DNA of 64,000 nt, from the NCBI RefSeq assembly GCF_023701745.1, contig NZ_JAJOZB010000001.1:5865501-5929500 (forward strand). Reading direction: 5' to 3'. Positions 1-64,000 of this stretch are shown piece after piece; the stretch's first letter is position 1; every line of letters starts with the position of its first letter. This stretch comes from Streptomyces sp. RKAG293 (GTDB lineage: Bacteria; Actinomycetota; Actinomycetes; Streptomycetales; Streptomycetaceae). A model generated the notes under the pieces. That model saw only the letters and a program-made list of their open reading frames with translations. It was not told the origin of the DNA and did no database searches. Position numbers and translations under genes: made by a program.

Positions 1-1656
1 TCCACGCTCGACGTCGACCGGTACACGACCGACAAGAAGGAGCAGGACACGGTCGTCGGCCTGCGCGAGCTGAACGTCAACGGCATCCCCGAGAACAACT
101 GGATCAACGACCACTTCAAGTACACCCACGGGTACGGAATGGTCGCGGCCAAGGGGACGAACGCGCTGGCGGACGGCTCGCCGGACTTCACCGAGAAGGA
201 CCTGCCGGCCACCGGCTCCCTCCCCGAGTACCAGCAGCGGATCTACTACGGCGAGCAGACCAAGCAGTACTCGATCGTCGGCGGCCCGACGAAGGAGATC
301 GACTACACCGACAACAGCGGTGAGAAGGCGTACACCTACACCGGCAAGAGCGGGGTCGGGCTCGACAACCCGATCACGCGGGCCGCGTACGCGGTGAGCT
401 TCGGTGAGCCGCAGATCCTGTACTCGGGGGCGATCGGCAAGGGCTCCAAGGTGCTCTACAACCGGACGCCGAAGGAGCGGGTCGAGGCCGTCGCGCCGTG
501 GCTCACCATCGACGGCGACCCGTACCCGTCGGTCGTCGACGGCCATGTGAAGTGGATCGTGGACGCCTACACGACCACCAACGGCTATCCGTACGCCTCC
601 CGCACCACGCTGGGGGACACCACGGCCGATTCGCTGACCGACGGCCAGCGCACGGTGCTCGCGCAGCAGAACCAGGTCAACTACATCCGGAACTCGGTCA
701 AGGCGACCGTGGACGCGTACGACGGCACCGTCACCCTGTACCAGTGGGACGCCAAGGACCCGGTGCTGAAGACCTGGATGAAGGCCTTCCCCGGCACGGT
801 CAAGGACAAGAGCGAGATCAGTCCCGACCTGATGGCGCACCTGCGGTACCCGCAGGACCTGTTCAAGGTGCAGCGGCAGCTGCTGACCCGTTACCACGTG
901 ACCAAGGCGTCGACGTTCTACAGCGGCAGCGAGGTGTGGCAGGTCCCGGACGACCCGGCGGCGAAGACCGGCAAGTCGGTTCCGCCGTACTACCTGAGCC
1001 TGAAGATGCCGGACCAGAGCTCGCAGGCGTTCTCGCTGACGACCACGTTCACGCCCAACGGGCGCGACAACCTCAGCGCGTTCATGGCGGTCGACGCCGA
1101 TGCGACGAGCAAGGACTACGGCGCGATCAGACTGCTCCAACTGCCACCGAACACCACGGTGGACGGGCCCAAACAGGTGCAGAGCAAGCTCAACTCCGAC
1201 AACAAGGTCGCGCCACAGATCAACCTCCTCAAACGCGGGGGCGATTCGACGGTCGAGTACGGCAATCTGCTCACGGTGCCGCTGAACGGCGGCCTGCTGT
1301 ACGTGGAGCCGGTCTACGTCAGGGGCGCGGGCACCAACTACCCGCTGCTCAGGAAGGTTCTGGTGACCTATGGGAACCAGATCGGCTTCCAGGACACCCT
1401 TGAGGCGGCGCTGAACGAGGTGTTCAGCAGCGAAGGCGGCACCACCCAGCCACCACCGGCTACCGGGCAACCCACCAAGCCGGCACCCGATCCGACGGTC
1501 GCCGCGGCGCTCGCGGACGCCCAGAAGGCGTTCGACGCGGGCCAGGCGGCGCTGAAGGCCGGCGACTGGGCCAAGTACGGCCAGACGCAGAAGGATCTGG
1601 CCGCCGCACTCCAGAGGGCGGCGGAAGCGGAGCAGAAGACGGCAAAGAAGGGCTGA
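1..1656 (+). CDS. UPF0182 family membrane protein, C-terminal part (5' end outside window)
   Basis: The frame is open from base 1, so the gene begins upstream of the window. The 551 visible residues match the extracytoplasmic and C-terminal portion of the UPF0182 (COG1615) family, large actinobacterial membrane proteins of about 950-1000 residues and unknown function. Family-like stretches include [14 protein letters not shown] near the left edge and [10 protein letters not shown]-like text in the middle. No transmembrane segment is visible because these lie in the missing N-terminal half. The tail is a Pro/Thr-rich linker followed by a charged Ala/Lys helix (about residues 490-551), which is usual for the family. 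An initiator tRNA follows 41 bases after the stop. Confidence 0.9.
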
Positions 1657-1697
1657 TCAGACACACCGCGCGCCGTGGTACGGTTGGGACACAACGG

Positions 1698-1771
1698 CGC
1701 GGGGTGGAGCAGCTCGGTAGCTCGCTGGGCTCATAACCCAGAGGTCGCAGGTTCAAATCCTGTCCCCGCTA
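1698..1771 (+). tRNA. tRNA-fMet (CAU), copy 1
   Basis: A 74-base cloverleaf without encoded CCA. The anticodon loop reads CTCATAA with anticodon CAT. The anticodon stem ends in three consecutive G-C pairs (GGG/CCC), and the acceptor end has an unpaired C1 opposite T72. Both traits mark the initiator tRNA. The T arm GTTCAAATC is present. It is identical to the copy at 3954-4027. Confidence 0.96.
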
Positions 1772-1777
1772 CTGCAG

Positions 1778-1811
1778 AAGAGGCTCGGAGTCAACAGACT
1801 CCGGGCCTCTT
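1778..1811 (+). terminator. Rho-independent terminator after tRNA-fMet copy 1
   Basis: The arms AAGAGGC..CGGAGT and ACTCCG..GCCTCTT form a stem with a six-base CAACAG loop. A short T-containing tract (TCACTTATTT) follows. The stem begins six bases after the tRNA ends. Confidence 0.8.
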
Positions 1812-1938
1812 CACTTATTTGGGGGACGCTCAGAGCTGTGCGTTTGGTAAGGCGTCAAGTCGGGAAGTCGACAAAACGCTGAAGTGACCAATTGGGTTGC
1901 GGTATACCAGGTGTACGGCGGTAACGGGTGGTGCGACG

Positions 1939-3834
1939 ATGGACCTTATGGGGGATGGTGCAAGACTGCTGAATACTCGTCAGATCCATGATCGCGGGTC
2001 GACGGGTGACACGTCGACGTCCGCCTCCAGGCTCGTTCCGGCTGTCGCCAGTCTCCTGCCGGCGCCGCGCGCCGCCGATTCGCTTCCCGTTGCCAGAACC
2101 GACAGGACCGAGCTCTCCGACCTGCCCGAGGCCTCCGAGGCCGCCGAACTCGCCGACGAGGAAAGCCTCGCGGTCCGCGAAGAGGCCGAGATCGAGGTCC
2201 GGCACCGCCGGGCCGCGGACCACGGCGACCCGGCCGCCATGAGCGCGCTGGGCACCCTGCTGCTGCGCCGCGGCGACCTCGACGGGGCCGAGCCGTACCT
2301 GCGTGCCGCGACCGCCAACGGCGACCGCGCGGCCGCCAACAACCTTGCCCTGCTGCTGCATCAGCGCGGCTACCCGGACGAGGCGGCCAACTGGTGGCGG
2401 ATCGCCGCCGTCGCGGGTTCCGCCCCGGCCGCGCACGCCCTGGGCCGGCACTACCGCGAGCGCGGCGACGAGCCCGGTGCCGAGTACTGGCTGCGCCAGG
2501 CCGCCGAGTCGGGCCACACGCTGGGCGCGTACGCCCTGGCCGATCTGCTCGACCACCGGCGGGACGTCGGCGCCGAGCGCTGGTTCCGGGTCGCCGCCGA
2601 GCACGGCCACCGCGAGGCCTCGTACCGCATCGCGCGGATCTGCGCCGAGCGCGGCGAGGAGCGCGAGGCCGAGCAGTGGTACCGGCAGGCCGCCGCGCGG
2701 CGGCACCGCCGCGCCGCGCTGCGCCTCGGCACGCTCCTGGAGGAGCGCGGCGAGACCAAGGAAGCCGGCCACTGGTACCTGACCGCGGCCCGCGACGGCG
2801 AGGCGCGCGCCGCCTGCGCGCTCGCCTTCCTGCTGCGCGACGCCGGTGACGTGGACTCCGCCGCCACGTGGTGGCGGCGCGCCGCCCAGGCGGGCGACGG
2901 CAACGCAGCCAACGCGCTCGGAGCGCTGCACGCCGAGGAGGGCGAGACGCAGACCGCCGAGCGCTGGTACCGCAGCGCCCTGGCGGCGGGCGACGTCAAC
3001 GGGGCGTTCAACCTCGGCCTGCTCTGCGCCGGCCAGGGCCGTACCGCGCAGGCCGAGCAGTGGTACCGCAAGGCCGCGTACGCCGGACACCGCGAGGCCG
3101 CCAACGCGCTCGCCGTCCTGCTGCTGCAGCGCGGAGACGCGGCCGGCGCCGAGCCGTGGTTCTCCAAGGCGGCCGAGGCCGGCAGCATCGACGCCGCGTT
3201 CAACCTCGGCATCCTGCACACCAACCGGGGCGACGAGGCCGCCGCACGCGGCTGGTACGAGCGGGCCGCCGCGGCCGGCCACACCGAGGCCGCGCTCCAG
3301 GTCGCCATCGTGCTGCTGCGCGAGGGCGACAGCCACGGCGCGGAACGCCACCTGCGGTGCGCCGCGGGCGGCGGCAGCCCCGAGGCGGCCTTCCGGCTCG
3401 GCGCGCTGCTGGACCGCGCGGACACCGACGAGGCCGAGGAGGAGGCCGAGGAGTGGTACGGCCGCGCCGCCCGGCAGGGGCACCGCCGCGCCCAGGTGCG
3501 GCTCGGCATGTGCGCCGCCAAGCGCGGCGACGTGGTGGACGCGGCGCACTGGTACCGCGAGGCCGCCGAGGCGGGCAGCCGCAACGGCGCGTTCAACCTC
3601 GGGCTGCTGCTGGCCCGCGAGGGCAGCGAGCCCGAGGCCGCCCTGTGGTGGACCCGGGCCGCCGACGCGGGCCACGGCCGCGCCGCGCTGCGGATGGCGC
3701 TGCTCGCCGCCCGGCACGGCGAGCTGGCCGAGGCCCAGGGCTGGTGCGCGCGGGCGGTCGAGTGCGGCCCGGCCGAGGTCGCCGAGCGCGCCGCGCGGCT
3801 CACCGACGCCGTGCAGCACGAGCTCACGGCGTAG
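1939..3834 (+). CDS. Sel1/TPR repeat protein
   Basis: About 631 residues from the ATG at 1939; an in-frame TTG at 1897 and an ATG at 1948 are alternatives. After a roughly 90-residue low-complexity N-terminus the whole protein is a solenoid of about 36-residue Sel1-like helical repeats. Each repeat carries motifs such as AEQWYRQAAARGHR or GAFNLGLLL. There are roughly 14 repeats to the C-terminus. Such repeats are protein-interaction scaffolds. No signal peptide or membrane segment is seen, so it is probably cytoplasmic. It sits alone between two identical initiator tRNA genes. Its partner is unknown. Confidence 0.88.
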   Translation: MDLMGDGARLLNTRQIHDRGSTGDTSTSASRLVPAVASLLPAPRAADSLPVARTDRTELSDLPEASEAAELADEESLAVREEAEIEVRHRRAADHGDPAAMSALGTLLLRRGDLDGAEPYLRAATANGDRAAANNLALLLHQRGYPDEAANWWRIAAVAGSAPAAHALGRHYRERGDEPGAEYWLRQAAESGHTLGAYALADLLDHRRDVGAERWFRVAAEHGHREASYRIARICAERGEEREAEQWYRQAAARRHRRAALRLGTLLEERGETKEAGHWYLTAARDGEARAACALAFLLRDAGDVDSAATWWRRAAQAGDGNAANALGALHAEEGETQTAERWYRSALAAGDVNGAFNLGLLCAGQGRTAQAEQWYRKAAYAGHREAANALAVLLLQRGDAAGAEPWFSKAAEAGSIDAAFNLGILHTNRGDEAAARGWYERAAAAGHTEAALQVAIVLLREGDSHGAERHLRCAAGGGSPEAAFRLGALLDRADTDEAEEEAEEWYGRAARQGHRRAQVRLGMCAAKRGDVVDAAHWYREAAEAGSRNGAFNLGLLLAREGSEPEAALWWTRAADAGHGRAALRMALLAARHGELAEAQGWCARAVECGPAEVAERAARLTDAVQHELTA

Positions 3835-3910
3835 GTCGCGTCGTCGCAGGGCCGCCCCGGCCGGGCTCCGGCCCGGCCGCGCCCCCGCCGCTGCCCGCCC
3901 GGGACCTGAT

Positions 3911-3940
3911 TTGCACTGCTCAGCGCCGCTGGTCTACAGT
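3911..3940 (+). promoter_or_regulatory. Promoter of tRNA-fMet copy 2
   Basis: TTGCAC (3911-3916) and TACAGT (3935-3940) are separated by 18 bases. They lie 13 bases upstream of the tRNA and fit a housekeeping (HrdB-type) promoter. Confidence 0.7.
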
Positions 3941-3953
3941 GAGGACACAACGG

Positions 3954-4027
3954 CGCGGGGTGGAGCAGCTCGGTAGCTCGCTGGGCTCATAACCCAGAGG
4001 TCGCAGGTTCAAATCCTGTCCCCGCTA
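3954..4027 (+). tRNA. tRNA-fMet (CAU), copy 2
   Basis: Identical over all 74 bases to the copy at 1698-1771, with the same initiator hallmarks (C1 x T72 mismatch, three G-C pairs in the anticodon stem). The identity extends about 10 bases upstream (GACACAACGG), so the duplication covers slightly more than the mature tRNA. The terminators of the two copies are unrelated. Confidence 0.96.
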
Positions 4028-4034
4028 CTTCAGT

Positions 4035-4076
4035 ACGAAGGCCCGGTTCCTGAGAAATCAGGGACCGGGCCTTCGT
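4035..4076 (+). terminator. Terminator after tRNA-fMet copy 2
   Basis: A long stem (ACGAAGGCCCGGTTCCTGA paired with its near-perfect complement) with a GAAA loop, followed by CGTTTTCC. Confidence 0.85.
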
Positions 4077-4090
4077 CGTTTTCCGCTGCC

Positions 4091-4149
4091 GCACGGTCCT
4101 GCCGCACGATGCCGCACGGTCCTGGTGCGCGGTCCTGTCGCACGGTCCA
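4091..4149. repeat. Short direct repeats of GCRCGGTCCW
   Basis: Four copies of the decamer GCACGGTCCT or a close variant start at 4091, 4114, 4127 and 4140; the last three are spaced exactly 13 bases apart. They lie in the gap between the tRNA terminator and the HEAT-repeat gene. Function unknown. Confidence 0.6.
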
Positions 4150-4274
4150 GGAGGGTCCGGAAGCCTCCCGGAGTAGTGCCTCGTACATCGTTCGGGCAAA
4201 AGCGCGCAAACAGCCTTGGAAGCCTTCCCCACCGGCGCGATCCTGGTCTCCTACGCGGTGCGGAGGAGGCGGGG

Positions 4275-5686
4275 TTGCTGCGCGGACGGTTTGGGCGGAC
4301 CGTGCTGCGACGGCGTGACGGGCCGGCGCCGGCCACGGTGCTCGACGCGGAACGCTGGAGCGGGCTGTGCCGGGCGGCCGTGACCGGCCGGCCGGAGACC
4401 GTAGAGGCACTGCTGGACTCCCTGCGGGCCGCGGTGGACGGCGGCCTCCCGTACGACCGTGCCGCGGCGCTCGACGCCCTCCTGCGGTCGCCTCCCGAGC
4501 TGCTGCCCCACCTGGACCGCGGCGCCCGCGCCCCGGGCGCCACGACCGTGCCGCTCCGTCCGGGCGGCACCGATCCGCTGCGGTTGCTGCTGGCCTCGCT
4601 GGACCGCGACGGCCACGTCCGGCAGGCCGCGGTGGAGGCGCTGACCGGGGTCGGCGGGCCGCTGGCCGCGGCGGCGCTTGCCCTGCGCACGGTCGACTGG
4701 GTGCCCGCCGTACGGGAGTGCGCCGTGGCGGCGCTGCCCGTGCGGACCGCGCCCGACGAAGTCGCGGCCGCCGTGCGGCTGTTGCTGCGGCTGAGCGGCA
4801 GGCGCCGGGCGGGCGGTCGGCTGGCCGGGTACCGCGCGGTGCTCGCGGAGCCGGGGTACCGGCGGGCGGTCCGCGCGCTGGCCGCGGACGGCGATCCGCG
4901 GACCCGCCGGTTCGGGATGGAACTGGCCCTGGAACTGGGGAGTACGTACGTGGCGACCTGCTGCGGACCGCCCTGCGCGACCGGGACCAGGTGTGCCGGC
5001 GGCTGTGCGCGGAACGGCTGCTGGAGATCGATCCGGATCAGGCGGGACGGCTGATGTGGGCGCGCAGCGCGGCGGTGCGGGAGCTCGCGGTGGCCGCGCT
5101 GCCCGTCGACGTGCCGGCCGCGCGCCTGGTGAGCGTGCTCGCCGATCCGGCCCGGATGGTGCGGGCGCAGGCGCGGTGGCAGCTGTACCGGCGTGGTGAG
5201 CCGCCGGCCCGGGTCTACCGCAGACAGCTCGGCCGGTGCGGGCCCGGCGGTCCGGCGGGGCTGCTGGCCGGTCTGCTGGCGGGCCTGGGGGAGTGCGGGG
5301 ACGCGACGGACGTGCCGGTGCTGCTCCGCTTCACCGAGCCGGGACCTGGACCTGGACCGGGATCTGGACCTGGAACCGGACCCGGGCCTGGACCGGCCGC
5401 CCGGCCCGCGCGGGTACGGCGCTGCGCGGTGCGGGCGCTGGGGCGGCTCGCGCCCGCGGACGATCTGGTCCGGTTGCTGGCGCCGCTGGCGCTCGACCCC
5501 GATCCGGGGGTGGCCAGGGAGGTGTTCGAGGCGCTGGCGCGGGTGGCCGCGCAGGTGCCCGCGGAAACGGTCTGGGTGGGCAGGACCCGTACCGAGCCCG
5601 CCGTGCGCAGGGCGGCCGAGCGGCTGGCGCCGGACGCGGGAGCCGATGCCGTCAGGAGCAGTCGGGGCACAGACCGCGGTAGGTGA
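4275..5686 (+). pseudogene. HEAT-repeat protein gene interrupted by a frameshift
   Basis: The start is taken as TTG 4275, 8 bases after GGAGG. The frame encodes HEAT-like helical repeats (DPLRLLLASLDRDGHVRQAAVEAL, WVPAVRECAVAALP and similar) to about 4945. There the repeat text stops and continues in the frame one base over (GDLLRTALRDRDQ onward) to the stop at 5686. One base appears to be missing near TACGTGGCGAC (4946-4956). Restored, the protein would have about 470 residues, with a Gly-Pro linker (5338-5397) before its last repeats. This is either a recent inactivation or a sequencing error. HEAT proteins are scaffolds; the role is unknown. Confidence 0.75.
5338..5397. repeat. GGACCT-type hexamer microsatellite encoding Gly-Pro
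   Basis: A run of imperfect GGACCT/GGACCG hexamers within the HEAT-repeat gene encodes a (GP)n linker with occasional Ser and Thr. Such tracts are prone to slippage, but the frameshift lies about 390 bases upstream of it. Confidence 0.7.
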
Positions 5687-6062
5687 CCTCGACGTCGGCG
5701 ATGGTGAAGCCGAAGCGCTCGGTCGCGGGGAGGCTCGCGAGCGGGTCGCCGGCGGGGTGGACATCGCGGATCGTGCCGCAGCGCGAGCAGATCAGATGCT
5801 GGTGCGGGTGGTGCGCGTTCGGGTCGTAGCGCTTGGCGCGGCCGTCCGTCGCGACCTCGATGACCTCACCGAGGGTCACCATCTCGCCGAGGGTGTTGTA
5901 GACGGTCGCCCGGGAGATCTCCGGCAGCCGGGAGGTGGCGCGGGCGTGCACCTCGTCGGCGGTCAGGTGCACGTGGTCGCCGTCGAGGACCTCGGCCACG
6001 ACACGCCGCTGGGCGGTCAGCCGCCAGCCGCGTTCGCGCAGTCGTTCCAGAAGGTCACTCAT
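5652..6062 (-). CDS. Fur/PerR-family metalloregulator
   Basis: 136 residues from ATG 6062; an ATG two codons upstream (6068) is an alternative. It has a winged-helix DNA-binding half (RLTAQRRVVAEVL..ISRATVYNTLGEMVTLGEV) and the Fur dimerisation half. The regulatory metal ligands lie around HHPHQHLICSRCG, and CxxC pairs CSRC and CPDC form the structural zinc site. The gene is divergent from the catalase at 6203, the usual arrangement of peroxide-sensing CatR/PerR-type repressors in Streptomyces. A perfect palindrome lies in the shared promoter region. It probably represses itself and the catalase until peroxide oxidises the metal site. The exact subfamily (CatR/FurA) is inferred from context. 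Confidence 0.88.
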   Translation of the reverse strand: MSDLLERLRERGWRLTAQRRVVAEVLDGDHVHLTADEVHARATSRLPEISRATVYNTLGEMVTLGEVIEVATDGRAKRYDPNAHHPHQHLICSRCGTIRDVHPAGDPLASLPATERFGFTIADVEVTYRGLCPDCS

Positions 6063-6122
6063 ACGCATCAGCCTAACAGCGCTCGGTCCGGGGTCTGAAT
6101 GAGTCCGGGGATGTTTCTCTTC

Positions 6123-6150
6123 TTGACTTAGACTCTGTCTATCGTAGGAT
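6123..6150 (+). promoter_or_regulatory. Catalase promoter with Fur/CatR-type operator
   Basis: TTGACT (6123-6128) and TAGGAT (6145-6150) form a 16-base-spaced promoter. The spacer contains the perfect inverted repeat TAGAC-TCT-GTCTA (6129-6141). The position between -35 and -10 suits a repressor, most simply the divergent Fur-family protein. Confidence 0.7.
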
Positions 6151-6202
6151 CGATTCCGGCGACAGCCAAGGGACAGGTCGATCAGGATCCAGGGAGACGC
6201 AC

Positions 6203-7663
6203 GTGACGGTTCAGGAAACGGGCCCGCTGACCACCGAGGCCGGAGCACCGGTGGCGGACAACCAGAACAGCCAGACGGCGGGTCCGGGCGGCCCGGTGCT
6301 GATCCAGGACCAGTCGCTGCTGGAGAAGCTCGCGCACTTCAACCGTGAGCGCATCCCGGAGCGCATCGTGCACGCCCGCGGCGCCGGCGCCTACGGCACC
6401 TTCACGCTGACGCGTGACGTCTCGGAGTGGACCCGGGCGGCGTTCCTGTCCGAGGTCGGCAAGCAGACCGAGACCTTCCTGCGGTTCTCCACCGTGGCGG
6501 GCAACCTGGGTTCGGCGGACGCGGTGCGCGACCCGCGCGGTTTCGCGCTGAAGTTCTACACCGAGGACGGCAACTACGACCTCGTCGGGAACAACACCCC
6601 GGTGTTCTTCATCAAGGACGCCATCAAGTTCCCCGACTTCATCCACACCCAGAAGCGCGACCCGTACACCGGCTCCCAGGAGGCGGACAACGTATGGGAC
6701 TTCTGGGGCCTGAGCCCCGAGTCGACGCACCAGGTGACCTGGCTCTTCGGTGACCGCGGCATCCCGGCGACGCTGCGCAACATGAACGGCTACGGCTCGC
6801 ACACCTACCAGTGGAACAACGCCGCGGGCGAGGTCTTCTGGGTCAAGTACCACTTCAAGACCGACCAGGGCATCAAGAACCTGACCACGGACGAGGCGAA
6901 CCGGCTCTCGGGCATGGACCCCGACTCGCACCAGCGCGATCTGCGCGAGTCGATAGAGCGCGGCGACTTCCCGTCCTGGACGGTGCAGGTCCAGATCATG
7001 CCGGCGGCCGAGGCGGCGAACTACCGCTTCAACCCGTTCGACCTCACCAAGGTGTGGCCGCACGCGGACTACCCGCCGATCGAGATCGGCAAGCTGGAGC
7101 TCAACCGCAACCCGGAGAACATCTTCGCCGAGGTCGAGCAGTCGATCTTCTCCCCGGCGCACTTCGTGCCCGGCATCGGCCCGTCCCCGGACAAGATGCT
7201 CCAGGGCCGGCTCTTCGCGTACGGCGACGCCCACCGCTACCGCGTCGGCATCAACGCCGACCACCTGCCGGTGAACCGTCCGCACGCCACCGAGGCGCGC
7301 ACCAACAGCCGTGACGGCTACCTGTACGACGGCCGGCACAAGGGCGCCAAGAACTACGAGCCGAACAGCTTCGGCGGCCCGCGGCAGACGAACGAACCGC
7401 TGTGGCAGCCGGTCCCGGTCTCCGGTGCCACCGGCACCTCCGAGGCGCCCTCGCACGCCGAGGACGACGACTTCGTGCAGGCCGGAAACCTCTACCGCGC
7501 CCTGTCCGAGGACGAGAAGGAGCGCCTGGTCGACAACCTGGCGCAGTTCATCTCCAAGGTCTCGCGCGACGACATCGCCGAGCGCGCGGTGCACAACTTC
7601 CGCCAGGCGGACCCCGACTACGGCAAGCGGCTGGAAGCCGCGGTCCAGGCCCTCCGCGGCTGA
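6203..7663 (+). CDS. katA: Haem catalase, small-subunit (clade 3) type
   Basis: 486 residues from GTG 6203, preceded by AGGGAG. It decomposes hydrogen peroxide to water and oxygen in the cytoplasm. The distal catalytic His is in [13 protein letters not shown] (His57). The proximal haem ligand Tyr is in [12 protein letters not shown] (Tyr340). The length is typical of clade 3 catalases. It is paired with a divergent Fur-family regulator and followed by a strong terminator, so it is probably monocistronic and peroxide-induced. The family call is firm; the symbol is given by analogy. Confidence 0.96.
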
Positions 7664-7682
7664 CGGACGCTTGTCGTAAAAC

Positions 7683-7719
7683 CGAAGAGGCCGGACGCCA
7701 TGGGGCTCCGGCCTCTTCG
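7683..7719 (+). terminator. Terminator after catalase
   Basis: CGAAGAGGCCGGA (7683-7695) pairs perfectly with TCCGGCCTCTTCG (7707-7719) across an 11-base loop, 20 bases after the catalase stop. Confidence 0.85.
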
Positions 7720-7764
7720 CCGTCCCTGGCCGGAACGGCCGTCGGCGCGGGTCGCGGGCGGGGG

Positions 7765-8175
7765 TCAGCCGGCCAGTGCGCTCTGCGCTCCGGCGGTGGC
7801 CCGGTCCGGGGCCCAGCAGCGGATGATGTCGCGGACCGACACGATCCCGATGGGGTCGCGGCCGTCCAGCACGATCAGATGCCGGAAACCGCCGTGCACC
7901 ATGGCGGACGCGGCGTCCTCCAGGGTCCACTCGGGCGTCGCGAAGACGACGTCGGTGGTGGTGTGGTCGTGGGCGGTCTCGACGTCCGGGTTCAGACCGG
8001 TGCCGATGGCGTTGAGGATGTCGCGCTCGGTGAGGATGCCGACTCCCCAGGTGTCGGAGTCGAGGACGACGGCCGCGCCGATCCGCCGGACGGCCATCAG
8101 GTGGGCGGCCTGGCGCAGTGTGTGGGCGGGTCCGATGGTCAGGACGACGGTGCTCATGGCGTCTCGGACGAGCAT
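7765..8175 (-). CDS. Two-CBS-domain protein
   Basis: 136 residues from ATG 8175. Tandem CBS motifs fill it: VRDAMSTVVLTIGPAHTLRQAAHLM..GVGILTERDILNAI, then EWTLEDAASAMVHGGFRHLIVLD..GIVSVRDIIRCW. Stand-alone CBS pairs bind adenosyl nucleotides and act as energy or redox sensors; no enzyme domain is attached. It is cytoplasmic. The upstream region carries an inverted repeat and three TTCACA repeats, pointing to specific regulation. The ligand and partner cannot be read from sequence. Confidence 0.9.
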   Translation of the reverse strand: MLVRDAMSTVVLTIGPAHTLRQAAHLMAVRRIGAAVVLDSDTWGVGILTERDILNAIGTGLNPDVETAHDHTTTDVVFATPEWTLEDAASAMVHGGFRHLIVLDGRDPIGIVSVRDIIRCWAPDRATAGAQSALAG

Positions 8176-8187
8176 GGGCTACCCCTA

Positions 8188-8236
8188 GAGAATGCTTTCA
8201 CAAGTTCACAAGCTCGGGCATTCTCATGTTCACATG
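8188..8236. promoter_or_regulatory. Repeat-rich control region upstream of the CBS gene
   Basis: GAGAATGC (8188-8195) and GCATTCTC (8218-8225) form a perfect inverted repeat. Between and after them are three copies of TTCACAWG starting at 8197, 8206 and 8229. The region is unusually AT-rich for this genome. It probably binds a regulator of the CBS gene, which starts at 8175 on the minus strand. Confidence 0.45.
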
Positions 8237-8277
8237 CTCTGTCCGGCTCAGCAAGGGGAGGCGCGCCGCCGTTTCGT

Positions 8278-9078
8278 TCAGCCCGTGCGCCCCAGGTATC
8301 CCAGCAGCTCCTCGTGGAGGTGCCCGTTCGAGGCCGCCGCGTTCCCGCCGAACGGGCCGGGCTCGCCGTCCAGGCTGGTGTACCGGCCGCCGGCCTCCTG
8401 GACGATGACGGCGGGCGCCGCCATGTCCCACAGGCTCAGCTCCGGCTCGGCGCAGATGTCGACCGAGCCCTCGGCGACCATCATGTACGGCCAGAAATCG
8501 CCGTAGCCGCGGGTGCGCCAGCAGTTCCGGGACAGGTGCAGAAAGCCGTCGAGCCGGCCCTGCTCCTCCCAGCCGCTGAGCGAGGAGTACGCGAAGGACG
8601 CGTCCTCCAGCTTGTTGATCTTCGACACCGCCAGCCGCGTGGCAGCCGACAGGCTGCGCCCGGTGTACGCGCCCCGGCCCTTGGAGGCCCACCAGCGCCG
8701 CCCGAGCGCCGGCGCGGAGACCACGCCCACCACGCCTTCGTCGCCGTGCTCGCCGCTCACCACCAGGGAGATGAGGGTGGCCCAGACGGGGACCCCGCGC
8801 ACGTAGTTCTTGGTGCCGTCGATCGGGTCGACGATCCACCGCCGCGGGCCGTTGCCGTGGCTGCCGTACTCCTCGCCGAGCACCGCGTCCCGCGGCCGGG
8901 CGCGGCCCAACTGGCTGCGGATCAGCTCCTCCGCCGCTTTGTCGGCCTCGCTCACCGGCGTCATGTCGGGCTTGGTCTCGACCTTGAGGTCCAGAGCCTT
9001 GAAGCGCTCCATGGTGGTGGCGTCGGCGGCATCCGCGAGGATGTGGGCGAGGCGCAGGTCGTCGTTGAAGTCGGGCAT
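8278..9078 (-). CDS. hisN: Histidinol-phosphatase (inositol monophosphatase family)
   Basis: 266 residues from ATG 9078. It has the metal-binding motifs of the IMPase superfamily: GEEYG (Glu ligand), DPIDGTKNYVRG (Asp-Pro-Ile-Asp-Gly-Thr) and WDMAAPAVIVQEAGG (third Asp). The KNYVRG continuation and GYGDFWPYMMVAEG text are typical of actinobacterial HisN, which hydrolyses histidinol phosphate in histidine synthesis. Other IMPase substrates cannot be excluded. It is on the minus strand upstream of the CBS gene, 102 bases apart, and divergent from a TetR regulator. Confidence 0.88.
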   Translation of the reverse strand: MPDFNDDLRLAHILADAADATTMERFKALDLKVETKPDMTPVSEADKAAEELIRSQLGRARPRDAVLGEEYGSHGNGPRRWIVDPIDGTKNYVRGVPVWATLISLVVSGEHGDEGVVGVVSAPALGRRWWASKGRGAYTGRSLSAATRLAVSKINKLEDASFAYSSLSGWEEQGRLDGFLHLSRNCWRTRGYGDFWPYMMVAEGSVDICAEPELSLWDMAAPAVIVQEAGGRYTSLDGEPGPFGGNAAASNGHLHEELLGYLGRTG

Positions 9079-9211
9079 AAGGCGAACAGTAGCGATCGCA
9101 ACCGGCCGAGGTCACGCGGACGGTGCGCGGAGCCTTGACAGGGGTCCGCGGCGCGTCAATTCTTTGCCCACGGCCGCTGTCCGGGACATATGCGGGGCCT
9201 TGGAGGCGATG

Positions 9212-9871
9212 ATGCCTACTGCGCGGGAATCATTACTGGACGCGGCTCTGGCCGCACTGGGCGCCCGGCCCTGGGCGGCGGTGCGGATGGTCGACGTGGC
9301 GCTGTCTGCCGGGGTGTCCCGGCAGACCCTCTACAACGAGTTCAGCAGCAAGGACGGCCTCGCCCGCGCGCTCGCGCGCCGCGAGGCCGACACGTTTCTG
9401 GCCGGGGTCGAGAACGCCCTGGCGGAAGCGGAACGGCAGGGCGCGGACGCGGGCGACTGCTTCGCCGCCGCCGCGGCCTGGACGCTGCACAGCGCGCGCC
9501 GCAGCCCGCTGGTCCGCGCCACCCTGACGGGCTGCCGCAGCGAGCGGCTGCCGGCCGTGGCGGCAGCCGGGATCCCGCTCCAGCGCTCACCGCATCCGAC
9601 GCGTTTCACCGCCGCGCCCGCCTCGATGGCGCAGCCCCCGGTGGCGGCGGCCGCGCCCGCGCCCGGCGAACTCGTCACCGAGATCCGCAACCGGGCGGTC
9701 GGCGCTCTCGAACACGGCTATCCCAAGCTGGATCTGGCCGACATCGGCTGGGCGTGCGAGGTCGCGGTCCGGCTCACCCTCGCCTACGTCGTCGCCCCCT
9801 CGGCCTCCGACGAGGACGCCTGCCTGCAGGTCGCGCGGCTGGTCCGCGGGCTGCTGGCGCACGGCTGGTGA
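9212..9871 (+). CDS. TetR-family transcriptional regulator
   Basis: 219 residues from the second of two adjacent ATGs (9209, 9212); GGAGG at 9202-9206 favours 9212. The N-terminal helix-turn-helix reads VDVALSAGVSRQTLYNEFSSKDGLARAL. The C-terminal ligand domain contains a Pro/Ala-rich insertion near residues 120-150. The broken DHA2 efflux gene lies immediately downstream in the same direction, so the pair was probably a drug-responsive regulator-pump unit that has lost its pump. Confidence 0.9.
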   Translation: MPTARESLLDAALAALGARPWAAVRMVDVALSAGVSRQTLYNEFSSKDGLARALARREADTFLAGVENALAEAERQGADAGDCFAAAAAWTLHSARRSPLVRATLTGCRSERLPAVAAAGIPLQRSPHPTRFTAAPASMAQPPVAAAAPAPGELVTEIRNRAVGALEHGYPKLDLADIGWACEVAVRLTLAYVVAPSASDEDACLQVARLVRGLLAHGW

Positions 9872-9899
9872 GCCGCGGGCGGGCCGGTCAGCGCCTCCC

Positions 9900-10463
9900 A
9901 TGGTGCTGCTGCTGGTCCTCGCCCCGGTGCTGCTGCCCGAGTACCGCGCCCCGCGGGCGGGCCGGTTCGACGTGCTCGGCGCGTTCCTGTCGCTCGCCGC
10001 CGTCCTCCCGGTCATCTACGGGATCAAGCAGATGGCCGTGCACGGAGTCGAGCCGGTGCCCGCCCTGTCGGTCGTCGCGGGCGTGGTGGTGGCCTGGCTC
10101 TTCGTCCGCAGGCAGCGCACCTCGGCCGACCCGCTGATCGACATCGAGCTGTTCCGGCAGCGCACGTTCACAGCGTCCCTGCTGATCAACGTGCTGGCGA
10201 TGTTCGCCTTCATCGGCGTCACGCTCTACACCAACCAGTATCTGCAACTCGTCCTCGGCAAGAGCCCGTTCCACGCCGCGCTCTACCACGACCGGATGAC
10301 CGGTACGCCGGCGGCGGCGCACGAGACCCTCGGCGGCGCGGTCGCCGCGGCCGCGCGGCTGCCCGGCAGGGCCGGCACCGAACTGCTCGGCACCGCACGG
10401 GAAGCGTTCACCGCGGGCGTCCACGCCGCCGCCTTCGACGCCGCGGAGGCGGTCGCGCGCTGA
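9900..10463 (+). pseudogene. Remnant of a DHA2-family (EmrB/QacA-type) MFS transporter
   Basis: The surviving text matches the middle of 14-TM drug:H+ antiporters: GRFDVLGAFLSLAAVLPVIYGIKQ, then the typical DPLIDIELFRQRTFTASLLINVLAMFAFIGVTLYTNQYLQLVLG. The roughly 190 N-terminal residues (TM1-6) are absent. Just after the last of these motifs the frame jumps to an Ala-rich tail (LLGTAREAFTAGVHAAAFDAAEAVAR) resembling the extreme C-terminus of such pumps. Two deletions, one N-terminal and one internal, therefore appear to have gutted a gene of about 500 codons. A functional transporter is not possible. Confidence 0.8.
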
Positions 10464-10511
10464 GTCCGCAGAGGGGGTCGTCCGGCGAATCCGCCGGGCG
10501 GCCTCCTTAGG

Positions 10512-10835
10512 TCAGTGCGAGGAGCCCGACAGCTGCAGACCCACAACGCCCGCCAGGACCAGGCAGATCGAGACGATCTTGAGCGTCGAGACGATGTCGC
10601 CGAGGAAGACCATGCCGTAGATGGCGGTTCCCGAGGCGCCGATCCCCGTCCACACCGCGTACGCGGGACCGACGTCGAGCTTCTTCAGGGACAGGGTGAG
10701 CAGGCCGAAGCTCCCGAGGGCGAAGACCGCGAAGGCGATCGTCGGCCACAGGCGGGTGAACCCGTGGGAGAGCTTGAGACAGACCGCGAAGCCGGTCTCC
10801 AGGATGCCTGCGACCACCACGAGCAGCCATGCCAT
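10512..10835 (-). CDS. Small multidrug resistance (SMR) family transporter, SugE/Gdx-like
   Basis: 107 residues from ATG 10835, 8 bases after GGGAGG. It has four transmembrane helices. The essential membrane-embedded Glu13 lies in VVVAGILETGFAV, and the signature GPAYAVWTGIGASGTAIYGM lies in TM3. The GxG-W-TGIGA wording and lack of QacC-specific residues favour the SugE/Gdx branch, which exports guanidinium, but subfamily assignment by eye is tentative. SMR proteins work as dual-topology dimers or paired heterodimers. No second SMR gene is adjacent. Confidence 0.88.
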   Translation of the reverse strand: MAWLLVVVAGILETGFAVCLKLSHGFTRLWPTIAFAVFALGSFGLLTLSLKKLDVGPAYAVWTGIGASGTAIYGMVFLGDIVSTLKIVSICLVLAGVVGLQLSGSSH

Positions 10836-10997
10836 CGAGGTGCCTCCCGTTCCGTCGCCCTGCCTGCCGTCCGAGGCGCCGCCGTCGGACTGATGGATCA
10901 TCACACAGCATGCCCGGAAATGGCGGCAACGTTCCTCGGATGCAGGGGCAAACGGGCGAACGGGCGAACGAGGGCGCCGGGGAACCCGCGCCAGGGA

Positions 10998-12002
10998 TCA
11001 GTCGCCCTCGCGGCGTTCGCGGGTCGCCAGCAGCCGGCGCAGCGAGTCGAGCCGGGCCGGATCGGCGTGGCCGGCGGCGACCCACGCGTCCAGCGCGCAC
11101 TCGGGCTCGTCATGGCTGCAGCCGCGCGGGCACTCCTCGGTCCCCGCCACCAGTTCGGGGAAGGCCAGGATGACGCGGGACGGATCGATGTGGTGCAGGC
11201 CGAAGGAGCGCACGCCCGGGGTGTCCACGACCCAGCCGTCGGCGTCGCCCGGCAGCGGGAGGGCCAGCGCCGACGTGGTGGTGTGCCGGCCGCGGCCGGT
11301 GACGGCGTTGACGATGCCGGTGGCGCGCTGCCGCTCGACGAGCGCGTTCACCAGCGTGGTCTTGCCGACCCCGCTGTGCCCGACGAACGCGGTGATCCGG
11401 CCCTTGAGGCGCTCGCGGACCGCGTCCACCCCGCCGGTCAGGAAGTCGTCCCGGGTGGTGACCACATAGGAGACGCCCAGCGTCGCGTACGTCTCCAGCA
11501 GGGTGTCCGCCGAGGCCAGATCGGACTTGGTCAGCACGAGCAGCGGCTCCAGGCCCGCGTCGTACGCCGCCACCAGACAGCGGTCGATCATGCGGGGGCG
11601 CGGCTCGGGGTCGGCCAGCGCGGTGACGATCGCGAGCTGGTCGGCGTTGGCGACGACCACGCGCTCGTACGGATCGTCGTCGTCGGCGGTGCGCCGCAGC
11701 ACGGACTTGCGCGGCTCGACCCGCACGATCCGCGCCAGGGTGTCCTTGCCGCCGCTCAGGTCGCCGACGACCGCGACCCGGTCGCCCACCACGGCGCTCT
11801 TGCGGCCCAGCTCACGGGCCTTCATCGCGACGATGGTGCGGTCCTCGATCAGGACGTGCAGCCGGCCGCGGTCCACGGTGAGGACCATGCCCTCGGCCGC
11901 GTCCTCGTGCTTGGGCCGGATGTTGGTGCGGGGACGGTTGCCCTTGGTGTTCGGGCGGACGCGGATGTCGTCCTCGTCGGGGTTCTTGCCGTAGCGGCGC
12001 AT
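10998..12002 (-). CDS. rsgA: Ribosome small subunit-dependent GTPase A
   Basis: 334 residues from ATG 12002. It has an N-terminal OB fold and a circularly permuted GTPase domain: LTKSDL (G4), GHSGVGKTTLVNAL (G1) and DTPGVRSFGL (G3). A C-terminal zinc-binding region contains CPRGCSH and the Cys of EPECAL. RsgA is a late 30S ribosome maturation checkpoint GTPase. The gene starts 7 bases after the aroA stop and is almost certainly cotranscribed with it. Confidence 0.95.
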   Translation of the reverse strand: MRRYGKNPDEDDIRVRPNTKGNRPRTNIRPKHEDAAEGMVLTVDRGRLHVLIEDRTIVAMKARELGRKSAVVGDRVAVVGDLSGGKDTLARIVRVEPRKSVLRRTADDDDPYERVVVANADQLAIVTALADPEPRPRMIDRCLVAAYDAGLEPLLVLTKSDLASADTLLETYATLGVSYVVTTRDDFLTGGVDAVRERLKGRITAFVGHSGVGKTTLVNALVERQRATGIVNAVTGRGRHTTTSALALPLPGDADGWVVDTPGVRSFGLHHIDPSRVILAFPELVAGTEECPRGCSHDEPECALDAWVAAGHADPARLDSLRRLLATRERREGD

Positions 12003-12009
12003 GGCGCGG

Positions 12010-13347
12010 TCAGCCCCGCCCCGCCGTGACGGGGGTCCCGAGCATCTCGGTCCACAGCTCCGGGAACTCCGGGAGCGTCTTGGCGGTGGTGGCGACGTTC
12101 TCCACCTGGACGCCGGGCACGGCCAGGCCGAGCACGGCCGCCGCCGTCGCCAGCCGGTGGTCCTCGTAGGTGTGGAAGACCCCGCCGCGCAGCGCGCGGG
12201 GCCGGATCCGCAGTCCGTCCCCGGTCTCGGTGGCGTCGCCGCCCAGGCCGTTGATCTCCGTGACGAGCGCCGCGAGGCGGTCCGTCTCATGCAGCCGCAG
12301 ATGCGCGACCCCGGACAGCACGGACTCCGACTCGGCCAGCGCGGCGACCGCCGCGATGACGGGCGTCAGCTCGCCGACCTCGTGCAGGTCCGCGGTGATG
12401 CCCAGGATCCGGCCGGTGCCGGTGAACGTCAGCCCCTGCTCGGTCAGCTCGCACGTACCGCCCATGCGGGTGAAGATCTCCCGCAGGGCGTCGCCCGGCT
12501 GGGTGGTCCGCTCCGGCCAGTCCGGCACGGTGACCCGGCCGCCGGTGACCAGCGCCGCCGCCAGGAACGGCGCCGCGTTCGACAGATCCGGCTCCACCGT
12601 CAGGTCCCGGCCGAGCAGCGCGCTCGGCGCGACCCGCCAGACGTTCGGCTCTCCGCCGTCCTGCGGGGCGTCCACCTTCGCGCCCGCGACCCGCAGCATG
12701 TCGATCGTCATGCGGATGTGGGGGAGGGAGGGGAGCGTGTGGCCGGTGTGCCGCAGCTCGAGACCCTGGTTGAACCGCGGCCCCGACAGCAGCAGCGCGC
12801 TCACGAACTGCGAGGACGACGAGGCGTCGACCTCCACCGGCCCGCCGGACAGCGAGCCGGCGCCCTGCACGGTCAGCGGCAGCGCGCCGCGTCCCTCGTC
12901 GTCGATCCGGGCGCCCAGCGTGCGCAGCGCGTCGATCACGCCCTGCAGCGGCCGCTCGTACGCCCGCGGGTCGCCCTCGAAGCGGACCGGGCCGTCGGCC
13001 AGCGCCGCGACCGGCGGCAGGAAGCGCATGACGGTGCCGGCGTTGCCGACGTCGATCCGCGCCGGTCCGTGCAGCCCGGCCGGGATGACCCGCCAGGCCT
13101 CGCCGCCGCCGACCGTGTTCACCTGCTCGTCGATCTGCACGCCCATGGCGCGCAGCGCGTCCGCCATCAGCACGGTGTCGCGGCTGCGCAGCGGGCGCCG
13201 GATCCAGCCGGGCTCGGAGGCGTGCGCGGCGAGCACCAGCGCGCGATTGGTGACCGATTTGGATCCGGGCACAGTGACCGTCGCGTCGACGGGGCCGGAG
13301 GCGACGGGGGCGGGCCAGAGAGCGGTGTGCGGGGAACTGTCGGTCAT
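12010..13347 (-). CDS. aroA: 3-phosphoshikimate 1-carboxyvinyltransferase (EPSP synthase)
   Basis: 445 residues from ATG 13347; an in-frame GTG two codons upstream (13353) is an alternative. It transfers enolpyruvate from PEP to shikimate-3-phosphate in the aromatic amino-acid pathway. Diagnostic segments are GSKSVTNRALVLAA (phosphate/substrate site), DVGNAGTVMRFLPP, DASSSSQFVSALLLSGP, and near the C-terminus LHETDRLAALVTEINGLG and YEDHRLATAAAVLGL. Length is normal. It leads a two-gene unit with rsgA. Confidence 0.96.
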   Translation of the reverse strand: MTDSSPHTALWPAPVASGPVDATVTVPGSKSVTNRALVLAAHASEPGWIRRPLRSRDTVLMADALRAMGVQIDEQVNTVGGGEAWRVIPAGLHGPARIDVGNAGTVMRFLPPVAALADGPVRFEGDPRAYERPLQGVIDALRTLGARIDDEGRGALPLTVQGAGSLSGGPVEVDASSSSQFVSALLLSGPRFNQGLELRHTGHTLPSLPHIRMTIDMLRVAGAKVDAPQDGGEPNVWRVAPSALLGRDLTVEPDLSNAAPFLAAALVTGGRVTVPDWPERTTQPGDALREIFTRMGGTCELTEQGLTFTGTGRILGITADLHEVGELTPVIAAVAALAESESVLSGVAHLRLHETDRLAALVTEINGLGGDATETGDGLRIRPRALRGGVFHTYEDHRLATAAAVLGLAVPGVQVENVATTAKTLPEFPELWTEMLGTPVTAGRG

Positions 13348-13459
13348 GGGCACCTAGCCTAGTGGCTGGCGGCGGCCCCGCCCGGAGTGCGGGAGCCCGG
13401 CAGGAGGCCGCGGAGGGCCGTACCGGAGCCCGGCGCGGACCCGGTGGGCCCCACCGGCC

Positions 13460-14173
13460 TCACAGGCCGAGCAGCCAGCGCCCGCCGCCGACGAGCGCGC
13501 AGCCGGCCGTCGCGTAGAAGAGCAGCAGCCACAGGCCCACCGGGGTGTGGGTCAGCCGGCCCAGCTGGTCCGCGTCCGAGGTGTTCGACCGTTCGCGTCT
13601 GCGGGTGCGCTGCAGCTCGAAGACCGGACGCGAGCCGCCGAGCAGCAGGAACCAGACGACGAGGTAGGCGAAGGCCGCCTGCACCTGCGGTCCGGTCAGC
13701 CAGGAGACCAGCAGGAACGCGGCACCGGTCACCACGACCGTGAGCGCCCCGTACGCGTTGCGGATCATGATCAGCATCGCCAGCAGCAGCGCCGTGGCCC
13801 CCCACAGCAGCGCGGTGATGTGCCCGGCGGCCAGCAGCGCGGCCCCGGCCAGGCCCAGCAGCGGCGGCGCGGTGTACCCGGCGGCGGCCGTCAGGATCAT
13901 GCCGAGCCCTGAGGGCTTGCCGCGCGAGACGGTGAGGCCCGAGGTGTCCGAGTGCAGCCGGATGCCCTCCAGGCTGCGCCCGGTCAGCAGCGCGAGCAGG
14001 CCGTGGCCGCCCTCGTGCGCGATGGTGATCGCGTTGCGGCTCAGCCGCCATATGCCGTCCGGCAGCACGGCGGCGAGCGCTATCAGCGCCGTACCGCCGA
14101 CCAGCCAGGCCGACGGATCGGGCTGGGTACCGACCACGCGGTCCCATAGTTCCGTGAAGCTCTTGATATCCAT
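13460..14173 (-). CDS. M50-family (site-2-protease-like) membrane metalloprotease
   Basis: 237 residues from ATG 14173, preceded by AGGGGA. The zinc motif HEGGH lies in NAITIAHEGGHGLLALLTG (about residues 52-56). Several hydrophobic helices follow (LLGLAGAALLAAGHITALLWGATALLLAMLIMI and later). This fits the M50B-like group common in actinobacteria. The substrate is unknown. It is divergent from the SRAP gene, with 54 bases between their starts. Confidence 0.85.
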   Translation of the reverse strand: MDIKSFTELWDRVVGTQPDPSAWLVGGTALIALAAVLPDGIWRLSRNAITIAHEGGHGLLALLTGRSLEGIRLHSDTSGLTVSRGKPSGLGMILTAAAGYTAPPLLGLAGAALLAAGHITALLWGATALLLAMLIMIRNAYGALTVVVTGAAFLLVSWLTGPQVQAAFAYLVVWFLLLGGSRPVFELQRTRRRERSNTSDADQLGRLTHTPVGLWLLLFYATAGCALVGGGRWLLGL

Positions 14174-14227
14174 CGTTCCCCTGCAACGAGCGGCGCCATG
14201 TCGGAGTGCCGTGGCAGTCTGGCACTC

Positions 14228-15070
14228 ATGTGTGGTCGATATGCGGCGAGCCGGCGACCCGAGGATCTGACGGCTCTCTTCGAGGTCCAGCAGCGGGAGC
14301 CGAAGGAGGAGTTGGCGCCGAACTGGAATGTGGCGCCGACGGATCCGGTGTACGTCGTGCTGGAGCGCCCGCTGAAGGGCGCGGAGACCCCCGAGCCGGT
14401 ACGGCAGCTGCGGAAGCTGCGCTGGGGGCTGGTGCCGTCGTGGGCGAAGACCCCGGACGTCGGCGTGAAGATGATCAACGCGCGGGCGGAGACCGTGCAC
14501 GAGAAGCCGTCCTTCCGCCGCCCCTTCAGCGCCCGCCGCTGCCTCATACCCGCCGACGGTTATTACGAATGGGGTCTCCCCGCCGAAGGTAGGGGACGGG
14601 TGACAGAGGAAGGAGCGCGGCAGCTGGAGGAGCAGGGGAAGAAGAAGCGGGCGCGCAAGCAGCCGTACTTCGTGACCCCCGCGGACGGCTCGGTGATGGC
14701 GATGGCCGGGCTGTACGAGTTCTGGCGGGACCGGACGCTGCCCGACGACCACCCGCAGGCGTGGTGGTCCACCTGCACCGTCATCACGACGGAGGCGGAG
14801 CAGACCCCGCCCGCCGGATTCACCGGCGAGGGGCCGGCCTCGCTGGCCTCCGTCCACCCCCGGATGCCGCTGGTGCTGACCCCGGACCGCTGGGACGCCT
14901 GGCTGGATCCGGCCACCACCGATCCCGACGAGCTGCGTGGCCTGCTCGCGCCGCCGGCCGCCGGGCTGATGCGGTTGTATCCGGTGGGCACGGACGTCAG
15001 CAACGTCAGGAACAACGGGCCGCAGCTGACCGACGCGCTGGCCGCCCCCGCGGAGGAAACCCTTTTCTGA
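14228..15070 (+). CDS. SOS response-associated peptidase (SRAP/YedK-HMCES family)
   Basis: 280 residues from ATG 14228. After Met removal the catalytic Cys2 (MCGRYA) becomes N-terminal. It forms a covalent DNA-protein cross-link at abasic sites in single-stranded DNA and so shields them. Other family motifs are NVAPTD, RWGLVPSWA, INARAET, RRCLIPADGYYEW and the late His in VHPRMPLVL. A charged insertion (about residues 118-145) is an actinobacterial variant. Confidence 0.93.
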   Translation: MCGRYAASRRPEDLTALFEVQQREPKEELAPNWNVAPTDPVYVVLERPLKGAETPEPVRQLRKLRWGLVPSWAKTPDVGVKMINARAETVHEKPSFRRPFSARRCLIPADGYYEWGLPAEGRGRVTEEGARQLEEQGKKKRARKQPYFVTPADGSVMAMAGLYEFWRDRTLPDDHPQAWWSTCTVITTEAEQTPPAGFTGEGPASLASVHPRMPLVLTPDRWDAWLDPATTDPDELRGLLAPPAAGLMRLYPVGTDVSNVRNNGPQLTDALAAPAEETLF

Positions 15071-15084
15071 CCGGGACCGGCAGG

Positions 15085-15750
15085 ATGGGGCGGGTGATCG
15101 ACACACCGGCGGGCGAGGCCCGCGTGACGTGGCATGACGGCGGGCGGAAGGCGCGGGCGGTCCTCGCACGGGGGCACGGCGCCGGGGGCGGCATCGAGGC
15201 CCGCGACCTGGTCGCGCTGGCGGCCGCGCTGCCCGCCCTGGGCGTGACCGTGGCGCTGGTCGAGCAGCCGTGGCGGGTGGCCGGCAAAAAGGTGGCGCCC
15301 GCGCCGAAGACCCTGGACGTGGCCTGGCGGGCGCTGTGGCCCGTCCTGGCGGAGCCGGGCCTGCCGGTGATCGCGGGCGGCCGCAGCGCCGGGGCCCGGG
15401 TCGCCTGCCGCACGGCCGTGGAGCTGGGGGCGGCCGCCGTGCTGGCGCTGTCGTTCCCGCTGCATCCGCCGGGCCGGCCGGAGAAGTCCCGGGCCGCCGA
15501 ACTGCTGGGCGCCGATGTCCCGACGCTGGTGGTGCAGGGCGGCCGGGATCCGTTCGGGCCGCCGGAGGAGTTCCCCGCCGGGACGGAGATCGTCGCGGTG
15601 CCGAACGCCGACCATGGCTTCGCCGTCCCGAAGAAGGCCGACCTCTCCCAGGAGGACGCACTCAGCGTGATTACGGACGGTGTCGGTGACTGGCTGTCCG
15701 GACTCGGACACACCGCCGTTCGCGCACGGGCGCGGGAACGGCGGGAATGA
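15085..15750 (+). CDS. Alpha/beta-hydrolase (KANL3/Tex30-like)
   Basis: 221 residues from ATG 15085; GTG 15094 is an alternative. The nucleophile elbow is GGRSAGARVA (Ser), with LVVQGGRDPFG (Asp) and NADHGFAVP (His) completing the triad. This is the dienelactone-hydrolase-like Tex30 group, whose substrates are unknown. It begins 14 bases after the SRAP stop, probably cotranscribed. Its stop codon overlaps the -35 element of the SigR-type promoter downstream. Confidence 0.87.
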   Translation: MGRVIDTPAGEARVTWHDGGRKARAVLARGHGAGGGIEARDLVALAAALPALGVTVALVEQPWRVAGKKVAPAPKTLDVAWRALWPVLAEPGLPVIAGGRSAGARVACRTAVELGAAAVLALSFPLHPPGRPEKSRAAELLGADVPTLVVQGGRDPFGPPEEFPAGTEIVAVPNADHGFAVPKKADLSQEDALSVITDGVGDWLSGLGHTAVRARARERRE

Positions 15751-15769
15751 CGACCGTGATCCGTGCGTT
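15744..15769 (+). promoter_or_regulatory. SigR-dependent autoregulatory promoter
   Basis: GGAAT (15744-15748), 18 bases, then GTT (15767-15769). This is an exact match to the SigR consensus GGAAT-N18-GTT. It lies upstream of the long-form sigR start at 15814, so disulphide stress would boost sigR transcription through a positive loop, as known in S. coelicolor. Confidence 0.85.
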
Positions 15770-15813
15770 GTCCGGATCACCGGTACGAAAACGCAGAGTG
15801 AGGAAGCAGCCGC

Positions 15814-16656
15814 ATGGTTTCAGCCGCATGCCAGCCACGCGCGAACGCCAAGGCGAAGGCGCCCTACCTGGACTGGGCTCAGTGGCCTGCGACAGGCGGC
15901 AGGACCGGCGCGCCCGGCACGCCGATCTCCAGCGGGATATCCTCCGAACCGAGCGGGTCCGGTTTTGGGCCCGTGACCGTTCTGGAGGAGGTGGTTCCGG
16001 TCACCGGCACCGACGACAGCACAGCGGGTGCTGCGGGCACGGCCGGCGAGGAAGCACAGGAGAGCTCCGCGGAGCGCAATGAGCGCTTCGAGCGGGACGC
16101 CCTCACCTTCCTCGACCAGATGTACTCGGCCGCGCTGCGGATGACCCGCAACCCCGCGGACGCCGAGGACCTGGTGCAGGAGACGTACGCGAAGGCGTAC
16201 GCGTCCTTCCACCAGTTCCGTGAGGGAACGAACCTCAAGGCGTGGCTCTACCGCATTCTCACCAACAGCTTCATCAACTCCTACCGCAAGAAGCAGCGCG
16301 AGCCGCTGCGCAGCGGCTCGGAGGAGATCGAGGACTGGCAGCTCGCACGCGCCGAGTCGCACATGTCGACCGGCCTGCGGTCGGCCGAGTCCCAGGCGCT
16401 CGACCACCTGCCCGACTCCGATGTGAAGTCGGCGCTGCAGGCGATCCCCGAGGAATTCCGTATCGCCGTCTATCTCGCGGATGTCGAGGGCTTTGCGTAC
16501 AAGGAGATCGCGGACATCATGGGGACACCCATCGGCACGGTGATGTCCCGACTGCACCGCGGGCGGCGCCAGCTGCGCTCGATGCTCGAGGACTACGCCC
16601 GTGAGCGCGGGCTCGTCCCGGCCGGCGCGGGAGACGAGAAGGGCTCAGGGACATGA
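15814..16656 (+). CDS. sigR: RNA polymerase ECF sigma factor SigR (long and short forms)
   Basis: 280 residues from ATG 15814, preceded by GAGGAAG. Region 2 is [35 protein letters not shown]. Region 4 is [26 protein letters not shown]. SigR drives thiol-redox genes when released from RsrA. The first 53 residues are not sigma-like. GTG 15973 (residue 54) is the likely start of the stable short form, reproducing the SigR/SigR' pair of S. coelicolor, in which the longer product is unstable and made from the inducible promoter. The stop overlaps the rsrA ATG (ATGA). Confidence 0.95.
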
Positions 16657-16976
16657 GCTGCGGCAACGCACATGAGACGGACTGCTCCGAGGTGCTCGAC
16701 CACCTCTACGAGTACCTCGACGAGGAGATGTCCGACGACGCCTGCGCCAAGTTCAGGGAGCACTTCGACGAGTGCCACCCGTGCTTGGAGAAGTACGGCC
16801 TCGAAGCGGCGGTGAAGAAGCTCGTCAAGCGCTGCTGCGGCCATGACGACGTTCCCACCGACCTCCGGTCGAAGGTCATGATGCGGATCGAGCTGATCCG
16901 TTCCGGCGAGATCTCACCGGTGCCGGAACAGGCACCCGAGATCATCGCCGGGAGCGGAGCCGAAGCTCACCCGTAG
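16653..16976 (+). CDS. rsrA: Zinc redox-sensing anti-sigma factor RsrA
   Basis: 107 residues, translationally coupled to sigR. It carries the ZAS motif HFDECHPC: His37, Cys41 and Cys44, with Cys11 also conserved, plus Cys3, Cys31 and Cys61/62. Oxidation forms a Cys11-Cys44 disulphide in the well-studied homologue, releases zinc and frees SigR. It is cytoplasmic with no membrane segment. Synteny and cysteine spacing are exact, so the call is firm. Confidence 0.96.
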
Positions 16977-17028
16977 GGGTGACTGACGACAGGCCCATTC
17001 CGCCCAAACCGCATATCGGTCTCCCGCC

Positions 17029-17084
17029 CGACGGGCGCGGCCCTATCCTCCGAGGATTCAACGGGGGTTGAGCCGCGCCCGTCG
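17029..17084. terminator. Inverted repeat downstream of sigR-rsrA
   Basis: CGACGGGCGCGGC (17029-17041) pairs perfectly with GCCGCGCCCGTCG (17072-17084) across 30 bases. No T-tract follows. It may terminate sigR-rsrA transcription or form a leader structure ahead of the HD-GYP gene starting at 17103. Confidence 0.4.
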
Positions 17085-17102
17085 CAGGCACTGGGAGGCA
17101 AG

Positions 17103-18584
17103 GTGCTGGATTCGAGGATCCGGGCGGACGGCCTGCGGTCGGCGATCAGGGCGGACGGCCTGCGGTCGAGGATCCGGGTGAGTCTGCGGACCCTGCCGCC
17201 GGCGGCCCGCGGCTACATCGCGGTGGTCCTGCTCGCCGCCTGCTCATGCGCCGCCCCCGCGTTCGACGGCCGGACGCCCTGGTTGACGGTCGCCGTCCTC
17301 GCCGTCCTGTACGCGGTCTGCGAGATCGGCCTTCCGTCCGCGGGACGCGGGACCCTGGCGGCCGCGGGCCGGAACCCCGGACGTGACGCACCCGCCGGGA
17401 TCGGCTCGTTCTACCCCGTGCTGCTCGCCGCGGCGCTGATGCTGCCGCCGTCCGCCGCCGCGCTCGTCGCCCTGCCGGGATCGCTGGCCGGCCGGGTCGG
17501 GCAGAGCCCGCGCTGGCTGCGGCGCTGCTGGCGCGCCGGCCAGCTCGGCGTCGCCACCTTCGCCGCCGGCCACGCACAGCGGCTGCTGGGCGGCGAACGC
17601 GCCCTGAACGGGCTGGACTTCCCGTATCTGCTGCTCCCGGCCGCGGCCGCCGCGCTCACCTTCTGCGTGGTGGCCACCACCCTCGTCGGCGGAGTGCTCG
17701 TCACCGCCGAGCGCTGCCCGCCGCGCGCCGCCTGGGGCACCCCGCTGCTGGGCTCGATCGCACCGCACCTGACCTACGGGATGGTCGGGCTGATGATGGC
17801 GGCGCTGTGGCGCGGCTCGTACGGGGCCTTCGCCGCCGTTCTGGTGCTGCTCCCCATGTACATCGCCTGCTGGGTCTTCGCCCAGGTCCACCGCGAGCAC
17901 ACCGCGCACCGGGCGACCGTCCGGGCCCTCGTCCAGGCCGTCGAGATCAAGGACCGCTACACGCGCGGCCACAGCGAACGCGTCGGCCGCGCCTCGGTGT
18001 TCATCGCCCGCGAGATCGGCATGGCCGAGGACCGGGTCGACGCGCTGCGCTTCGCCGGGATCCTGCACGACATCGGCAAGATCGGCGTCCCGACCCGGCT
18101 GCTGCGCAAGGACGGGCCGCTCACCCCCGAGGAGCGCCGGGTGATCGAACTGCACCCGGAGTACGGCCACGAGGTGGTGCGCGGCATCGCGTTCCTCGGC
18201 GAGGCCCGCGCCGCGATCCTGCACCACCACGAACGGATCGACGGCAGCGGCTACCCCTTCGGGCTGACCGGCGACCAGATCCCCGAGTTCGCCCGCGTCG
18301 TCGCCGTCGCCGACGCCTTCGACGCCATGACCTCCACCCGCAGCTACCGCCGGGCCAGGGGCGTCGGCGAGGCGCTGGCCGAACTCCGCCGCTGCGCCGG
18401 GACCCAGTTCGACCCCGCCATGGTCACCGGCCTCATCAGCGCCCTCGACCGGCACGTCTGGACCCCCACCGCGACGGCCGACGTACCCGACCTGCCCACG
18501 CCGGGCGCCGCCGGGCCCGCCCTCCCGCTGCCGCGCTCCGCCGGCGCCAGCGCCACGGCCGCCGCACCGGACCACCGGCCATGA
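17103..18584 (+). CDS. HD-GYP domain membrane protein (predicted cyclic-di-GMP phosphodiesterase)
   Basis: 493 residues from GTG 17103, preceded by GGGAGG. The N-terminal half is hydrophobic, with about six helices (GYIAVVLLAACSCAAPAF onward). The C-terminal half is a complete HD-GYP domain: HSERVGRAS, HDIGKIGVP (His322-Asp323), HPEYGHEVV and HHHERIDGSGYP (GYP 383-385). HD-GYP enzymes hydrolyse cyclic-di-GMP. A duplicated ADGLRS-RIR segment sits at the extreme N-terminus (17119-17175). The stop overlaps the ATG of the next gene (ATGA). Confidence 0.88.
   Translation: MLDSRIRADGLRSAIRADGLRSRIRVSLRTLPPAARGYIAVVLLAACSCAAPAFDGRTPWLTVAVLAVLYAVCEIGLPSAGRGTLAAAGRNPGRDAPAGIGSFYPVLLAAALMLPPSAAALVALPGSLAGRVGQSPRWLRRCWRAGQLGVATFAAGHAQRLLGGERALNGLDFPYLLLPAAAAALTFCVVATTLVGGVLVTAERCPPRAAWGTPLLGSIAPHLTYGMVGLMMAALWRGSYGAFAAVLVLLPMYIACWVFAQVHREHTAHRATVRALVQAVEIKDRYTRGHSERVGRASVFIAREIGMAEDRVDALRFAGILHDIGKIGVPTRLLRKDGPLTPEERRVIELHPEYGHEVVRGIAFLGEARAAILHHHERIDGSGYPFGLTGDQIPEFARVVAVADAFDAMTSTRSYRRARGVGEALAELRRCAGTQFDPAMVTGLISALDRHVWTPTATADVPDLPTPGAAGPALPLPRSAGASATAAAPDHRP
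17119..17175. repeat. 27-bp tandem duplication at the start of the HD-GYP gene
   Basis: GCGGACGGCCTGCGGTCG occurs twice 27 bases apart, giving IRADGLRS repeated in the protein. Being a multiple of three, it keeps the frame. Confidence 0.6.
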
Positions 18585-20050
18585 CGTCCCCCCGTGACGA
18601 TCCCGCGGCCGGGCCACCCCGATGGCCCCCCGGCCGCCGGCCCCGGCACGGACGGCACGGCCGGGGCGCGTCCCGCGCCGGGGCCCGGCCGCGGACGCCG
18701 CTCGTCGTGGGGGCGGCCTACGCGGCGACCGCGCTGCTCACCGTCGTGGCGATCGGCTGGACGGCGTGGGCCGGTGTCGCCGAGCCCGCGACGGCCACCG
18801 CCTTCGGAGCGCTGATCGCGGTGGGGGAGGCCGCCCGGATCCCGCTGCCCGGCGACCGCGAGGCGGCGCCGCTGGCCACCGCGGGGGCGCTGGCGTACGC
18901 GCTGCTCGGCGAGGCGGACGGCGCCCCGACCTCGCACGGGGTCCTCCAGGTCGTCGCGGTGGTCGTGGTGGCCGCCGCACTCGGCCGGCTGGCCAACGCG
19001 CTGCCCGGCCCCCGCACCACCCGTGCGGTCCCCGGCACCCAGGACACCGCGGACGCACGCTCCCTGGACAACGCCGCCCGCCGCGTCCTCGCCGTGGCCT
19101 TCGCCGCCACCTGTTTCCAGCCGCTCTACAACTCCGGCCTGCTGCGGCGCTTCTTCGACCCGGGCCCGCTCTACGCGCTGTTCCTGTTCGCGCTGCTCGC
19201 GCTCACCGCCCTGTGCGACGCCGTGCTGGCCGCGACGCTCGCCGCCGCCAGGACCGGCCACCCCTTCGCGCCGGTGCTGCGCGACGAGCTGCGGGCCCTG
19301 CCCACCATCGGCTCCGCCGTCTGCGCCGGCGGTGTCGTGATGGCCCTGGCGGTGGGCGTCGCCGGGCTCTGGGCGCTGCCCGTCTTCAGCCTCCCGCTGC
19401 TGCTCACCCAGGTCTCGTTCCGCCGCCATGCCGCGATCCGGGCCACCTACCGGCAGACGATCGCCTCCCTCGCCCGCGCCACCGAGGTCGCCGGCTACAC
19501 GCCCACGGGCCACGCCCGCCGGGTCACCGCCCTCAGCCGGGAGGTCGGCCGGGAACTGGGGATGGCGCAGCGCGAGCTGCTGCTCCTGGAGTACGCCGCC
19601 CTCATGCACGACATCGGCCAGCTCTCCCTCGTCGACCCCGTCCCCGGCGGTGCCACCGAGCCGCTGGAGCCCGAGGAGCGGCGCCGTATCGCGCTGCTGG
19701 GCGGTGTCGTGGTCCGCCAGACCGGCGTTCCGGCCGAGGTCGCGGTGATCGTCGAGCGCCAGGCCGACCCCTACCGCGAACAGCCCCTTGCCGGCCGGAT
19801 CGTCCGCGCCGTCAACGCGTACGAGGACCTGACCGGCGGGACGGCGGCCCTGGACCGCCGTCTGGCGGCCGTGGAGCGGCTGCGGCTGTCCACCGCCCGG
19901 GACTACGATCCGGGCGTCGTGGAGGCGCTGACCCGGGTTCTCGCCCGTGGCGGGACGGCCCGGGCCGCCGGCGGGGAACCGGACGGTAATGAGCGGCGCC
20001 CGCGACCGGCATGGTTGGATGCGGCTGGGGATGGCAAGGAGGAGTGGTGA
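18581..20050 (+). CDS. Membrane protein with degenerate HD domain
   Basis: 489 residues, coupled to the preceding HD-GYP gene. It has a Pro/Arg-rich N-terminus, about six membrane helices, then an HD-like domain with HARRVTALSREVGRELG and ALMHDIGQLSLVDP (His343-Asp344). The region that should hold HHHERxDGxGYP is only IVERQADPYREQ, so GYP and its metal-binding histidines are missing. It is most likely a catalytically dead partner or sensor paralogue of its upstream neighbour. The architecture matches that neighbour, suggesting an old tandem duplication. Confidence 0.8.
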   Translation: MTSPRDDPAAGPPRWPPGRRPRHGRHGRGASRAGARPRTPLVVGAAYAATALLTVVAIGWTAWAGVAEPATATAFGALIAVGEAARIPLPGDREAAPLATAGALAYALLGEADGAPTSHGVLQVVAVVVVAAALGRLANALPGPRTTRAVPGTQDTADARSLDNAARRVLAVAFAATCFQPLYNSGLLRRFFDPGPLYALFLFALLALTALCDAVLAATLAAARTGHPFAPVLRDELRALPTIGSAVCAGGVVMALAVGVAGLWALPVFSLPLLLTQVSFRRHAAIRATYRQTIASLARATEVAGYTPTGHARRVTALSREVGRELGMAQRELLLLEYAALMHDIGQLSLVDPVPGGATEPLEPEERRRIALLGGVVVRQTGVPAEVAVIVERQADPYREQPLAGRIVRAVNAYEDLTGGTAALDRRLAAVERLRLSTARDYDPGVVEALTRVLARGGTARAAGGEPDGNERRPRPAWLDAAGDGKEEW

Positions 20051-20262
20051 GGACCGGAATCCGGGCTGAGACTCCGGCCGATATGTGGAAGGTTGTCACT
20101 GAGCGGGGGAACAACCTGCGGGGGGACGGGAGCGTCGTCATGCTGGAGACCGTGGAGCAGGAAATCCCGGTACTCACCGAGATGCCGGGAATCGTCACCG
20201 GGCTGAAGGTGTCCGAGGGGGACGTGGTGCGGAAAGGCGACGTCCCGGCCGTGATCGGCTGA
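20047..20262 (+). CDS. Biotinyl/lipoyl-like carrier domain lacking the acceptor lysine
   Basis: 71 residues from GTG 20047, with GGAGGAG just upstream; it overlaps the previous stop (GTGA). The fold-defining text (VVTERGNNLRGDGSVVMLET..EIPVLTEMPGIVTGLKVSEGDVVRKGDVPAVIG) follows single-domain biotin carriers. In those, the hairpin normally reads ESMKMEIPV with a modified Lys. Here it reads ETVEQEIPV, so no biotin or lipoate can be attached. It probably serves as a binding or structural module in the HD-domain operon, or is decaying. Confidence 0.75.
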   Translation: MRTGIRAETPADMWKVVTERGNNLRGDGSVVMLETVEQEIPVLTEMPGIVTGLKVSEGDVVRKGDVPAVIG

Positions 20263-20279
20263 GCAGGCAGGCGGGAATC

Positions 20280-21275
20280 GTGAGGATCTTCGGCAGAGTG
20301 CGGCACCGGCCCTCCCCTACGTGGCGGCAGGCCACCGACCGCGCCTTCTCGCTCATCGGCGACGGGCGCTACGAGGACGCGGGCGCGCTGCTGACGCGCG
20401 CCGCCGATATGGAACCGTGGCTCTCCGAGTCCTGGTACAACCTCGCGCTGCTGCACAAGTTCCGCCACGACTGGGAGCAGGCCCGCACCGCGGGGCTGCG
20501 CGCCGTGGCCCTGCTGGACCGCGACTCCGGCGCCCCGGACTGGTGGAACCTCGGCATCGCCGCCACCGCCCTGCAGGACTGGCCGCTGGCCCGCCGCTCC
20601 TGGCAGGCGTACGGGCTGCGGCTGCCGTCCGGCTCCGCCGAGAGTGCCTCCGAGGAAGCGGTCCGGCTGGCGCTGGGCAGCGCCGCGGTGCGGCTGTCGC
20701 CGGAGGGCGAGGCCGAGGTCGTCTGGGGCCGCCGGCTGGATCCGGCCAGGATCGAGGTGCTGAGCATCCCGCTGCCGTCCTCGGGCCGCCGCTGGGGCGA
20801 GGTCGTGCTGCACGACGGCGTCCCGCACGGCGAGCGCGCCACCGCGGAGGGCTCCGCGAAGTCCGTGTACCCGGTCTTCGACGAGATCGAGCTGTGGGCG
20901 CCCTCACCGGTGCCCACCTGGCTGGTCCTGCTGGAGGCCGCCACCGCGGCCGACCGGGACGCCCTGGAGCGGCTGGCCGCAGACGCCGGCTTCGCCGCCG
21001 AGGACTGGTCGTCCTCCGTGCGGCTGCTCTGCCGCACCTGCTCGGAGAGCCGGATGCCCACCGACGACGGCTCCGCGACCTCCCGCGACCCCCATGACCA
21101 CGGTGAACCCGGCCACCCCGGCCACCTCAGCCACCACAGCGCGGGCTCCCTCTGGGTCCCCGAACGCGAGTGCGGGATAGCGGCGCCCGCCGCCCTCGTA
21201 CGAGGCCTTCTCGACAGCTGGATCGCGGACAGTCCTGACACCCGGGACTGGCGTGATCTGGAGGAGGTCTGCTGA
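20280..21275 (+). CDS. Tetratricopeptide-repeat protein
   Basis: 331 residues from GTG 20280. TPR-like helices fill the first 130 residues: AFSLIGDGRYEDAGALLTRAADMEPWLSESWYNLALLH and DWWNLGIAATALQDWPLARRSW. The remainder (EVVWGRRLDPARIEVLSIPLPSSGRRWGEVVLHDG onward) is a conserved actinobacterial domain with no known activity. It contains CRTCSESRMP and a His-rich stretch (DPHDHGEPGHPGHLSHH) that could bind metal. It is the last gene of the run starting at 17103. Function unknown. Confidence 0.8.
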   Translation: MRIFGRVRHRPSPTWRQATDRAFSLIGDGRYEDAGALLTRAADMEPWLSESWYNLALLHKFRHDWEQARTAGLRAVALLDRDSGAPDWWNLGIAATALQDWPLARRSWQAYGLRLPSGSAESASEEAVRLALGSAAVRLSPEGEAEVVWGRRLDPARIEVLSIPLPSSGRRWGEVVLHDGVPHGERATAEGSAKSVYPVFDEIELWAPSPVPTWLVLLEAATAADRDALERLAADAGFAAEDWSSSVRLLCRTCSESRMPTDDGSATSRDPHDHGEPGHPGHLSHHSAGSLWVPERECGIAAPAALVRGLLDSWIADSPDTRDWRDLEEVC

Positions 21276-21337
21276 CCTTGCGCGGCCCCGTACGCTTGAC
21301 GGGTCTATGACGGTATTGGGAAGGCGTACGGCGGAAC

Positions 21338-21994
21338 ATGTCGCAGCAGGAAACCGAGAAGCAGCAGGACCGGCACGCGCACGAGCACGATGAAGCGTCG
21401 GAGTTCTTCGACGACATCACGGACGCCGAGGCGCGCGAGCTGGCGTACCGCGAGCGCGGGACGGCCCGCCCGATCACCGTCGTGGGCAATCCGGTGCTCC
21501 ACAAGGAGTGCCGCGACGTCACGGAGTTCGACGACGCGCTCGCCGCCCTCGTGGACGACATGTTCGCGAGCCAGAAGGCCGCCGAGGGTGTCGGCCTCGC
21601 CGCCAACCAGATCGGCGTCGACCTCAAGGTCTTCGTCTACGACTGCCCGGACGACGACGGCGTGCGCCACACCGGCGCCGTCTGCAACCCGGTCCTGGAC
21701 GAGATCCCCGCCGACCGGCGCGTGCTCGACGACTCCAACGAGGGCTGCCTCTCGGTGCCCGGCGCCTACATGGAACTGGCCCGCCCGGACTACGCGATCG
21801 TCCGCGGCCAGGACCTCAAGGGCAACCCCATCGCCCTGGAGGGCACCGGCTACTTCGCCCGCTGCCTCCAGCACGAGACCGACCACCTGTACGGCTACCT
21901 GTACATCGATCGGCTCTCCAAGCGCGACCGCAAGGACGTCCTGCGCCAAATGGAAGAAGCCACCCCCAAGTTCGCCACGGTCCCCAACGACTGA
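21338..21994 (+). CDS. def: Peptide deformylase
   Basis: 218 residues from ATG 21338. It removes the formyl group from nascent proteins. All three motifs are present: [18 protein letters not shown] (metal Cys) and QHETDHLYG (metal His pair and catalytic Glu). An acidic/His-rich N-terminal extension of about 45 residues is typical of one actinobacterial Def paralogue. It is convergent with nrdB. Confidence 0.95.
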
Positions 21995-22012
21995 CCGTTC
22001 GCCGGCAGCACC

Positions 22013-22065
22013 ACGCGTAAGGGCCCCGCTCCAGGAATGCGTCCTGGAGCGGGGCCCTTACGCGT
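22013..22065. terminator. Bidirectional terminator between def and nrdB
   Basis: A 24-base perfect stem runs from ACGCGTAAGG at 22013 to CCTTACGCGT ending at 22065, with a five-base loop (ATGCG). It sits between convergent genes and serves both. Confidence 0.9.
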
Positions 22066-22095
22066 TGCCGGCGTGGTGACCGGAAGTCGTGGTGA

Positions 22096-23127
22096 CTAGA
22101 AGTCGTCGTCGAAGCCGACCGTGCCCTCGACCGCCACCTGGTAGGCGGAGGCGCGGCGTTCGAAGAAGTTGGTCAGTTCCTGGACGCCCTGGAGCTCCAT
22201 GAAGGAGAAGGGGTTCTCCGAGCCGTAGACCGGCTTGATGCCGAGCCGGGCGAGGCGCTGGTCGGCGACGCACTGGAGGTACTCGCGCATCGACTCGGTG
22301 TTCATGCCGGGCAGGCCGTCACCGCAGAGGTCGCGGCCGAACTGGAGTTCCGCCTCGACGGCCTCGCGGATCATGTCGGTGATCTGCTGGTCGAGTTCCG
22401 CGTCGAAGAGGTCCGGCTCCTCCTCGCGGACGGTGTCGACGAACGCGAACGCCGCGTCCATGTGACCGGTCTCGTCGCGGAAGACCCAGTTGGTGCCGGT
22501 CGCCAGTCCGTGCAGCAGGCCCCGCGAGCGGAACCAGTAGACGTAGGCGAAGGCGCCGTAGAAGAACAGCCCCTCGATGCAGGCCGCGAAGCAGATCAGG
22601 TTGAGCAGGAAGCGGCGCCGGTCGGACTTGGACTCCAGCCGGTCGATCTTCTCGACGGAGTCCATCCACTTGAAGCAGAACTGCGCCTTCTCGCGGATCG
22701 ACGGGATGCTCTCGACCGCGTCGAAGGCGGCGGCCCGGTCGTCCGGGTCGGGGAGGTACGTGTCGAGCAGCGTCAGATAGAACTGGACGTGCACGGCCTC
22801 CTCGAAGAGCTGGCGGGACAGGTAGAGCCGGGCCTCGGGCGAGTTGATGTGCTTGTAGAGCGTGAGCACGAGGTTGTTGGAGACGATCGAGTCACCGGTC
22901 GCGAAGAACGCGACGAGGCGGCCGATCATGTGCTGCTCGCCGGGGGAGAGCTTGGCGAGGTCGGCGACGTCGGAGTGGAGGTCGACCTCCTCGACGGACC
23001 AGGTGTTCTTGATCGCGTTGTGGTAGCGCTCGTAGAACTCCGGGTAGCGCATCGGACGCAGGGTCAGCTCGAAGCCCGGGTCCAGGAGGTGCTTCTCGTG
23101 CGTCGTCGTGTTGGGTGTGCTGGGCAT
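22096..23127 (-). CDS. nrdB: Class Ia ribonucleotide reductase, beta (radical) subunit
   Basis: 343 residues from ATG 23127. It houses the diiron-tyrosyl radical that starts ribonucleotide reduction. Iron-ligand segments include RQLFEEAVHVQFY and RDETGHMDAAF. The protein ends in an acidic tail (TVGFDDDF) of the type that docks in the alpha subunit. The ATG overlaps the nrdA stop by one base (TAATG), so translation is coupled. Confidence 0.94.
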   Translation of the reverse strand: MPSTPNTTTHEKHLLDPGFELTLRPMRYPEFYERYHNAIKNTWSVEEVDLHSDVADLAKLSPGEQHMIGRLVAFFATGDSIVSNNLVLTLYKHINSPEARLYLSRQLFEEAVHVQFYLTLLDTYLPDPDDRAAAFDAVESIPSIREKAQFCFKWMDSVEKIDRLESKSDRRRFLLNLICFAACIEGLFFYGAFAYVYWFRSRGLLHGLATGTNWVFRDETGHMDAAFAFVDTVREEEPDLFDAELDQQITDMIREAVEAELQFGRDLCGDGLPGMNTESMREYLQCVADQRLARLGIKPVYGSENPFSFMELQGVQELTNFFERRASAYQVAVEGTVGFDDDF

Positions 23128-25484
23128 TACTGGCAGGCCTCGCAGGACTCGGGGTTTTCCAGGGAGCAGGCGACGGCGTCGTCGTCGGTCGTCTGCTGGA
23201 CGGGGATGGGCGCGGGCACGGCGGCCGCCGGCGCTGCCGCGGCGGCGCGGGCGATCCTGGTGGCCGGCCGGGACCGCAGGTAGTACGTGGTCTTCAGACC
23301 CTGCTTCCAGGCGTACGCGTACATCGAGCTGAGCTTGCCGATGGTCGGCGAGGCCATGAAGAGGTTCAGCGACTGGCTCTGGTCGAGGTACGGGGTGCGC
23401 GCCGCGGCCATGTCGATCAGGGCGCGCTGCGGCAGCTCCCAGGCGGTGCGGTACAGGGCGCGCACCTCGGCCGGGATCCAGGTGAAGCCCTCGACGGAGC
23501 CGTTGGACTCGCGCAGCGCCTCGCGGGACTGGGCGTCCCAGACGCCGAGCTCCTTGAGCTCGTTCACCAGGTAGGAGTTGACCTGGAGGAACTCACCCGA
23601 CAGCGTCTCGCGCTTGAAGAGGTTGGAGACCTGCGGCTCGATGCACTCGTAGACACCGGCGATCGAGGCGATCGTCGCGGTCGGCGCGATGGCCAGCAGT
23701 AGGGAGTTGCGCATGCCGGTCTTCGCGATCCGGGCGCGCAGCGCGTTCCAGCGCTCCGGCCAGAGCGACTCGGCGGTGTCGTAGTGGTCGGGGTGCAGCA
23801 CGCCCTGGGCGGTACGGGTCTGCTCCCAGCCGGGGTGCGGGCCGTGCCGCTCGGCGAGGGTGGCGGACGCCTCGTACGCGGCGAGCATGATCCGCTCGGA
23901 GATGCGGGTGGACAGCGTCCGCGCTTCGGCGGAGTCGAACGGCAGCCGCAGCTGGAAGAAGACGTCCTGCAGGCCCATCAGGCCCAGGCCCACCGGCCGC
24001 CAGCGGGAGTTCGACGCGCCGGCCTGGTCGGTCGGGTAGAAGTTGATGTCCACCACGCGGTCGAGGAAGGTGACGGCGGTGCGGACCGTCGCGTCGAGCT
24101 TCTGCCAGTCCATCTCGCCGTCGGTGCCGAGGTGGGCGGAGAGGTTGACCGAGCCGAGGTTGCAGACGGCGGTCTCGCCGTCGTCGGAGACCTCCAGGAT
24201 CTCGGTGCACAGGTTCGAGGAGTGGACGACGTTGCCGGGCAGCGCCGTCTGGTTGGCGGTGCGGTTGGCGGAGTCCTTGAAGTTCAGCCAGCCGTTGCCG
24301 GTCTGCGCGAGGGTGCGCATCATCCGGGCGTAGAGCTGGCGGGCCGGGATGGTCTTGATGGCCAGACCGGCGGACTCGGCCTTGTGGTAGGCGGCGTCGA
24401 AGTCGCCGCCCCACAGGTCGACGAGCTCGGGTACGTCGGCGGGGGAGAACAGCGACCAGTCGGTGTCGGAGTCCACCCGGCGCATGAACTCGTCGGGGAT
24501 CCAGTGCGCGAGGTTGAGGTTGTGCGTACGCCTGGCCTCCTCGCCGGTGTTGTCGCGCAGCTCCAGGAACTCCTCGATGTCGGCGTGCCACGTCTCCAGG
24601 TAGACGGCGGCGGCGCCCTTGCGCCGGCCGCCCTGGTTGACGGCGGCGACGGACGCGTCGAGGGTGCGCAGGAACGGGACGATGCCGTTGGAGTGCCCGT
24701 TGGTGCCGCGGATCAGCGAGCCGCGGGAGCGGATCCGGCTGAACGGGATGCCGATGCCGCCGGCGTGCTTCGAGAGCCGGGCGACCTGGTGGTAGCGGTC
24801 GTAGATCGAGTCCAGCTCGTCGAGCGGGGAGTCCAGCAGGTAGCACGACGACATCTGCGGGTGCCGGGTGCCGGAGTTGAAGAGCGTGGGGGAGCTGGGG
24901 AGGTAGGAGAGCGTGCTGGTCAGCGCGTAGAGCTCGCCGACCTCGACGAGGGCGCGCACCGAGTGGTCCTCGGCCAGGCCGCAGGCGACGCGCAGCAGGA
25001 AGTGCTGCGGGGTCTCGATGACCTGGCGGGTGATCGGGTGCCGCAGCAGATAGCGGCTGTGCAGGGTGCGCAGGCCGAAGTACTCGAGGCGGTCGTCGGC
25101 GGTGTCGTCGATCATCGCGTCCAGGCGGGCGGCGTGCAGCAGGACGAACTCGGCGGTGGCGTCGGCGATCAGGCCTTCGCGGTGCCCGACGGCGATGGAG
25201 GCGGAGAAGGAGACGGCGCCCTGCCCCGCCGCCTCGTCGGCGACCGCGCGGGCCAGCAGCCGGGCCGCGAGCCGGCTGTACTGCGGGTCCTCGGAGATCA
25301 GTCCGGCGGCGGCCTCGGTGGCCAGCGCCCGCAGTTCGGCCTCGTCCGATCCGGCGTTGCGGCCGCGGAGGGCGGCAGCGGCGACCCGGCCGGGGTCGGT
25401 GTCGGGGAGGTCGACGGTCAGTTCCGTCAGGGTGTGCAGCAGGATGGTTCCTGCTGAGGCGGGGGCTGCGGGCGCGATGGTCAC
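23127..25484 (-). CDS. nrdA: Class Ia ribonucleotide reductase, alpha (catalytic) subunit
   Basis: 785 residues from GTG 25484, with GGGAGAG 9 bases upstream. It reduces ribonucleoside diphosphates. It carries SSCYLLDSPLDELDSIY (active-site Cys), the NLCTEILEVSDDGETAVCNLGSVNL loop (Asn-Cys-Glu radical machinery and second redox Cys) and a C-terminal SCEACQ cysteine pair that is re-reduced by thioredoxin. The allosteric N-terminal region has a divergent sequence without an obvious ATP cone. Its leader carries a cobalamin riboswitch and the promoter has two NrdR boxes, so B12 (which supports the class II enzyme elsewhere) and nucleotide status switch it off. Confidence 0.95.
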   Translation of the reverse strand: MTIAPAAPASAGTILLHTLTELTVDLPDTDPGRVAAAALRGRNAGSDEAELRALATEAAAGLISEDPQYSRLAARLLARAVADEAAGQGAVSFSASIAVGHREGLIADATAEFVLLHAARLDAMIDDTADDRLEYFGLRTLHSRYLLRHPITRQVIETPQHFLLRVACGLAEDHSVRALVEVGELYALTSTLSYLPSSPTLFNSGTRHPQMSSCYLLDSPLDELDSIYDRYHQVARLSKHAGGIGIPFSRIRSRGSLIRGTNGHSNGIVPFLRTLDASVAAVNQGGRRKGAAAVYLETWHADIEEFLELRDNTGEEARRTHNLNLAHWIPDEFMRRVDSDTDWSLFSPADVPELVDLWGGDFDAAYHKAESAGLAIKTIPARQLYARMMRTLAQTGNGWLNFKDSANRTANQTALPGNVVHSSNLCTEILEVSDDGETAVCNLGSVNLSAHLGTDGEMDWQKLDATVRTAVTFLDRVVDINFYPTDQAGASNSRWRPVGLGLMGLQDVFFQLRLPFDSAEARTLSTRISERIMLAAYEASATLAERHGPHPGWEQTRTAQGVLHPDHYDTAESLWPERWNALRARIAKTGMRNSLLLAIAPTATIASIAGVYECIEPQVSNLFKRETLSGEFLQVNSYLVNELKELGVWDAQSREALRESNGSVEGFTWIPAEVRALYRTAWELPQRALIDMAAARTPYLDQSQSLNLFMASPTIGKLSSMYAYAWKQGLKTTYYLRSRPATRIARAAAAAPAAAVPAPIPVQQTTDDDAVACSLENPESCEACQ

Positions 25485-25604
25485 GTTGGTGCTCTCTCCC
25501 TCGAACGCGGCGACGGCGTCGCGAGGGGGGAGGAGCAGGCGCGTTCGGGCACACCGCATCAGGGCAGGGGTGTGCCATATCGCGTCCGCCGGCCCAACCC
25601 GCGA

Positions 25605-25745
25605 GGCCCGGACAACACTGCACCCGGAAGGCAGGACCGGGTGCGCCGTCGGCAGGTGGCCGGACTGTGCGGGCGTGCGCAGGCACGACCGCTCACCGTT
25701 GCGGGGCAGTGCCGGATTCTCACCGGCTTCCCCTGCGTGGACAGC
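25605..25745 (-). promoter_or_regulatory. Cobalamin (B12) riboswitch in the nrdA leader
   Basis: Read on the minus strand: GGGAAGCCGGTGAGAATCCGG (25713-25733), then CCCCGCAACGGTGAGC (about 25691-25706), then the B12 box AGTCCGGCCACCTGCC (25651-25666). These are diagnostic RF00174 elements. An expression-platform hairpin GCACCCGG..CCGGGTGC follows (25620-25644). It lies about 120 bases before the nrdA start. Streptomyces class Ia nrdAB is known to be repressed by B12 this way. Edges are approximate. Confidence 0.93.
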
Positions 25746-25752
25746 GGTCCTG

Positions 25753-25799
25753 AGCATACATCTAGTGGCGCCTCGCAGCGGTAACCCCAGATGTTGTGT
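25753..25799 (-). promoter_or_regulatory. Paired NrdR boxes at the nrdAB promoter
   Basis: On the minus strand: ACACAACATCTGGGGT (25784-25799) and CCACTAGATGTATGCT (25753-25768). Their starts are 31 bases apart, three helical turns, which is characteristic of NrdR operators. The second box includes a TATGCT -10-like hexamer, so NrdR binding would block RNA polymerase. Confidence 0.75.
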
Positions 25800-25828
25800 C
25801 TGGTGTGTTGCGCCGTGGACGGTATGCG

Positions 25829-26323
25829 TTACAACGGGAGGGCGTACGTGAACAGGTGGACGCCCGGAACGGGCGACCAGTCGCGGTCCGGCGTGCGCCG
25901 GAATCCGAGCCGTTCGTAGATCCGGTGGGCGCCGGTCATCGACTGCTGGGTGGACATCACCAGTTGCCGGACGCCGAGGGCGCGGGCCCGTTCCACACAC
26001 GCCAGGACGAGTGCCTCGCCGGTGCCGCGGCCGCGCGCGGACGGGTCGACGGCGAGCATCCGGAACTCCGCCTCGCCGTCCCGGGCTATGTCGCCCCAGG
26101 GGCTGCCGGGAGGGGCGAACGTCACGCAGCCGAGCAGCGTGTCGTCCGCCGCGTCGACGGCGACGAGCACCTCCGCGGACACCGCGCGGGCGCGGGCGTC
26201 GCGCAGCTTCGGGGCGTACTGGCCGTCCGGCTGGGTGTGGCCGTCGGCGATGAAGGCGTCGGCGGTGATGCGGCCTGCCGCATCGAGCTCGTCCGCTCGC
26301 GCGGGGCGGATGATGATGTCCAT
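25829..26323 (-). CDS. GNAT-family N-acetyltransferase
   Basis: 164 residues from ATG 26323. The acetyl-CoA motif A reads FRMLAVDPSARGRGTGEALVLACVERARALG. The motif B region reads HRIYERLGFRRTPDRDW. A small cytoplasmic enzyme whose acceptor cannot be read from sequence. It lies upstream of the nrdA promoter, on the same strand. Confidence 0.9.
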   Translation of the reverse strand: MDIIIRPARADELDAAGRITADAFIADGHTQPDGQYAPKLRDARARAVSAEVLVAVDAADDTLLGCVTFAPPGSPWGDIARDGEAEFRMLAVDPSARGRGTGEALVLACVERARALGVRQLVMSTQQSMTGAHRIYERLGFRRTPDRDWSPVPGVHLFTYALPL

Positions 26324-26388
26324 CCCCGCAGTCTGCCGCATGGCCGGCGCCGGCCCGCGGGGAGTACGGGGGAGTCCATCGGGTGCCT

Positions 26389-26592
26389 TCAGACGACCGG
26401 GCTGAAGGCGCCGCGGGTCGCCTCCGCCGGCACTCGGCTGGGGGAGGACTGCTCCTCGCGACGCCGCTCCGCGGCCCTCGCGGCCCGGATCTGGCGGGAG
26501 ATGCGGAGCTCGATGCCGAAGCCGATCAGGGCGGGCAGGGCGATGAGGAGGATCAGGGCGCCGGCGGCCAGGAGGCCGAGGAATGTGTTCAT
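26389..26592 (-). CDS. Small single-span membrane protein
   Basis: 67 residues from ATG 26592. The N-terminal hydrophobic helix (MNTFLGLLAAGALILLIALPALIGF) is followed by a charged cytoplasmic tail with RISRQIRAARAAERRREEQ. Codon use is typical of the genome. No known domain. It is divergent from the GlxA-type regulator, so it may share a promoter region with it. Confidence 0.7.
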   Translation of the reverse strand: MNTFLGLLAAGALILLIALPALIGFGIELRISRQIRAARAAERRREEQSSPSRVPAEATRGAFSPVV

Positions 26593-26680
26593 GCATCTAT
26601 TTTCGCGGGGGGTGCTCCGCCATGGCAGTGGCAGGACTGACGCACTACCGCTAATTACTGCCAAGTGCGATGCTGGTCCC

Positions 26681-27655
26681 ATGCTGGAAAACGTCGCAGT
26701 GGTGCTGATGGACGGCGGACACGCCTTCGAACTGGGCGTCGTCTGCGAAGTCTTCGGCATCGACCGCAGTGAGCAGGGGCTGCCCGTCTACGACTTCGCC
26801 GTCGTCGGCATCGGGAAGCAGCCCGTCCAGTTGCACAACGGCATGGACGTCTCGACGCCGTACGGGATCGACCGGCTGGAGGAGGCGGACCTCATCGCCG
26901 TCCCGGCCGGGTGCGACTACCCCGAGCGGGCGGAGTACCCGCCGGAGCTGCTGCGCGCGCTGCGCGGAGCCGTGGAGCGGGGCGGCCGGGTGCTCAGCGT
27001 GTGCTCGGGGGCGTTCGTGCTGGGCGCGGCCGGGCTGCTGGACGGCCGGAGCTGCACCACGCACTGGCGGCACACGGACGCGCTGGCGCGCCGCTTCCCG
27101 CTCGCCCGGATCGAGCCGGACGTGCTGTACGTGGACGACGACCCGGTGATCACGTCCGCCGGTACGGCCGCGGGCATCGACGCCTGTCTGCACCTGGTCC
27201 GCAAGGAGCAGGGCGGCGCGGTGGCCTCCGGCATCGCCCGGCGCATGGTGGTGCCGCCGCACCGGGAGGGCGGGCAGGCGCAGTACGTGGACCGGCCGCT
27301 GCCGCGCGGCCGGTGCGACACCGTGGGCGCGGTGCTCAGCTGGATGGAGCGCCATCTGGACCGTGAGGTGACCGTCGAGGAACTGGCCGCCCGCGCCCAT
27401 ATGTCGCCGCGCACCTTCGCCCGCCGCTTCCACCAGGAGACCGGCACCACCCCGTACCGCTGGCTGCTGGGCCAGCGGGTGCTGCTGGCGCGCGAGTTGC
27501 TGGAGGGGACGGACGAGACGATGGACGCGATCGCCGCCCGCGCGGGCTTCGGCAGCTCGGCGACCCTGCGCCATCACTTCGCCCAGTGGGTGGGCACCAC
27601 CCCGCAGGCCTACCGCCGGACGTTCAGGGACCCGGTGCCCGCGCGGAGCGCGTGA
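26681..27655 (+). CDS. GlxA-family AraC-type transcriptional regulator
   Basis: 324 residues from ATG 26681. The N-terminal DJ-1/PfpI-like domain (VAVVLMDGGHAFELGVVCEVFG..LSVCSGAFVLGAAGLLDGRSCTTHWRH) retains the Cys of the nucleophile elbow. The C-terminal AraC domain has two HTH motifs (TVEELAARAHMSPRTFARRFHQETGTTPYRWL and DAIAARAGFGSSATLRHHFAQWVGTTPQAYR). Such proteins control amino-acid or amine metabolism genes. The target is unknown. It is convergent with the mctP gene. Confidence 0.92.
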   Translation: MLENVAVVLMDGGHAFELGVVCEVFGIDRSEQGLPVYDFAVVGIGKQPVQLHNGMDVSTPYGIDRLEEADLIAVPAGCDYPERAEYPPELLRALRGAVERGGRVLSVCSGAFVLGAAGLLDGRSCTTHWRHTDALARRFPLARIEPDVLYVDDDPVITSAGTAAGIDACLHLVRKEQGGAVASGIARRMVVPPHREGGQAQYVDRPLPRGRCDTVGAVLSWMERHLDREVTVEELAARAHMSPRTFARRFHQETGTTPYRWLLGQRVLLARELLEGTDETMDAIAARAGFGSSATLRHHFAQWVGTTPQAYRRTFRDPVPARSA

Positions 27656-27701
27656 CACCGGGTCCCGGGGAGCCGCGGAGGAACCGGCGGCTCAGGAGAG
27701 A

Positions 27702-29345
27702 TCAGTTGAGAACCGCCGGCTCAGGATCCAGCGGCAGCTCTTTCTTGACGCCCGGCTCACCGGAGTCGGCCGTGTAGTCGGAGGGCGAGGTCTCGTCGAC
27801 GCCCTCAGGCGCCTTGAGCGCCTTGAGGACGAAGGTCAGCACGACCGCCACCACTATGTTGATCACGAAGGCCGTGAGGCCGATGTAGCCCTTCTCGCCG
27901 ATGTACGGGATCAGGTCCGCGTTCCCGGCGAAGTGGTTCTGCGCCGGGGTGTGCTGCTCGTACGCCTTCCAGGTGCCGTAGAACATGCCCGCGGCCCAGC
28001 CGGCCAGCAGCGCCCAGCGGTGGAACCACCGGGTGAACAGACCGCCGACGATGGCCGGGACGGTCTGCAGGATCCAGATGCCGCCCAGCAGCTGGAAGTT
28101 GATCGCGACGGTCTTGTCCATGGTGAGGACGAAGATCAGCGCGCCGACCTTCACCAGCAGCGACACCAGCTTGGAGACCTTGGTCTCCTGCGCGGGGGTG
28201 GCGTCGGGCTTGATGAAGTCCTTGTAGATGTTGCGGGTGAACAGGTTCGCCGCGGCGATCGACATGATGGCCGCGGGCACCAGCGCGCCGATGCCGATCG
28301 CGGCGAACGCCACCCCCGCGAACCAGTCGGGGAACATGTCCTCGAACAGCTGCGGGATCGCCGTCTGCGGGTTGTACCCCTTCACCCCGACACCGACGCC
28401 GGCCGCCAGCGCCATGAAGCCGAGCATCGCCAGCAGGCCCAGCATCAGCGAGTACAGCGGCAGGATGGTGGTGTTGCGGCGGATGACGTTGCGGCTCTTG
28501 CCGGACAGCACCGCGGTCACCGAGTGCGGGTACAGGAACAGCGCCATGGCCGAACCGAGCGCCAGGGTCGCGTACGCCCACTGCGCCTGTGGCCCGGAGA
28601 CCAGCGAGCCCCTGGGCTTCCCCGTCGCCGGGTTGACGGTGGCGTAGGCCTTGCCCGCCTTGTCGAAGATGCTGTCGAAGCCGCCCAGCTTGTACGGGAT
28701 GTAGATGATCGCCACCGCGATGACGATGTAGATCAGCGCGTCCTTGACGAACGCGATCATCGCGGGCGCGCGCAGCCCCGAGGAGTACGTGTACGCCGCG
28801 AGCACCCCGAACGCGATCAGCAGCGGCAGGTCCTTCATGAACCAGCTGGAGTTCTCGCCGCCGCCGACGCCCATCACGTCCAGGACCGCCTGGATCCCGA
28901 CGAGTTGCAGCGCGATGTACGGCATCGTGGCGAGGATGCCGGTGACGGCCATCGCCAGCGACAGGCCCTTGGAGCCGAAGCGGCCGCGGATGAAGTCCGA
29001 GGACGTGACGTAGCCGTGCTTGTGGGAGATCGACCAGAGCCGCGGCAGGAAGAGGAAGACCAGCGGGTACGTGATGATCGTGTACGGCACCGCGAAGAAG
29101 CCGGCCGCGCCCGCCGCGTAGATCGCCGCCGGGACGGCGACGAAGGTGTACGCCGTGTAGAGGTCGCCGCCGAGCAGGAACCAGGTGATCCAGGTGCCGA
29201 AGCTCCGGCCGCCCAGACCCCATTCGTCCAGGCTCAGCGCGTTGTCGGCGCGCCGCCAGCGGGCCGCCAGGAAGCCCAGGACGGTGACCGCCACGAAGAA
29301 GAAGATGAAGACGCCGAGCGCCACACCGTTGACACCACCGGTCAT
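27702..29345 (-). CDS. mctP: Sodium:solute symporter, monocarboxylate uptake (MctP-like)
   Basis: 547 residues from ATG 29345. The SSSF family has about 13 membrane helices; family text includes LGGRSFGTWITWFLLGGDLYTAYTFVAVP, IGALVPAAIMSIAAANLFTRNIYKDF and AINFQLLGGIWILQTVPAIV. Preceded by and coupled to a DUF3311 gene, the constant partner of MctP-type permeases for pyruvate, lactate or acetate. The exact substrate is inferred. Confidence 0.9.
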   Translation of the reverse strand: MTGGVNGVALGVFIFFFVAVTVLGFLAARWRRADNALSLDEWGLGGRSFGTWITWFLLGGDLYTAYTFVAVPAAIYAAGAAGFFAVPYTIITYPLVFLFLPRLWSISHKHGYVTSSDFIRGRFGSKGLSLAMAVTGILATMPYIALQLVGIQAVLDVMGVGGGENSSWFMKDLPLLIAFGVLAAYTYSSGLRAPAMIAFVKDALIYIVIAVAIIYIPYKLGGFDSIFDKAGKAYATVNPATGKPRGSLVSGPQAQWAYATLALGSAMALFLYPHSVTAVLSGKSRNVIRRNTTILPLYSLMLGLLAMLGFMALAAGVGVGVKGYNPQTAIPQLFEDMFPDWFAGVAFAAIGIGALVPAAIMSIAAANLFTRNIYKDFIKPDATPAQETKVSKLVSLLVKVGALIFVLTMDKTVAINFQLLGGIWILQTVPAIVGGLFTRWFHRWALLAGWAAGMFYGTWKAYEQHTPAQNHFAGNADLIPYIGEKGYIGLTAFVINIVVAVVLTFVLKALKAPEGVDETSPSDYTADSGEPGVKKELPLDPEPAVLN

Positions 29346-29608
29346 GACGCGGCCCCCTTGCGTGCGCGTTCCTCACGGCGGACCAGGAGGTAGGCGATCG
29401 TGGTCAGTCCGGCCGAGATGAACACCCAGGCCATCTGGTACCAGTAGAAGAACGGGATGCCGATGAACTCCGGCGTCAGCCGCGAGTAGGAGCTGACCCA
29501 CAGCATCGCGACCAACGGGATGACCAGGCATACACCGGCCACCACACGCGAAGGTGTGACGACCGGTGTGCGGTTGGGCGTAGGTGAGGTTTCCGGTGGT
29601 GCTGACAT
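29342..29608 (-). CDS. DUF3311 small membrane subunit of the MctP-type symporter
   Basis: 88 residues from ATG 29608. Two transmembrane helices (VVAGVCLVIPLVAMLWV and FFYWYQMAWVFISAGLTTIAYLLV) frame a short loop with the family SYSRLTPEFIGIPFFYWYQ. The stop overlaps the symporter ATG (ATGA). DUF3311 proteins regularly precede SSSF permeases and probably assemble with them. Confidence 0.88.
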   Translation of the reverse strand: MSAPPETSPTPNRTPVVTPSRVVAGVCLVIPLVAMLWVSSYSRLTPEFIGIPFFYWYQMAWVFISAGLTTIAYLLVRREERARKGAAS

Positions 29609-29637
29609 CTTCTCGGCTCCGTCCCCTAGAGCGAATC

Positions 29638-29656
29638 TCCTGCGTAATGCGCAGGA
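29638..29656. promoter_or_regulatory. Palindrome upstream of the DUF3311-mctP operon
   Basis: TCCTGCG-TAATG-CGCAGGA is a perfect 7+7 inverted repeat, 30 bases upstream of the DUF3311 start. Probably an operator for a carbon-source regulator; the binder is unknown. Confidence 0.5.
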
Positions 29657-29785
29657 AATCTAGGGCAGCACTCCGCCACACGTCACTAGCGGTCCGCATA
29701 TCGGTACGGACTCGATCCCGGACGAGAGGGGAATCGGGTGGATCGGAGCCGGTTCGGCCGGAATTCGGCCGCGGTCGGTCGGTGG

Positions 29786-30568
29786 TCAGTCGGTGGGGCG
29801 GCTCAGCCTGGCGACGAACTTGTACCGGTCGCCGCGGTAGACGGAACGCACCCATTCGACCGGTTCACCCGTGGTGTCGATGGAGTGCCGGGACAGCATC
29901 AGCATCGGCAGGCCGACGTCCGTGCCGAGCAGGCCGGCCTCGCGGGGAGTGGCCAGCGAGGTCTCGATGGTCTCCTCGGCCTCGGCCAGCCGTACGTCGT
30001 AGACCTCCGCCAGCGCCGTGTACAGGGAGGTGTACTTGGCGAGGCTGCGGCGCAGCGCGGGAAAGCGCTTCGCCGACAGATGGGTGATCTCGATGGCCAT
30101 CGGCTCGCTGTTGGCGAGCCGCAGCCGCTCGATGCGCAGCACCCGGCCGCCGGTCTTCATGTCGAGGAGGCCGGCGAGCCGGTCGTCCGCGGTGATGTAG
30201 CCGATGTCCAGGAGCTGTGACGTGGGCTCCAGGCCCTGGGCGCGCATGTCCTCCGTGTACGAGGTGAGTTGCAGTGCCTGGGAGACCTTCGGCTTGGCGA
30301 CGAAGGTGCCCTTGCCCTGGATGCGTTCGAGGCGCCCCTCGACCACCAGTTCCTGCAGGGCCTGCCGCACGGTGGTGCGGGAGGTGTCGAATTCCGCCGC
30401 GAGCGTGCGCTCCGGCGGGACCGGTGTGCCGGGCGGCATCGTCTGCGTGATGTCCAGCAGATGTCGCTTGAGGCGGTAGTACTTGGGCACACGCGCGGTG
30501 CGCCCGGCGGCGCCCGCCGTCTCCGGCACGTCCGATGCCGGCGTGCCGCCGCCCCCGTCGCTGTCCAT
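29786..30568 (-). CDS. dasR: GntR/HutC-family regulator DasR
   Basis: 260 residues from ATG 30568, preceded by GGGAG. The N-terminal winged helix ([47 protein letters not shown]) and the C-terminal UTRA effector domain are near-identical, from memory, to S. coelicolor DasR. DasR binds dre sites and is released by glucosamine-6-phosphate and related amino-sugar phosphates; it links chitin and N-acetylglucosamine supply to development and antibiotics. It is divergent from dasA, with dre sites in the shared region. Confidence 0.96.
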
Positions 30569-30730
30569 GACGTCTACTCCCGACTGCTGTCGTGCTGCCG
30601 TCACCGGCTCCTCCGTCTATCGCGGCTCACATGGTGGCACGGGCTGCTGTGGTCCAGGGAGGCGATGGCAGGTGACGTCCCCCTCAGGTGTCGGTCCGAT
30701 AACAGACCTAACAGCGCTTCTTATACACCC

Positions 30731-30789
30731 TTGACACCCCTAAAGGTCTAGGCCAAGCTGCGCTCACTGGTCTAAACCATTAAAGACCA
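30731..30789 (+). promoter_or_regulatory. dasA promoter with two DasR (dre) sites
   Basis: The dre consensus is ACTGGTCTAGACCACT. The site ACTGGTCTAAACCATT (30766-30781) matches 14 of 16. A weaker site AAAGGTCTAGGCCAAG (30742-30757) matches 11 of 16. A lone AGACCA half-site follows at 30784-30789. TTGACA (30731-30736) with CAAGCT 17 bases downstream could be the promoter, placing the weak site in the spacer and the strong one just after the transcription start. The rest of the 320-base dasR-dasA gap shows no further clear element. Confidence 0.85.
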
Positions 30790-30888
30790 ATCCCAGACCC
30801 ACAAGCAGGACGCGGCATTTGCCGTGTCTCGCGGCAGCCGACTTTTCGGGCGGTGGGGGGTGGTTTCGGGCATCCTGAGGAGGGTGGC

Positions 30889-32184
30889 ATGAAGCGCAAG
30901 CTCATCGCGGCAATCGGTGTCGCGACCATGATCGCGGGCGTCGCAGCGTGTGGCAGCGACAAGAAGGACGACACGGCCGCGAAGCCGGCGGACCGCAAGG
31001 ACACCGTGACCGTCTGGCTCATGAGTGACGCCCAGAGCACCTGGCCGGAGCTGGTCAAGAGCGTCAATGACGAGTTCAAGGCGAAGTACCCGAACGTCAC
31101 CGTGAAGGTGCAGTACCAGCAGTGGAGCGACAAGGTCCAGAAGCTGGACGCCGCGCTCTCCGGCTCCAGCGCTCCGGATGTCGTCGAGCTCGGCAACACC
31201 GAGACCATGACCTACATCCTCAACGGTGCCCTCGCCGAGGTCGACAAGACCAAGTTCGAGAATTCGGCCACCTGGATCAAGGGCCTCGAGGACACCTGCT
31301 CGTACCAGGGCAAGCTCTACTGCGTGCCGTACTACGCCGGTGCCCGTGTGGCGATCTACAACGCCGATGTCTTCAAGGCCGCGACCGGCTCCGCCGACAT
31401 GCCGAAGACCGAGACCGACCTGACCGCCGCGCTGGACAAGATCGCGGCCGCGAAGGGCGCCGACAAGGCGTACTCGCCGCTCTACCTGCCGGGCGAGTAC
31501 TGGTACGCGGCCATGTCCTACGTCAAGGCGTACGGCGGCCAGATCGCCAAGTACGACGGCGGCAAGTGGACCGGCACCCTGTCCTCCCCGGAGGCCCAGG
31601 AAGGTCTGAAGCACTTCATCGAGCTGGTCAACAAGTACAACCACGGTGACAAGACCAAGGACGAGGCGGACCACGCCGCGGTCATGGCCCAGGAGAAGAC
31701 CGCGCTGATCTACGGCAACGGCTGGGAGTCCGGCAGCGTCGTCGACACCAAGGCGCCCGGCAACCCGAAGCTGAAGGACGCCATCAAGACGGCCGGTATG
31801 CCCGGCCCGAACGGCAAGGCGCTGCCGTCCTTCATCGGTGGCTCGGACCTCGCCGTCGTCGGCAAGTCCAAGGTCCAGGACCTCGCCAAGGAGTGGATCG
31901 CCAGCTTCACCAGCGAGAAGTCCGAGGCCGTGCTGGCCGGCAAGAAGATCCTCCCGAACAACACCAAGCAGCTCGAGCCGCTGAAGTCGGACCCGGCCAC
32001 CGCGCCGATCGCCAACGCGGTGCCGGACGCCTGGTTCACCCCGATCGCTCCGGGCTGGGCCACGATCGAGAAGCAGAACATCCTCAAGAACATGCTGCTC
32101 GACATCATCAAGGGCAAGTCCATCGCCGACGCCACCAAGGCGGCCGACGACAAGATCAACTCGCTGATCAACAACGCCTCCTGA
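30889..32184 (+). CDS. dasA: Chitobiose-binding lipoprotein of the Das ABC transporter
   Basis: 431 residues from ATG 30889 with GAGGAGGG upstream. The signal peptide (MKRKLIAAIGVATMIAGVAAC) ends in a lipobox Cys. The rest is an ExtracellularSolute-binding family 1 fold (VTVWLMSDAQSTWPELVKSVNDEFKAKYPNV). DasA captures N,N'-diacetylchitobiose outside the membrane. It is under a strong dre site. A 309-base gap with a fold-back element separates it from dasB. Confidence 0.94.
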   Translation: MKRKLIAAIGVATMIAGVAACGSDKKDDTAAKPADRKDTVTVWLMSDAQSTWPELVKSVNDEFKAKYPNVTVKVQYQQWSDKVQKLDAALSGSSAPDVVELGNTETMTYILNGALAEVDKTKFENSATWIKGLEDTCSYQGKLYCVPYYAGARVAIYNADVFKAATGSADMPKTETDLTAALDKIAAAKGADKAYSPLYLPGEYWYAAMSYVKAYGGQIAKYDGGKWTGTLSSPEAQEGLKHFIELVNKYNHGDKTKDEADHAAVMAQEKTALIYGNGWESGSVVDTKAPGNPKLKDAIKTAGMPGPNGKALPSFIGGSDLAVVGKSKVQDLAKEWIASFTSEKSEAVLAGKKILPNNTKQLEPLKSDPATAPIANAVPDAWFTPIAPGWATIEKQNILKNMLLDIIKGKSIADATKAADDKINSLINNAS

Positions 32185-32223
32185 TCCCAGGCTCCGCCCG
32201 TGGGGGGCGGGGAAACAGGCGCA

Positions 32224-32421
32224 GGCCGTGTCTGACAAATGGCGCCGTCCGCCCGGAGGGCGGGGCCCGGGGCGTCTGGTGCGTGCGATCGCAAGGCGGA
32301 GGGTCGTCCTCGTACCGGGGTACGTGGATGAGCCCGACAACGCAGCGAGCGTGCGTGCCAGGCGCCCCGGGCTGGGGGCACCCCCAGCGGTAGCTGGGGG
32401 AGGGATTTGTCAGACACGGCC
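32224..32421. mobile_element. 198-bp fold-back MITE between dasA and dasB
   Basis: It is bounded by perfect 17-base inverted repeats GGCCGTGTCTGACAAAT (32224-32240) and its complement (32405-32421). The inverted symmetry continues inside: GCCCGGGGCGTCTGGTGCGTGCG (about 32265-32287) pairs with the region about 32351-32372 with few mismatches. A further hairpin (GCTGGGGGCACCCCCAGC) lies at about 32371-32388. There is no coding capacity. No clear target-site duplication was found. Similar sequences are dispersed in Streptomyces genomes from memory. Confidence 0.8.
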
Positions 32422-32493
32422 CGGGCGGACGGTCCACGGTCGTGGGCCGTCCGCCTCCGCACCCGGCATGGACGACGAAGAAAGGTCAGCGAG

Positions 32494-33501
32494 ATGAGTG
32501 CCGCCGACACGCATGCCACCGAGCCGCTGGAGCGGGGCCTCGTGGAGAGCCCGCCGCCGGCTCAGGACCGGCCCGCATCCGGGCGGGGGGCCCGCCGCCG
32601 GCCGGCCACCCGGCAGAACAGAACCCTGCCGTACTTGCTGATCACTCCGGCCCTGGTGGTCATGGCGGGCGTGCTCGGCTGGCCGCTGATCGACACCGTC
32701 GTGCTGTCCTTCCAGGACATGAGACGCAACAACCTGTGGGGCGGTACAACACCCCCGTGGGTCGGTCTCGACCAGTACACGACGATCCTCGGCGACTCCG
32801 AGTTCTGGCACGTGTTCATCCGCACGGTCGTCTTCGTCGTCGTCTGTGTCTTCTTCACCATGCTGCTCGGGCTGCTCATAGCGATGCTGCTGCAGCGGGT
32901 GTCGCCCTGGCTCCGGGTGATGATCACCAGCGCGATGGTCGCCGTCTGGGCGATGCCGCTGCTGGTCTCCACCTCGGTCTTCAAGTTCATGTTCGACTCG
33001 GACTACGGGTTGGTCAACGAGCTGCTCAGCAAGCTCCCCGGGGTCGACTACGCCGGGCACAACTGGTTCCTCAACCCCACCTCGGGGCTGGCGATCATCG
33101 CCGCCCTGGTGGTCTGGGCGGCCATCCCGTTCATCGCCATCAGCCTGCACTCGGCGCTCACCCAGGTGCCCAAGGAGCTGGAGGAGGCGGCCAGGATCGA
33201 CGGCGCCAGCGGCTTCGGCATCTTCCGGTTCGTCACCTTCCCGGTGATCAAGCCGGTCTTCGTCATGACGACGACGCTGTCGATCATCTGGGACTTCGGT
33301 GTGCTCGGCCAGGTGCTGCTGATGCGCAACAACCACCCGGAGCCGGACTACCAGCTGCTGGGCCTCTACTCCTTCACCCAGGCGTTCACCAGTAACTCCT
33401 TCAGCACGGGTGCCGCGATCTCCATCATCACCGTGGTGATGCTGTCCGGCGTCTCCGTCTACTACCTGCGCCAGCTGATGAAGATCGGAGAGGTCGAGTG
33501 A
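32494..33501 (+). CDS. dasB: Das ABC transporter permease 1
   Basis: 335 residues from ATG 32494, with AAAGGT upstream. A roughly 45-residue polar N-terminus precedes six membrane helices. The MalF-type EAA loop reads ELEEAARIDGASGFGIFRFVTFPVIKP, which contacts an ATPase. No ATP-binding gene is in the cluster; the shared ATPase MsiK, encoded elsewhere, energises Das in Streptomyces. The stop overlaps the dasC GTG (GTGA). Confidence 0.92.
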   Translation: MSAADTHATEPLERGLVESPPPAQDRPASGRGARRRPATRQNRTLPYLLITPALVVMAGVLGWPLIDTVVLSFQDMRRNNLWGGTTPPWVGLDQYTTILGDSEFWHVFIRTVVFVVVCVFFTMLLGLLIAMLLQRVSPWLRVMITSAMVAVWAMPLLVSTSVFKFMFDSDYGLVNELLSKLPGVDYAGHNWFLNPTSGLAIIAALVVWAAIPFIAISLHSALTQVPKELEEAARIDGASGFGIFRFVTFPVIKPVFVMTTTLSIIWDFGVLGQVLLMRNNHPEPDYQLLGLYSFTQAFTSNSFSTGAAISIITVVMLSGVSVYYLRQLMKIGEVE

Positions 33502-34352
33502 CTACCGCCGCCAAGGTCACCTACAAGAGCAAGAAGAAGAACCGCACCGGCTGGAACATCCTCGGCCTGCTCACCTTCGTGGTCATGGGCTTCCCGGTCT
33601 ACTGGATGGTCATCACCGCGCTGCGGCCCAGCACCGAGATCCTCAGCTACCACCAGAAGCTCTGGCCGAGCTCGATCACGTTCGACCAGTTCAACCGGGC
33701 GATGGACATGCCCAACTTCTGGGACAACGTGAAGAGCAGCGTGATCATCTCGCTGTTCAGCGTCGTCATCGCCATCGGCGTCGGACTGCTCGCCGCCTAC
33801 GCGCTGGGCCGCTTCCACTTCTGGGGCCGCCGCGGGCTGATGATCACGCTGCTGCTGATCCAGATGATCCCCGGCACGTCGATGCTGATCCCCATCTACA
33901 TCCAGCTCAACGACATGGGCGGGCTGAACCAGTACTGGGGCGTCATCGTCGTGTACGCGGCGACGACGCTGCCCTTCTCGGTGTGGATGCTGCGCGGATT
34001 CATCGTCAACATCCCCAAGGAGCTGGAGGAGTCGGCCATGGTCGACGGCTGCAGCCAGATGGCCGCCTTCCGCCGCGTGGTCTTCCCGCTGCTGGCCCCG
34101 GGTCTGGTCGCCGCCTCGATCTACGCCCTGATGACGGCCTGGAACGAATACCTTTTCGCTTACGTCCTCCTCCAGGACAACGACAAGTACACCCTCAGCA
34201 TTTGGCTGCTGAACTTCACCGGCCAGCGCGGTACCGACTTCGGCGCGCTGATGGCGGGCTCCATCCTGGTGGCCCTGCCCGTGGTGATCTTCTTCGTCAT
34301 GGTCCAGCGCAAGGTCGCTTCCGGTCTGACCGCCGGGGCGGTGAAGGGATGA
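33498..34352 (+). CDS. dasC: Das ABC transporter permease 2
   Basis: 284 residues from GTG 33498. MalG-type permease with six helices and the EAA loop ELEESAMVDGCSQMAAFRRVVFPLLAPG. The end of the protein reads MVQRKVASGLTAGAVKG, a family hallmark. It forms the channel with DasB. The stop overlaps the ATG of dasD (ATGA), so dasBCD are translationally coupled. Confidence 0.93.
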   Translation: MTTAAKVTYKSKKKNRTGWNILGLLTFVVMGFPVYWMVITALRPSTEILSYHQKLWPSSITFDQFNRAMDMPNFWDNVKSSVIISLFSVVIAIGVGLLAAYALGRFHFWGRRGLMITLLLIQMIPGTSMLIPIYIQLNDMGGLNQYWGVIVVYAATTLPFSVWMLRGFIVNIPKELEESAMVDGCSQMAAFRRVVFPLLAPGLVAASIYALMTAWNEYLFAYVLLQDNDKYTLSIWLLNFTGQRGTDFGALMAGSILVALPVVIFFVMVQRKVASGLTAGAVKG

Positions 34353-35893
34353 CCGTCATTTCTACCGACTCCGCCCCCGACACTCTCACTCAGGACGCGC
34401 TCGCCGTCCTGCAGCCGGGTTTCATCGGGACCACCGCGCCCGAGTGGCTGCTGCAACGGCTCGCCGAGGGTCTCGGCTCCGTGGCGCTGTTCGCCCGGAA
34501 CATCGAATCGCCCGAGCAGCTGTCCGCGCTCACCGCGCAGTTGCGCGCGGTACGGGCGGACGTGCTGGTCGCGGCCGACGAGGAGGGCGGTGACGTCACC
34601 CGCCTCGAAGCGCGGACCGGCTCGTCCTTCCCCGGCAACCTCGCGCTCGGCGCGGTCGACGACGCGGACCTGACGCAGGAGGTGGCGGCGGAGCTCGGCC
34701 GCCGGCTCGGCACCTGCGGGGTCAACTTCAACTGGGCGCCGTCCGCGGACGTCAACTCCGACCCCGGCAACCCGGTGATCGGCGTACGGTCCTTCGGCTC
34801 CGACCCGCACCTGGTCGCGCGCAACACCGCCGCGTACATCACCGGTCTGCAGTCCGCCGGGGTGGCGGCCTGCACCAAGCACTTCCCCGGCCACGGCGAC
34901 ACGGCCGTCGACTCGCACCACTCGATGCCCAACATCGAGGTCGGTCTGCAGACCCTGCAGGACCGTGAACTGGTGCCGTTCCGGGCCGCCGTCGCCGCCG
35001 GGACCAAGGCCGTGATGAGCGCCCACATCCTGGTGCCGGCCCTCGACCCGGACCGGCCCGCCACGCTCAGCCCCAGCGCGCTCAACGGGCTGCTGCGCGC
35101 GCCCGCCGCGGCGGGCGGCCTCGGTTACGACGGACTCATCGTCACCGACGGCATCGAGATGCAGGCCATCGCGGCGACGTACGGCATCGAACGCGGCACC
35201 GTCATGGCGCTGCTGGCCGGCGCCGACGCCATCTGTGTCGGCGGGGGTCTCGCCGACGAGGAGACCGTGCTGCGGCTCCGCGACGCCATCGTGCGTGCGG
35301 TGCGCGACGGTGATCTGCCCGAGGAGCGGCTCGCCGACGCCGCGGCCCGGGTGCGGTCGCTCGCGGCATGGACGGCCGAGCGGTCGGGTGCGGCGGAGGG
35401 GACCGCACCCGACCCCGAGGTCGGCCTCATCGCGGCCCGCCGGGCCGTGCGCGTGACCCGTACGGAGGAGTACGTACCGATCGCGACCGCGCCGTACGTG
35501 GCCGCCTTCACCCCGGTCGCGAACATCGCGGTCGGCGCCGAGACGCCCTGGGGGGTCGCCGCGGAATTGGAGCGGCTGCTGCCCGGCACCGTGACCGGCA
35601 CCTTCCGTGCGGCGGACGCCGAGGACGGCGGGGTGGACGCCCTCTGCGCGAAAGTGCTGCAGTCCGCGTCCGACCGTAGGATCGTCGCAGTGGTCCGCGA
35701 CGTGCACCGCCACGCGTGGATGGCCGACGCACTGGACGCCCTGCTCGCCGCCCGGCCGGACACGGTCGTGGTGGAGATGGGGGTGCCCCAGGCGCCGCCG
35801 TCCGGCGCGCTGCACATCGCGACCCATGGCGCTGCCCGTGTGTGCGGGCGAGCAGCCGCGGAGGTCATCGCCGGCAAGGAAGCCGGGGTCTGA
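34349..35893 (+). CDS. dasD: Glycoside hydrolase family 3 beta-N-acetylglucosaminidase
   Basis: 514 residues from ATG 34349. NagZ-like GH3 signatures: DEEGGDVTRL, KHFPGHGDTAVDSHH (His-Asp dyad loop) and GLIVTDGIEMQAIA (nucleophile Asp). No signal peptide, so it acts in the cytoplasm, splitting imported chitobiose into N-acetylglucosamine. It is coupled to dasC and so belongs to the DasR regulon. Confidence 0.92.
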   Translation: MTVISTDSAPDTLTQDALAVLQPGFIGTTAPEWLLQRLAEGLGSVALFARNIESPEQLSALTAQLRAVRADVLVAADEEGGDVTRLEARTGSSFPGNLALGAVDDADLTQEVAAELGRRLGTCGVNFNWAPSADVNSDPGNPVIGVRSFGSDPHLVARNTAAYITGLQSAGVAACTKHFPGHGDTAVDSHHSMPNIEVGLQTLQDRELVPFRAAVAAGTKAVMSAHILVPALDPDRPATLSPSALNGLLRAPAAAGGLGYDGLIVTDGIEMQAIAATYGIERGTVMALLAGADAICVGGGLADEETVLRLRDAIVRAVRDGDLPEERLADAAARVRSLAAWTAERSGAAEGTAPDPEVGLIAARRAVRVTRTEEYVPIATAPYVAAFTPVANIAVGAETPWGVAAELERLLPGTVTGTFRAADAEDGGVDALCAKVLQSASDRRIVAVVRDVHRHAWMADALDALLAARPDTVVVEMGVPQAPPSGALHIATHGAARVCGRAAAEVIAGKEAGV

Positions 35894-35934
35894 CCGGCGC
35901 GGAGGAGCTACGCAACAGCCTGGAGGCCCACCGC

Positions 35935-37005
35935 ATGTCCGTCCCGACGCCGGACCGGAAGATTCTGATACCGGGCCGGATCATGTCCGGTGAGATGGCC
36001 GAGCAGCCCGCTGTACTGCGGCGCATCCTGGACCGGGGTGCGCCGCGGATCCGCGCGGTCGCCGCGAAGGTCGCGGCCCGCAACCCGCGCTTCGTGCTGC
36101 TCACCGCCCGCGGTACGTCCGACAACGCGGCGCTGTACGCGAAGTACCTGATCGAGGTGCTGCTCGGCAAGCCCGCGGGTCTCACCTCGATGTCGACCAC
36201 CACCGCGTACGGCGCGACGCCGGACCTCACGGACTGCCTGGTCATCACCGTCAGCCAGTCCGGTGGCTCGCCCGACCTGGTGGCCTCCACCCGGGCGGCC
36301 CGCGAGGCCGGCGCGATCACCGTCGCGGTGACGAACAACCCGGAGTCCCCGCTCGCCGAGGTCTCCGAGTTCCACATCGACGTGCTGGCGGGACCGGAGA
36401 AGGCGCTTCCGGCGACCAAGACGTACACCGCCGAGCTGCTGGCCCTGTACCTGTTCGTCGAAGGTCTGCGCGGTGGTGACGGCTCCGCCGCCGAGGTGCT
36501 GCCGGAACTGGCCGAGGGGATCCTGGCGCGCGGCGCCGAGGTCAAGGCGCTGGCCGGCCGCTACCGCTTCGCGGAGCGCATGGTCATCACCTCCCGCGGT
36601 TACGGCTACCCGACCGCGAGGGAAGCCGCGCTGAAGCTGATGGAGACCAGCTACATCCCGGCCCTGGCGTACTCGGGCGCGGATCTGCTGCACGGCCCGC
36701 TGGCCATGGTCGACAACATCTCGCCGGTGATCGCCATCGTCACCGAGGGCAGGGGCGGAGAGGCCCTCCAGCCGGTCCTGGACCGGCTGCGCGGCCGGGG
36801 CGCGGACCTGGTGGTCATCGGCCCGCAGGCCCAGGTGGACGCCGCCTCCGCGGGCTTCGCCCTGCCGACGAAGGGCGTCGCCGAGGAGGTCCAGCCGATC
36901 CTGGAGATCCTGCCGCTGCAGATGCTGGCCTACGAGGTCACCATCGCCCGTGGCCAGGACCCGGACGCCCCCCGCGCCCTCGCCAAGGTGACGGAGACGC
37001 ACTGA
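35935..37005 (+). CDS. nagB: SIS-domain glucosamine-6-phosphate deaminase (NagB/GlmD type)
   Basis: 356 residues from ATG 35935, with GGAGG upstream. Two SIS domains occupy about residues 45-180 and 210-345: RFVLLTARGTSDNAALYAKYLIE..SQSGGSPD and MVITSRGYGYPTAREAALKLMETSYIPALAYSGADLLHGPLAM. It is related to the isomerase half of GlmS without the amidotransferase half. It probably converts glucosamine-6-P to fructose-6-P plus ammonia, depleting the DasR effector. It begins 41 bases after dasD. Confidence 0.88.
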   Translation: MSVPTPDRKILIPGRIMSGEMAEQPAVLRRILDRGAPRIRAVAAKVAARNPRFVLLTARGTSDNAALYAKYLIEVLLGKPAGLTSMSTTTAYGATPDLTDCLVITVSQSGGSPDLVASTRAAREAGAITVAVTNNPESPLAEVSEFHIDVLAGPEKALPATKTYTAELLALYLFVEGLRGGDGSAAEVLPELAEGILARGAEVKALAGRYRFAERMVITSRGYGYPTAREAALKLMETSYIPALAYSGADLLHGPLAMVDNISPVIAIVTEGRGGEALQPVLDRLRGRGADLVVIGPQAQVDAASAGFALPTKGVAEEVQPILEILPLQMLAYEVTIARGQDPDAPRALAKVTETH

Positions 37006-37030
37006 CGCGGTCCCGCCGTGTCGCACGTGA

Positions 37031-37061
37031 AAGGCCCCGTCGCGTGCTGCGACGGGGCCTT
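37031..37061 (+). terminator. Terminator after the das-nag operon
   Basis: AAGGCCCCGTCGC (37031-37043) pairs with GCGACGGGGCCTT (37049-37061) with a five-base loop; flanking CACG/CGTG extends the stem. Confidence 0.85.
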
Positions 37062-37151
37062 CCGCGTGCGTGCGGGGAGGTGCGGGCGGCGTGAACGGTG
37101 CCGGTGCCGGTGCCGGAAAACGCCACGGGCCGCGGCGCCGGGAAGGGACCC

Positions 37152-37355
37152 TCAGCCCTTCCAGCACCGCAGCCCGGAGCTGCTGTCGACGCCGTGGCCG
37201 ACGGGGTGTGCGGTTCCCCGTGGCCCGTTAGGGCCGACCGGTGAGGCCACGGCGTAGTCAGGGCAGAGAACGCCTGGCCTCGATCCACCCTCCTGTGCGG
37301 GGAGGATGGAGGTCTGTTCGGTCCATTGTGGACTAGACCATTCGTCCTTGTCCAT
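37152..37355 (-). CDS. Possible small protein (67 aa), weak
   Basis: An ATG-started frame in the 418-base gap between nagB and the PdtaS-like kinase. The product (MDKDEWSSPQWTEQTSILP to SSSGLRCWKG) has no domain, membrane helix or clear codon bias, and no convincing ribosome-binding site. A dre-like site overlaps its first codons. It may be noise; apart from the terminator at 37031 and the dre-like site nothing else is seen in this gap. Confidence 0.2.
   Translation of the reverse strand: MDKDEWSSPQWTEQTSILPAQEGGSRPGVLCPDYAVASPVGPNGPRGTAHPVGHGVDSSSGLRCWKG
37327..37342. promoter_or_regulatory. Candidate DasR-binding site (dre)
   Basis: TGTGGACTAGACCATT matches the palindromic dre consensus at 12-13 of 16 positions, including the core CTAGACCA. 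It is 82 bases upstream of the kinase start at 37424. Confidence 0.5.
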
Positions 37356-37423
37356 GGAATCGCGGCCATCGGTGGAAAAAGGCCCGGCACGGATGGCCCG
37401 AATTGGCCTGTACGCTCGCAGAC

Positions 37424-38881
37424 GTGCCCTCCATGAACGACCTCGTACGCCAGCACACCGGCCTCGACGACTCCGATCTCGAATGGCTTCACCTGCTGGT
37501 CTCCGAGTGGCAGCTGCTCTCCGACCTGTCCTTCGCCGACCTCGTCCTGTGGGTGCCCACCCTGGACGGCACGCGCTATGTCTCGGTCGCCCAGATGCGG
37601 CCGAACACCGGGCCGACCTCGTACCAGGACGACATGGTCGGCCATCTGGTGCCGCGCGGCCGCCGCCCCATGCTGGACGCGGCCCTGGACGAGGGCCGGA
37701 TCGTCCGTGAGGGCGACCCCGAATGGCGGGACGAGGTCCCGGTCCGGGTCGAGTCGATCCCGGTCCGCCGCGAGGGCCGGGTGCTGGGCGTGATCGCCCG
37801 CAACACCAACCTGCTGACCGTCCGCACCCCCAGCCGGCTCGAGCTCACCTATCTGCAGAGTGCCTCCGACCTGGCGCAGATGATCGCCGCCGGCTCCTTC
37901 CCGTTCCCCGCCGAGCAGGTCGACATGGACGCGGCGCCGCGCGCCGGCGACGGTCTGATCCGGCTCGACGCGGACGGCATCGTGCAGTACGCCAGCCCCA
38001 ACGCGCTCTCCGCGTACCACCGGCTGGGCCTCGCCGCCGACATCGTCGGACTGCACCTCGGCGCGACCACCGCCGAACTCGCCCCCGCCCGCGGCCCGGT
38101 GGACGAGGCGATGGTCAAACTCGCCAGCGGCTGGGCGCCCCGCGAGGCCGAGGTCGAGGGCGGCGACGGCGTCATCCAGCTGCGCACCATCCCGCTGCGG
38201 CCCAAGGGCACCCACATCGGCTCGCTCGTACTGCTGCGCGACGTCACCGAGCTGCGGCGCCGTGAGCGCGAGTTGATGACCAAGGACGCCACCATCCGGG
38301 AGATCCACCACCGGGTGAAGAACAATCTGCAGACCGTCGCCGCGCTGCTGCGGCTGCAGGCCCGCCGGATGGATTCCGACAAGGCGCGCGAGGCGCTGGA
38401 GGAAGCGGTCCGCCGGGTCGGCTCGATCGCCATCGTGCACGAGACGCTCTCCCAGAACCTGGACGAGCGCGTCGAGTTCGACGACATCGCCGACCGGGTG
38501 CTCTCGATGGTCGCCGAGATCTCACCCGGCCGCGTCACCGCCCGCCGTACCGGGCGCTTCGGCATCCTGACCGCCGAGGTCGCCACCCCGCTGGCGATGG
38601 TTCTCACCGAACTGCTGCAGAACGCGCTGGAGCACGGCTTCGGCCCGGGGGAGAGCGGCACGGTCGAGGTGGGGGCGACGGCCGGCCGCGACAAGCTGAT
38701 CATCACCGTCCAGGACAACGGCCGCGGGCTGCCGGAGGGCTTCAACCCGCAGCGGGCCGGAAATCTGGGCCTGCAGATCGTCCGCACCCTGGTGGTCGGC
38801 GAACTGTCCGGCACGTTCGACATGGTCCCGGCGCCGGAGGGCGGCACCAAGGTCGTGCTGGAACTCCCCGCCGAGGCCTAG
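37424..38881 (+). CDS. Cytoplasmic sensor histidine kinase, PdtaS-like
   Basis: 485 residues from GTG 37424; ATG 37433 is an alternative. An N-terminal GAF-like domain (EWLHLLVSEWQLLSDLSFADLVLWVP) is followed by a PAS domain (DGLIRLDADGIVQYASPNALSAYHRLG). Then come HisKA_2 with IREIHHRVKNNLQTVAALLRLQARR (phospho-His) and an HATPase domain (VLTELLQNALEHGF, DNGRGLPEGF). No membrane helix. PdtaS kinases phosphorylate ANTAR-type RNA-binding regulators such as PdtaR; no such gene is adjacent. Confidence 0.92.
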   Translation: MPSMNDLVRQHTGLDDSDLEWLHLLVSEWQLLSDLSFADLVLWVPTLDGTRYVSVAQMRPNTGPTSYQDDMVGHLVPRGRRPMLDAALDEGRIVREGDPEWRDEVPVRVESIPVRREGRVLGVIARNTNLLTVRTPSRLELTYLQSASDLAQMIAAGSFPFPAEQVDMDAAPRAGDGLIRLDADGIVQYASPNALSAYHRLGLAADIVGLHLGATTAELAPARGPVDEAMVKLASGWAPREAEVEGGDGVIQLRTIPLRPKGTHIGSLVLLRDVTELRRRERELMTKDATIREIHHRVKNNLQTVAALLRLQARRMDSDKAREALEEAVRRVGSIAIVHETLSQNLDERVEFDDIADRVLSMVAEISPGRVTARRTGRFGILTAEVATPLAMVLTELLQNALEHGFGPGESGTVEVGATAGRDKLIITVQDNGRGLPEGFNPQRAGNLGLQIVRTLVVGELSGTFDMVPAPEGGTKVVLELPAEA

Positions 38882-38927
38882 TGATCCGGGGCCCGGTCCT
38901 CCGGGGCCGGCGGTGAGGGCGAACAGC

Positions 38928-38963
38928 AGTAAGCCCCGACCGCCAAGGCGGTCGGGGCTTACT
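38928..38963. terminator. Bidirectional terminator between the kinase gene and wblE
   Basis: AGTAAGCCCCGACCGCC and its exact complement, separated by AA, between two convergent genes. Confidence 0.88.
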
Positions 38964-39030
38964 GGATGCTGTGTGCTGCGCGTACGAATTCGGGTGCTGC
39001 GCGCTGCGGCTCGGGGGTAAAGCGGGGGCG

Positions 39031-39288
39031 TCAGACGCTGGCGTTGCGGGCCCTGTTGCGGGCGGCGCGGCGCTTCATTGCGCGACGCTCGTCCTCGCTG
39101 AGGCCACCCCAGACGCCTGCGTCCTGGCCGCTCTCCAGCGCCCACTGCAGGCACTGCTCCATGACGGGGCAGCGGCGGCAGACGGCCTTGGCTTCCTCGA
39201 TCTGCAGCAGCGCAGGACCGGTGTTGCCGATGGGGAAGAAGAGTTCCGGGTCTTCCTCGCGGCAAACGGCGCGATGACGCCAGTCCAT
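39031..39288 (-). CDS. wblE: WhiB-like iron-sulphur protein WblE
   Basis: 85 residues from ATG 39288, with TTGGAG upstream. Four cysteines (Cys9, Cys37, Cys40, Cys46) ligate a [4Fe-4S] cluster: AVCREEDPELFFP and AVCRRCPVMEQCLQWALE. The GVWGGLSEDERRAMKRR turn-basic tail contacts sigma and DNA. The sequence fits WblE/WhiB1, essential or redox-related regulators that bind the housekeeping sigma factor. Confidence 0.93.
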   Translation of the reverse strand: MDWRHRAVCREEDPELFFPIGNTGPALLQIEEAKAVCRRCPVMEQCLQWALESGQDAGVWGGLSEDERRAMKRRAARNRARNASV

Positions 39289-39605
39289 GGCTGCTCCAAC
39301 TCCTTTGTGACAAGCACGTTGCTTGTGAATGTGAACGCTTTCACGAATCCCCTCACAGGGCACGGCACTACGCCCAGTTACCTGGTGCAGTTCCGCTGGT
39401 GTGAGGTGGTGGATTCGGGCTCTCAAGGGACTCCGGTTGTTGGCCGTCCCGATCGCCATGTAGAGACTCGCAAACCTGGGCTGCGGATACAACCCCTTCA
39501 GGAAAGTTTTTTTTGATTCCTCGGTGTCGCCTGCATCACAGCCGTACTTCCATGGGGTGCAGGGCAGCCTAAACGTTCGAGTAAAAGGACTTTGGGCTCT
39601 TCCGC
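39289..39605 (-). promoter_or_regulatory. wblE upstream control region (317 bp)
   Basis: Two small palindromes lie near the start: CAAGC-ACGTT-GCTTG (39311-39325) and GTGAA-CGCT-TTCAC (39331-39344). On the minus strand GGAAC (39390-39394), 18 bases, then GTA (39369-39371) resembles an ECF/SigR-type promoter. An A/T-rich tract (about 39505-39516) is unusual here. The lipid kinase gene ends at 39606. Confidence 0.4.
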
Positions 39606-40574
39606 TTACACAATCACACGCAGTGCACGGCGTACGCCTGTGAAGGTTGCGCTGGTACGCAGCCCCAGGTGGTCGCCGTCCACCTGGAACGGGAGTGGAG
39701 CCTGCGAATGCAAGGTGAAGTCCGTCAGGTCGTGGACGGACGCCACATGCTTACCGTGCGGGCCTCGATCGGGGGTCGAACGCAGCAGTTGCGTGGCGTA
39801 ACGCATCGCTGACGTCGTCGACATCTTCGAGACTCCGAGCAGGTCGAGGCCGGTGTCGAAGGAGGCCTCGGGGGACGCGTACACCGGACGATTGCCCAGG
39901 TAGGTCCAGGGGGCGGTGTTGCAGACTATGGCCAGCACCAGCCCGGTGACCGGGTCCTCGTCCGGGCGCTCCAGCGTGATCGAACCGCCCCGCCGGTGCG
40001 TCTCCGCCAGGAACTGGCGCATCACCTGGCGCATGTAGAGGGCGTGCGTCGAGCGCTTCCCCTGATCCCGCTGCTGTTCGACCCGGCCCACTACGCCGGC
40101 GTCGAAACCCAGCCCGGCGCAGAAGGTGAACCAGCGCGACGGCACTCCCTCGTCCTCCGTACCGGGCGTGCCGCTCACCAGGCCCAGGCCGACCGTGCGC
40201 GACGACTGGTCGTGGAGGGCGTCCAGCAGCGCGCCGGTCGCCTCGACGGCGTCATTGGGGAGTCCCAGGGCGCGCGCGAAGACATTGGTCGATCCGCCGG
40301 GGACCACGGCCAGCTGCGGCAGCCGGTCGGGATCGGGGCCGTTGTGCAGCAGTCCGTTGACCACTTCGTTGACGGTGCCGTCGCCGCCGAGTGCGACGAC
40401 CAGTTCGATCTCGCCGCCCTCGGCCGCCTGCCGGGCGAGATCCCGGGCGTGGCCGCGGTACTCGGTGGCAGCCACTTCCAGCTTCAGATCGCTGGCGAGT
40501 GCGTGGGCCAGAACGTCACGGACCCGCGCACTGGTGGTGGTGGCAGCAGGGTTGACCACGAGAAGTGCGCGCAT
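39606..40574 (-). CDS. Diacylglycerol kinase-family lipid kinase
   Basis: 322 residues from ATG 40574. The DAGK catalytic motif is VVALGGDGTVNEVVNGL; VVPGGSTNVFARALGLP follows. It phosphorylates a lipid (diacylglycerol, sphingosine-like or undecaprenol are possible) in the membrane interface. Length is normal. It is divergent from a small membrane protein gene. Confidence 0.9.
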   Translation of the reverse strand: MRALLVVNPAATTTSARVRDVLAHALASDLKLEVAATEYRGHARDLARQAAEGGEIELVVALGGDGTVNEVVNGLLHNGPDPDRLPQLAVVPGGSTNVFARALGLPNDAVEATGALLDALHDQSSRTVGLGLVSGTPGTEDEGVPSRWFTFCAGLGFDAGVVGRVEQQRDQGKRSTHALYMRQVMRQFLAETHRRGGSITLERPDEDPVTGLVLAIVCNTAPWTYLGNRPVYASPEASFDTGLDLLGVSKMSTTSAMRYATQLLRSTPDRGPHGKHVASVHDLTDFTLHSQAPLPFQVDGDHLGLRTSATFTGVRRALRVIV

Positions 40575-40622
40575 GAGGGGAAGCGTACCTACCCATAAGT
40601 ACACCGGGCTACGCTGGCCGGT

Positions 40623-41042
40623 GTGAGCCAGATCCCCCCGACCCCGTCATCCAAACCGCGCCGGCTGACCGCCGCCGCGGGCCTCGCGGCCCTCGAAGGG
40701 CTCGCCCTCGCGGCCTGCGGGCTCGTGCTGCTGGTGCTGGCGCTGACCGGTCATTCCGACAACGTCCGCAACGCCGTGGTGGGTGCGCTCACCGTCCTCG
40801 CCCTCGGCGCGATCCCGCTGGCGGCGGCGTACGGGCTGCTGCACGCCCGGCGCTGGAGCCGCGGCCCCGCGCTGATCATCCAGCTACTGGCGCTGCCGGT
40901 GGCCTGGACGCTCGTGCACGGCTCGGCGGCGCTCGTCGCGGCCGGCGTCGCCCTGGCCCTGATGGCACTGGCCGGGCTGGTCCTTCTGATCCACCCCGCC
41001 ACCACAGCCGCCCTCGGTATCGGCGACCGCGGCCAGGTCTAG
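40623..41042 (+). CDS. Small four-helix membrane protein
   Basis: 139 residues from GTG 40623. Four hydrophobic helices (GLALAACGLVLLVLAL, AVVGALTVLALGAIPLAAAYGLL, PALIIQLLALPVAWTLV, LVAAGVALALMALAGLVLLI) with short loops. It resembles conserved actinobacterial integral membrane proteins of unknown function. Possibly shares its promoter region with the divergent lipid kinase. Confidence 0.8.
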   Translation: MSQIPPTPSSKPRRLTAAAGLAALEGLALAACGLVLLVLALTGHSDNVRNAVVGALTVLALGAIPLAAAYGLLHARRWSRGPALIIQLLALPVAWTLVHGSAALVAAGVALALMALAGLVLLIHPATTAALGIGDRGQV

Positions 41043-41133
41043 GTTCTGCGGGCTGGGTTCCGCGGCCTGGGTTCCGCGGGCCGGGCTACTGCGGCCCGGT
41101 TTCCTGCCCCGTGAGGGGTTTTCTGCGCCCTGG

Positions 41134-41168
41134 GCCTGCCGGACGCCTCAGGGAGCTGTCCGGCAGGC
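41134..41168. terminator. Terminator between the membrane protein gene and sigH
   Basis: GCCTGCCGGAC (41134-41144) pairs with GTCCGGCAGGC (41158-41168), 13-base loop, between convergent genes. Confidence 0.8.
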
Positions 41169-41176
41169 GTCATGGG

Positions 41177-42142
41177 CTACTCCTCGACGAGGAGCTTCTC
41201 GCGGAGCTGCATGAGAGTGCGGGCCAGCAGCCGGGAGACGTGCATCTGGGAGATGCCGACCTCGATGGCGATCTGCGACTGGGTCATGTTGCCGAAGAAC
41301 CGCAGCATGAGGATCTTCTTCTCCCGGGGCGGCAGTGACTCCAGGAGCGGTTTGAGCGATTCCCGGTACTCGACGCCCTCAAGGGCCTCGTCCATGGCAC
41401 CGAGGGTGTCCGCGACGGCCGGGGAGTCGTCGTCGGTGTCCGGAACGTCGAGGGACAGGGTGCTGTAGGCGTTCGCGGATTCGAGTCCCTCCAGCACCTC
41501 CTCCTCCGTGATCTTGAGCTGGACCGCCAGCTCGTGCACGGTCGGCGCCCGGCCGAAGCGCTGGGAGAGCTCTCCGGTGGCGGTGGTGAGGGCCAGCCGC
41601 AGCTCCTGGAGCCTGCGGGGGACGCGGACGGCCCAGCCCTTGTCCCTGAAGTGACGTTTGATCTCGCCGACGACCGTGGGAGTCGCGTACGTGGAGAACT
41701 CCACGCCGCGGTCCACGTCGAAGCGGTCGACGGACTTGATCAGACCGATGGTGGCGACCTGGGTGAGGTCGTCCAGCGGCTCCCCGCGGTTGCGGAAGCG
41801 CCGCGCCAGGTGCTCCACCAAGGGCAGGTGCATACGCACCAGCCGGTTGCGCAGCTCGGCGCGTTCCGGTGAGCCGTCCGGGAGCTTGCTCAGCTCCACG
41901 AAGAGCGCTCGGGCGCCGGCCCGGTCATGCGGGTCGTGCTGCTCTTGCTGGTCCATGGGATCCGCCTGCTCCGCCGCGTCCATTCCATCCGTACGGGACC
42001 CGGGGTGCTGCCGCGCCGAATACCGCCCGACCGCCCCGGCGGGCGACGCCTGGGCGGGTACGGCGGCACGGCCCCGCACCGCGGGCGTGCCGCTGTCCGC
42101 CGGGGGTCCGGGAGCTGCCTCCCGGGAAAGATCAGCACTCAT
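41177..42142 (-). CDS. sigH: Stress-response sigma factor SigH (SigB/F family)
   Basis: 321 residues from ATG 42142, with GGGGAA upstream. A polar N-terminal extension of about 85 residues precedes region 2 (LDDLTQVATIGLIKSVDRFDVDRGVEFSTYATPTVVGEIKRHFRDKGW), region 3 and region 4 (SQIAIEVGISQMHVSRLLARTLMQL). This is the SigB/SigF stress-sigma group. Adjacent to its RsbW-type antagonist, as in S. coelicolor sigH. The frame stays open upstream to 42394, overlapping the antagonist gene, so longer isoforms are possible. Confidence 0.92.
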   Translation of the reverse strand: MSADLSREAAPGPPADSGTPAVRGRAAVPAQASPAGAVGRYSARQHPGSRTDGMDAAEQADPMDQQEQHDPHDRAGARALFVELSKLPDGSPERAELRNRLVRMHLPLVEHLARRFRNRGEPLDDLTQVATIGLIKSVDRFDVDRGVEFSTYATPTVVGEIKRHFRDKGWAVRVPRRLQELRLALTTATGELSQRFGRAPTVHELAVQLKITEEEVLEGLESANAYSTLSLDVPDTDDDSPAVADTLGAMDEALEGVEYRESLKPLLESLPPREKKILMLRFFGNMTQSQIAIEVGISQMHVSRLLARTLMQLREKLLVEE

Positions 42143-42251
42143 GGCGTTTCCCCGTTCCGTGCACGGTTGTACCGTTACCGGCCCTTCGGGGGACCGGGAC
42201 ACGCTGACCTGCTTCGGGTCCGCGCCTGCGGGCTGCCTGCATCTGGGGACC

Positions 42252-42665
42252 TCACGACTGTCCGGGGCCGGCACCGCGCTTCTTGTGCAGGCTGATGCTG
42301 ACGGTCTTGTCCTCCGCGACCGTGGCATCCACCTCGCCCGCCAGTGCGGAGAGCACTGTCCAGGCGAAGGTGTCCCGCTCCGGAGCGCGACCATCGGTCG
42401 TGGGCGCCGAAACTCTCACCCACAGAGCGTCTCCGACGAGTCGGAAGACGCAACTCAATACGCTGCCGGGAACGGCCTGCTGCAGCAGGATCGCGCACGC
42501 CTCATCCACGGCGATGCGCAGGTCTTCGATCTCGTCGAGGGTGAAGTCCAGCCGTGCCGCGAGTCCGGCCGTAGCCGTACGCAGCACCGACAGATAGGCC
42601 CCCGCCGCGGGCAGCCGGACCTCAACGAAGTCCTTCGTCCCGGGCTCGCCTGCGATCTGGGACAC
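42252..42665 (-). CDS. prsH: RsbW-type anti-sigma factor (PrsH/UshX)
   Basis: 137 residues from GTG 42665, directly after GGAGGTGAG. The ATPase/kinase fold of anti-sigma serine kinases is visible: DEIEDLRIAVDEACAILLQQAV (N-box) and LSALAGEVDATVAEDKTVSISLHKK. It lacks an evident full Mg-ATP G box, as usual in this group. It precedes sigH by 109 bases, and in S. coelicolor the equivalent protein holds SigH inactive. Confidence 0.88.
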   Translation of the reverse strand: MSQIAGEPGTKDFVEVRLPAAGAYLSVLRTATAGLAARLDFTLDEIEDLRIAVDEACAILLQQAVPGSVLSCVFRLVGDALWVRVSAPTTDGRAPERDTFAWTVLSALAGEVDATVAEDKTVSISLHKKRGAGPGQS

Positions 42666-42847
42666 CCTCACCTCCAAGGTGGCACACAGTGATTGCTCTG
42701 GTTCGCCAGCGACGCTATCGCGATCTGTGCCCTGATGTCGCCCGGACGGAGCACTGCCGCCGCCATGAGTGAGCCCTGGCCCGACACCCCACGACTGTCA
42801 CCCATGGTAAGCGTATGAGTACGCAACGTGGCTAGGGGTGTGCGGTC

Positions 42848-43417
42848 TCAATTCGAAAGAGATGTCGCATCGTTGCCGACACGCGGGTGGACTGCCAGGT
42901 CGGCGAGGGTGCGCAGCGGTTCGCCGGTCAGTCGTTGCACGGTCCAGCCGTCCTGTCCGAAGGCGCCGATGGAGCGGTAGAAGCCGATCGCGGGATCGTT
43001 CCAGTCCAGTACTGCCCATTCGAAGCGCTCGTAGCCGCGCGTGACGCAGATCGAGGCCAGTTCCGCCAGGAGCGCCTTGCCGTGGCCGCCGCCGCGCGCT
43101 TCGGGCTTTACGTACAGATCCTCCAGGTACACCCCGTGTGTGCCCGTCCAGGTGGAGAAATTCCGGAACCACAGGGCGAATCCCACCGTGCGGTCCCCGG
43201 ACGAATCACCGGATACGCCCCCGGAGCCGGCTGCGGGCGCGTCCGCGGATTCGTCCTCCGCGATCAGGGCGAAGATCGCCGGGTGCTCGCAGAAAAGGGC
43301 GTCGTGCAGTTGCTCCGGCGTCGCGCGGGCTTCCTCCAGCGCCTTTTCGTACTCCGCGAGTTCGCGGATCATGGCGTGGATCGCCGGGACGTCGGCGGGG
43401 GTGGCGGCTCGGATCAT
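42848..43417 (-). CDS. GNAT-family N-acetyltransferase (diamine/polyamine-like)
   Basis: 189 residues from ATG 43417. The acetyl-CoA motif is YLEDLYVKPEARGGGHGKALLAELASICVTRGYERFEWAVLDWNDPAIGFYRSIGA. This close spacing with LDWN and an early MIRELAEYEKAL matches spermidine/diamine and thialysine acetyltransferases. A Gly/Ser/Asp-rich insertion (about residues 55-75) is atypical. Confidence 0.88.
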   Translation of the reverse strand: MIRAATPADVPAIHAMIRELAEYEKALEEARATPEQLHDALFCEHPAIFALIAEDESADAPAAGSGGVSGDSSGDRTVGFALWFRNFSTWTGTHGVYLEDLYVKPEARGGGHGKALLAELASICVTRGYERFEWAVLDWNDPAIGFYRSIGAFGQDGWTVQRLTGEPLRTLADLAVHPRVGNDATSLSN

Positions 43418-43426
43418 GAGCCCAGG

Positions 43427-44149
43427 CTACGTCCCGATGATGTGGCGCAGGTAAGCCTGGGGATCGGTCAGATACCGGCGCCAGTGGTCGACGATCGCCA
43501 GGTCCTCCCAGCGCGCGGAACGCGCTCCGTCCTCGCCGATCTCGAGGATCGTGGCGCCCGGGGTCGCGGTCAGCAGCGGGGAGTGAGTGGCGCAGATCAC
43601 CTGGGCGCCGGTGCCGGCGAGCTCGTGCATCAGGCCCACCAGGTGCAGACAGGACGTGAAGGAGAGCGCCGCCTCCGGCTCGTCCATCACGTACAGGCCG
43701 GGCTGCCGGAACATCTCGCGGAAGGCCGTCAGGAAGCCCTCTCCGTGGCTCATGGTGTGCACGGCGACGTCCTCGCGTTCCAGGGCGTCCAGGGCGGTCT
43801 CGGCGCGCAGGAAGAAGCCCTTGCGGCGGGTGCGGGGGCCGTCGAGCATGCGGCGGCCGGCCCGGGTGGCGTCGAAGCGGATCCGCTGGCCCAGATCGGA
43901 CTTCTCGCGGTTGCTCGCGTACTTGTACCCGGCCCGGCCGCCGTACGGGTCCAGGCCGAAGCCCTCCGCGAGCGCCTCGACGAGGGTGGACTTGCCGGAG
44001 CCGTTCTCGCCGACGAGGAACGTGATCGGCGAGGTGAAGCGCAGCCCGCCGTCGAGCAGCTGGGCGACGGCGGGGACCCGCCAGGGCCAGGCGCCCGGCG
44101 GGAACTCGTCGGTGGCGGGAACATGCGCGTAGGCGCGTTCGATCAGCAT
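43427..44149 (-). CDS. ABC-type AAA ATPase, stand-alone (OLD/SMC-like)
   Basis: 240 residues from ATG 44149. Walker A is FLVGENGSGKSTLVEAL, the signature-like segment is TMSHGEGFLTAFREMF, and Walker B is LYVMDEPEAALS; the switch His is in ICATHSPLL. No transport or nuclease domain is fused. Such minimal ATPases occur widely with unclear roles, some in DNA repair or defence. It lies 9 bases downstream of the GNAT stop region in opposite reading order within a minus-strand run (PLP enzyme, ATPase, GNAT). Confidence 0.88.
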   Translation of the reverse strand: MLIERAYAHVPATDEFPPGAWPWRVPAVAQLLDGGLRFTSPITFLVGENGSGKSTLVEALAEGFGLDPYGGRAGYKYASNREKSDLGQRIRFDATRAGRRMLDGPRTRRKGFFLRAETALDALEREDVAVHTMSHGEGFLTAFREMFRQPGLYVMDEPEAALSFTSCLHLVGLMHELAGTGAQVICATHSPLLTATPGATILEIGEDGARSARWEDLAIVDHWRRYLTDPQAYLRHIIGT

Positions 44150-44177
44150 GCGCGACCCGTCCTCATCCGGCCCGTCC

Positions 44178-45077
44178 TCATCCGGTCACGACGGCCGCGA
44201 GGCGGGTGCCGGGGGAGAAGGCGCCCTCGTCCGCCAGGGTGAACAGGCCGTGCAGCATCTTCGCCACGTAGACGCGGTCCGGGACCAGTCCGTGCCGGTC
44301 GGCGAAGTCCTCCGCGAAGGCGTCGAGGCCGGGGGTGGTGCGGGCGTAGCCGCCGTGGTGGAAGCGCTCGTCGAGCGTCCAGTCGCCGGTCCGCCCGCCG
44401 AACGCGTCCTCCTGCAGCCGCTGGACGGCGCCGCCGAGGAAGCCGCCCTTGAGGACCGGGAAGCCGATCGCGCGCTGGTTGCCGGGCGCCAGCCCCGCGG
44501 CCAGCCCGGCCAGCGTGCCGCCGGTGCCGCAGGCCACCGCGACGACGTCCGCCGCGCCGCGCAGCTCCCTGCCCAGCTCGGCGCAGCCGCGGGCCGCCAG
44601 CGCGTTGCTGCCGCCCTCGGGCACCACGTAGCAGCGGCCGAAGCGCTCCCGCAGCTCTTCGACGACGTCCGGCTCCGCCTTGCGGCGGTACGTGGTCCGG
44701 TCGACGAAGGCCAGCCGCATGCCGTCGGCCGCGGCGCGGGTCAGCGAGGGGTTCAGCGGGCGCCGGGCCAGCTCGTCGCCGCGGACGACGCCGATGGTCG
44801 TGAAGCCCAGCAGCCGTCCGGCGGCGGCGGTCGCGCGCAGATGGTTGGAGTAGGCGCCGCCGAACGTCAGCAGGGTGTCGTGGCCGGCGTCGGCGGCGGC
44901 CTGGAGGTTGAGCCGCAGCTTGCGCCATTTGTTGCCCGGCAGGTCCGGGTGGATCAGGTCGTCCCGCTTCAGCAGCAACCGGACGCCGTGCCGTGCGAGC
45001 CGGGCGTCCTCGATCGCGACCAGCGGTGAGGGCAGCCGGGGTCGCAGCGCGTCGAGCGGCAGGCCGGTGGCGGTCAC
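44178..45077 (-). CDS. PLP-dependent ACC deaminase / D-cysteine desulfhydrase family enzyme
   Basis: 299 residues from GTG 45077. The PLP-binding Lys is in LPGNKWRKLRLNLQAA; the substrate/phosphate loops include FGGAYSNHLRATAAAG and ACGTGGTLAGLAAGL. ACC deaminases and D-cysteine desulfhydrases share this fold; sequence alone does not separate them here. It leads the minus-strand run towards the AAA ATPase. Confidence 0.87.
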   Translation of the reverse strand: MTATGLPLDALRPRLPSPLVAIEDARLARHGVRLLLKRDDLIHPDLPGNKWRKLRLNLQAAADAGHDTLLTFGGAYSNHLRATAAAGRLLGFTTIGVVRGDELARRPLNPSLTRAAADGMRLAFVDRTTYRRKAEPDVVEELRERFGRCYVVPEGGSNALAARGCAELGRELRGAADVVAVACGTGGTLAGLAAGLAPGNQRAIGFPVLKGGFLGGAVQRLQEDAFGGRTGDWTLDERFHHGGYARTTPGLDAFAEDFADRHGLVPDRVYVAKMLHGLFTLADEGAFSPGTRLAAVVTG

Positions 45078-45206
45078 CTCGTCATTGTCACCCGCACGGG
45101 TGAGGTCGGCAGCCCGCGGGTCGCAAACCGCCGCAATGGCCTCATCGGTCCCCCTGGCCGCGGAAGAAGCTCCCGAAAAGGGCCGCCCCCGGTGCATTCT
45201 TCTCAC

Positions 45207-46127
45207 GTGAAGACGAACGGCATAGACCTCTCCGGCGGCCCGGACCCGGGGCGGGAGCGGGAATCCCCGGCCGGGCCCGGTGACGGGCTCGCCGCGACGA
45301 TACGCGGGCTGCTGCCCTCGCTGACGCCCGCCTCCGCGCGCATCGCCCGGCTGATCGTCGAGGACCCGGCCCAGGTCGCCCGCAGCACGATCTCCGAACT
45401 GAGCGCGCTGGCGGGCACCAGCGACTCCTCGATCGTCAGGACCGCCAGGGCGCTGGGTTTCTCCGGCTACCCCGAGCTCCGGCTGGCGCTGGCCGCCTCG
45501 GCGGCGCGGCAGCCCCCGCGCTCGACCCTGACCTCGGGGATCACCCGGCAGGACTCACCCGCGGAGGTGATGGCCAAGCTGGTGCACACCGAGTCCCAGG
45601 CCGTCCTGGAGACCGAGACGCAGCTCGATCCGGGGCAGTTGCTGGGCGCCGTGCTCGCGGTGTGCGGCGACGGCCAGCTGCACATCGCCGGCGTCGGCGC
45701 GTCCGGGCTGGTCGCGCAGGACCTGCACCAGAAGCTGCAGCGCATAGGACGGCCCTGCCACGCGCACGGCGACTCGCAGTCCGCGCTGACCAGCGCGGTG
45801 CTGCTCGGCTCCGGCGACGTCTTCCTCGCCGTGTCGCACTCCGGCGAGAGCCGCGACGTCCTGGAGCCGCTGCGCCGGGCCGCCGCCGAGGGCGCGACGA
45901 CCGTCGTCATCACCAACCACCCGCAGTCGTCGGCCGCCCGGCTCGCCGACTTCGTGCTGGCGTCGGCGGGCCGCGAGACGACCTTCCGGCCCGGCGCGAT
46001 GGCCAGCCGGATCAGCCAACTGGTCGTCGTCGACTGCCTCTTCGTCTGCGTCGCGCAGCGCACCTACGAGAAGTCCGACCACGCCCTGCGGGTCACGCAC
46101 CAGGCCCTGGAGAGCGACCGCGCCTGA
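45207..46127 (+). CDS. MurR/RpiR-family transcriptional regulator
   Basis: 306 residues from GTG 45207; GTG 45192 is an alternative and neither has a strong Shine-Dalgarno. The N-terminal HTH_6 domain (ARSTISELSALAGTSDSSIVRTARALGFSGYPELRLAL) is followed by a SIS sugar-phosphate domain (LHIAGVGASGLVAQDLHQKLQRIG..AVSHSGESRDVLEPLRRA). These regulators respond to amino-sugar or sugar phosphates, often for cell-wall recycling. No sugar operon is adjacent. Confidence 0.9.
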   Translation: MKTNGIDLSGGPDPGRERESPAGPGDGLAATIRGLLPSLTPASARIARLIVEDPAQVARSTISELSALAGTSDSSIVRTARALGFSGYPELRLALAASAARQPPRSTLTSGITRQDSPAEVMAKLVHTESQAVLETETQLDPGQLLGAVLAVCGDGQLHIAGVGASGLVAQDLHQKLQRIGRPCHAHGDSQSALTSAVLLGSGDVFLAVSHSGESRDVLEPLRRAAAEGATTVVITNHPQSSAARLADFVLASAGRETTFRPGAMASRISQLVVVDCLFVCVAQRTYEKSDHALRVTHQALESDRA

Positions 46128-46183
46128 ACTCCCCGGGCCCGGGCGACAGGTCAGCGGCGCTGACCGGTCTCAGCTGACGGGTC

Positions 46184-47023
46184 TCAGCGGAATGCGGCGA
46201 TGTTGCGGGCGGCCCAGTCGGCGAAGGGGCGCGGGGCGCGGCCGAGGACCCGCTGGACGTCCGGGCTGACGCGCAGCTCGGCCGGGTTCGGGGAACCGAG
46301 GATGTCCAGAGTGTCGTCGGCGAGCTCCACCGGCATGCTCCGGGACATGCCGGCCCTGGCTTCGTCGCGGGTGAGCTCGTGGAACCTCACCGGCGAGTCC
46401 AGCGCGGCGGCGAGGGCCGCCGCCTGCCGGCGCGGAGAGATCACCTCCGGGCCGGTCAGCTCGTACACCCCGCCGGTGTGCAGGTCGTCCAGCAGGCAGG
46501 CCGCCGCGACCTCGGCGATGTCCGCCGGGTCGATGACCGGCAACCCGACGTCGCCGAAGGGCGCGGCGACGACCTGTCGCGTGCGGACGGACTCGGCCCA
46601 CCACAGGGCGTTGGAGGCGAAGCCGCCCGGCCGCAGGACGGCCCACTCCAGGCCGGACTCCCGCAGCGTGTCCTCCAGCGCGCGCATGGCGATCCGCGTC
46701 CGGCCGGCGGGCCTGGTCACCACGCCCTGCGTGGAGAGCAGTACGACTCGGCGGACCCCGGCGGCGGCGGCTTCGCCGATGATGTCGGCAGGGTTGGCTC
46801 CGGCGGCGTGCAGGTCGCCGGAGAGCAGCAGGAACAGCGCCTTCGCCCCGGCCAGCGCGGGCTTGAGGCCGGCCGGCTCGGCCAGGTCGGCCACCACGTG
46901 GCGGACGCCGTCCGGCACCGTCGCCGTGTGCCGTGAAACGGCCGTCACCTGCCCGCCCGCCTCGGCCAGCGCCTGCGTCAACGGTCGGCCGATGTTTCCG
47001 GTGGCCCCGGTCACCACGATCAT
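46184..47023 (-). CDS. NmrA-type NAD(P)H-binding oxidoreductase (atypical SDR)
   Basis: 279 residues from ATG 47023. Rossmann motif VTGATGNIGRPLTQAL and later LFLLLSGDLHAAGANPADIIGEAAAAGVRRVVLLSTQGV; no Tyr-x3-Lys catalytic pair. NmrA-like proteins sense or use NAD(P)H, some as quinone reductases. It is divergent from the HxlR regulator, the commonest partner of this family. Confidence 0.9.
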   Translation of the reverse strand: MIVVTGATGNIGRPLTQALAEAGGQVTAVSRHTATVPDGVRHVVADLAEPAGLKPALAGAKALFLLLSGDLHAAGANPADIIGEAAAAGVRRVVLLSTQGVVTRPAGRTRIAMRALEDTLRESGLEWAVLRPGGFASNALWWAESVRTRQVVAAPFGDVGLPVIDPADIAEVAAACLLDDLHTGGVYELTGPEVISPRRQAAALAAALDSPVRFHELTRDEARAGMSRSMPVELADDTLDILGSPNPAELRVSPDVQRVLGRAPRPFADWAARNIAAFR

Positions 47024-47075
47024 GGTCAGCTCCTTGTCAGGTGTTCCTCTGTGGCCCGCACGCTAGGAGCACGGG

Positions 47076-47108
47076 CTTACTTTTGGTAAGGACATACCCC
47101 GAGGTAAG
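47076..47108. promoter_or_regulatory. HxlR-type operator between NmrA and HxlR genes
   Basis: CTTAC-TTTTG-GTAAG (47076-47090) is a perfect inverted repeat, and GGTAAG recurs 18 bases downstream (47103-47108). Both lie in the 93-base divergent promoter region. Confidence 0.6.
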
Positions 47109-47116
47109 CTCATGAC

Positions 47117-47512
47117 ATGGCGGGAAGCGTGCAGGACAGACAGGGCGAGGCGGCACAGCGGTATGACGTGTTTCACACCGACTGCCCCGCGCGCGATGTG
47201 GTCGACCATGTGACCAGCAGGTGGGGCGTCTGGGTGCTGATCTCCTTGCGGAGCAACAGCCTCCGGTTCTACGAGCTGCGCGAGAGCATCCAGGGCATCA
47301 GCGAGAAGATGCTCGCCCAGACGCTGCGCGCGCTGGTCGCGGACGGCCTGGTCTGGCGGGAGGTCGAGCCGACGTCGCCGCCCCAGGTCACCTACGGGCT
47401 GACCGAGTTCGGCCGGGAGGTCGGCGAGCCGCTGACCGAGCTGTTCGACCGGATCACCCGGCGGCTGCCGCCGAACAGCGCGGATAGCGCGGATAGCGCG
47501 GGCGGTGGCTGA
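47117..47512 (+). CDS. HxlR-family winged-helix regulator
   Basis: 131 residues from ATG 47117 (an out-of-frame ATG lies at 47112). The HxlR core is CPARDVVDHVTSRWGVWVLISLRSNSLRFYELRESIQGISEKMLAQTLRALVADGLVWRE. The near-N-terminal Cys (DCPAR) is often the redox or electrophile sensor. Probably controls the divergent NmrA gene. Confidence 0.93.
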   Translation: MAGSVQDRQGEAAQRYDVFHTDCPARDVVDHVTSRWGVWVLISLRSNSLRFYELRESIQGISEKMLAQTLRALVADGLVWREVEPTSPPQVTYGLTEFGREVGEPLTELFDRITRRLPPNSADSADSAGGG

Positions 47513-47516
47513 ACGA

Positions 47517-47571
47517 CCGCACCCGGTCCATCGGGGACTCCGAGCTGGAATCCCCGACGGACCGGGTGCGG
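47517..47571. terminator. Terminator between hxlR-type gene and sodN
   Basis: CCGCACCCGGTCC..CGGGGA and TCCCCG..GGACCGGGTGCGG pair almost perfectly. It sits between convergent genes and would define the 3' end of the sodN mRNA. Confidence 0.85.
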
Positions 47572-47640
47572 ATCATCGACCTGTGTCGGTGGTGTCGTCG
47601 CAGGTCGAAAAAATGTCTGGTCGAAAGACCTGAAAGAAGA
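47572..47640 (-). ncRNA. sodN 3' UTR, candidate s-SodF-type small RNA
   Basis: In S. coelicolor the processed 3' end of sodN mRNA acts as a small RNA silencing the iron SOD gene sodF. Here the minus-strand 3' UTR starts with a pyrimidine-rich TCTTCTTTC able to pair with a ribosome-binding site, has a small GGTC-TTTC-GACC hairpin, and ends in the terminator at 47517-47571. The call rests on analogy. Confidence 0.4.
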
Positions 47641-48036
47641 TCAGGCCTTCTTGGTCTCCCAGAAGATGGTGTCGATCTGGGCGATCAGCTCGAGGAGCTT
47701 CTCGCCGGTCTTCGGGTCGTTCGACGCCTTGGCAGCACTGCCTGCCTTGAGGGCGTCGTTGATGAGCTGGTGCAGCTCGGGGTACTTCTCGAAGTGCGGC
47801 GGCTTGAAGTAGTCGCTCCACAGCACCGAGATGTGGTGCTTGGCGAGCTCCGCGCGCTGCTCCTTGATGATGATGGCGCGGGTCCGGAAGTCCGGGTCCT
47901 CGTTGGCCTGGTACTTCTCCTGGACGGCCTTGACCGACTCGGCCTCGATGCGGGCCTGGGCCGGGTCGTATACGCCGCAGGGCAGGTCGCAGTGGGCGCT
48001 GACCTTAACCTTGGGCGCGAACAGGCGAGAGAACAT
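47641..48036 (-). CDS. sodN: Nickel superoxide dismutase precursor
   Basis: 131 residues from ATG 48036. A 14-residue leader (MFSRLFAPKVKVSA) precedes the nickel hook HCDLPCGVYDP; after cleavage His1, Cys2 and Cys6 bind nickel. The remainder forms the four-helix bundle of Ni-SOD (117 mature residues). It disproportionates superoxide. The processing protease SodX is encoded divergently 140 bases away. Confidence 0.97.
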   Translation of the reverse strand: MFSRLFAPKVKVSAHCDLPCGVYDPAQARIEAESVKAVQEKYQANEDPDFRTRAIIIKEQRAELAKHHISVLWSDYFKPPHFEKYPELHQLINDALKAGSAAKASNDPKTGEKLLELIAQIDTIFWETKKA

Positions 48037-48176
48037 GGCTGTCCTTCCTTGTGATCGTCTTTCCAGGTGGGAGATTACTCCCTGGGAGAGTCGTTTTCTC
48101 GGGTGCCCCATGTGGCTTAGGACAAAAGTCTGGTGTCACCCTGGGACTGGTGGAGGAAGGGACGAGGAGGCGCAGC

Positions 48177-48599
48177 ATGCGGGAACGGCGAGTCCGACCG
48201 GTCTACGCGGTCGAGGTGACCGGTCCTTCGATGGTCCCGACGCTCTACGAGGGCGATCGGCTGTTCGTGCGAAACGTCAACGGCCCGGCGGACGTCCGGG
48301 AGGGTGACGTCGTGGTCCTGCGGCACCCGCTGCAACAGGACCTGCTCATCGTGAAGCGGGCGGTCGAGCGCCGTGAGGGCGGCTGGTGGGTGCTCGCCGA
48401 CAATCCCTTCGGGCCGATCGCGGACAGCAGCGTGTTCGGCACGGTGCCGGACGAGTTGATGCTCGCCCGGGCCCTGGTGCGGTTCCGGCCGCCCCGGGAG
48501 CTTCAGAGGTCGGTGGCCGGGGTGCTGTCGTGGGCGGCGTCCTGTGTACGGCCGCTGAGCGCGGACCGTTCGTTCTCCAGGCGCTTGCGGGCACGGTAG
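48177..48599 (+). CDS. sodX: Ni-SOD maturation protease SodX (S26 family)
   Basis: 140 residues from ATG 48177 with GAGGAGG upstream. Signal-peptidase-like Ser/Lys dyad: Ser18 in VTGPSMVPTLYEGDRLFV and Lys60 in LIVKRAVERR. It lacks an N-terminal membrane anchor. It removes the SodN leader to expose the nickel hook. Its last 97 bases overlap the convergent CGNR-type gene. Confidence 0.94.
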   Translation: MRERRVRPVYAVEVTGPSMVPTLYEGDRLFVRNVNGPADVREGDVVVLRHPLQQDLLIVKRAVERREGGWWVLADNPFGPIADSSVFGTVPDELMLARALVRFRPPRELQRSVAGVLSWAASCVRPLSADRSFSRRLRAR

Positions 48600-49132
48600 G
48601 CCGCCACGTTCGCGCGGGTCGCGCAGCGGTCGGAGCAGTAGCGGCGGGACCTGTTGGTCGATGTGTCGACATAGGCGTTGCGGCAGGGGCTCGCCTCGCA
48701 GATGCCCAGCCGGTCCACGCCGAGTTCGGTCAGCTGGAAGGCCAGCCCCATGCAGGCGGTGGCGGCGTATCCCGCGGTGGCGGTCGCGGCGTGGTCGGCG
48801 AGGTGCATGTGCCAGTCGGGCCGGCCGGTTTCGTCCAGGTGTTCGTGCCCGGAGATCTGCGGGCTGACCGGGAACTCCAGCAGCAGCGCGTTGAGCAGGT
48901 CCACGGCGCGTACCTCGTCGCCCTCGTCGGCTGCCTCGAAGACCCCGCGCAGCCGGGTGCGTACGGCGCGCAGCCGGGGCACGTCGGCGTCGGTGCTGCG
49001 CGCGGCGGCCTGGGTGCTGGCGCCGAAGAGCGCGCGGACGGCGTCGACGCCGGTGAGGTCGTCCGTTCCGCGTTCCGGCTCCTCGCTGTTCACCAGGCGC
49101 ACGGCGTAATCCGAGTAATAGGCCAGTTCCAC
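48503..49132 (-). CDS. ABATE/CGNR-type zinc-finger regulator
   Basis: 209 residues from GTG 49132 with AAGGA upstream. The N-terminal stress-induced ABATE-type domain is followed by a zinc finger: CEASPCRNAYVDTSTNRSRRYCSDRCATRANVAAYRARK. This is the CGNR motif variant (two Cys pairs, then an Arg-rich DNA-binding helix). Probably a transcription regulator. Its end overlaps the sodX 3' end on the other strand. Confidence 0.88.
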   Translation of the reverse strand: MELAYYSDYAVRLVNSEEPERGTDDLTGVDAVRALFGASTQAAARSTDADVPRLRAVRTRLRGVFEAADEGDEVRAVDLLNALLLEFPVSPQISGHEHLDETGRPDWHMHLADHAATATAGYAATACMGLAFQLTELGVDRLGICEASPCRNAYVDTSTNRSRRYCSDRCATRANVAAYRARKRLENERSALSGRTQDAAHDSTPATDL

Positions 49133-49211
49133 TTGTGATCCTTACGCGTGCGTTCTAGGCTCAGTAATGGTCGAGGTAGCTATCAGGGTATTACGAACTG
49201 GGGAGACGGCG

Positions 49212-49603
49212 ATGACGGGTACACCGGAGGCGCCGCCGGCACCCGCGGTGCGCACCGCGGACCGGCAGAGCCGGCAGAAGAGCTGAGACCGTCAGAAGGA
49301 GTGGTACCTGCCGGACCGCGAGGAGCGGTTCCGGGTGATGCTGGACATGGTCGAGGCACTGGTCGGGCCCGCGCCCAAGGTGCTGGACCTCGCGTGCGGC
49401 ACCGGCAGTATCTCGGACCGCGTGCTGCGGCGCTTCCCCGAGGCGCGATCCACCAACATCGACCTCGATCCGGCCCTGCCGGCCATCGCCCGGGGGTGAT
49501 CAAGGAGGCGGAGCGGGCGCTGCGGCACGCGCGCATGGCGCGGGAGAGGGCGGACGGCGTCTGGCGCTCGGTCCTGGACGCACTCGTGCTCGGCCTGAAG
49601 TAA
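49212..49603 (+). pseudogene. Class I SAM-dependent methyltransferase remnant
   Basis: ATG 49212 begins MTGTPEAPPAPAVRTADRQSRQKS, then an in-frame TGA (49284-49286) where related proteins have Trp. The same frame goes on as DRQKEWYLPDREERF and the SAM motif VLDLACGTGSISDRVLRRFPEA..NIDLDPALPAIARG to a TGA at 49497. The frame then shifts to a charged helix (KEAERALRHARMARERADGVWRSVLDALVLGLK, stop 49603). At least one nonsense mutation and loss of about half the enzyme are visible. Confidence 0.8.
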
Positions 49604-49640
49604 CGCGCGGAACGACGCGCGCCGCCCCGGACATGAAGAA

Positions 49641-49677
49641 GGCCGGACGGCCGGGCTCGCGGCCCGGCCGTCCGGCC
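49641..49677. terminator. Terminator between methyltransferase remnant and ABC importer
   Basis: GGCCGGACGGCCGGGC (49641-49656) pairs perfectly with GCCCGGCCGTCCGGCC (49662-49677), five-base loop. Confidence 0.88.
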
Positions 49678-49690
49678 TCGTCCGTTCGGG

Positions 49691-50458
49691 TCACAGCACC
49701 TTGGACAGGAACGCCTTGGTGCGCTCGTGCTGCGGGTTGCTCAGGACGTCGCGGGGGTTCCCCGCCTCGACGACGATGCCGTCGTCCATGAAGACCAGCG
49801 CGTCGCCCACCTCGCGGGCGAAGCCCATCTCATGGGTGACGACGATCATCGTCATGCCGTCCTCGGCGAGCCCGCGCATGACGTCGAGGACGTCACCGAC
49901 GAGCTCCGGGTCGAGGGCGGAGGTCGGCTCGTCGAAGAGCATCAGCTTCGGCTCCATCGCCAGCGCGCGGGCGATGGCCACCCGCTGCTGCTGTCCGCCG
50001 GACAGCTGCGCGGGGTAGTTGGCCGCCTTGTCGGCCAGGCCGACCCGGTCGAGCAGCCGTTCGGCACGGGCCCGGGCGGTCGCCTTCGACTCGCCCTTGA
50101 CCTGCATCGGGGCTTCCATGACGTTCTCGATCGCCGTCATGTGCGGGAAGAGGTTGAAGCGCTGGAACACCATGCCGATGTCCCGCCGCTTCGCCGCGAC
50201 CTCGCTGTCCTTCAGCTCGTAGAGCTTGTCGCCCTTCTGCCGGTAGCCGACCAGCTCGCCGTCCACCCACAGGCGGCCGGCGTTGATCTGCTCCAGGTGG
50301 TTGATGCACCGCAGGAAGGTGGACTTGCCCGAGCCGGACGGGCCGACGAGGCAGAACACCTCGCGCGGCGCGACCTCCAGCTCGATCCCCTTGAGGATGT
50401 GCGCCAGGCCGAACGACTTGTGGACGGCCTCGGCCTTGACCATGGGCTGAACGGTCAT
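49691..50458 (-). CDS. Polar amino-acid ABC transporter ATPase
   Basis: 255 residues from ATG 50458. Walker [20 protein letters not shown]-loop [12 protein letters not shown], signature [15 protein letters not shown], Walker [15 protein letters not shown], switch [11 protein letters not shown]. It closely follows the GlnQ/GluA type. Its start overlaps the permease stop by four bases. Confidence 0.94.
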
Positions 50459-51411
50459 CGGGCCACCTCCGGACGGCGCAACGTGCTGAGATTCGCCTTG
50501 ATCTTCTGCCACGGGGTGAGCGGCAGACTGCGCAGCGAGCCCCGGGCGAAGCGGCGTTCCAGGTAGTACTGGCCGACGCTGAACACGCTGGTCAGGGCGA
50601 GGTACCAGATGGACGCGACGAAGAACATCTCCATGGTCGCGAAGGAGCTCGCGGCGATGTCCTGCGCGCTGCGCAGCAGGTCCTGGTACTGGACGGCGAC
50701 GACCAGCGAGGACGTCTTGAGCATGTTGATGAACTCGTTGCCGCTCGGCGGGATGATCACCCGCATGGCCTGCGGCAGCACCACGCGGCGCATGGTCTGG
50801 CCCTGCTTCATGCCCAGGGCGTGCGACGCCTCGGTCTGGCCCTCGTCGACCGACTGGATGCCGGCCCGCACGATCTCGGCCATGTAGGCGCCCTCGTTCA
50901 GACCGAGCCCCAGCAGGGCGGCCACGAACGGGGTCATGACGTCGACCATGTTGTTCTTGTAGATCGGGCCGAGGTTCAGGACCGGGAAGATCAGCGCCAG
51001 GTTGAACCAGATGAGCAGCTGCACATAGACCGGGGTGCCGCGGAAGAACCAGATGTAGAGCCAGGCGACGCCGCCTGTCACCGGGTTCTTGGAGAGCCGC
51101 ATGACGGCGAAGAGCACACCGAGCAGCAGGCCCATCAGCATCGACAGGACGCTGATGAGGATGGTGTGCCACATACCGGTCAGGATGGAGTGGTCGAACA
51201 GCTTTTCCGGCACGGTCGCCCAGCGCACATCGCCCTGGGAGAACGAGAACACGAGTGCGGCCAGCACGGCCACGACGACGACCGCGCTGATCCAGCGCCC
51301 GTAATGGCGTACGGGGATCGCCCGGATAGCCTCCGCCGGGATCGCGGTGGCGGTCCCGGCGGTCCCGCTCGCCGGAGCGTCGGCGGGTTCCTTCTCGAAT
51401 TTGTCAGTCAC
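50455..51411 (-). CDS. Polar amino-acid ABC transporter permease
   Basis: 318 residues from GTG 51411. HisM-type single permease with a long N-terminal cytoplasmic stretch, about six helices and the family EAA loop [43 protein letters not shown]. It starts 30 bases after the binding-protein stop. As no second permease is present it probably acts as a homodimer. Confidence 0.93.
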
Positions 51412-51441
51412 TGCGACTGCCCTTCAGTGGAGCGCGTGGGG

Positions 51442-52398
51442 TCAGGAGCCGCCGTTGATCGCGGCCTTGGTGATCGCGCCGTCGCCGGCGCCCCACTTGT
51501 CGAGGGCTGCCTTGTAGCTGCCGTCGGCGATGATCGCGTCCATCGCCAGCTTGATCGCGTCGCGCAGCTGCGTGTTGCTCTTGTCCACGGCGATGCCGAA
51601 CGGCCCGGCGTCGGACTTGTTGGCCACGGACTCGAAGTCGTTGCCGCCGCCCGCGGTCTTGGCGATGTACGCCGCGACCGGGGAGTCGTTCAGGTCGGCG
51701 ACCGCTCCGCCGGCCTTGACGCGGGTCTGGGCCTCGGCGTCGGTCGGGAAGGACTCGATGGACAGCGCGGCCTTGCCGCCCGTCGTGCACTTCTTCGAGA
51801 GGTCCTTGGCGGCCGCCTCGAAGGTCGTACCGCGCTGGACGGCGAGCTTCTTGCCGCACAGGTCGTCGACGGAGGTGATGTGCTCCGGGTTGCCCTTCTT
51901 GACCAGGATGCCGGTGCTCGCGGTGAAGTAGTCGACGAAGTCGACGCCCTTACCGGTCTTCTGCCCCTTGTCGTCGAGGCCCTCCTGGCGGGCCTTGGTG
52001 TCGCTGACGGAGGACATGACGACGCCGTAGCGGCCGGTCTGCATCGCGGCGAGGAGACCGTCGAAGGTGCCGCTGGTGAACTTGAACGTCACGCCGAGCT
52101 GCTTGCCGAGCGCGGCGGCGATGTCGGGGTCGACACCGACGATGGTGCCGCTCTGCTTCAGCTCCATCGGGGCGTACGTGGCGTCCGTGCCGACCTCGAT
52201 GACGCCGGCGTCCTGGAACTTCTTGGGGAGCTTGTTGAAGAGCGGAGCACTGTTCGACTTCGTCGAGGTGTCGGTGCCGCTGTCCTTCTTGGTCTGGTCG
52301 CCACAGCCGCTGAGCAGCAGGGTGCCCGCGACCGCGATCGCGCCGACCGCTGTGATCCGAGATGTGGCGGCCGAGCGACGGGTGGTGCGTGCGGTCAT
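51442..52398 (-). CDS. Polar amino-acid-binding lipoprotein
   Basis: 318 residues from ATG 52398, preceded by AGGAGG. Signal peptide with Arg-rich start and lipobox LLLSGC (Cys32). The bilobal family-3 fold is visible (VIEVGTDATYAPMELKQSGTIVGVDPDIAAALGKQLGV). A glutamate/glutamine-class importer is likely. First gene of the three-gene operon. Confidence 0.93.
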   Translation of the reverse strand: MTARTTRRSAATSRITAVGAIAVAGTLLLSGCGDQTKKDSGTDTSTKSNSAPLFNKLPKKFQDAGVIEVGTDATYAPMELKQSGTIVGVDPDIAAALGKQLGVTFKFTSGTFDGLLAAMQTGRYGVVMSSVSDTKARQEGLDDKGQKTGKGVDFVDYFTASTGILVKKGNPEHITSVDDLCGKKLAVQRGTTFEAAAKDLSKKCTTGGKAALSIESFPTDAEAQTRVKAGGAVADLNDSPVAAYIAKTAGGGNDFESVANKSDAGPFGIAVDKSNTQLRDAIKLAMDAIIADGSYKAALDKWGAGDGAITKAAINGGS

Positions 52399-52903
52399 TG
52401 CTGGTTCCTCCTGCGGAATGTGGGCGGAGTGGGGAAGACGGTGGGTGGGGAACCCTTATTCGAGTGTCGCCACCCGGTGTGATGTGCGCATCTTGCCATC
52501 CGGACAGACCCAGTCAGTGGTCCAGTTGTGTCAAAATCGGATAACGGGCGATCCCCGGGCTCTCACCGGGCCGGCACACCAAGGCCGGACCACGGTGGGG
52601 CCACGCCGACCAGTCGCACACAGTATCCGCGGTTTCTCCCCTATTCGGGCTTTTTGCCGCGCTGTATGCCGTTATTTCCGATTCGCTCCCTGCTGGCGGA
52701 GCCGAATGGACTCGTCAGCGGAATCGGTCTTCCGGTAGAACGGATCCTTACCCCTCATCCCGGGGCCCATGGCATGCGTGCGGCATGCCTGGCGCCGGTG
52801 CCTTCAGGACCACTCAAGTGCCTGGGTGTACCGATGCCGAGCCCGCCTATCTCCATTTCTGGAGGTAGTACCCTCGAAACCAAATCAGACAAAGGGGTCA
52901 ATT
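52399..52903. promoter_or_regulatory. Divergent 505-bp control region (ABC importer / malic enzyme)
   Basis: On the minus strand TTGACA (complement at 52529-52534) could be the -35 of the importer operon. Near the malic enzyme, CTCCA-TTTC-TGGAG (52853-52866) is a perfect inverted repeat 38 bases before its start, close to TAGTAC. No ORF with convincing codon use was found; the middle of the gap shows nothing else. Confidence 0.4.
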
Positions 52904-54100
52904 GTGGCAGCGGAGATCGTCAATCCTCGGACCGATACGGACACGTTTCCCATCGATCCGGTCTTCGCCCTGCACCGTGGCGGAAAGATGGAGGTGGCCG
53001 CGACCGTGCCGGTGCGCGATGCGGACGATCTGTCCCTCGCCTACACGCCGGGTGTCGCGAAGGTGTGCACGGCCATTGCCGAGCAGCCCGATCTGGTGAA
53101 CGACTACACCTGGAAGTCCAACGTCGTGGCCGTGGTCACGGACGGCACCGCGGTGCTCGGACTCGGTGACATCGGCCCGGAAGCCTCCCTGCCGGTGATG
53201 GAGGGCAAGGCCATCCTCTTCAAGCAGTTCGGCGGGGTCAACGCGGTCCCCATCGCGCTGGCCTGCACGGACGTGGACGAGATCGTCGAAACCGTGGTGC
53301 GGATGGCGCCGTCCTTCGGCGGCGTCAACCTGGAGGACATCTCCGCCCCCCGCTGCTTCGAGATCGAGCGGAAGCTGCAGGAGCGCCTCGACATCCCGGT
53401 CTTCCACGACGACCAGCACGGCACCGCCGTCGTGACGCTCGCCGCGCTGCGCAACGCCGCCAAGCTCACCAACCGGTCGCTGGGCCAGCTGCGCGCGGTG
53501 ATCTCGGGCGCGGGAGCGGCCGGGGTCGCGATCGCCAAGATCCTCGTCGAGGCGGGAATCGGCGACGTCGCCGTCACCGACCGCAAGGGGATCGTGCACG
53601 GCGGCCGTGACGACCTGAACTCCGTCAAGCGCGAGCTGGCCTCGTACACCAATAAGGCTGGTCTCTCCGGTTCGCTGGAGACCGCCCTGGACGGGGCCGA
53701 CGTCTTCATCGGCGTGTCCGGCGGAACCGTGCGCGAGGAGGCGGTGGCCACCATGGCCGAGGGCGCCTTCATCTTCGCCATGGCCAACCCGACGCCGGAG
53801 ATCCACCCGGACGTCGCGCACAAGTACGCGGCCGTCGTCGCCACCGGGCGCAGCGACTTCCCGAACCAGATCAACAACGTCCTGGCGTTCCCCGGCATCT
53901 TCGCCGGCGCCCTCCAGGTGCGCGCCTCGCGCATCACCGAGGGCATGAAGATCGCCGCCGCCGAGGCGCTGGCCGCCGTCGTCGCCGACGAGCTCAGCGC
54001 CGACTGCGTCATCCCGTCGCCCTTCGACGAGCGGGTCGCCCCGGCCGTCACCGCCGCGGTCGCCGCCGCCGCCCGCGCGGAGGGCGTCGCCCGCCGCTGA
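52904..54100 (+). CDS. Malic enzyme (bacterial NADP-type)
   Basis: 398 residues from GTG 52904, with AAGGGG upstream. It decarboxylates malate to pyruvate. Signatures: [12 protein letters not shown] (Tyr general acid), [31 protein letters not shown] (catalytic Lys), [29 protein letters not shown] and the nucleotide-binding [17 protein letters not shown]. The short length with no phosphotransacetylase fusion fits the small bacterial class. From memory of the syntenic S. coelicolor gene, NADP is the cofactor. Confidence 0.94.
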
Positions 54101-54136
54101 CCGCCCTCCGGGCGGGTTGTCGCAGGACAAGGGCAT

Positions 54137-54174
54137 GACGGCGGGCCGGTACCCATGGGTGCCGGCCCGCCGTC
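54137..54174. terminator. Terminator between malic enzyme and anti-sigma-like gene
   Basis: GACGGCGGGCCGGTACCC pairs with GGGTGCCGGCCCGCCGTC with a two-base loop, between convergent genes. Confidence 0.85.
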
Positions 54175-54181
54175 GCCGGCG

Positions 54182-54925
54182 TCAGGACCCGGACAGCGGT
54201 ACGAGCAGCTCCGGGCGCAGCGTGAGATCGCGGAGCTGCGCCATGGTCAGCGGCGGCGCGGCCATCCAGGTGGGATCGGAGCGACGGCCGGACAGCGAGT
54301 CTCCGGCGTTGACCTGGATGAACATCGACCGGCCGTCGGGAAGCATCAGTCCGGCGCGGTATCCCGCGACGCTCTTCGTGCCGTCGTCGTACATCTGGAT
54401 GCCGGCCACGATGCGCCAGGTCCACAACGTGCGCCCGCCGCTCAGCGCCACCTTCCCGCAGTCCGCCGTCCAGGGCTTCGTGTCGAATTCGGCACAGACG
54501 TCGTGCGCCCCGGACCCGTCCGGAGCGAAATTTTGGATCGAGATCTCGCCGTACTTCCCGTCCTTGGCCACCAGATACATCCCGTCGCCGATCGCGACGT
54601 CCTTGCCGCCGCCGGGTTTGCTGTTCAGTTCGATCCGGCCGACCTCCGGCGGGAGCAGCTCTCTGAGCAGCGCGGTCTGCGCCGGCCCGCTGTACCCGGC
54701 GGCGTTCTGCACCCGCCGGGCGTCCCCCGTGCCCGGCATCAGCAGCAGGCCGGCGGTCACCGCGCCGGCGAGGGCCAGTGCGGAAAGGGCGATCCGGGCC
54801 CGCCGGCGCTGCCGCCGTATGCTCCGGGCCCGGGCGAAGATCCGCTCGTTCGTACCGTCCGGCACGGGGACGACACCGTCGACGGCCCGCCGCAACAGCT
54901 CCCTGACCGCTTGCTCCTGGTTCAT
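54182..54925 (-). CDS. Single-span membrane protein coupled to an ECF sigma factor
   Basis: 247 residues from ATG 54925. A cytoplasmic N-terminus (about 40 residues), one helix (RIALSALALAGAVTAGLLLMPG), then an extracytoplasmic domain containing KVALSGGRTLWTWRIVAG. It overlaps the sigma gene by four bases (ATGA), the position typical of an anti-sigma or signal receptor for SigE-family ECF factors. No classical ZAS motif is present. Confidence 0.8.
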   Translation of the reverse strand: MNQEQAVRELLRRAVDGVVPVPDGTNERIFARARSIRRQRRRARIALSALALAGAVTAGLLLMPGTGDARRVQNAAGYSGPAQTALLRELLPPEVGRIELNSKPGGGKDVAIGDGMYLVAKDGKYGEISIQNFAPDGSGAHDVCAEFDTKPWTADCGKVALSGGRTLWTWRIVAGIQMYDDGTKSVAGYRAGLMLPDGRSMFIQVNAGDSLSGRRSDPTWMAAPPLTMAQLRDLTLRPELLVPLSGS

Positions 54926-55428
54926 ACCCGCTCCTCCCGCATCTCGGCGCGCAGCGCCGCCATCCCGCGCGCCGTATGGCTCTTGACGGTGTTCTCGCGC
55001 ATGCCGAGCGCCTCGGCGGTGGCCTCGACGCTCAGGTCCTCCCAGTACCGCAGGACGAGCACGGCGCGCTGCCGCGGCGTGAGCCGGGCGAGGGCGACGC
55101 GGACGGCCACTCCGGTGTCGGTATCGGTCTCCGGGCCCGTCCGCTCGGGGAGTTCGCCGTAGGGCTGCTCGCGGTGCCAGAAGCGGCGGCGGGAGGCGAT
55201 GAAGGTGTTGACGAGGGTCTTGCGGGCGTACGCCTCGACGTTGTCCAGGCGCTCCAGCCGGCGCCAGCCGAGGATGACCTTCACCAGGGTGGTCTGGACG
55301 AGGTCGTCGGCCTCGTCGTTGTCGCCGCACAGCAGGAACGCGCTCCGGAAGAGCGCGAACCGTCTGCCGGCGACGAACGCGTGCAACGCGTCGTCGTCGC
55401 CTCCGCCGGCGCTGCCGTCCTGCCGCAT
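54922..55428 (-). CDS. SigE-family ECF RNA polymerase sigma factor
   Basis: 168 residues from ATG 55428. Region 2: FVAGRRFALFRSAFLLCGDNDEADDLVQTTLVKVILGW. Region 4: RLTPRQRAVLVLRYWEDLSVEATAEALGMRENTVKSHTARGMAALR. This is the SigE-family (not the cell-envelope SigE itself) expanded in actinobacteria. It is cotranscribed with the membrane protein downstream. Confidence 0.92.
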   Translation of the reverse strand: MRQDGSAGGGDDDALHAFVAGRRFALFRSAFLLCGDNDEADDLVQTTLVKVILGWRRLERLDNVEAYARKTLVNTFIASRRRFWHREQPYGELPERTGPETDTDTGVAVRVALARLTPRQRAVLVLRYWEDLSVEATAEALGMRENTVKSHTARGMAALRAEMREERV

Positions 55429-55610
55429 GTCGTCCCCTCCCCGTGCCGCGTGGGCGGATCGCCCGTCACTGTGTCAGTGCGCTGGGAGGCCCTGGAGGTT
55501 GCACCGAGGGCAGGGGGCGAGGGGTCCGGGGTGACGGGACCAGGGTGACGTATGTCGCTTCGTGCGGCGGGGTCTTCACCGGATGTCGATCGCGCCGATA
55601 GTTTCTGGGC

Positions 55611-56576
55611 ATGTTCGCTGCCTATGCCGCACGTATCGACCGTGACCAGCCGCTGAACGGCCTGGAGCTGGGGGAACGCCCCGAGCCGGAACGCCGGGAG
55701 GGGTGGACGACGGTCACGGTGCGGGCCGCGTCGCTCAACCACCATGACCTGTGGTCGCTGCGCGGGGTGGGGCTCGGGCAGGAGCGGCTGCCGATGATCC
55801 TCGGCTGTGACGCGGCGGGTGTCGACGAGAACGGCAACGAGGTCGTCCTGCACTCCGTCATCGGCCAGTCAGGGCACGGCGTCGGACCGGACGAGCCGCG
55901 CTCGATCCTCACCGAGCGGTACCAGGGGACGTTCGCCGAGCGGGTGTCGGTGCCGGCCTGGAACGTGCTGCCCAAGCCCGCCGAGCTCTCCTTCGAGGAG
56001 GCGGCCTGTCTGCCGACCGCGTGGCTGACCGCGTACCGGATGCTCTTCACCAACGCGGGCGTGCGGCCGGGCGACTCGGTCCTGGTGCAGGGCGCGGGCG
56101 GCGGGGTGGCGACGGCCGCGATCGTGCTGGCGAAGGCGGCCGGGCTGCGGGTGTTCGCGACGAGCCGGGACAAGGCCAAGCGCGAGCGCGCGGTGGAGCT
56201 GGGCGCGGAGGCGGCCTTCGAGCCGGGCGCGCGGCTGCCGCGGCGGGTCGACGCGGTGATCGAGACGGTGGGCGCCGCCACCTGGTCGCATTCGGTGAAG
56301 TCGCTCAGGCCCGGCGGCACGCTGGTGATCTCGGGCGCCACGAGCGGCTCGAACCCGCCGGCCGCCGAACTCACCCGGATCTTCTTCCTGGAGCTGAAGG
56401 TCGTCGGCTCGACGATGGGCACCAAGGACGAGCTGGAGGATCTGCTCAGCTTCTGCGCGGCCACCGGCGTCCGGCCGGTGATCGACTCGGTACTGCCGCT
56501 CGAACGGGCCCGCGAGGGCTTCGAGAAGATGGCGGGCGGCGAGCTGTTCGGAAAGATCGTGCTGACAACGGGCTGA
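55611..56576 (+). CDS. Zinc-type MDR (quinone-oxidoreductase-like) dehydrogenase
   Basis: 321 residues from ATG 55611. GroES-like half with SLNHHDLWSLRGVGLGQERLPMILGCDAAGV; Rossmann half with VLVQGAGGGVATAAIVLAKAAGLRVFATSRDKAKRERAVELGAEAAF. No catalytic zinc ligands are obvious, suggesting a zinc-independent reductase of quinones or enones using NADPH. Ends before a strong terminator. Confidence 0.9.
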   Translation: MFAAYAARIDRDQPLNGLELGERPEPERREGWTTVTVRAASLNHHDLWSLRGVGLGQERLPMILGCDAAGVDENGNEVVLHSVIGQSGHGVGPDEPRSILTERYQGTFAERVSVPAWNVLPKPAELSFEEAACLPTAWLTAYRMLFTNAGVRPGDSVLVQGAGGGVATAAIVLAKAAGLRVFATSRDKAKRERAVELGAEAAFEPGARLPRRVDAVIETVGAATWSHSVKSLRPGGTLVISGATSGSNPPAAELTRIFFLELKVVGSTMGTKDELEDLLSFCAATGVRPVIDSVLPLERAREGFEKMAGGELFGKIVLTTG

Positions 56577-56596
56577 CGACGGCTGACGACGGGCCG

Positions 56597-56636
56597 ACGG
56601 ACGGCGGGCTCCCACCGGTGGGAGCCCGCCGTCCGT
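56597..56636. terminator. Palindromic terminator after the MDR gene
   Basis: ACGGACGGCGGGCTCCCACC followed directly by its exact complement gives a 20-base-pair stem without spacer, between convergent genes. Confidence 0.88.
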
Positions 56637-56656
56637 GTCCCCTCGTCGTCCCCGCG

Positions 56657-57649
56657 TCAGTCCTTGCGGCCGCGCAGCACGGCGCCGATCTGAGCCGCCG
56701 CCGTCGACAGATGGCGGCGGGTCTCGCGCAGCTGACCGGCGTCCACGCCCCGGTCGCGGGCCGCGTCACGGATGTCGTCGCGAAAACGGTCCAGGAGGCG
56801 TTCCAGCTCGCGGCCCGGGTCGGCGACGGCGTCCTCGGAGTCGTTCTCCCTGGCCCAGTCGGGCGCGTCCGCCGGGACCTCGGCCGAGGCGGCGCCCGCG
56901 TCAGCGGTGCTGCCCGCCGTGGCGTCCGGATCGGCCTTGAGGTAGCCGGGCCAGGCGGTGGAGATGTGGCCGGTGGCCCGGCCCAGCGCGCCCAGTTCGC
57001 GGTTGAGCTCGGCGAGACCCTCCTTGAGGCCGCCCTGCCAGTCGCCCTCGCGGACGTGGGACTGCACCTGCTCCTGGACCTGCTTGGCGATCCGCTGCAC
57101 CTCGACCCGGGCGAAGTCCTGCGCCTCCTTGGCCTGGAGGCGGGCGTTGCGCGCGTCCTCCTTGGCCCGGCGGCTCTCCTCCTTGGCGCGGCGGGCCTGG
57201 TCCTTCCACTCCTGCTTCATGGCGCGGAAGTCGGTGCCGACACCGTTGCCCGCGGGGGAGTTGCGGGCCTCCTGCGCCGCGGCCCGGATCTCCCGGCGCA
57301 GATCACCGGCGGCGCCGCGGACGTCCTCGCGGATCTCGGCGGCCAGCGTCGAGACCGATTCGCGGATCTCGTTCTCCAGGTCGGCGATCTCGTCGGCCCT
57401 GGCGGCCAGTTCGGCGCGGCCGGCGTCGGAGATGGAGTACACCTTGCGGCCGCCCTCGGTGCTGTGGGTGACCAGGCCCTCCTTCTCCAGCTTGGCCAGC
57501 CGCGGGTAGACGGTGCCGGCGGAGGGCGCGTAGAGGCCGTGGAAACGCTCCTCCAGCAGCCGGATGACCTCGTAGCCGTGGCGCGGGGCCTCGTCCAGGA
57601 GCTTGAGGAGGTACAGCCGCAGGCGGCCGTGGGCGAAGACGGGAGCCAT
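56657..57649 (-). CDS. PadR-family regulator with long coiled-coil C-terminus
   Basis: 330 residues from ATG 57649. An N-terminal PadR winged helix (RLYLLKLLDEAPRHGYEVIRLLEERFHGLYAPSAGTVYPRLAKLEKEGLVTH) is followed by about 200 residues of charged helix (EWKDQARRAKEESRRAKEDARNARLQAKEAQ) that probably forms a coiled coil. Most PadR proteins are far shorter. It is 1 base from the DUF4097 gene stop and almost certainly cotranscribed and autoregulated. Confidence 0.9.
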   Translation of the reverse strand: MAPVFAHGRLRLYLLKLLDEAPRHGYEVIRLLEERFHGLYAPSAGTVYPRLAKLEKEGLVTHSTEGGRKVYSISDAGRAELAARADEIADLENEIRESVSTLAAEIREDVRGAAGDLRREIRAAAQEARNSPAGNGVGTDFRAMKQEWKDQARRAKEESRRAKEDARNARLQAKEAQDFARVEVQRIAKQVQEQVQSHVREGDWQGGLKEGLAELNRELGALGRATGHISTAWPGYLKADPDATAGSTADAGAASAEVPADAPDWARENDSEDAVADPGRELERLLDRFRDDIRDAARDRGVDAGQLRETRRHLSTAAAQIGAVLRGRKD

Positions 57650-57650
57650 G

Positions 57651-58532
57651 TCAGATGTCCTTCCGGAGCGAGGGGGTCCCGTCGGTCGACGCACCGGCCG
57701 GCTCGTCGTCGACCGGTGGGCGGCGCAGCAGGGCGATGGCGCCGGAGACGGTGGTGGCCTTCAGATGGGCGCCGCCGGTGCCGACCCGTCCGGTGATGCG
57801 CTTGGCGCCCCACTGGCCGGTGACCCGCAGGTCCTCGAAGGCGCAGGACACGGCGCCGCTGGCGGTGTTGGCGTCGACCTCGGCGTTCGCGGGGTCCGGG
57901 ATGCGGATGGCGATCTCGCCGGAGACGGTGTTCAGCCGGACGTCGGCGCCCGGGGGCGTCTCGACGGGGGCCAGGTCGAGCACCATGTTGCCGCTGACGG
58001 AGTCGGCCTTGATGCGGGCGCCGCTGCCCTCGACGACGGTCAGGTCGCCGGAGACGGTGTTGATGTGCAGGTCGCCGGAGACCGCCTGGGCCTCGACGTT
58101 GCCCGAGATGGTGTTGGCGCTGACCGCGCCGGCCACGCCGACCAGGGTGACGTCCCCGTTGACCCCGCGTACCTGGGTGGCTTCGGAGATGCCGGAGATC
58201 ACCGCGCTGGCGCCGACCACGCCGACCTCGACGCGGGTGCGCTGCGGCACGGCGAGCGAGACGACCGCGTGCCGCTCCCAGCCCTTGCCGCCGAGCCACT
58301 TCAGGAAGCCCTTCCAGGGCAGGTCGTCGTAGCCGACGGTGAGGACGCCGCCCTTCAGGCTGACCAGCAGCGGCGGTCCGTCGAGCTCGCTGACCTCCAG
58401 CCGGGCCGGGCCCTCCTCGACGCCGACGACGTTCACCGCGCCGCCGACGATGCGCACGCGCACCGTGTCGACATGCGCGTCGAAGACGAGCTTCTGTGGT
58501 TCCGTCACGGTCCATTCCGACGTGCCGCTCAT
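57651..58532 (-). CDS. DUF4097 (beta-helix adhesin-like) family protein
   Basis: 293 residues from ATG 58532 with GAGGAGG upstream. Repeating short beta-strand motifs such as ISGNVEAQAVSGDLHINTVSGDLTVVEG and NTVSGEIAIRI form a parallel beta-helix-like DUF4097 domain. No signal peptide. Regularly paired with PadR regulators; the exact role is unknown. Confidence 0.88.
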   Translation of the reverse strand: MSGTSEWTVTEPQKLVFDAHVDTVRVRIVGGAVNVVGVEEGPARLEVSELDGPPLLVSLKGGVLTVGYDDLPWKGFLKWLGGKGWERHAVVSLAVPQRTRVEVGVVGASAVISGISEATQVRGVNGDVTLVGVAGAVSANTISGNVEAQAVSGDLHINTVSGDLTVVEGSGARIKADSVSGNMVLDLAPVETPPGADVRLNTVSGEIAIRIPDPANAEVDANTASGAVSCAFEDLRVTGQWGAKRITGRVGTGGAHLKATTVSGAIALLRRPPVDDEPAGASTDGTPSLRKDI

Positions 58533-58564
58533 GTCGACCCTCCTCGGTGGTACGTCAGGCAACG

Positions 58565-58605
58565 CAACATATCGCGTCTCTTGGTAGACACGATATATCG
58601 CGTAC
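58565..58605. promoter_or_regulatory. Candidate PadR operator upstream of the DUF4097-padR operon
   Basis: ATATCGCGT occurs at 58569-58577 and 58595-58603, 26 bases apart. Between them lie GTCT-CTTGGT-AGAC (58576-58589) and the palindrome CGATATATCG (58591-58600). This AT-rich symmetric block stands out in the GC-rich background. Confidence 0.6.
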
Positions 58606-58701
58606 TGGAGAAGTCAAGCGGCCTGTTCCGCGGTCTTGAGCCTCACGCGAGTCGTTCCCGAGCGGCGTCGGCGGGCGCCGGTGCGGCGCCCGCGCGGGCC
58701 G

Positions 58702-58899
58702 TCACTCGTCCTCGTCGTCCTCGTCGTCCAGCCGGGCCAGCCAGGTGGCCAGCCGCTCCACGGGGATCTCGAAGTCGGGATTGAGGTCGACGAACTCCCG
58801 CAGCCGGGAGGCGAGCCACTCGAAAGTGACCTCCTCCTCGCCGCGCCGGCTCTCCAGCTCCTCGATACCGCGATCGGTGAAGTACACGGGATGCTCCAT
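58702..58899 (-). CDS. DUF6104-like small acidic protein
   Basis: 65 residues from ATG 58899. MEHPVYFTDRGIEELESRRGEEEVTFEWLASRLREFVDLNPDFEIPVERLATWLARLDDEDDEDE matches a conserved Streptomyces small protein: helical, ending in an acidic run. Conserved text and codon bias make it real; function unknown. Confidence 0.8.
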   Translation of the reverse strand: MEHPVYFTDRGIEELESRRGEEEVTFEWLASRLREFVDLNPDFEIPVERLATWLARLDDEDDEDE

Positions 58900-59046
58900 A
58901 GCTCCAAGCAGGGGTCACCGGTGCGCACGGACACCGCGACACGGGGACGGTGGGACATTCCAGGCAAGGATAGGCAGCATTCCGACACTCCCTCGCGCGG
59001 GTCCTCGCAGGCCGCTAGCCTTTCGTTACTGCTGGCCGAACGGGGG

Positions 59047-61167
59047 GTGGCGCGGCGTGACAGGGGGTATGGGGGCGCACAGGACGCACAGGACGAGGAC
59101 TCGGATCCCTTCGAGACCCTGGCGCCCCTGGTGAGAGCCGCCACCGTACGTGTTCATGCCCCTCCGTCCGGGTATGCCCCGGACGGGTCCGGCGGTCCGT
59201 CCGCCGGGGACGTCGCCGTCCGCCCATGGGGCAGCGGCTTCTTCGTCGCCCCCAACTGGGTGCTCACCTGCGCCCATGTGGCGCTCCGGGGCGAGGGAGG
59301 CGCGGTGGCTGACGGTGGGCGCGAGGTCGGCATCACCTTCGACGGACGCACGGTCCGCGGCCGCGTCGAATGGGCCGAACCGACGGCGAATCCCGGACCG
59401 GGGTTATGGCCGGCCCCCGACCTGGCGCTGATCCGGCTGCTGGAACCGGTGCCGCACGCCTGCGTCTGGCTCACCGAGCGCACCTCGAAGGTCTTCACCC
59501 GCAAGGAAGTCGCCTTCTTCGGCTGCATGGAGGTGGACGGCGAGGTCGAGGACGTCAGCGGCCGGTGCACCATCCGCGGCGAGCTGGGCAGGGACGGCAA
59601 GCTCCGCCTCGGCAACGAGGACGAGATCCCGTCGGGCGCCTCCGGCGGCCCGGTCGTCGACCTCGCGCGCGGCGAGGTGATCGGTGTGCTCAAGGCCCGG
59701 CGCGGCGGGCAGGACGGCGGACTGGCCATATCCGTCGTGCAGTTGCGCGGGCTGCCACTGCCGCGGCGGCCGGTCGCCGCCGAGTCCGACGACCTCTTCC
59801 AGCGGGTGGTGCACGCCCACGACCGGCATCACGCCGACCGCCACCGGCGCGCCGACACCAACGTCACGACCTGGACCGACGCCCACAACCTGATGGGCGC
59901 CACCCCCGGGCGCGCCCTCTCGCCCGGGATGCGCACCGAGCTGCTCGGGCTGCTCGCCGAACTCCCGCCGCCGGTCAGCACGTTGAGCCTGCTGGCGACC
60001 GTCAACGACCTGCGCGGCCAGCCCTGCGAGAACCTGCCGCTGGCGCCGCGCGGCTGGCGCGACGGGCTCGGGCTGCTCTACGAACTGCGGCGCGGGCAAA
60101 GCGAGTTGGAAACGGTGCTGCGCTACTGCGTGCACGCGGCGACGGCGGAGCGCCCGTACGAGGCGGCGCACGGCGCCGAGCGCCGGCTGTGGAACTGGGC
60201 GGCGGCCGTCGCCGCGAGCGAACGGGACCTGTCACGCGGCTTCCGCAACGAGCTGGGCCGCGAATGGCTCGCCCGGGTCAACGACCGCAGGACGGACCCC
60301 GGCCCGTCCGGTGTGCGGGTCCCGGGCGCCGGCGGTCCGCCCGCCCGTGAGGCGGTCTCGCACCCCTCGGTGCTGCTGGAGATCGACCGCCGTGGCTGGG
60401 AACGGGACAGCTACGACTGGCGGATCGCCATCGTGGACGCGGCGGGCGACGTCCGGCCGGTGGCCGAGGGCGCCGAAGGCACCCGCCTCGGCGAGCTGCC
60501 GGTGCGGCTGAGCGCCCCGCTCGCCGAGGCGTTCCGCCGCTGCGACGAGCCGGACCGCCGGGCGGTCCTTCAGGTGGCGGTGGTCAGAGCGCTGCTCGAA
60601 CTGCCGGTGGAGACCTGGCGGATGCCGGCGGACGGGACGACGCTGGGGGAGCAGCGCCCGGTCGTGGTGCGCCGGGCCGACCCGGAGTACGACCCGGACG
60701 AGGTCGGCGAGGACGCGGCGCTGCGGCGGGCCCGCTGGAAGCGGGTGCAGGCCGGGCCGATGGAGCCGGTGGTGCTGGACTGCGACGCCGGGGAGCCGGC
60801 GCCGGTGCCCTCGGACGACGAACTGCGCTCCCGGGGCCTGTACTCGGTGCCCGCGCTGTGCCGGGCCTCGGACGCCGAGGACGGCCCCGCGAACCTGCGC
60901 CGGGTCACCAACGCCGGGTACGGAGTGGTCCTCTGGCGCCGCGAACGGACCGAACGGGACCTGGTGTGCACCGATTTCCACCGGGGGGTGGAACACGCGG
61001 TGGCCGCCGCCGCGCAGGCGGACCGGCTGCCGGAGGCGGTGCGTAAGCTGCGTGCCGATCTCGCCCGCCGTGAGCCCGAGGCCTACATCTCCAAGGGACT
61101 GATCCTGCTGTACGACGACCCCACCCGCCCGCTGCCCGGCACCGATCAGCCGCTGGAGACGCCATGA
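59047..61167 (+). CDS. Trypsin-like protease with VMAP-type C-terminal region
   Basis: 706 residues from GTG 59047, the preferred start though its Shine-Dalgarno is weak. Residues about 25-230 form a chymotrypsin-fold protease with triad His77 (VLTCAHVAL), Asp125 (APDLALIRLL) and Ser199 (SGASGGPVV). A helical middle region (TELLGLLAELPPPVSTLSLLATVNDLRG, about 290-390) and a C-terminal domain with SVLLEIDRRGWERDSYDWRIAI, LPVETWRMP and NAGYGVVLWRRE follow. This order matches vWA-MoxR-associated proteins (VMAP). No signal peptide, so it probably acts in the cytoplasm. First gene of the ternary operon. Confidence 0.85.
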   Translation: MARRDRGYGGAQDAQDEDSDPFETLAPLVRAATVRVHAPPSGYAPDGSGGPSAGDVAVRPWGSGFFVAPNWVLTCAHVALRGEGGAVADGGREVGITFDGRTVRGRVEWAEPTANPGPGLWPAPDLALIRLLEPVPHACVWLTERTSKVFTRKEVAFFGCMEVDGEVEDVSGRCTIRGELGRDGKLRLGNEDEIPSGASGGPVVDLARGEVIGVLKARRGGQDGGLAISVVQLRGLPLPRRPVAAESDDLFQRVVHAHDRHHADRHRRADTNVTTWTDAHNLMGATPGRALSPGMRTELLGLLAELPPPVSTLSLLATVNDLRGQPCENLPLAPRGWRDGLGLLYELRRGQSELETVLRYCVHAATAERPYEAAHGAERRLWNWAAAVAASERDLSRGFRNELGREWLARVNDRRTDPGPSGVRVPGAGGPPAREAVSHPSVLLEIDRRGWERDSYDWRIAIVDAAGDVRPVAEGAEGTRLGELPVRLSAPLAEAFRRCDEPDRRAVLQVAVVRALLELPVETWRMPADGTTLGEQRPVVVRRADPEYDPDEVGEDAALRRARWKRVQAGPMEPVVLDCDAGEPAPVPSDDELRSRGLYSVPALCRASDAEDGPANLRRVTNAGYGVVLWRRERTERDLVCTDFHRGVEHAVAAAAQADRLPEAVRKLRADLARREPEAYISKGLILLYDDPTRPLPGTDQPLETP

Positions 61168-61267
61168 CCGGCCGAACACACCCCTTATGTTCCGCCCCCA
61201 CTCCGTGGGACGGTCGACACGTGGTCTGCGCTCCTGCCATCGACGTACGAGCGACGAGGAGCATGTA

Positions 61268-62317
61268 GTGCCTGACATCAACGCGAGGCCCGACGGGACT
61301 GCCGGGACCGACGGCAACGAAGAGAACGAGTGGCTGATCTACCGGGGTGCCGGCGAGCCGCACGACGGGATCAGCGCGCTGCCCGATCCGCCGCCGTGGC
61401 GGGATTTCGACGGCGGCCCCCTCGTCGAGCCCGGCCCCGGCACGGACAGCGCCTCGACCCGCCGGCTCGGCGCGTACCGGCACATGGCGCAGCTGCACCG
61501 GCCGAGTCCCGAAGAGCTGGAGATCGTCAACGCCGCGCTGTACCTGCGCCGTCCGCTGCTGGTCACCGGCAGTCCCGGCACCGGCAAGAGCACGCTGGCG
61601 CACGCCGTCGCGTACGAGCTCGGCCTCGGCCGGGTGCTGCGCTGGCCCATCGTCAGCCGCACCACGCTGCAGGACGGCCTCTACCGCTACGACGCCATCG
61701 CGCGGCTCCAGGACACCCAGATCGCGGCGAGCGGCCGGTCCCAGACGCCCGGCGGCATCGGCAGCTACATCCGGCTCGGTCCGCTGGGCACGGCGCTGCT
61801 GCCGACGGCGCGGCCCCGCGTGCTGCTCGTGGACGAACTGGACAAGAGCGATATCGACCTTCCCAATGACCTGCTGAACGTGCTGGAGGAGGGCGAGTTC
61901 GCCATCCCCGAACTCGAACGGCTCGCGGAGCGCGAACCGCGGGTCGAGGTGCTCACCGACGACAGCACGAAGGTGACGGTCGAGGACGGCCGGGTCGGCT
62001 GCCGGGCCTTCCCCTTCGTCGTGCTCACCAGCAACGGCGAGCGTGACTTCCCGGCGCCGCTGCTGCGGCGCTGCATCCATCTCGAACTGGGGCAGCCCGA
62101 CCACAAGCGGCTGGCCACCGTGGTCCGGGCGCATCTGGGGACCGAGGCGGCCCGGATCGGCGACGATCTGATCACCCGCTTCCTGGAGCGCTCGCGCAGC
62201 GAACTCCTCGCCGCGGACCAGCTGTTGAACGCGATCTACCTCACGCACCACGCCGCGCCGCCGTCCCGCGACCGGCTCGCCGACATGCTCATCCAGCGAC
62301 TCGACCGGCCGAGGTGA
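61268..62317 (+). CDS. MoxR-type AAA+ ATPase of a VMAP ternary system
   Basis: 349 residues from GTG 61268, with GAGGAG 8 bases upstream. Walker A is GSPGTGKST (101-109), Walker B VLLVDELDKSDIDLPNDLLNVLEEGEF, sensor 1 VVLTSNGERDFPAPLLRRC with a likely Arg finger. MoxR AAA+ proteins are chaperone-like remodellers usually paired with vWA proteins. It lies between the protease and vWA genes, 4 bases before the latter, indicating coupling. Predicted to transmit ATP state between the sensor and effector partners. Confidence 0.9.
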   Translation: MPDINARPDGTAGTDGNEENEWLIYRGAGEPHDGISALPDPPPWRDFDGGPLVEPGPGTDSASTRRLGAYRHMAQLHRPSPEELEIVNAALYLRRPLLVTGSPGTGKSTLAHAVAYELGLGRVLRWPIVSRTTLQDGLYRYDAIARLQDTQIAASGRSQTPGGIGSYIRLGPLGTALLPTARPRVLLVDELDKSDIDLPNDLLNVLEEGEFAIPELERLAEREPRVEVLTDDSTKVTVEDGRVGCRAFPFVVLTSNGERDFPAPLLRRCIHLELGQPDHKRLATVVRAHLGTEAARIGDDLITRFLERSRSELLAADQLLNAIYLTHHAAPPSRDRLADMLIQRLDRPR

Positions 62318-62321
62318 GGGT

Positions 62322-64000
62322 GTGACAGCGCCTCCCCCCTCCCCGCCACCTTCGCCGGGGCCGCGCCGTGATCCGCTCGCGGAGATCATCGAGCGGCTGC
62401 GCGGGGCGGGACTCGATCCGGACCTGGGTGAACTGGCCGACGCCGTCTGGCTGGCGCGCTGGTCGCAGCCCGCCGGGGCCGGCGCGGAGCCCGGCGAGTG
62501 GGCCGACGGCCCGCGCCCGGCGGACCGGGCGTCCGGGACGGCCGGCGGGGACACCGCGGACCGGGCGGCGGACCCGGCGGCCGACGCGGCGGACCGCGAC
62601 GACGGTCCGGGGGCGGGATCCGGCCATCCCGGCGGCGGCCTGCCCGGGGGCAGCATCGCGCTGTATCCGGGGGAGCGGGACCGCACGGCCGGCGGCGGAC
62701 GGGGCTCGCCGCTGCCGGGCGGCGCCATCTCCATCGGTGTGCCCGAGGCGCCCGCACTGCCGGGGCTGCTGGAACTGCAGCGGGCCCTGCGTCCGTTGCA
62801 GCGCTACCACAGCGCCGCACCGCCGATCCGCAGCGAGCTGGACGAGTCGGCGACGGCGGAGCGCAGCGCGCGGGCCGGCGGTCTGCTGATGCCGGTCTTC
62901 CGCAGCATCTCGCGGGGCGACGCCTCGCTGCAGCTGCTGATGGACGCCTCGTCGTCGATGTACGTGTGGGAACGCATGCTCGGCGAGTTCCAGCAGGTCT
63001 TCGGGCAGTTGGGCGCCTTCCGCGACGTCCATGTGCAGTACCTGCACCAGACCCCGGACGGCGGCGCCGCGGTGAGCCGCCGCTTCGAACCCGGCGCCGC
63101 CGGGCTGCGCTCCGCGGACCAGCTGAACGACCCGACGGGACGTCAGGTGACGGTCCTCGTCAGCGACTGCGCCGGCCCGCTGTGGCGCAGCGGCGAGGCG
63201 CACCGGCTGCTGCACCGGCTGTCCCGGCACGCGCCCGTCGCCGTGCTGCAGCCGCTGCCGCAGCGGCTGTGGTCCCGTACCCGGCTGCCGACCTCGTACG
63301 GGCTGCTGATGCGCGGCCAGGGCCCTGGCCAGTCGGCGACGCTGCACTTCGAGGGGGAGGGCGCGCTGGAGCGTCCCGGCATGATCCCGGTCCCGGTGCT
63401 GCCGCCGACCGCCGCCGCGCTGGGCGCGTGGGCGCGGCTGCTGTCGGGCACCGGTACGGGTCCGGTGCCGGCCGCGGTGGGCTGGGTGCGGGCCGACCAG
63501 CCGGCCGCGCCGCCGTCCCGGCCGCGCAGACCGCTGGCCCCGGCCGAGCTCGTCGCCCGGTTCCGGTCCGCCGCCTCCCCGGGCGCGGCGCAGCTCGCGG
63601 TGTACGTGGCCGCGGCCCCGCTCTATCTGCCGGTGATGCAGCTGGTGCAGCGCACGATGCTGCCCGACTCCGGACCCGCGGAACTCTCCGAGGTGCTGCT
63701 CAGCGGGCTGCTCACCCGGTCCGGCTCGGGCGGCTCCGCAGGTCCCGGGACGGAGACGCCCCCGTACGGGACGGTGCTGGACACCCCCGCGTACGGCACC
63801 GTGATCGGCGAGGTGCCCCTGGCACGGCCGCCGGCGCAGTGGTACGCGTTCGCCGAGGGCGTCCAGGACGTCCTGCTGGGTCCGTTGGGGCGGGACGAGG
63901 CGCTGCTGGTGCTCAAGCACTGCTCCGAGTACGTCGAGCAGCGCTTCGGGCTCGGCGGCCCCAACTTCCCGGCGCTGGCCATCGCCCAGCTGGCGGACGG
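62322..64000 (+). CDS. SAV_2336-like protein with vWA domain, 3' end outside window
   Basis: From GTG 62322 the frame is open to the window edge (559 codons seen). The N-terminal part (DPLAEIIERLRGAGLDPDLGELADAVWLARW) is the SAV_2336 N-terminal domain. A Gly/Asp-rich linker (about residues 50-150) precedes a vWA domain with MIDAS motif MDASSSMYVWERM (DxSxS at 208-212). A further domain (LAVYVAAAPLYLPVMQLVQRTMLP and onward) continues past the edge. Completes the protease-MoxR-vWA set. The C-terminal effector cannot be seen. Confidence 0.85.
   Translation, partial: MTAPPPSPPPSPGPRRDPLAEIIERLRGAGLDPDLGELADAVWLARWSQPAGAGAEPGEWADGPRPADRASGTAGGDTADRAADPAADAADRDDGPGAGSGHPGGGLPGGSIALYPGERDRTAGGGRGSPLPGGAISIGVPEAPALPGLLELQRALRPLQRYHSAAPPIRSELDESATAERSARAGGLLMPVFRSISRGDASLQLLMDASSSMYVWERMLGEFQQVFGQLGAFRDVHVQYLHQTPDGGAAVSRRFEPGAAGLRSADQLNDPTGRQVTVLVSDCAGPLWRSGEAHRLLHRLSRHAPVAVLQPLPQRLWSRTRLPTSYGLLMRGQGPGQSATLHFEGEGALERPGMIPVPVLPPTAAALGAWARLLSGTGTGPVPAAVGWVRADQPAAPPSRPRRPLAPAELVARFRSAASPGAAQLAVYVAAAPLYLPVMQLVQRTMLPDSGPAELSEVLLSGLLTRSGSGGSAGPGTETPPYGTVLDTPAYGTVIGEVPLARPPAQWYAFAEGVQDVLLGPLGRDEALLVLKHCSEYVEQRFGLGGPNFPALAIAQLAD

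Follow-up and report, generated by a model that had tools for sequence, protein, structure and literature searches.

Genes and features of the das locus

The window analysed here is a stretch of 64,000 nucleotides from the genome of Streptomyces sp. RKAG293. It carries the das genes, and an element of 198 bp lies between dasA and dasBCD, 39 bp past the dasA TGA and 72 bp ahead of the dasB ATG, where the preliminary description of this DNA had placed it. The gene names given in that description agree with the Pfam domains, SBP_bac_1 for dasA, BPD_transp_1 for both dasB and dasC, and GntR with UTRA for dasR. In S. coelicolor, the dasABCD genes are described as forming an operon controlled by DasR (PMC12370203). 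The features of the locus are the following.

29786..30604, minus strand: dasR, GntR/UTRA regulator (Pfam GntR and UTRA)
30889..32184, plus strand: dasA, chitobiose-binding protein (Pfam SBP_bac_1; start by a simple gene caller, longest ORF from 30853)
32224..32421, plus strand: whole non-autonomous element (MITE), from sequence, repeats, copies and core model
32224..32240, plus strand: left terminal inverted repeat (TIR), 17 bp, perfect, GGCCGTGTCTGACAAAT, by sequence reading
32241..32265, plus strand: subterminal stretch with a small hairpin, common to many, not all, end types (fold, alignment)
32266..32371, plus strand: conserved core hairpin, 106 nt (model R1: 114.6 bits on the plus strand, 37.9 on the minus strand)
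32373..32402, plus strand: nested 30-bp hairpin repeat (sequence, fold, copy comparison)
32405..32421, minus strand: right TIR, 17 bp, exact reverse complement of GGCCGTGTCTGACAAAT, by sequence reading
32424..32455, plus strand: native dasA-dasB intergenic hairpin, outside the element (repeats, fold, relatives)
32494..33501, plus strand: dasB, permease (Pfam BPD_transp_1)
33498..34352, plus strand: dasC, permease (Pfam BPD_transp_1)
34349..35893, plus strand: dasD, named by operon position; ORF from the simple gene caller

The element is a palindrome that is read on the plus strand, an orientation taken from its core. Direct reading of the sequence bore out the 198-base length and the perfect 17-base ends first reported for it. 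In a repeat search the extended terminal arms measure 22 nt with 91% identity, and an inner inverted pair (32265-32292 and 32345-32372) measures 28 nt with 79%. No gene lies inside the element and the ORFs that overlap it are merely mechanical. The predicted RNA fold of 32200-32450 has a free energy of -171.2 kcal/mol; the shuffles average -129.2 (z -8.8), and none of the 200 is as stable. The strongly self-complementary fold proposed earlier is thus retained, but the single continuous hairpin proposed with it is not, since separate hairpins lie at 32373-32402 and 32241-32265; a perfect single hairpin for the whole element is ruled out by the nested repeat at 32373-32402.

This nested repeat (TGGGGGCACCYCC...GGGGGAG) is found at differing positions in other MITE copies (L002, L003, where it occurs twice, L004, L042, L109 and L110), and many short matches in the RKAG293 genome are to this part of the element query. 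In L021, a close copy from a related genome, a short CAGGC stretch takes its place. The 30-bp hairpin repeat of the das copy appears to belong to a second family of small repeats. There is also a 12-base perfect complement between 32245-32256, in the left part of the element, and 32421-32432, across its right border; the two could allow an alternative pairing that involves the native hairpin, though the complement may be due to chance.

Copies and empty sites

The RKAG293 genome (9.27 Mb, three contigs) has das-type ends at five places, including the das copy. Two of the other copies are of 223 bp, one is of 168 bp with one mismatch in each end, and one has a truncated right end. The core model R1 gives 17 matches in this genome, where at most 19 candidates were scored. 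Of the 35 genus genomes, 34 (RKAG293 included) contain matches to the element at E 1e-5, some of them short. In Streptomyces sp. DvalAA-14, exact 15-mers of the end are present 25 times in forward and 25 times in reverse orientation, and many of the element matches are copies with equal scores.

DasA has matches in all 35 genus genomes, and in the 27 das loci that were read from the 34 other genomes the element is missing every time; the window alone has it. The gap between dasA and dasB is 32-194 bp in 26 of these 27 loci. In the remaining one (L087) the search pattern for a dasB start had no match, and its sequence shows no element. Streptomyces fildesensis INACH3013, the nearest relative by DasA (99%), has a gap of 114 bp compared with 309 bp in the window. 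At the insertion site the window reads GGCGCA|element|CGG, where S. fildesensis reads GGCGCTGCGAGC and another relative (G021) reads GGCGCTGAGGGA.

With multiple copies, empty sites in relatives and a partner insertion sequence with nearly the same ends (see below), the earlier identification as a MITE holds; what was found is the opposite of a structure fixed at one place in all relatives with no copies elsewhere. By comparison of these loci, the das element is confirmed as a MITE that has moved in the past.

A partner insertion sequence

The preliminary description had predicted that a Streptomyces genome would hold a transposase element with matching ends, and such an element (L113) is present in DvalAA-14. 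It is 1275 bp long, bounded by GGCCCTGTCTGACAAATGATCA and GGCCGTGTCTGATAAATGATCA, and its ends, GGCCCTGTCTGACAAAT and GGCCGTGTCTGATAAAT, each have one mismatch with the ends of the das element, from which it is separated by species. It is flanked by CTA and TAG, compatible with a duplication of TA or of CTAG. Its orfA matches PF13340 (DUF4096; 8e-31) and its orfB PF01609 (DDE transposase; 9e-21) and also PF13586; the two ORFs (1447-1908 and 1761-2372) overlap in a -1 relation by coordinates, and about 330 bp precede orfA. The IS427 group of the IS5 family is described as having two overlapping ORFs, with 2-bp duplications in most members of a published table (PMC3281130, Table 2). L113 is assigned to the IS5 family, IS427 type, a group name based on the layout given in that paper and on the general features of the family.

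The partner search looked for inverted repeats around PF13340 at 30 loci in six genomes. Besides L113, with its das-type ends, three loci (L124, L126 and L127) show related types of end, and the rest have unrelated inverted repeats or none that convince. L124 and L126 are further insertion sequences whose ends resemble other MITE end types. S. fildesensis has only the right half of an L113-like insertion sequence, 93% identical and near a contig start. In a scan of genome contigs, the L113 end was found in 21 stretches from Streptomyces, Kitasatospora, Streptacidiphilus, Microtetraspora, Actinomadura and one MAG. Both ends are present in two of the 21, L173 (which is L113) and L175, and several others are cut off by the end of a contig.

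A search of the RKAG293 genome itself revealed no partner with das-type ends; besides the MITE copies, its only other ends within three mismatches are four single sites, each at three mismatches. Within the 3-kb locus of each of these single ends no convincing facing end was seen (up to five mismatches, at a distance fitting an insertion sequence); one of them, L060, has a same-strand site at five mismatches that looks unrelated. The das copy may therefore no longer be mobile in its own genome and may be stranded there.

Target sites and stop codons

Insertion sites were compared in 83 elements. From 115 loci screened, a script set aside six without the core and five without TIRs, and 21 of the remaining 104 were removed by hand. 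Four of these were duplicates under another id (L096, L102, L108 and L111), and in the others the element was truncated or chimeric or its automatically placed ends were judged incorrect; L006, also removed, may have been usable. CTAG flanks both ends of 61 elements, one end of 16 and neither end of six, the das copy among the last, in a test that allows the CTAG to lie a few bases away from the called end. Cases of TTA|element|TAG, CTA|element|TAA and TTA|element|TAA also occur, and these flanks suggest that YTAR is preferred as a target and that TA is the portion duplicated. Further one-sided flanks (CTG, CAG, GAG) may have arisen by later mutation.

By the simple gene caller, which was checked on the das region alone and recovered dasA-dasD there, 60 of the 83 elements adjoin a stop codon (30 on the left, 28 on the right and two on both sides). 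All 62 abutting gene ends, from 61 gene families, read CTAG. Control CTAG sites lie at stops in three of 16 cases in the window and five of 23 in the flanks (8 of 39 together, against 60 of 83; Fisher p 8e-8), and in 22 of 170 cases in loci fetched around transposases (p 6e-21). CTAG sites of the das loci (one of 89 at a stop) were left out of these tests because the loci are orthologous. With TA duplicated and G as the first base of the element, the TAG stop would be preserved. Homologous genes ending in CACTAG are followed by an element in L002, L287 and L289 and stand without one in L283, L284, L285 and L288.

The neighbouring genes of the 83 elements are convergent in 40 cases, tandem in 37, divergent in four and undetermined in two. 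Orientation is unbiased, 30 against 28 relative to the abutting gene and 20 against 17 relative to tandem genes, and this absence of preference gives no support for a host role of the core in cis. Such placement fits a parasite that spares genes, an argument that has been made for pneumococcal repeats (PMC3049150), and does not by itself imply a host function. The das copy departs from most of its siblings; its flanks (GCA|element|CGG) show no CTAG and no clean duplication, it abuts no stop, and its site is inside an operon, between tandem genes.

A conserved core with variable ends

Elements with quite different ends have their centre in common. Compared in pairs, 25 representatives have an identity of 0.59 in their ends but of 0.82 in the core arms (alignment A1, with 25 of 27 representatives, L004 and L229 being omitted, drawn from the 61 elements of 150-182 bp among the 83; a second alignment, A2, omits L251). 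R1, a covariance model of the core with 106 positions, matches 142 of 200 genomes of the family in 11 of 17 genera (E 1e-5), and 64 of 296 genomes of the class in 18 of 115 genera (E 1e-4), of which 24 are from the same family and 40 from outside it. The best match per genome was studied at 29 class-level loci, from 29 of the 63 other matching genomes. In 26 of the 29 the core lies between inverted repeats (at least 11 of 12 positions), compared with one of 28 when the right flank is an unrelated one. YTAR flanks both ends in 11 of these 26, one end in eight and neither in seven.

In 53 core sequences, aligned by fitting to the model, which favours pairing, 96.4% of the cells are paired and 29 of the 35 pairs have two-sided changes. 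None of 500 shuffles reaches the observed pairing values, and when the structure is slid by 1-3 columns only 26-49% of the cells pair. The cells that are not Watson-Crick comprise 268 G.U and 16 A.C. On a tree, about 39 single-step changes lead from Watson-Crick to GU and 12 to AC (p 2e-4), and about 47 lead from GU back to Watson-Crick, as common as GU gains. The pair columns 19-22/94-97 swap between two wobble arrangements with no loss of the wobbles, and column 20-96 alternates among GU, UG, GC, CG and UA with one of 53 sequences unpaired. Almost no variation is seen in the internal loops, GCAAGGCGGAG and CGACAACGC. As the alignment was fitted to the model and wobble columns are in part shared by descent, the support is less than the raw counts suggest. 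The asymmetry of G.U over A.C is not expected of a palindrome that acts only as double-stranded DNA, and the simplest reading of these alignments is that the core covaries as one strand and that its sense strand acts single-stranded.

Searches against Rfam 15 gave no match to the element and one match at chance level in 30600-34500, outside it; in eight MITE loci one tRNA and one match below threshold were found, both outside the elements. These searches rule out a known Rfam family for the element. A kink-turn was considered for the internal loop and dropped by eye, since its bulge and G.A pairs do not seem to follow one another as in a kink-turn.

The ends behave differently from the core. 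In 97 elements (the 83 and 14 of the 29 class-level loci, hand-picked for clear ends) each of three end types occurs with both types of central loop. The end GTCTGACA is found 28 times with loop I or another loop and six times with loop II, TTTTRGAAG 24 times and once, and YGAAAG seven times and once, so that two of the combinations rest on one element each. Only the loop types were used in this comparison, the stem classes being coarse. These sequences indicate that ends and cores reassort, for which either exchange between copies or repeated capture would account. Deletion derivatives without a core and with both ends also occur, three of 67 bp with CTAG at both ends (L093-L095, in DvalAA-14) and one of 72 bp with CTAG at one end (L098), which suggests that the core is dispensable for insertion. 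No partner insertion sequence for the end type TTTTGGAAG was found among the matches listed in two genomes (G004 and G026). One of these, G004 (loci L193-L212), has 126 exact ends of a type other than that of the das element, GTGTTTTGGAAGT, a large burst for which no partner was found among the matches listed.

Mechanism and alternative explanations

The reading that we hold with good confidence is that of a MITE moved in trans by an IS5-family enzyme into a C-TA-G target, with a core selected as a single-stranded fold. An IS427-type transposase of this family recognising GGCC(G/C)TGTCTGA(C/T)AAAT would move 32224-32421 in trans, and the matching ends suggest that the enzyme is of the L113 type. 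Insertion would occur at C-TA-G with TA most likely duplicated. The element begins with G and would restore a TAG stop, so that elements collect at gene ends. The 106-nt core would be selected as a single-stranded fold on one strand, presumably as RNA rather than single-stranded DNA, and would persist as the ends change from one IS5-type partner to another. The effect on das mRNA is most likely modest, a putative stabilisation of the dasA 3' end or some polarity on dasBCD. Points that count against this reading are the das copy's own flanks, the failure to find a partner in RKAG293, the core-less derivatives, the unbiased orientation, the fitting of the 53-row alignment to the model and the frequency of changes from GU back to Watson-Crick.

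The core could instead be selected as single-stranded DNA, forming a hairpin to which a protein of transposition or replication binds, in the manner of the REP hairpins of IS200/IS605-type enzymes. The lack of orientation preference relative to host genes fits this, as does the usual position of the core inside TIR-bounded elements (26 of the 29 class-level loci). However, the partner identified has TIRs and a transposase of the DDE kind, core-less derivatives have inserted nevertheless, and G.T pairs in DNA are weaker than G.U pairs in RNA. Selection on DNA is judged rather unlikely.

The preliminary description had proposed that the element regulates the das operon, its hairpin blocking or slowing readthrough or protecting the dasA 3' end, with DasA far in excess of DasBC. 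A very stable fold does lie in the dasA-dasB gap, and the sense strand of the core is on the dasABCD transcript, 39 nt past the dasA stop. Yet a scan of 32150-32520 for hairpins with a T run, which covers T-run terminators, gave none on the plus strand; both of its matches are on the minus strand, and a canonical intrinsic terminator on the plus strand is ruled out. The insertion is present in one of 28 das loci. Moreover, the window has an intact native hairpin at 32424-32455, to which the element adds a second, larger hairpin upstream, and the native one is kept in close relatives that are without the element. It was identified in all ten relatives with at least 77% identity in DasA, in nine by local fold and in L072 by eye; its arms differ between relatives. 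A group-wide excess of DasA would therefore not depend on the element, and the native hairpin is a candidate for the ordinary control of dasA relative to dasBCD. A regulatory role of the element in the das operon is accordingly judged unlikely.

Descent from one founder palindrome with asymmetric mismatches, with no selection on structure, is improbable. Five wobble columns of alignment A1 (60, 65, 66, 69 and 70) hold most of the G.U cells of that alignment, largely by common descent, and the 53-row alignment leans to the model. These points are opposed by the two-sided changes in 29 of 35 pairs, by the switching pair types of column 20-96, and by the inferred 39 changes to GU against 12 to AC. 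Finally, the element might be no more than a fixed intergenic hairpin that belongs to the das operon. A native hairpin does exist at 32424-32455, but for the element itself this explanation is ruled out, with hardly any probability left, by its absence from all 27 other das loci read and by its copies elsewhere.

A bolder extension of the preferred reading, which we put forward as speculative and doubt at present, is that the core is a functional structured RNA spreading through Actinomycetes by taking on the ends of one IS5-type transposon after another, the bacterial equivalent of a SINE. If this were true, the RNA module rather than the ends would be what persists, the core might aid its own mobilisation or act in trans, and insertion at TAG stop codons would keep the element harmless.

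Novelty and comparison with known systems

The main text of a 2024 review of prokaryotic MITEs (PMC10969869) is without the terms Streptomyces, actinobacter-, Frankia and mycobacter-. In a literature search covering titles, beginnings of abstracts and open-licence papers no description of the family was found, and it may be in print elsewhere. The elements thus form a large and apparently undescribed actinomycete family in which the ends vary and the folded core is constant. What began as a curiosity of one locus becomes a class-wide mobile family with testable parts, namely a candidate transposase, a stop-restoring target and a conserved strand-specific fold outside the Rfam models. If the fold is RNA, the question arises why a parasite without genes should maintain an RNA structure through changes of its ends; should the das copy affect the output of the operon, S. 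fildesensis is a ready natural control.

REP sequences are not known to have such TIRs and DDE partners, and they are set apart from the das family by description. ERIC sequences resemble the family in being small, interspersed and structured, with some of them transcribed. The same likeness holds for BOX, whose small interspersed repeats have extensive predicted RNA structure and are in some cases transcribed (PMC3049150). BOX is modular (boxA/B/C), whereas the das family has a single core of 106 nt with near-invariant internal loops and is found in Actinomycetes; here too the comparison is by description. The likeness to REPINs and REP sequences lies in their being small palindromic repeats spread in bacterial genomes (PMC3116915, PMC3733652).

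On the side of the partner, L113 is like the IS427 group in its two overlapping ORFs and its kind of transposase, and TA would agree with the 2-bp duplication listed for most members (PMC3281130). It differs from the IS427 members listed there, which are of 832-865 bp, in its length of 1275 bp with about 330 bp before orfA.

The closest counterparts are MITEs mobilised in trans, such as the pneumococcal RUP, which is proposed to use IS630-Spn1 (PMC3049150). Like these, the das family is short, non-coding, bounded by TIRs and multicopy, shares its ends with an insertion sequence and often lies between convergent genes. Unlike them, it has ends that match IS5/IS427-type elements, many end types are found on its one core, across many genera, and its insertion is mostly at stop codons, which it restores. 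A MITE with a structured transcript is already known as a kind; what appears to be new is the variety of ends on one conserved, strand-specific, class-wide core, together with the stop-codon target.
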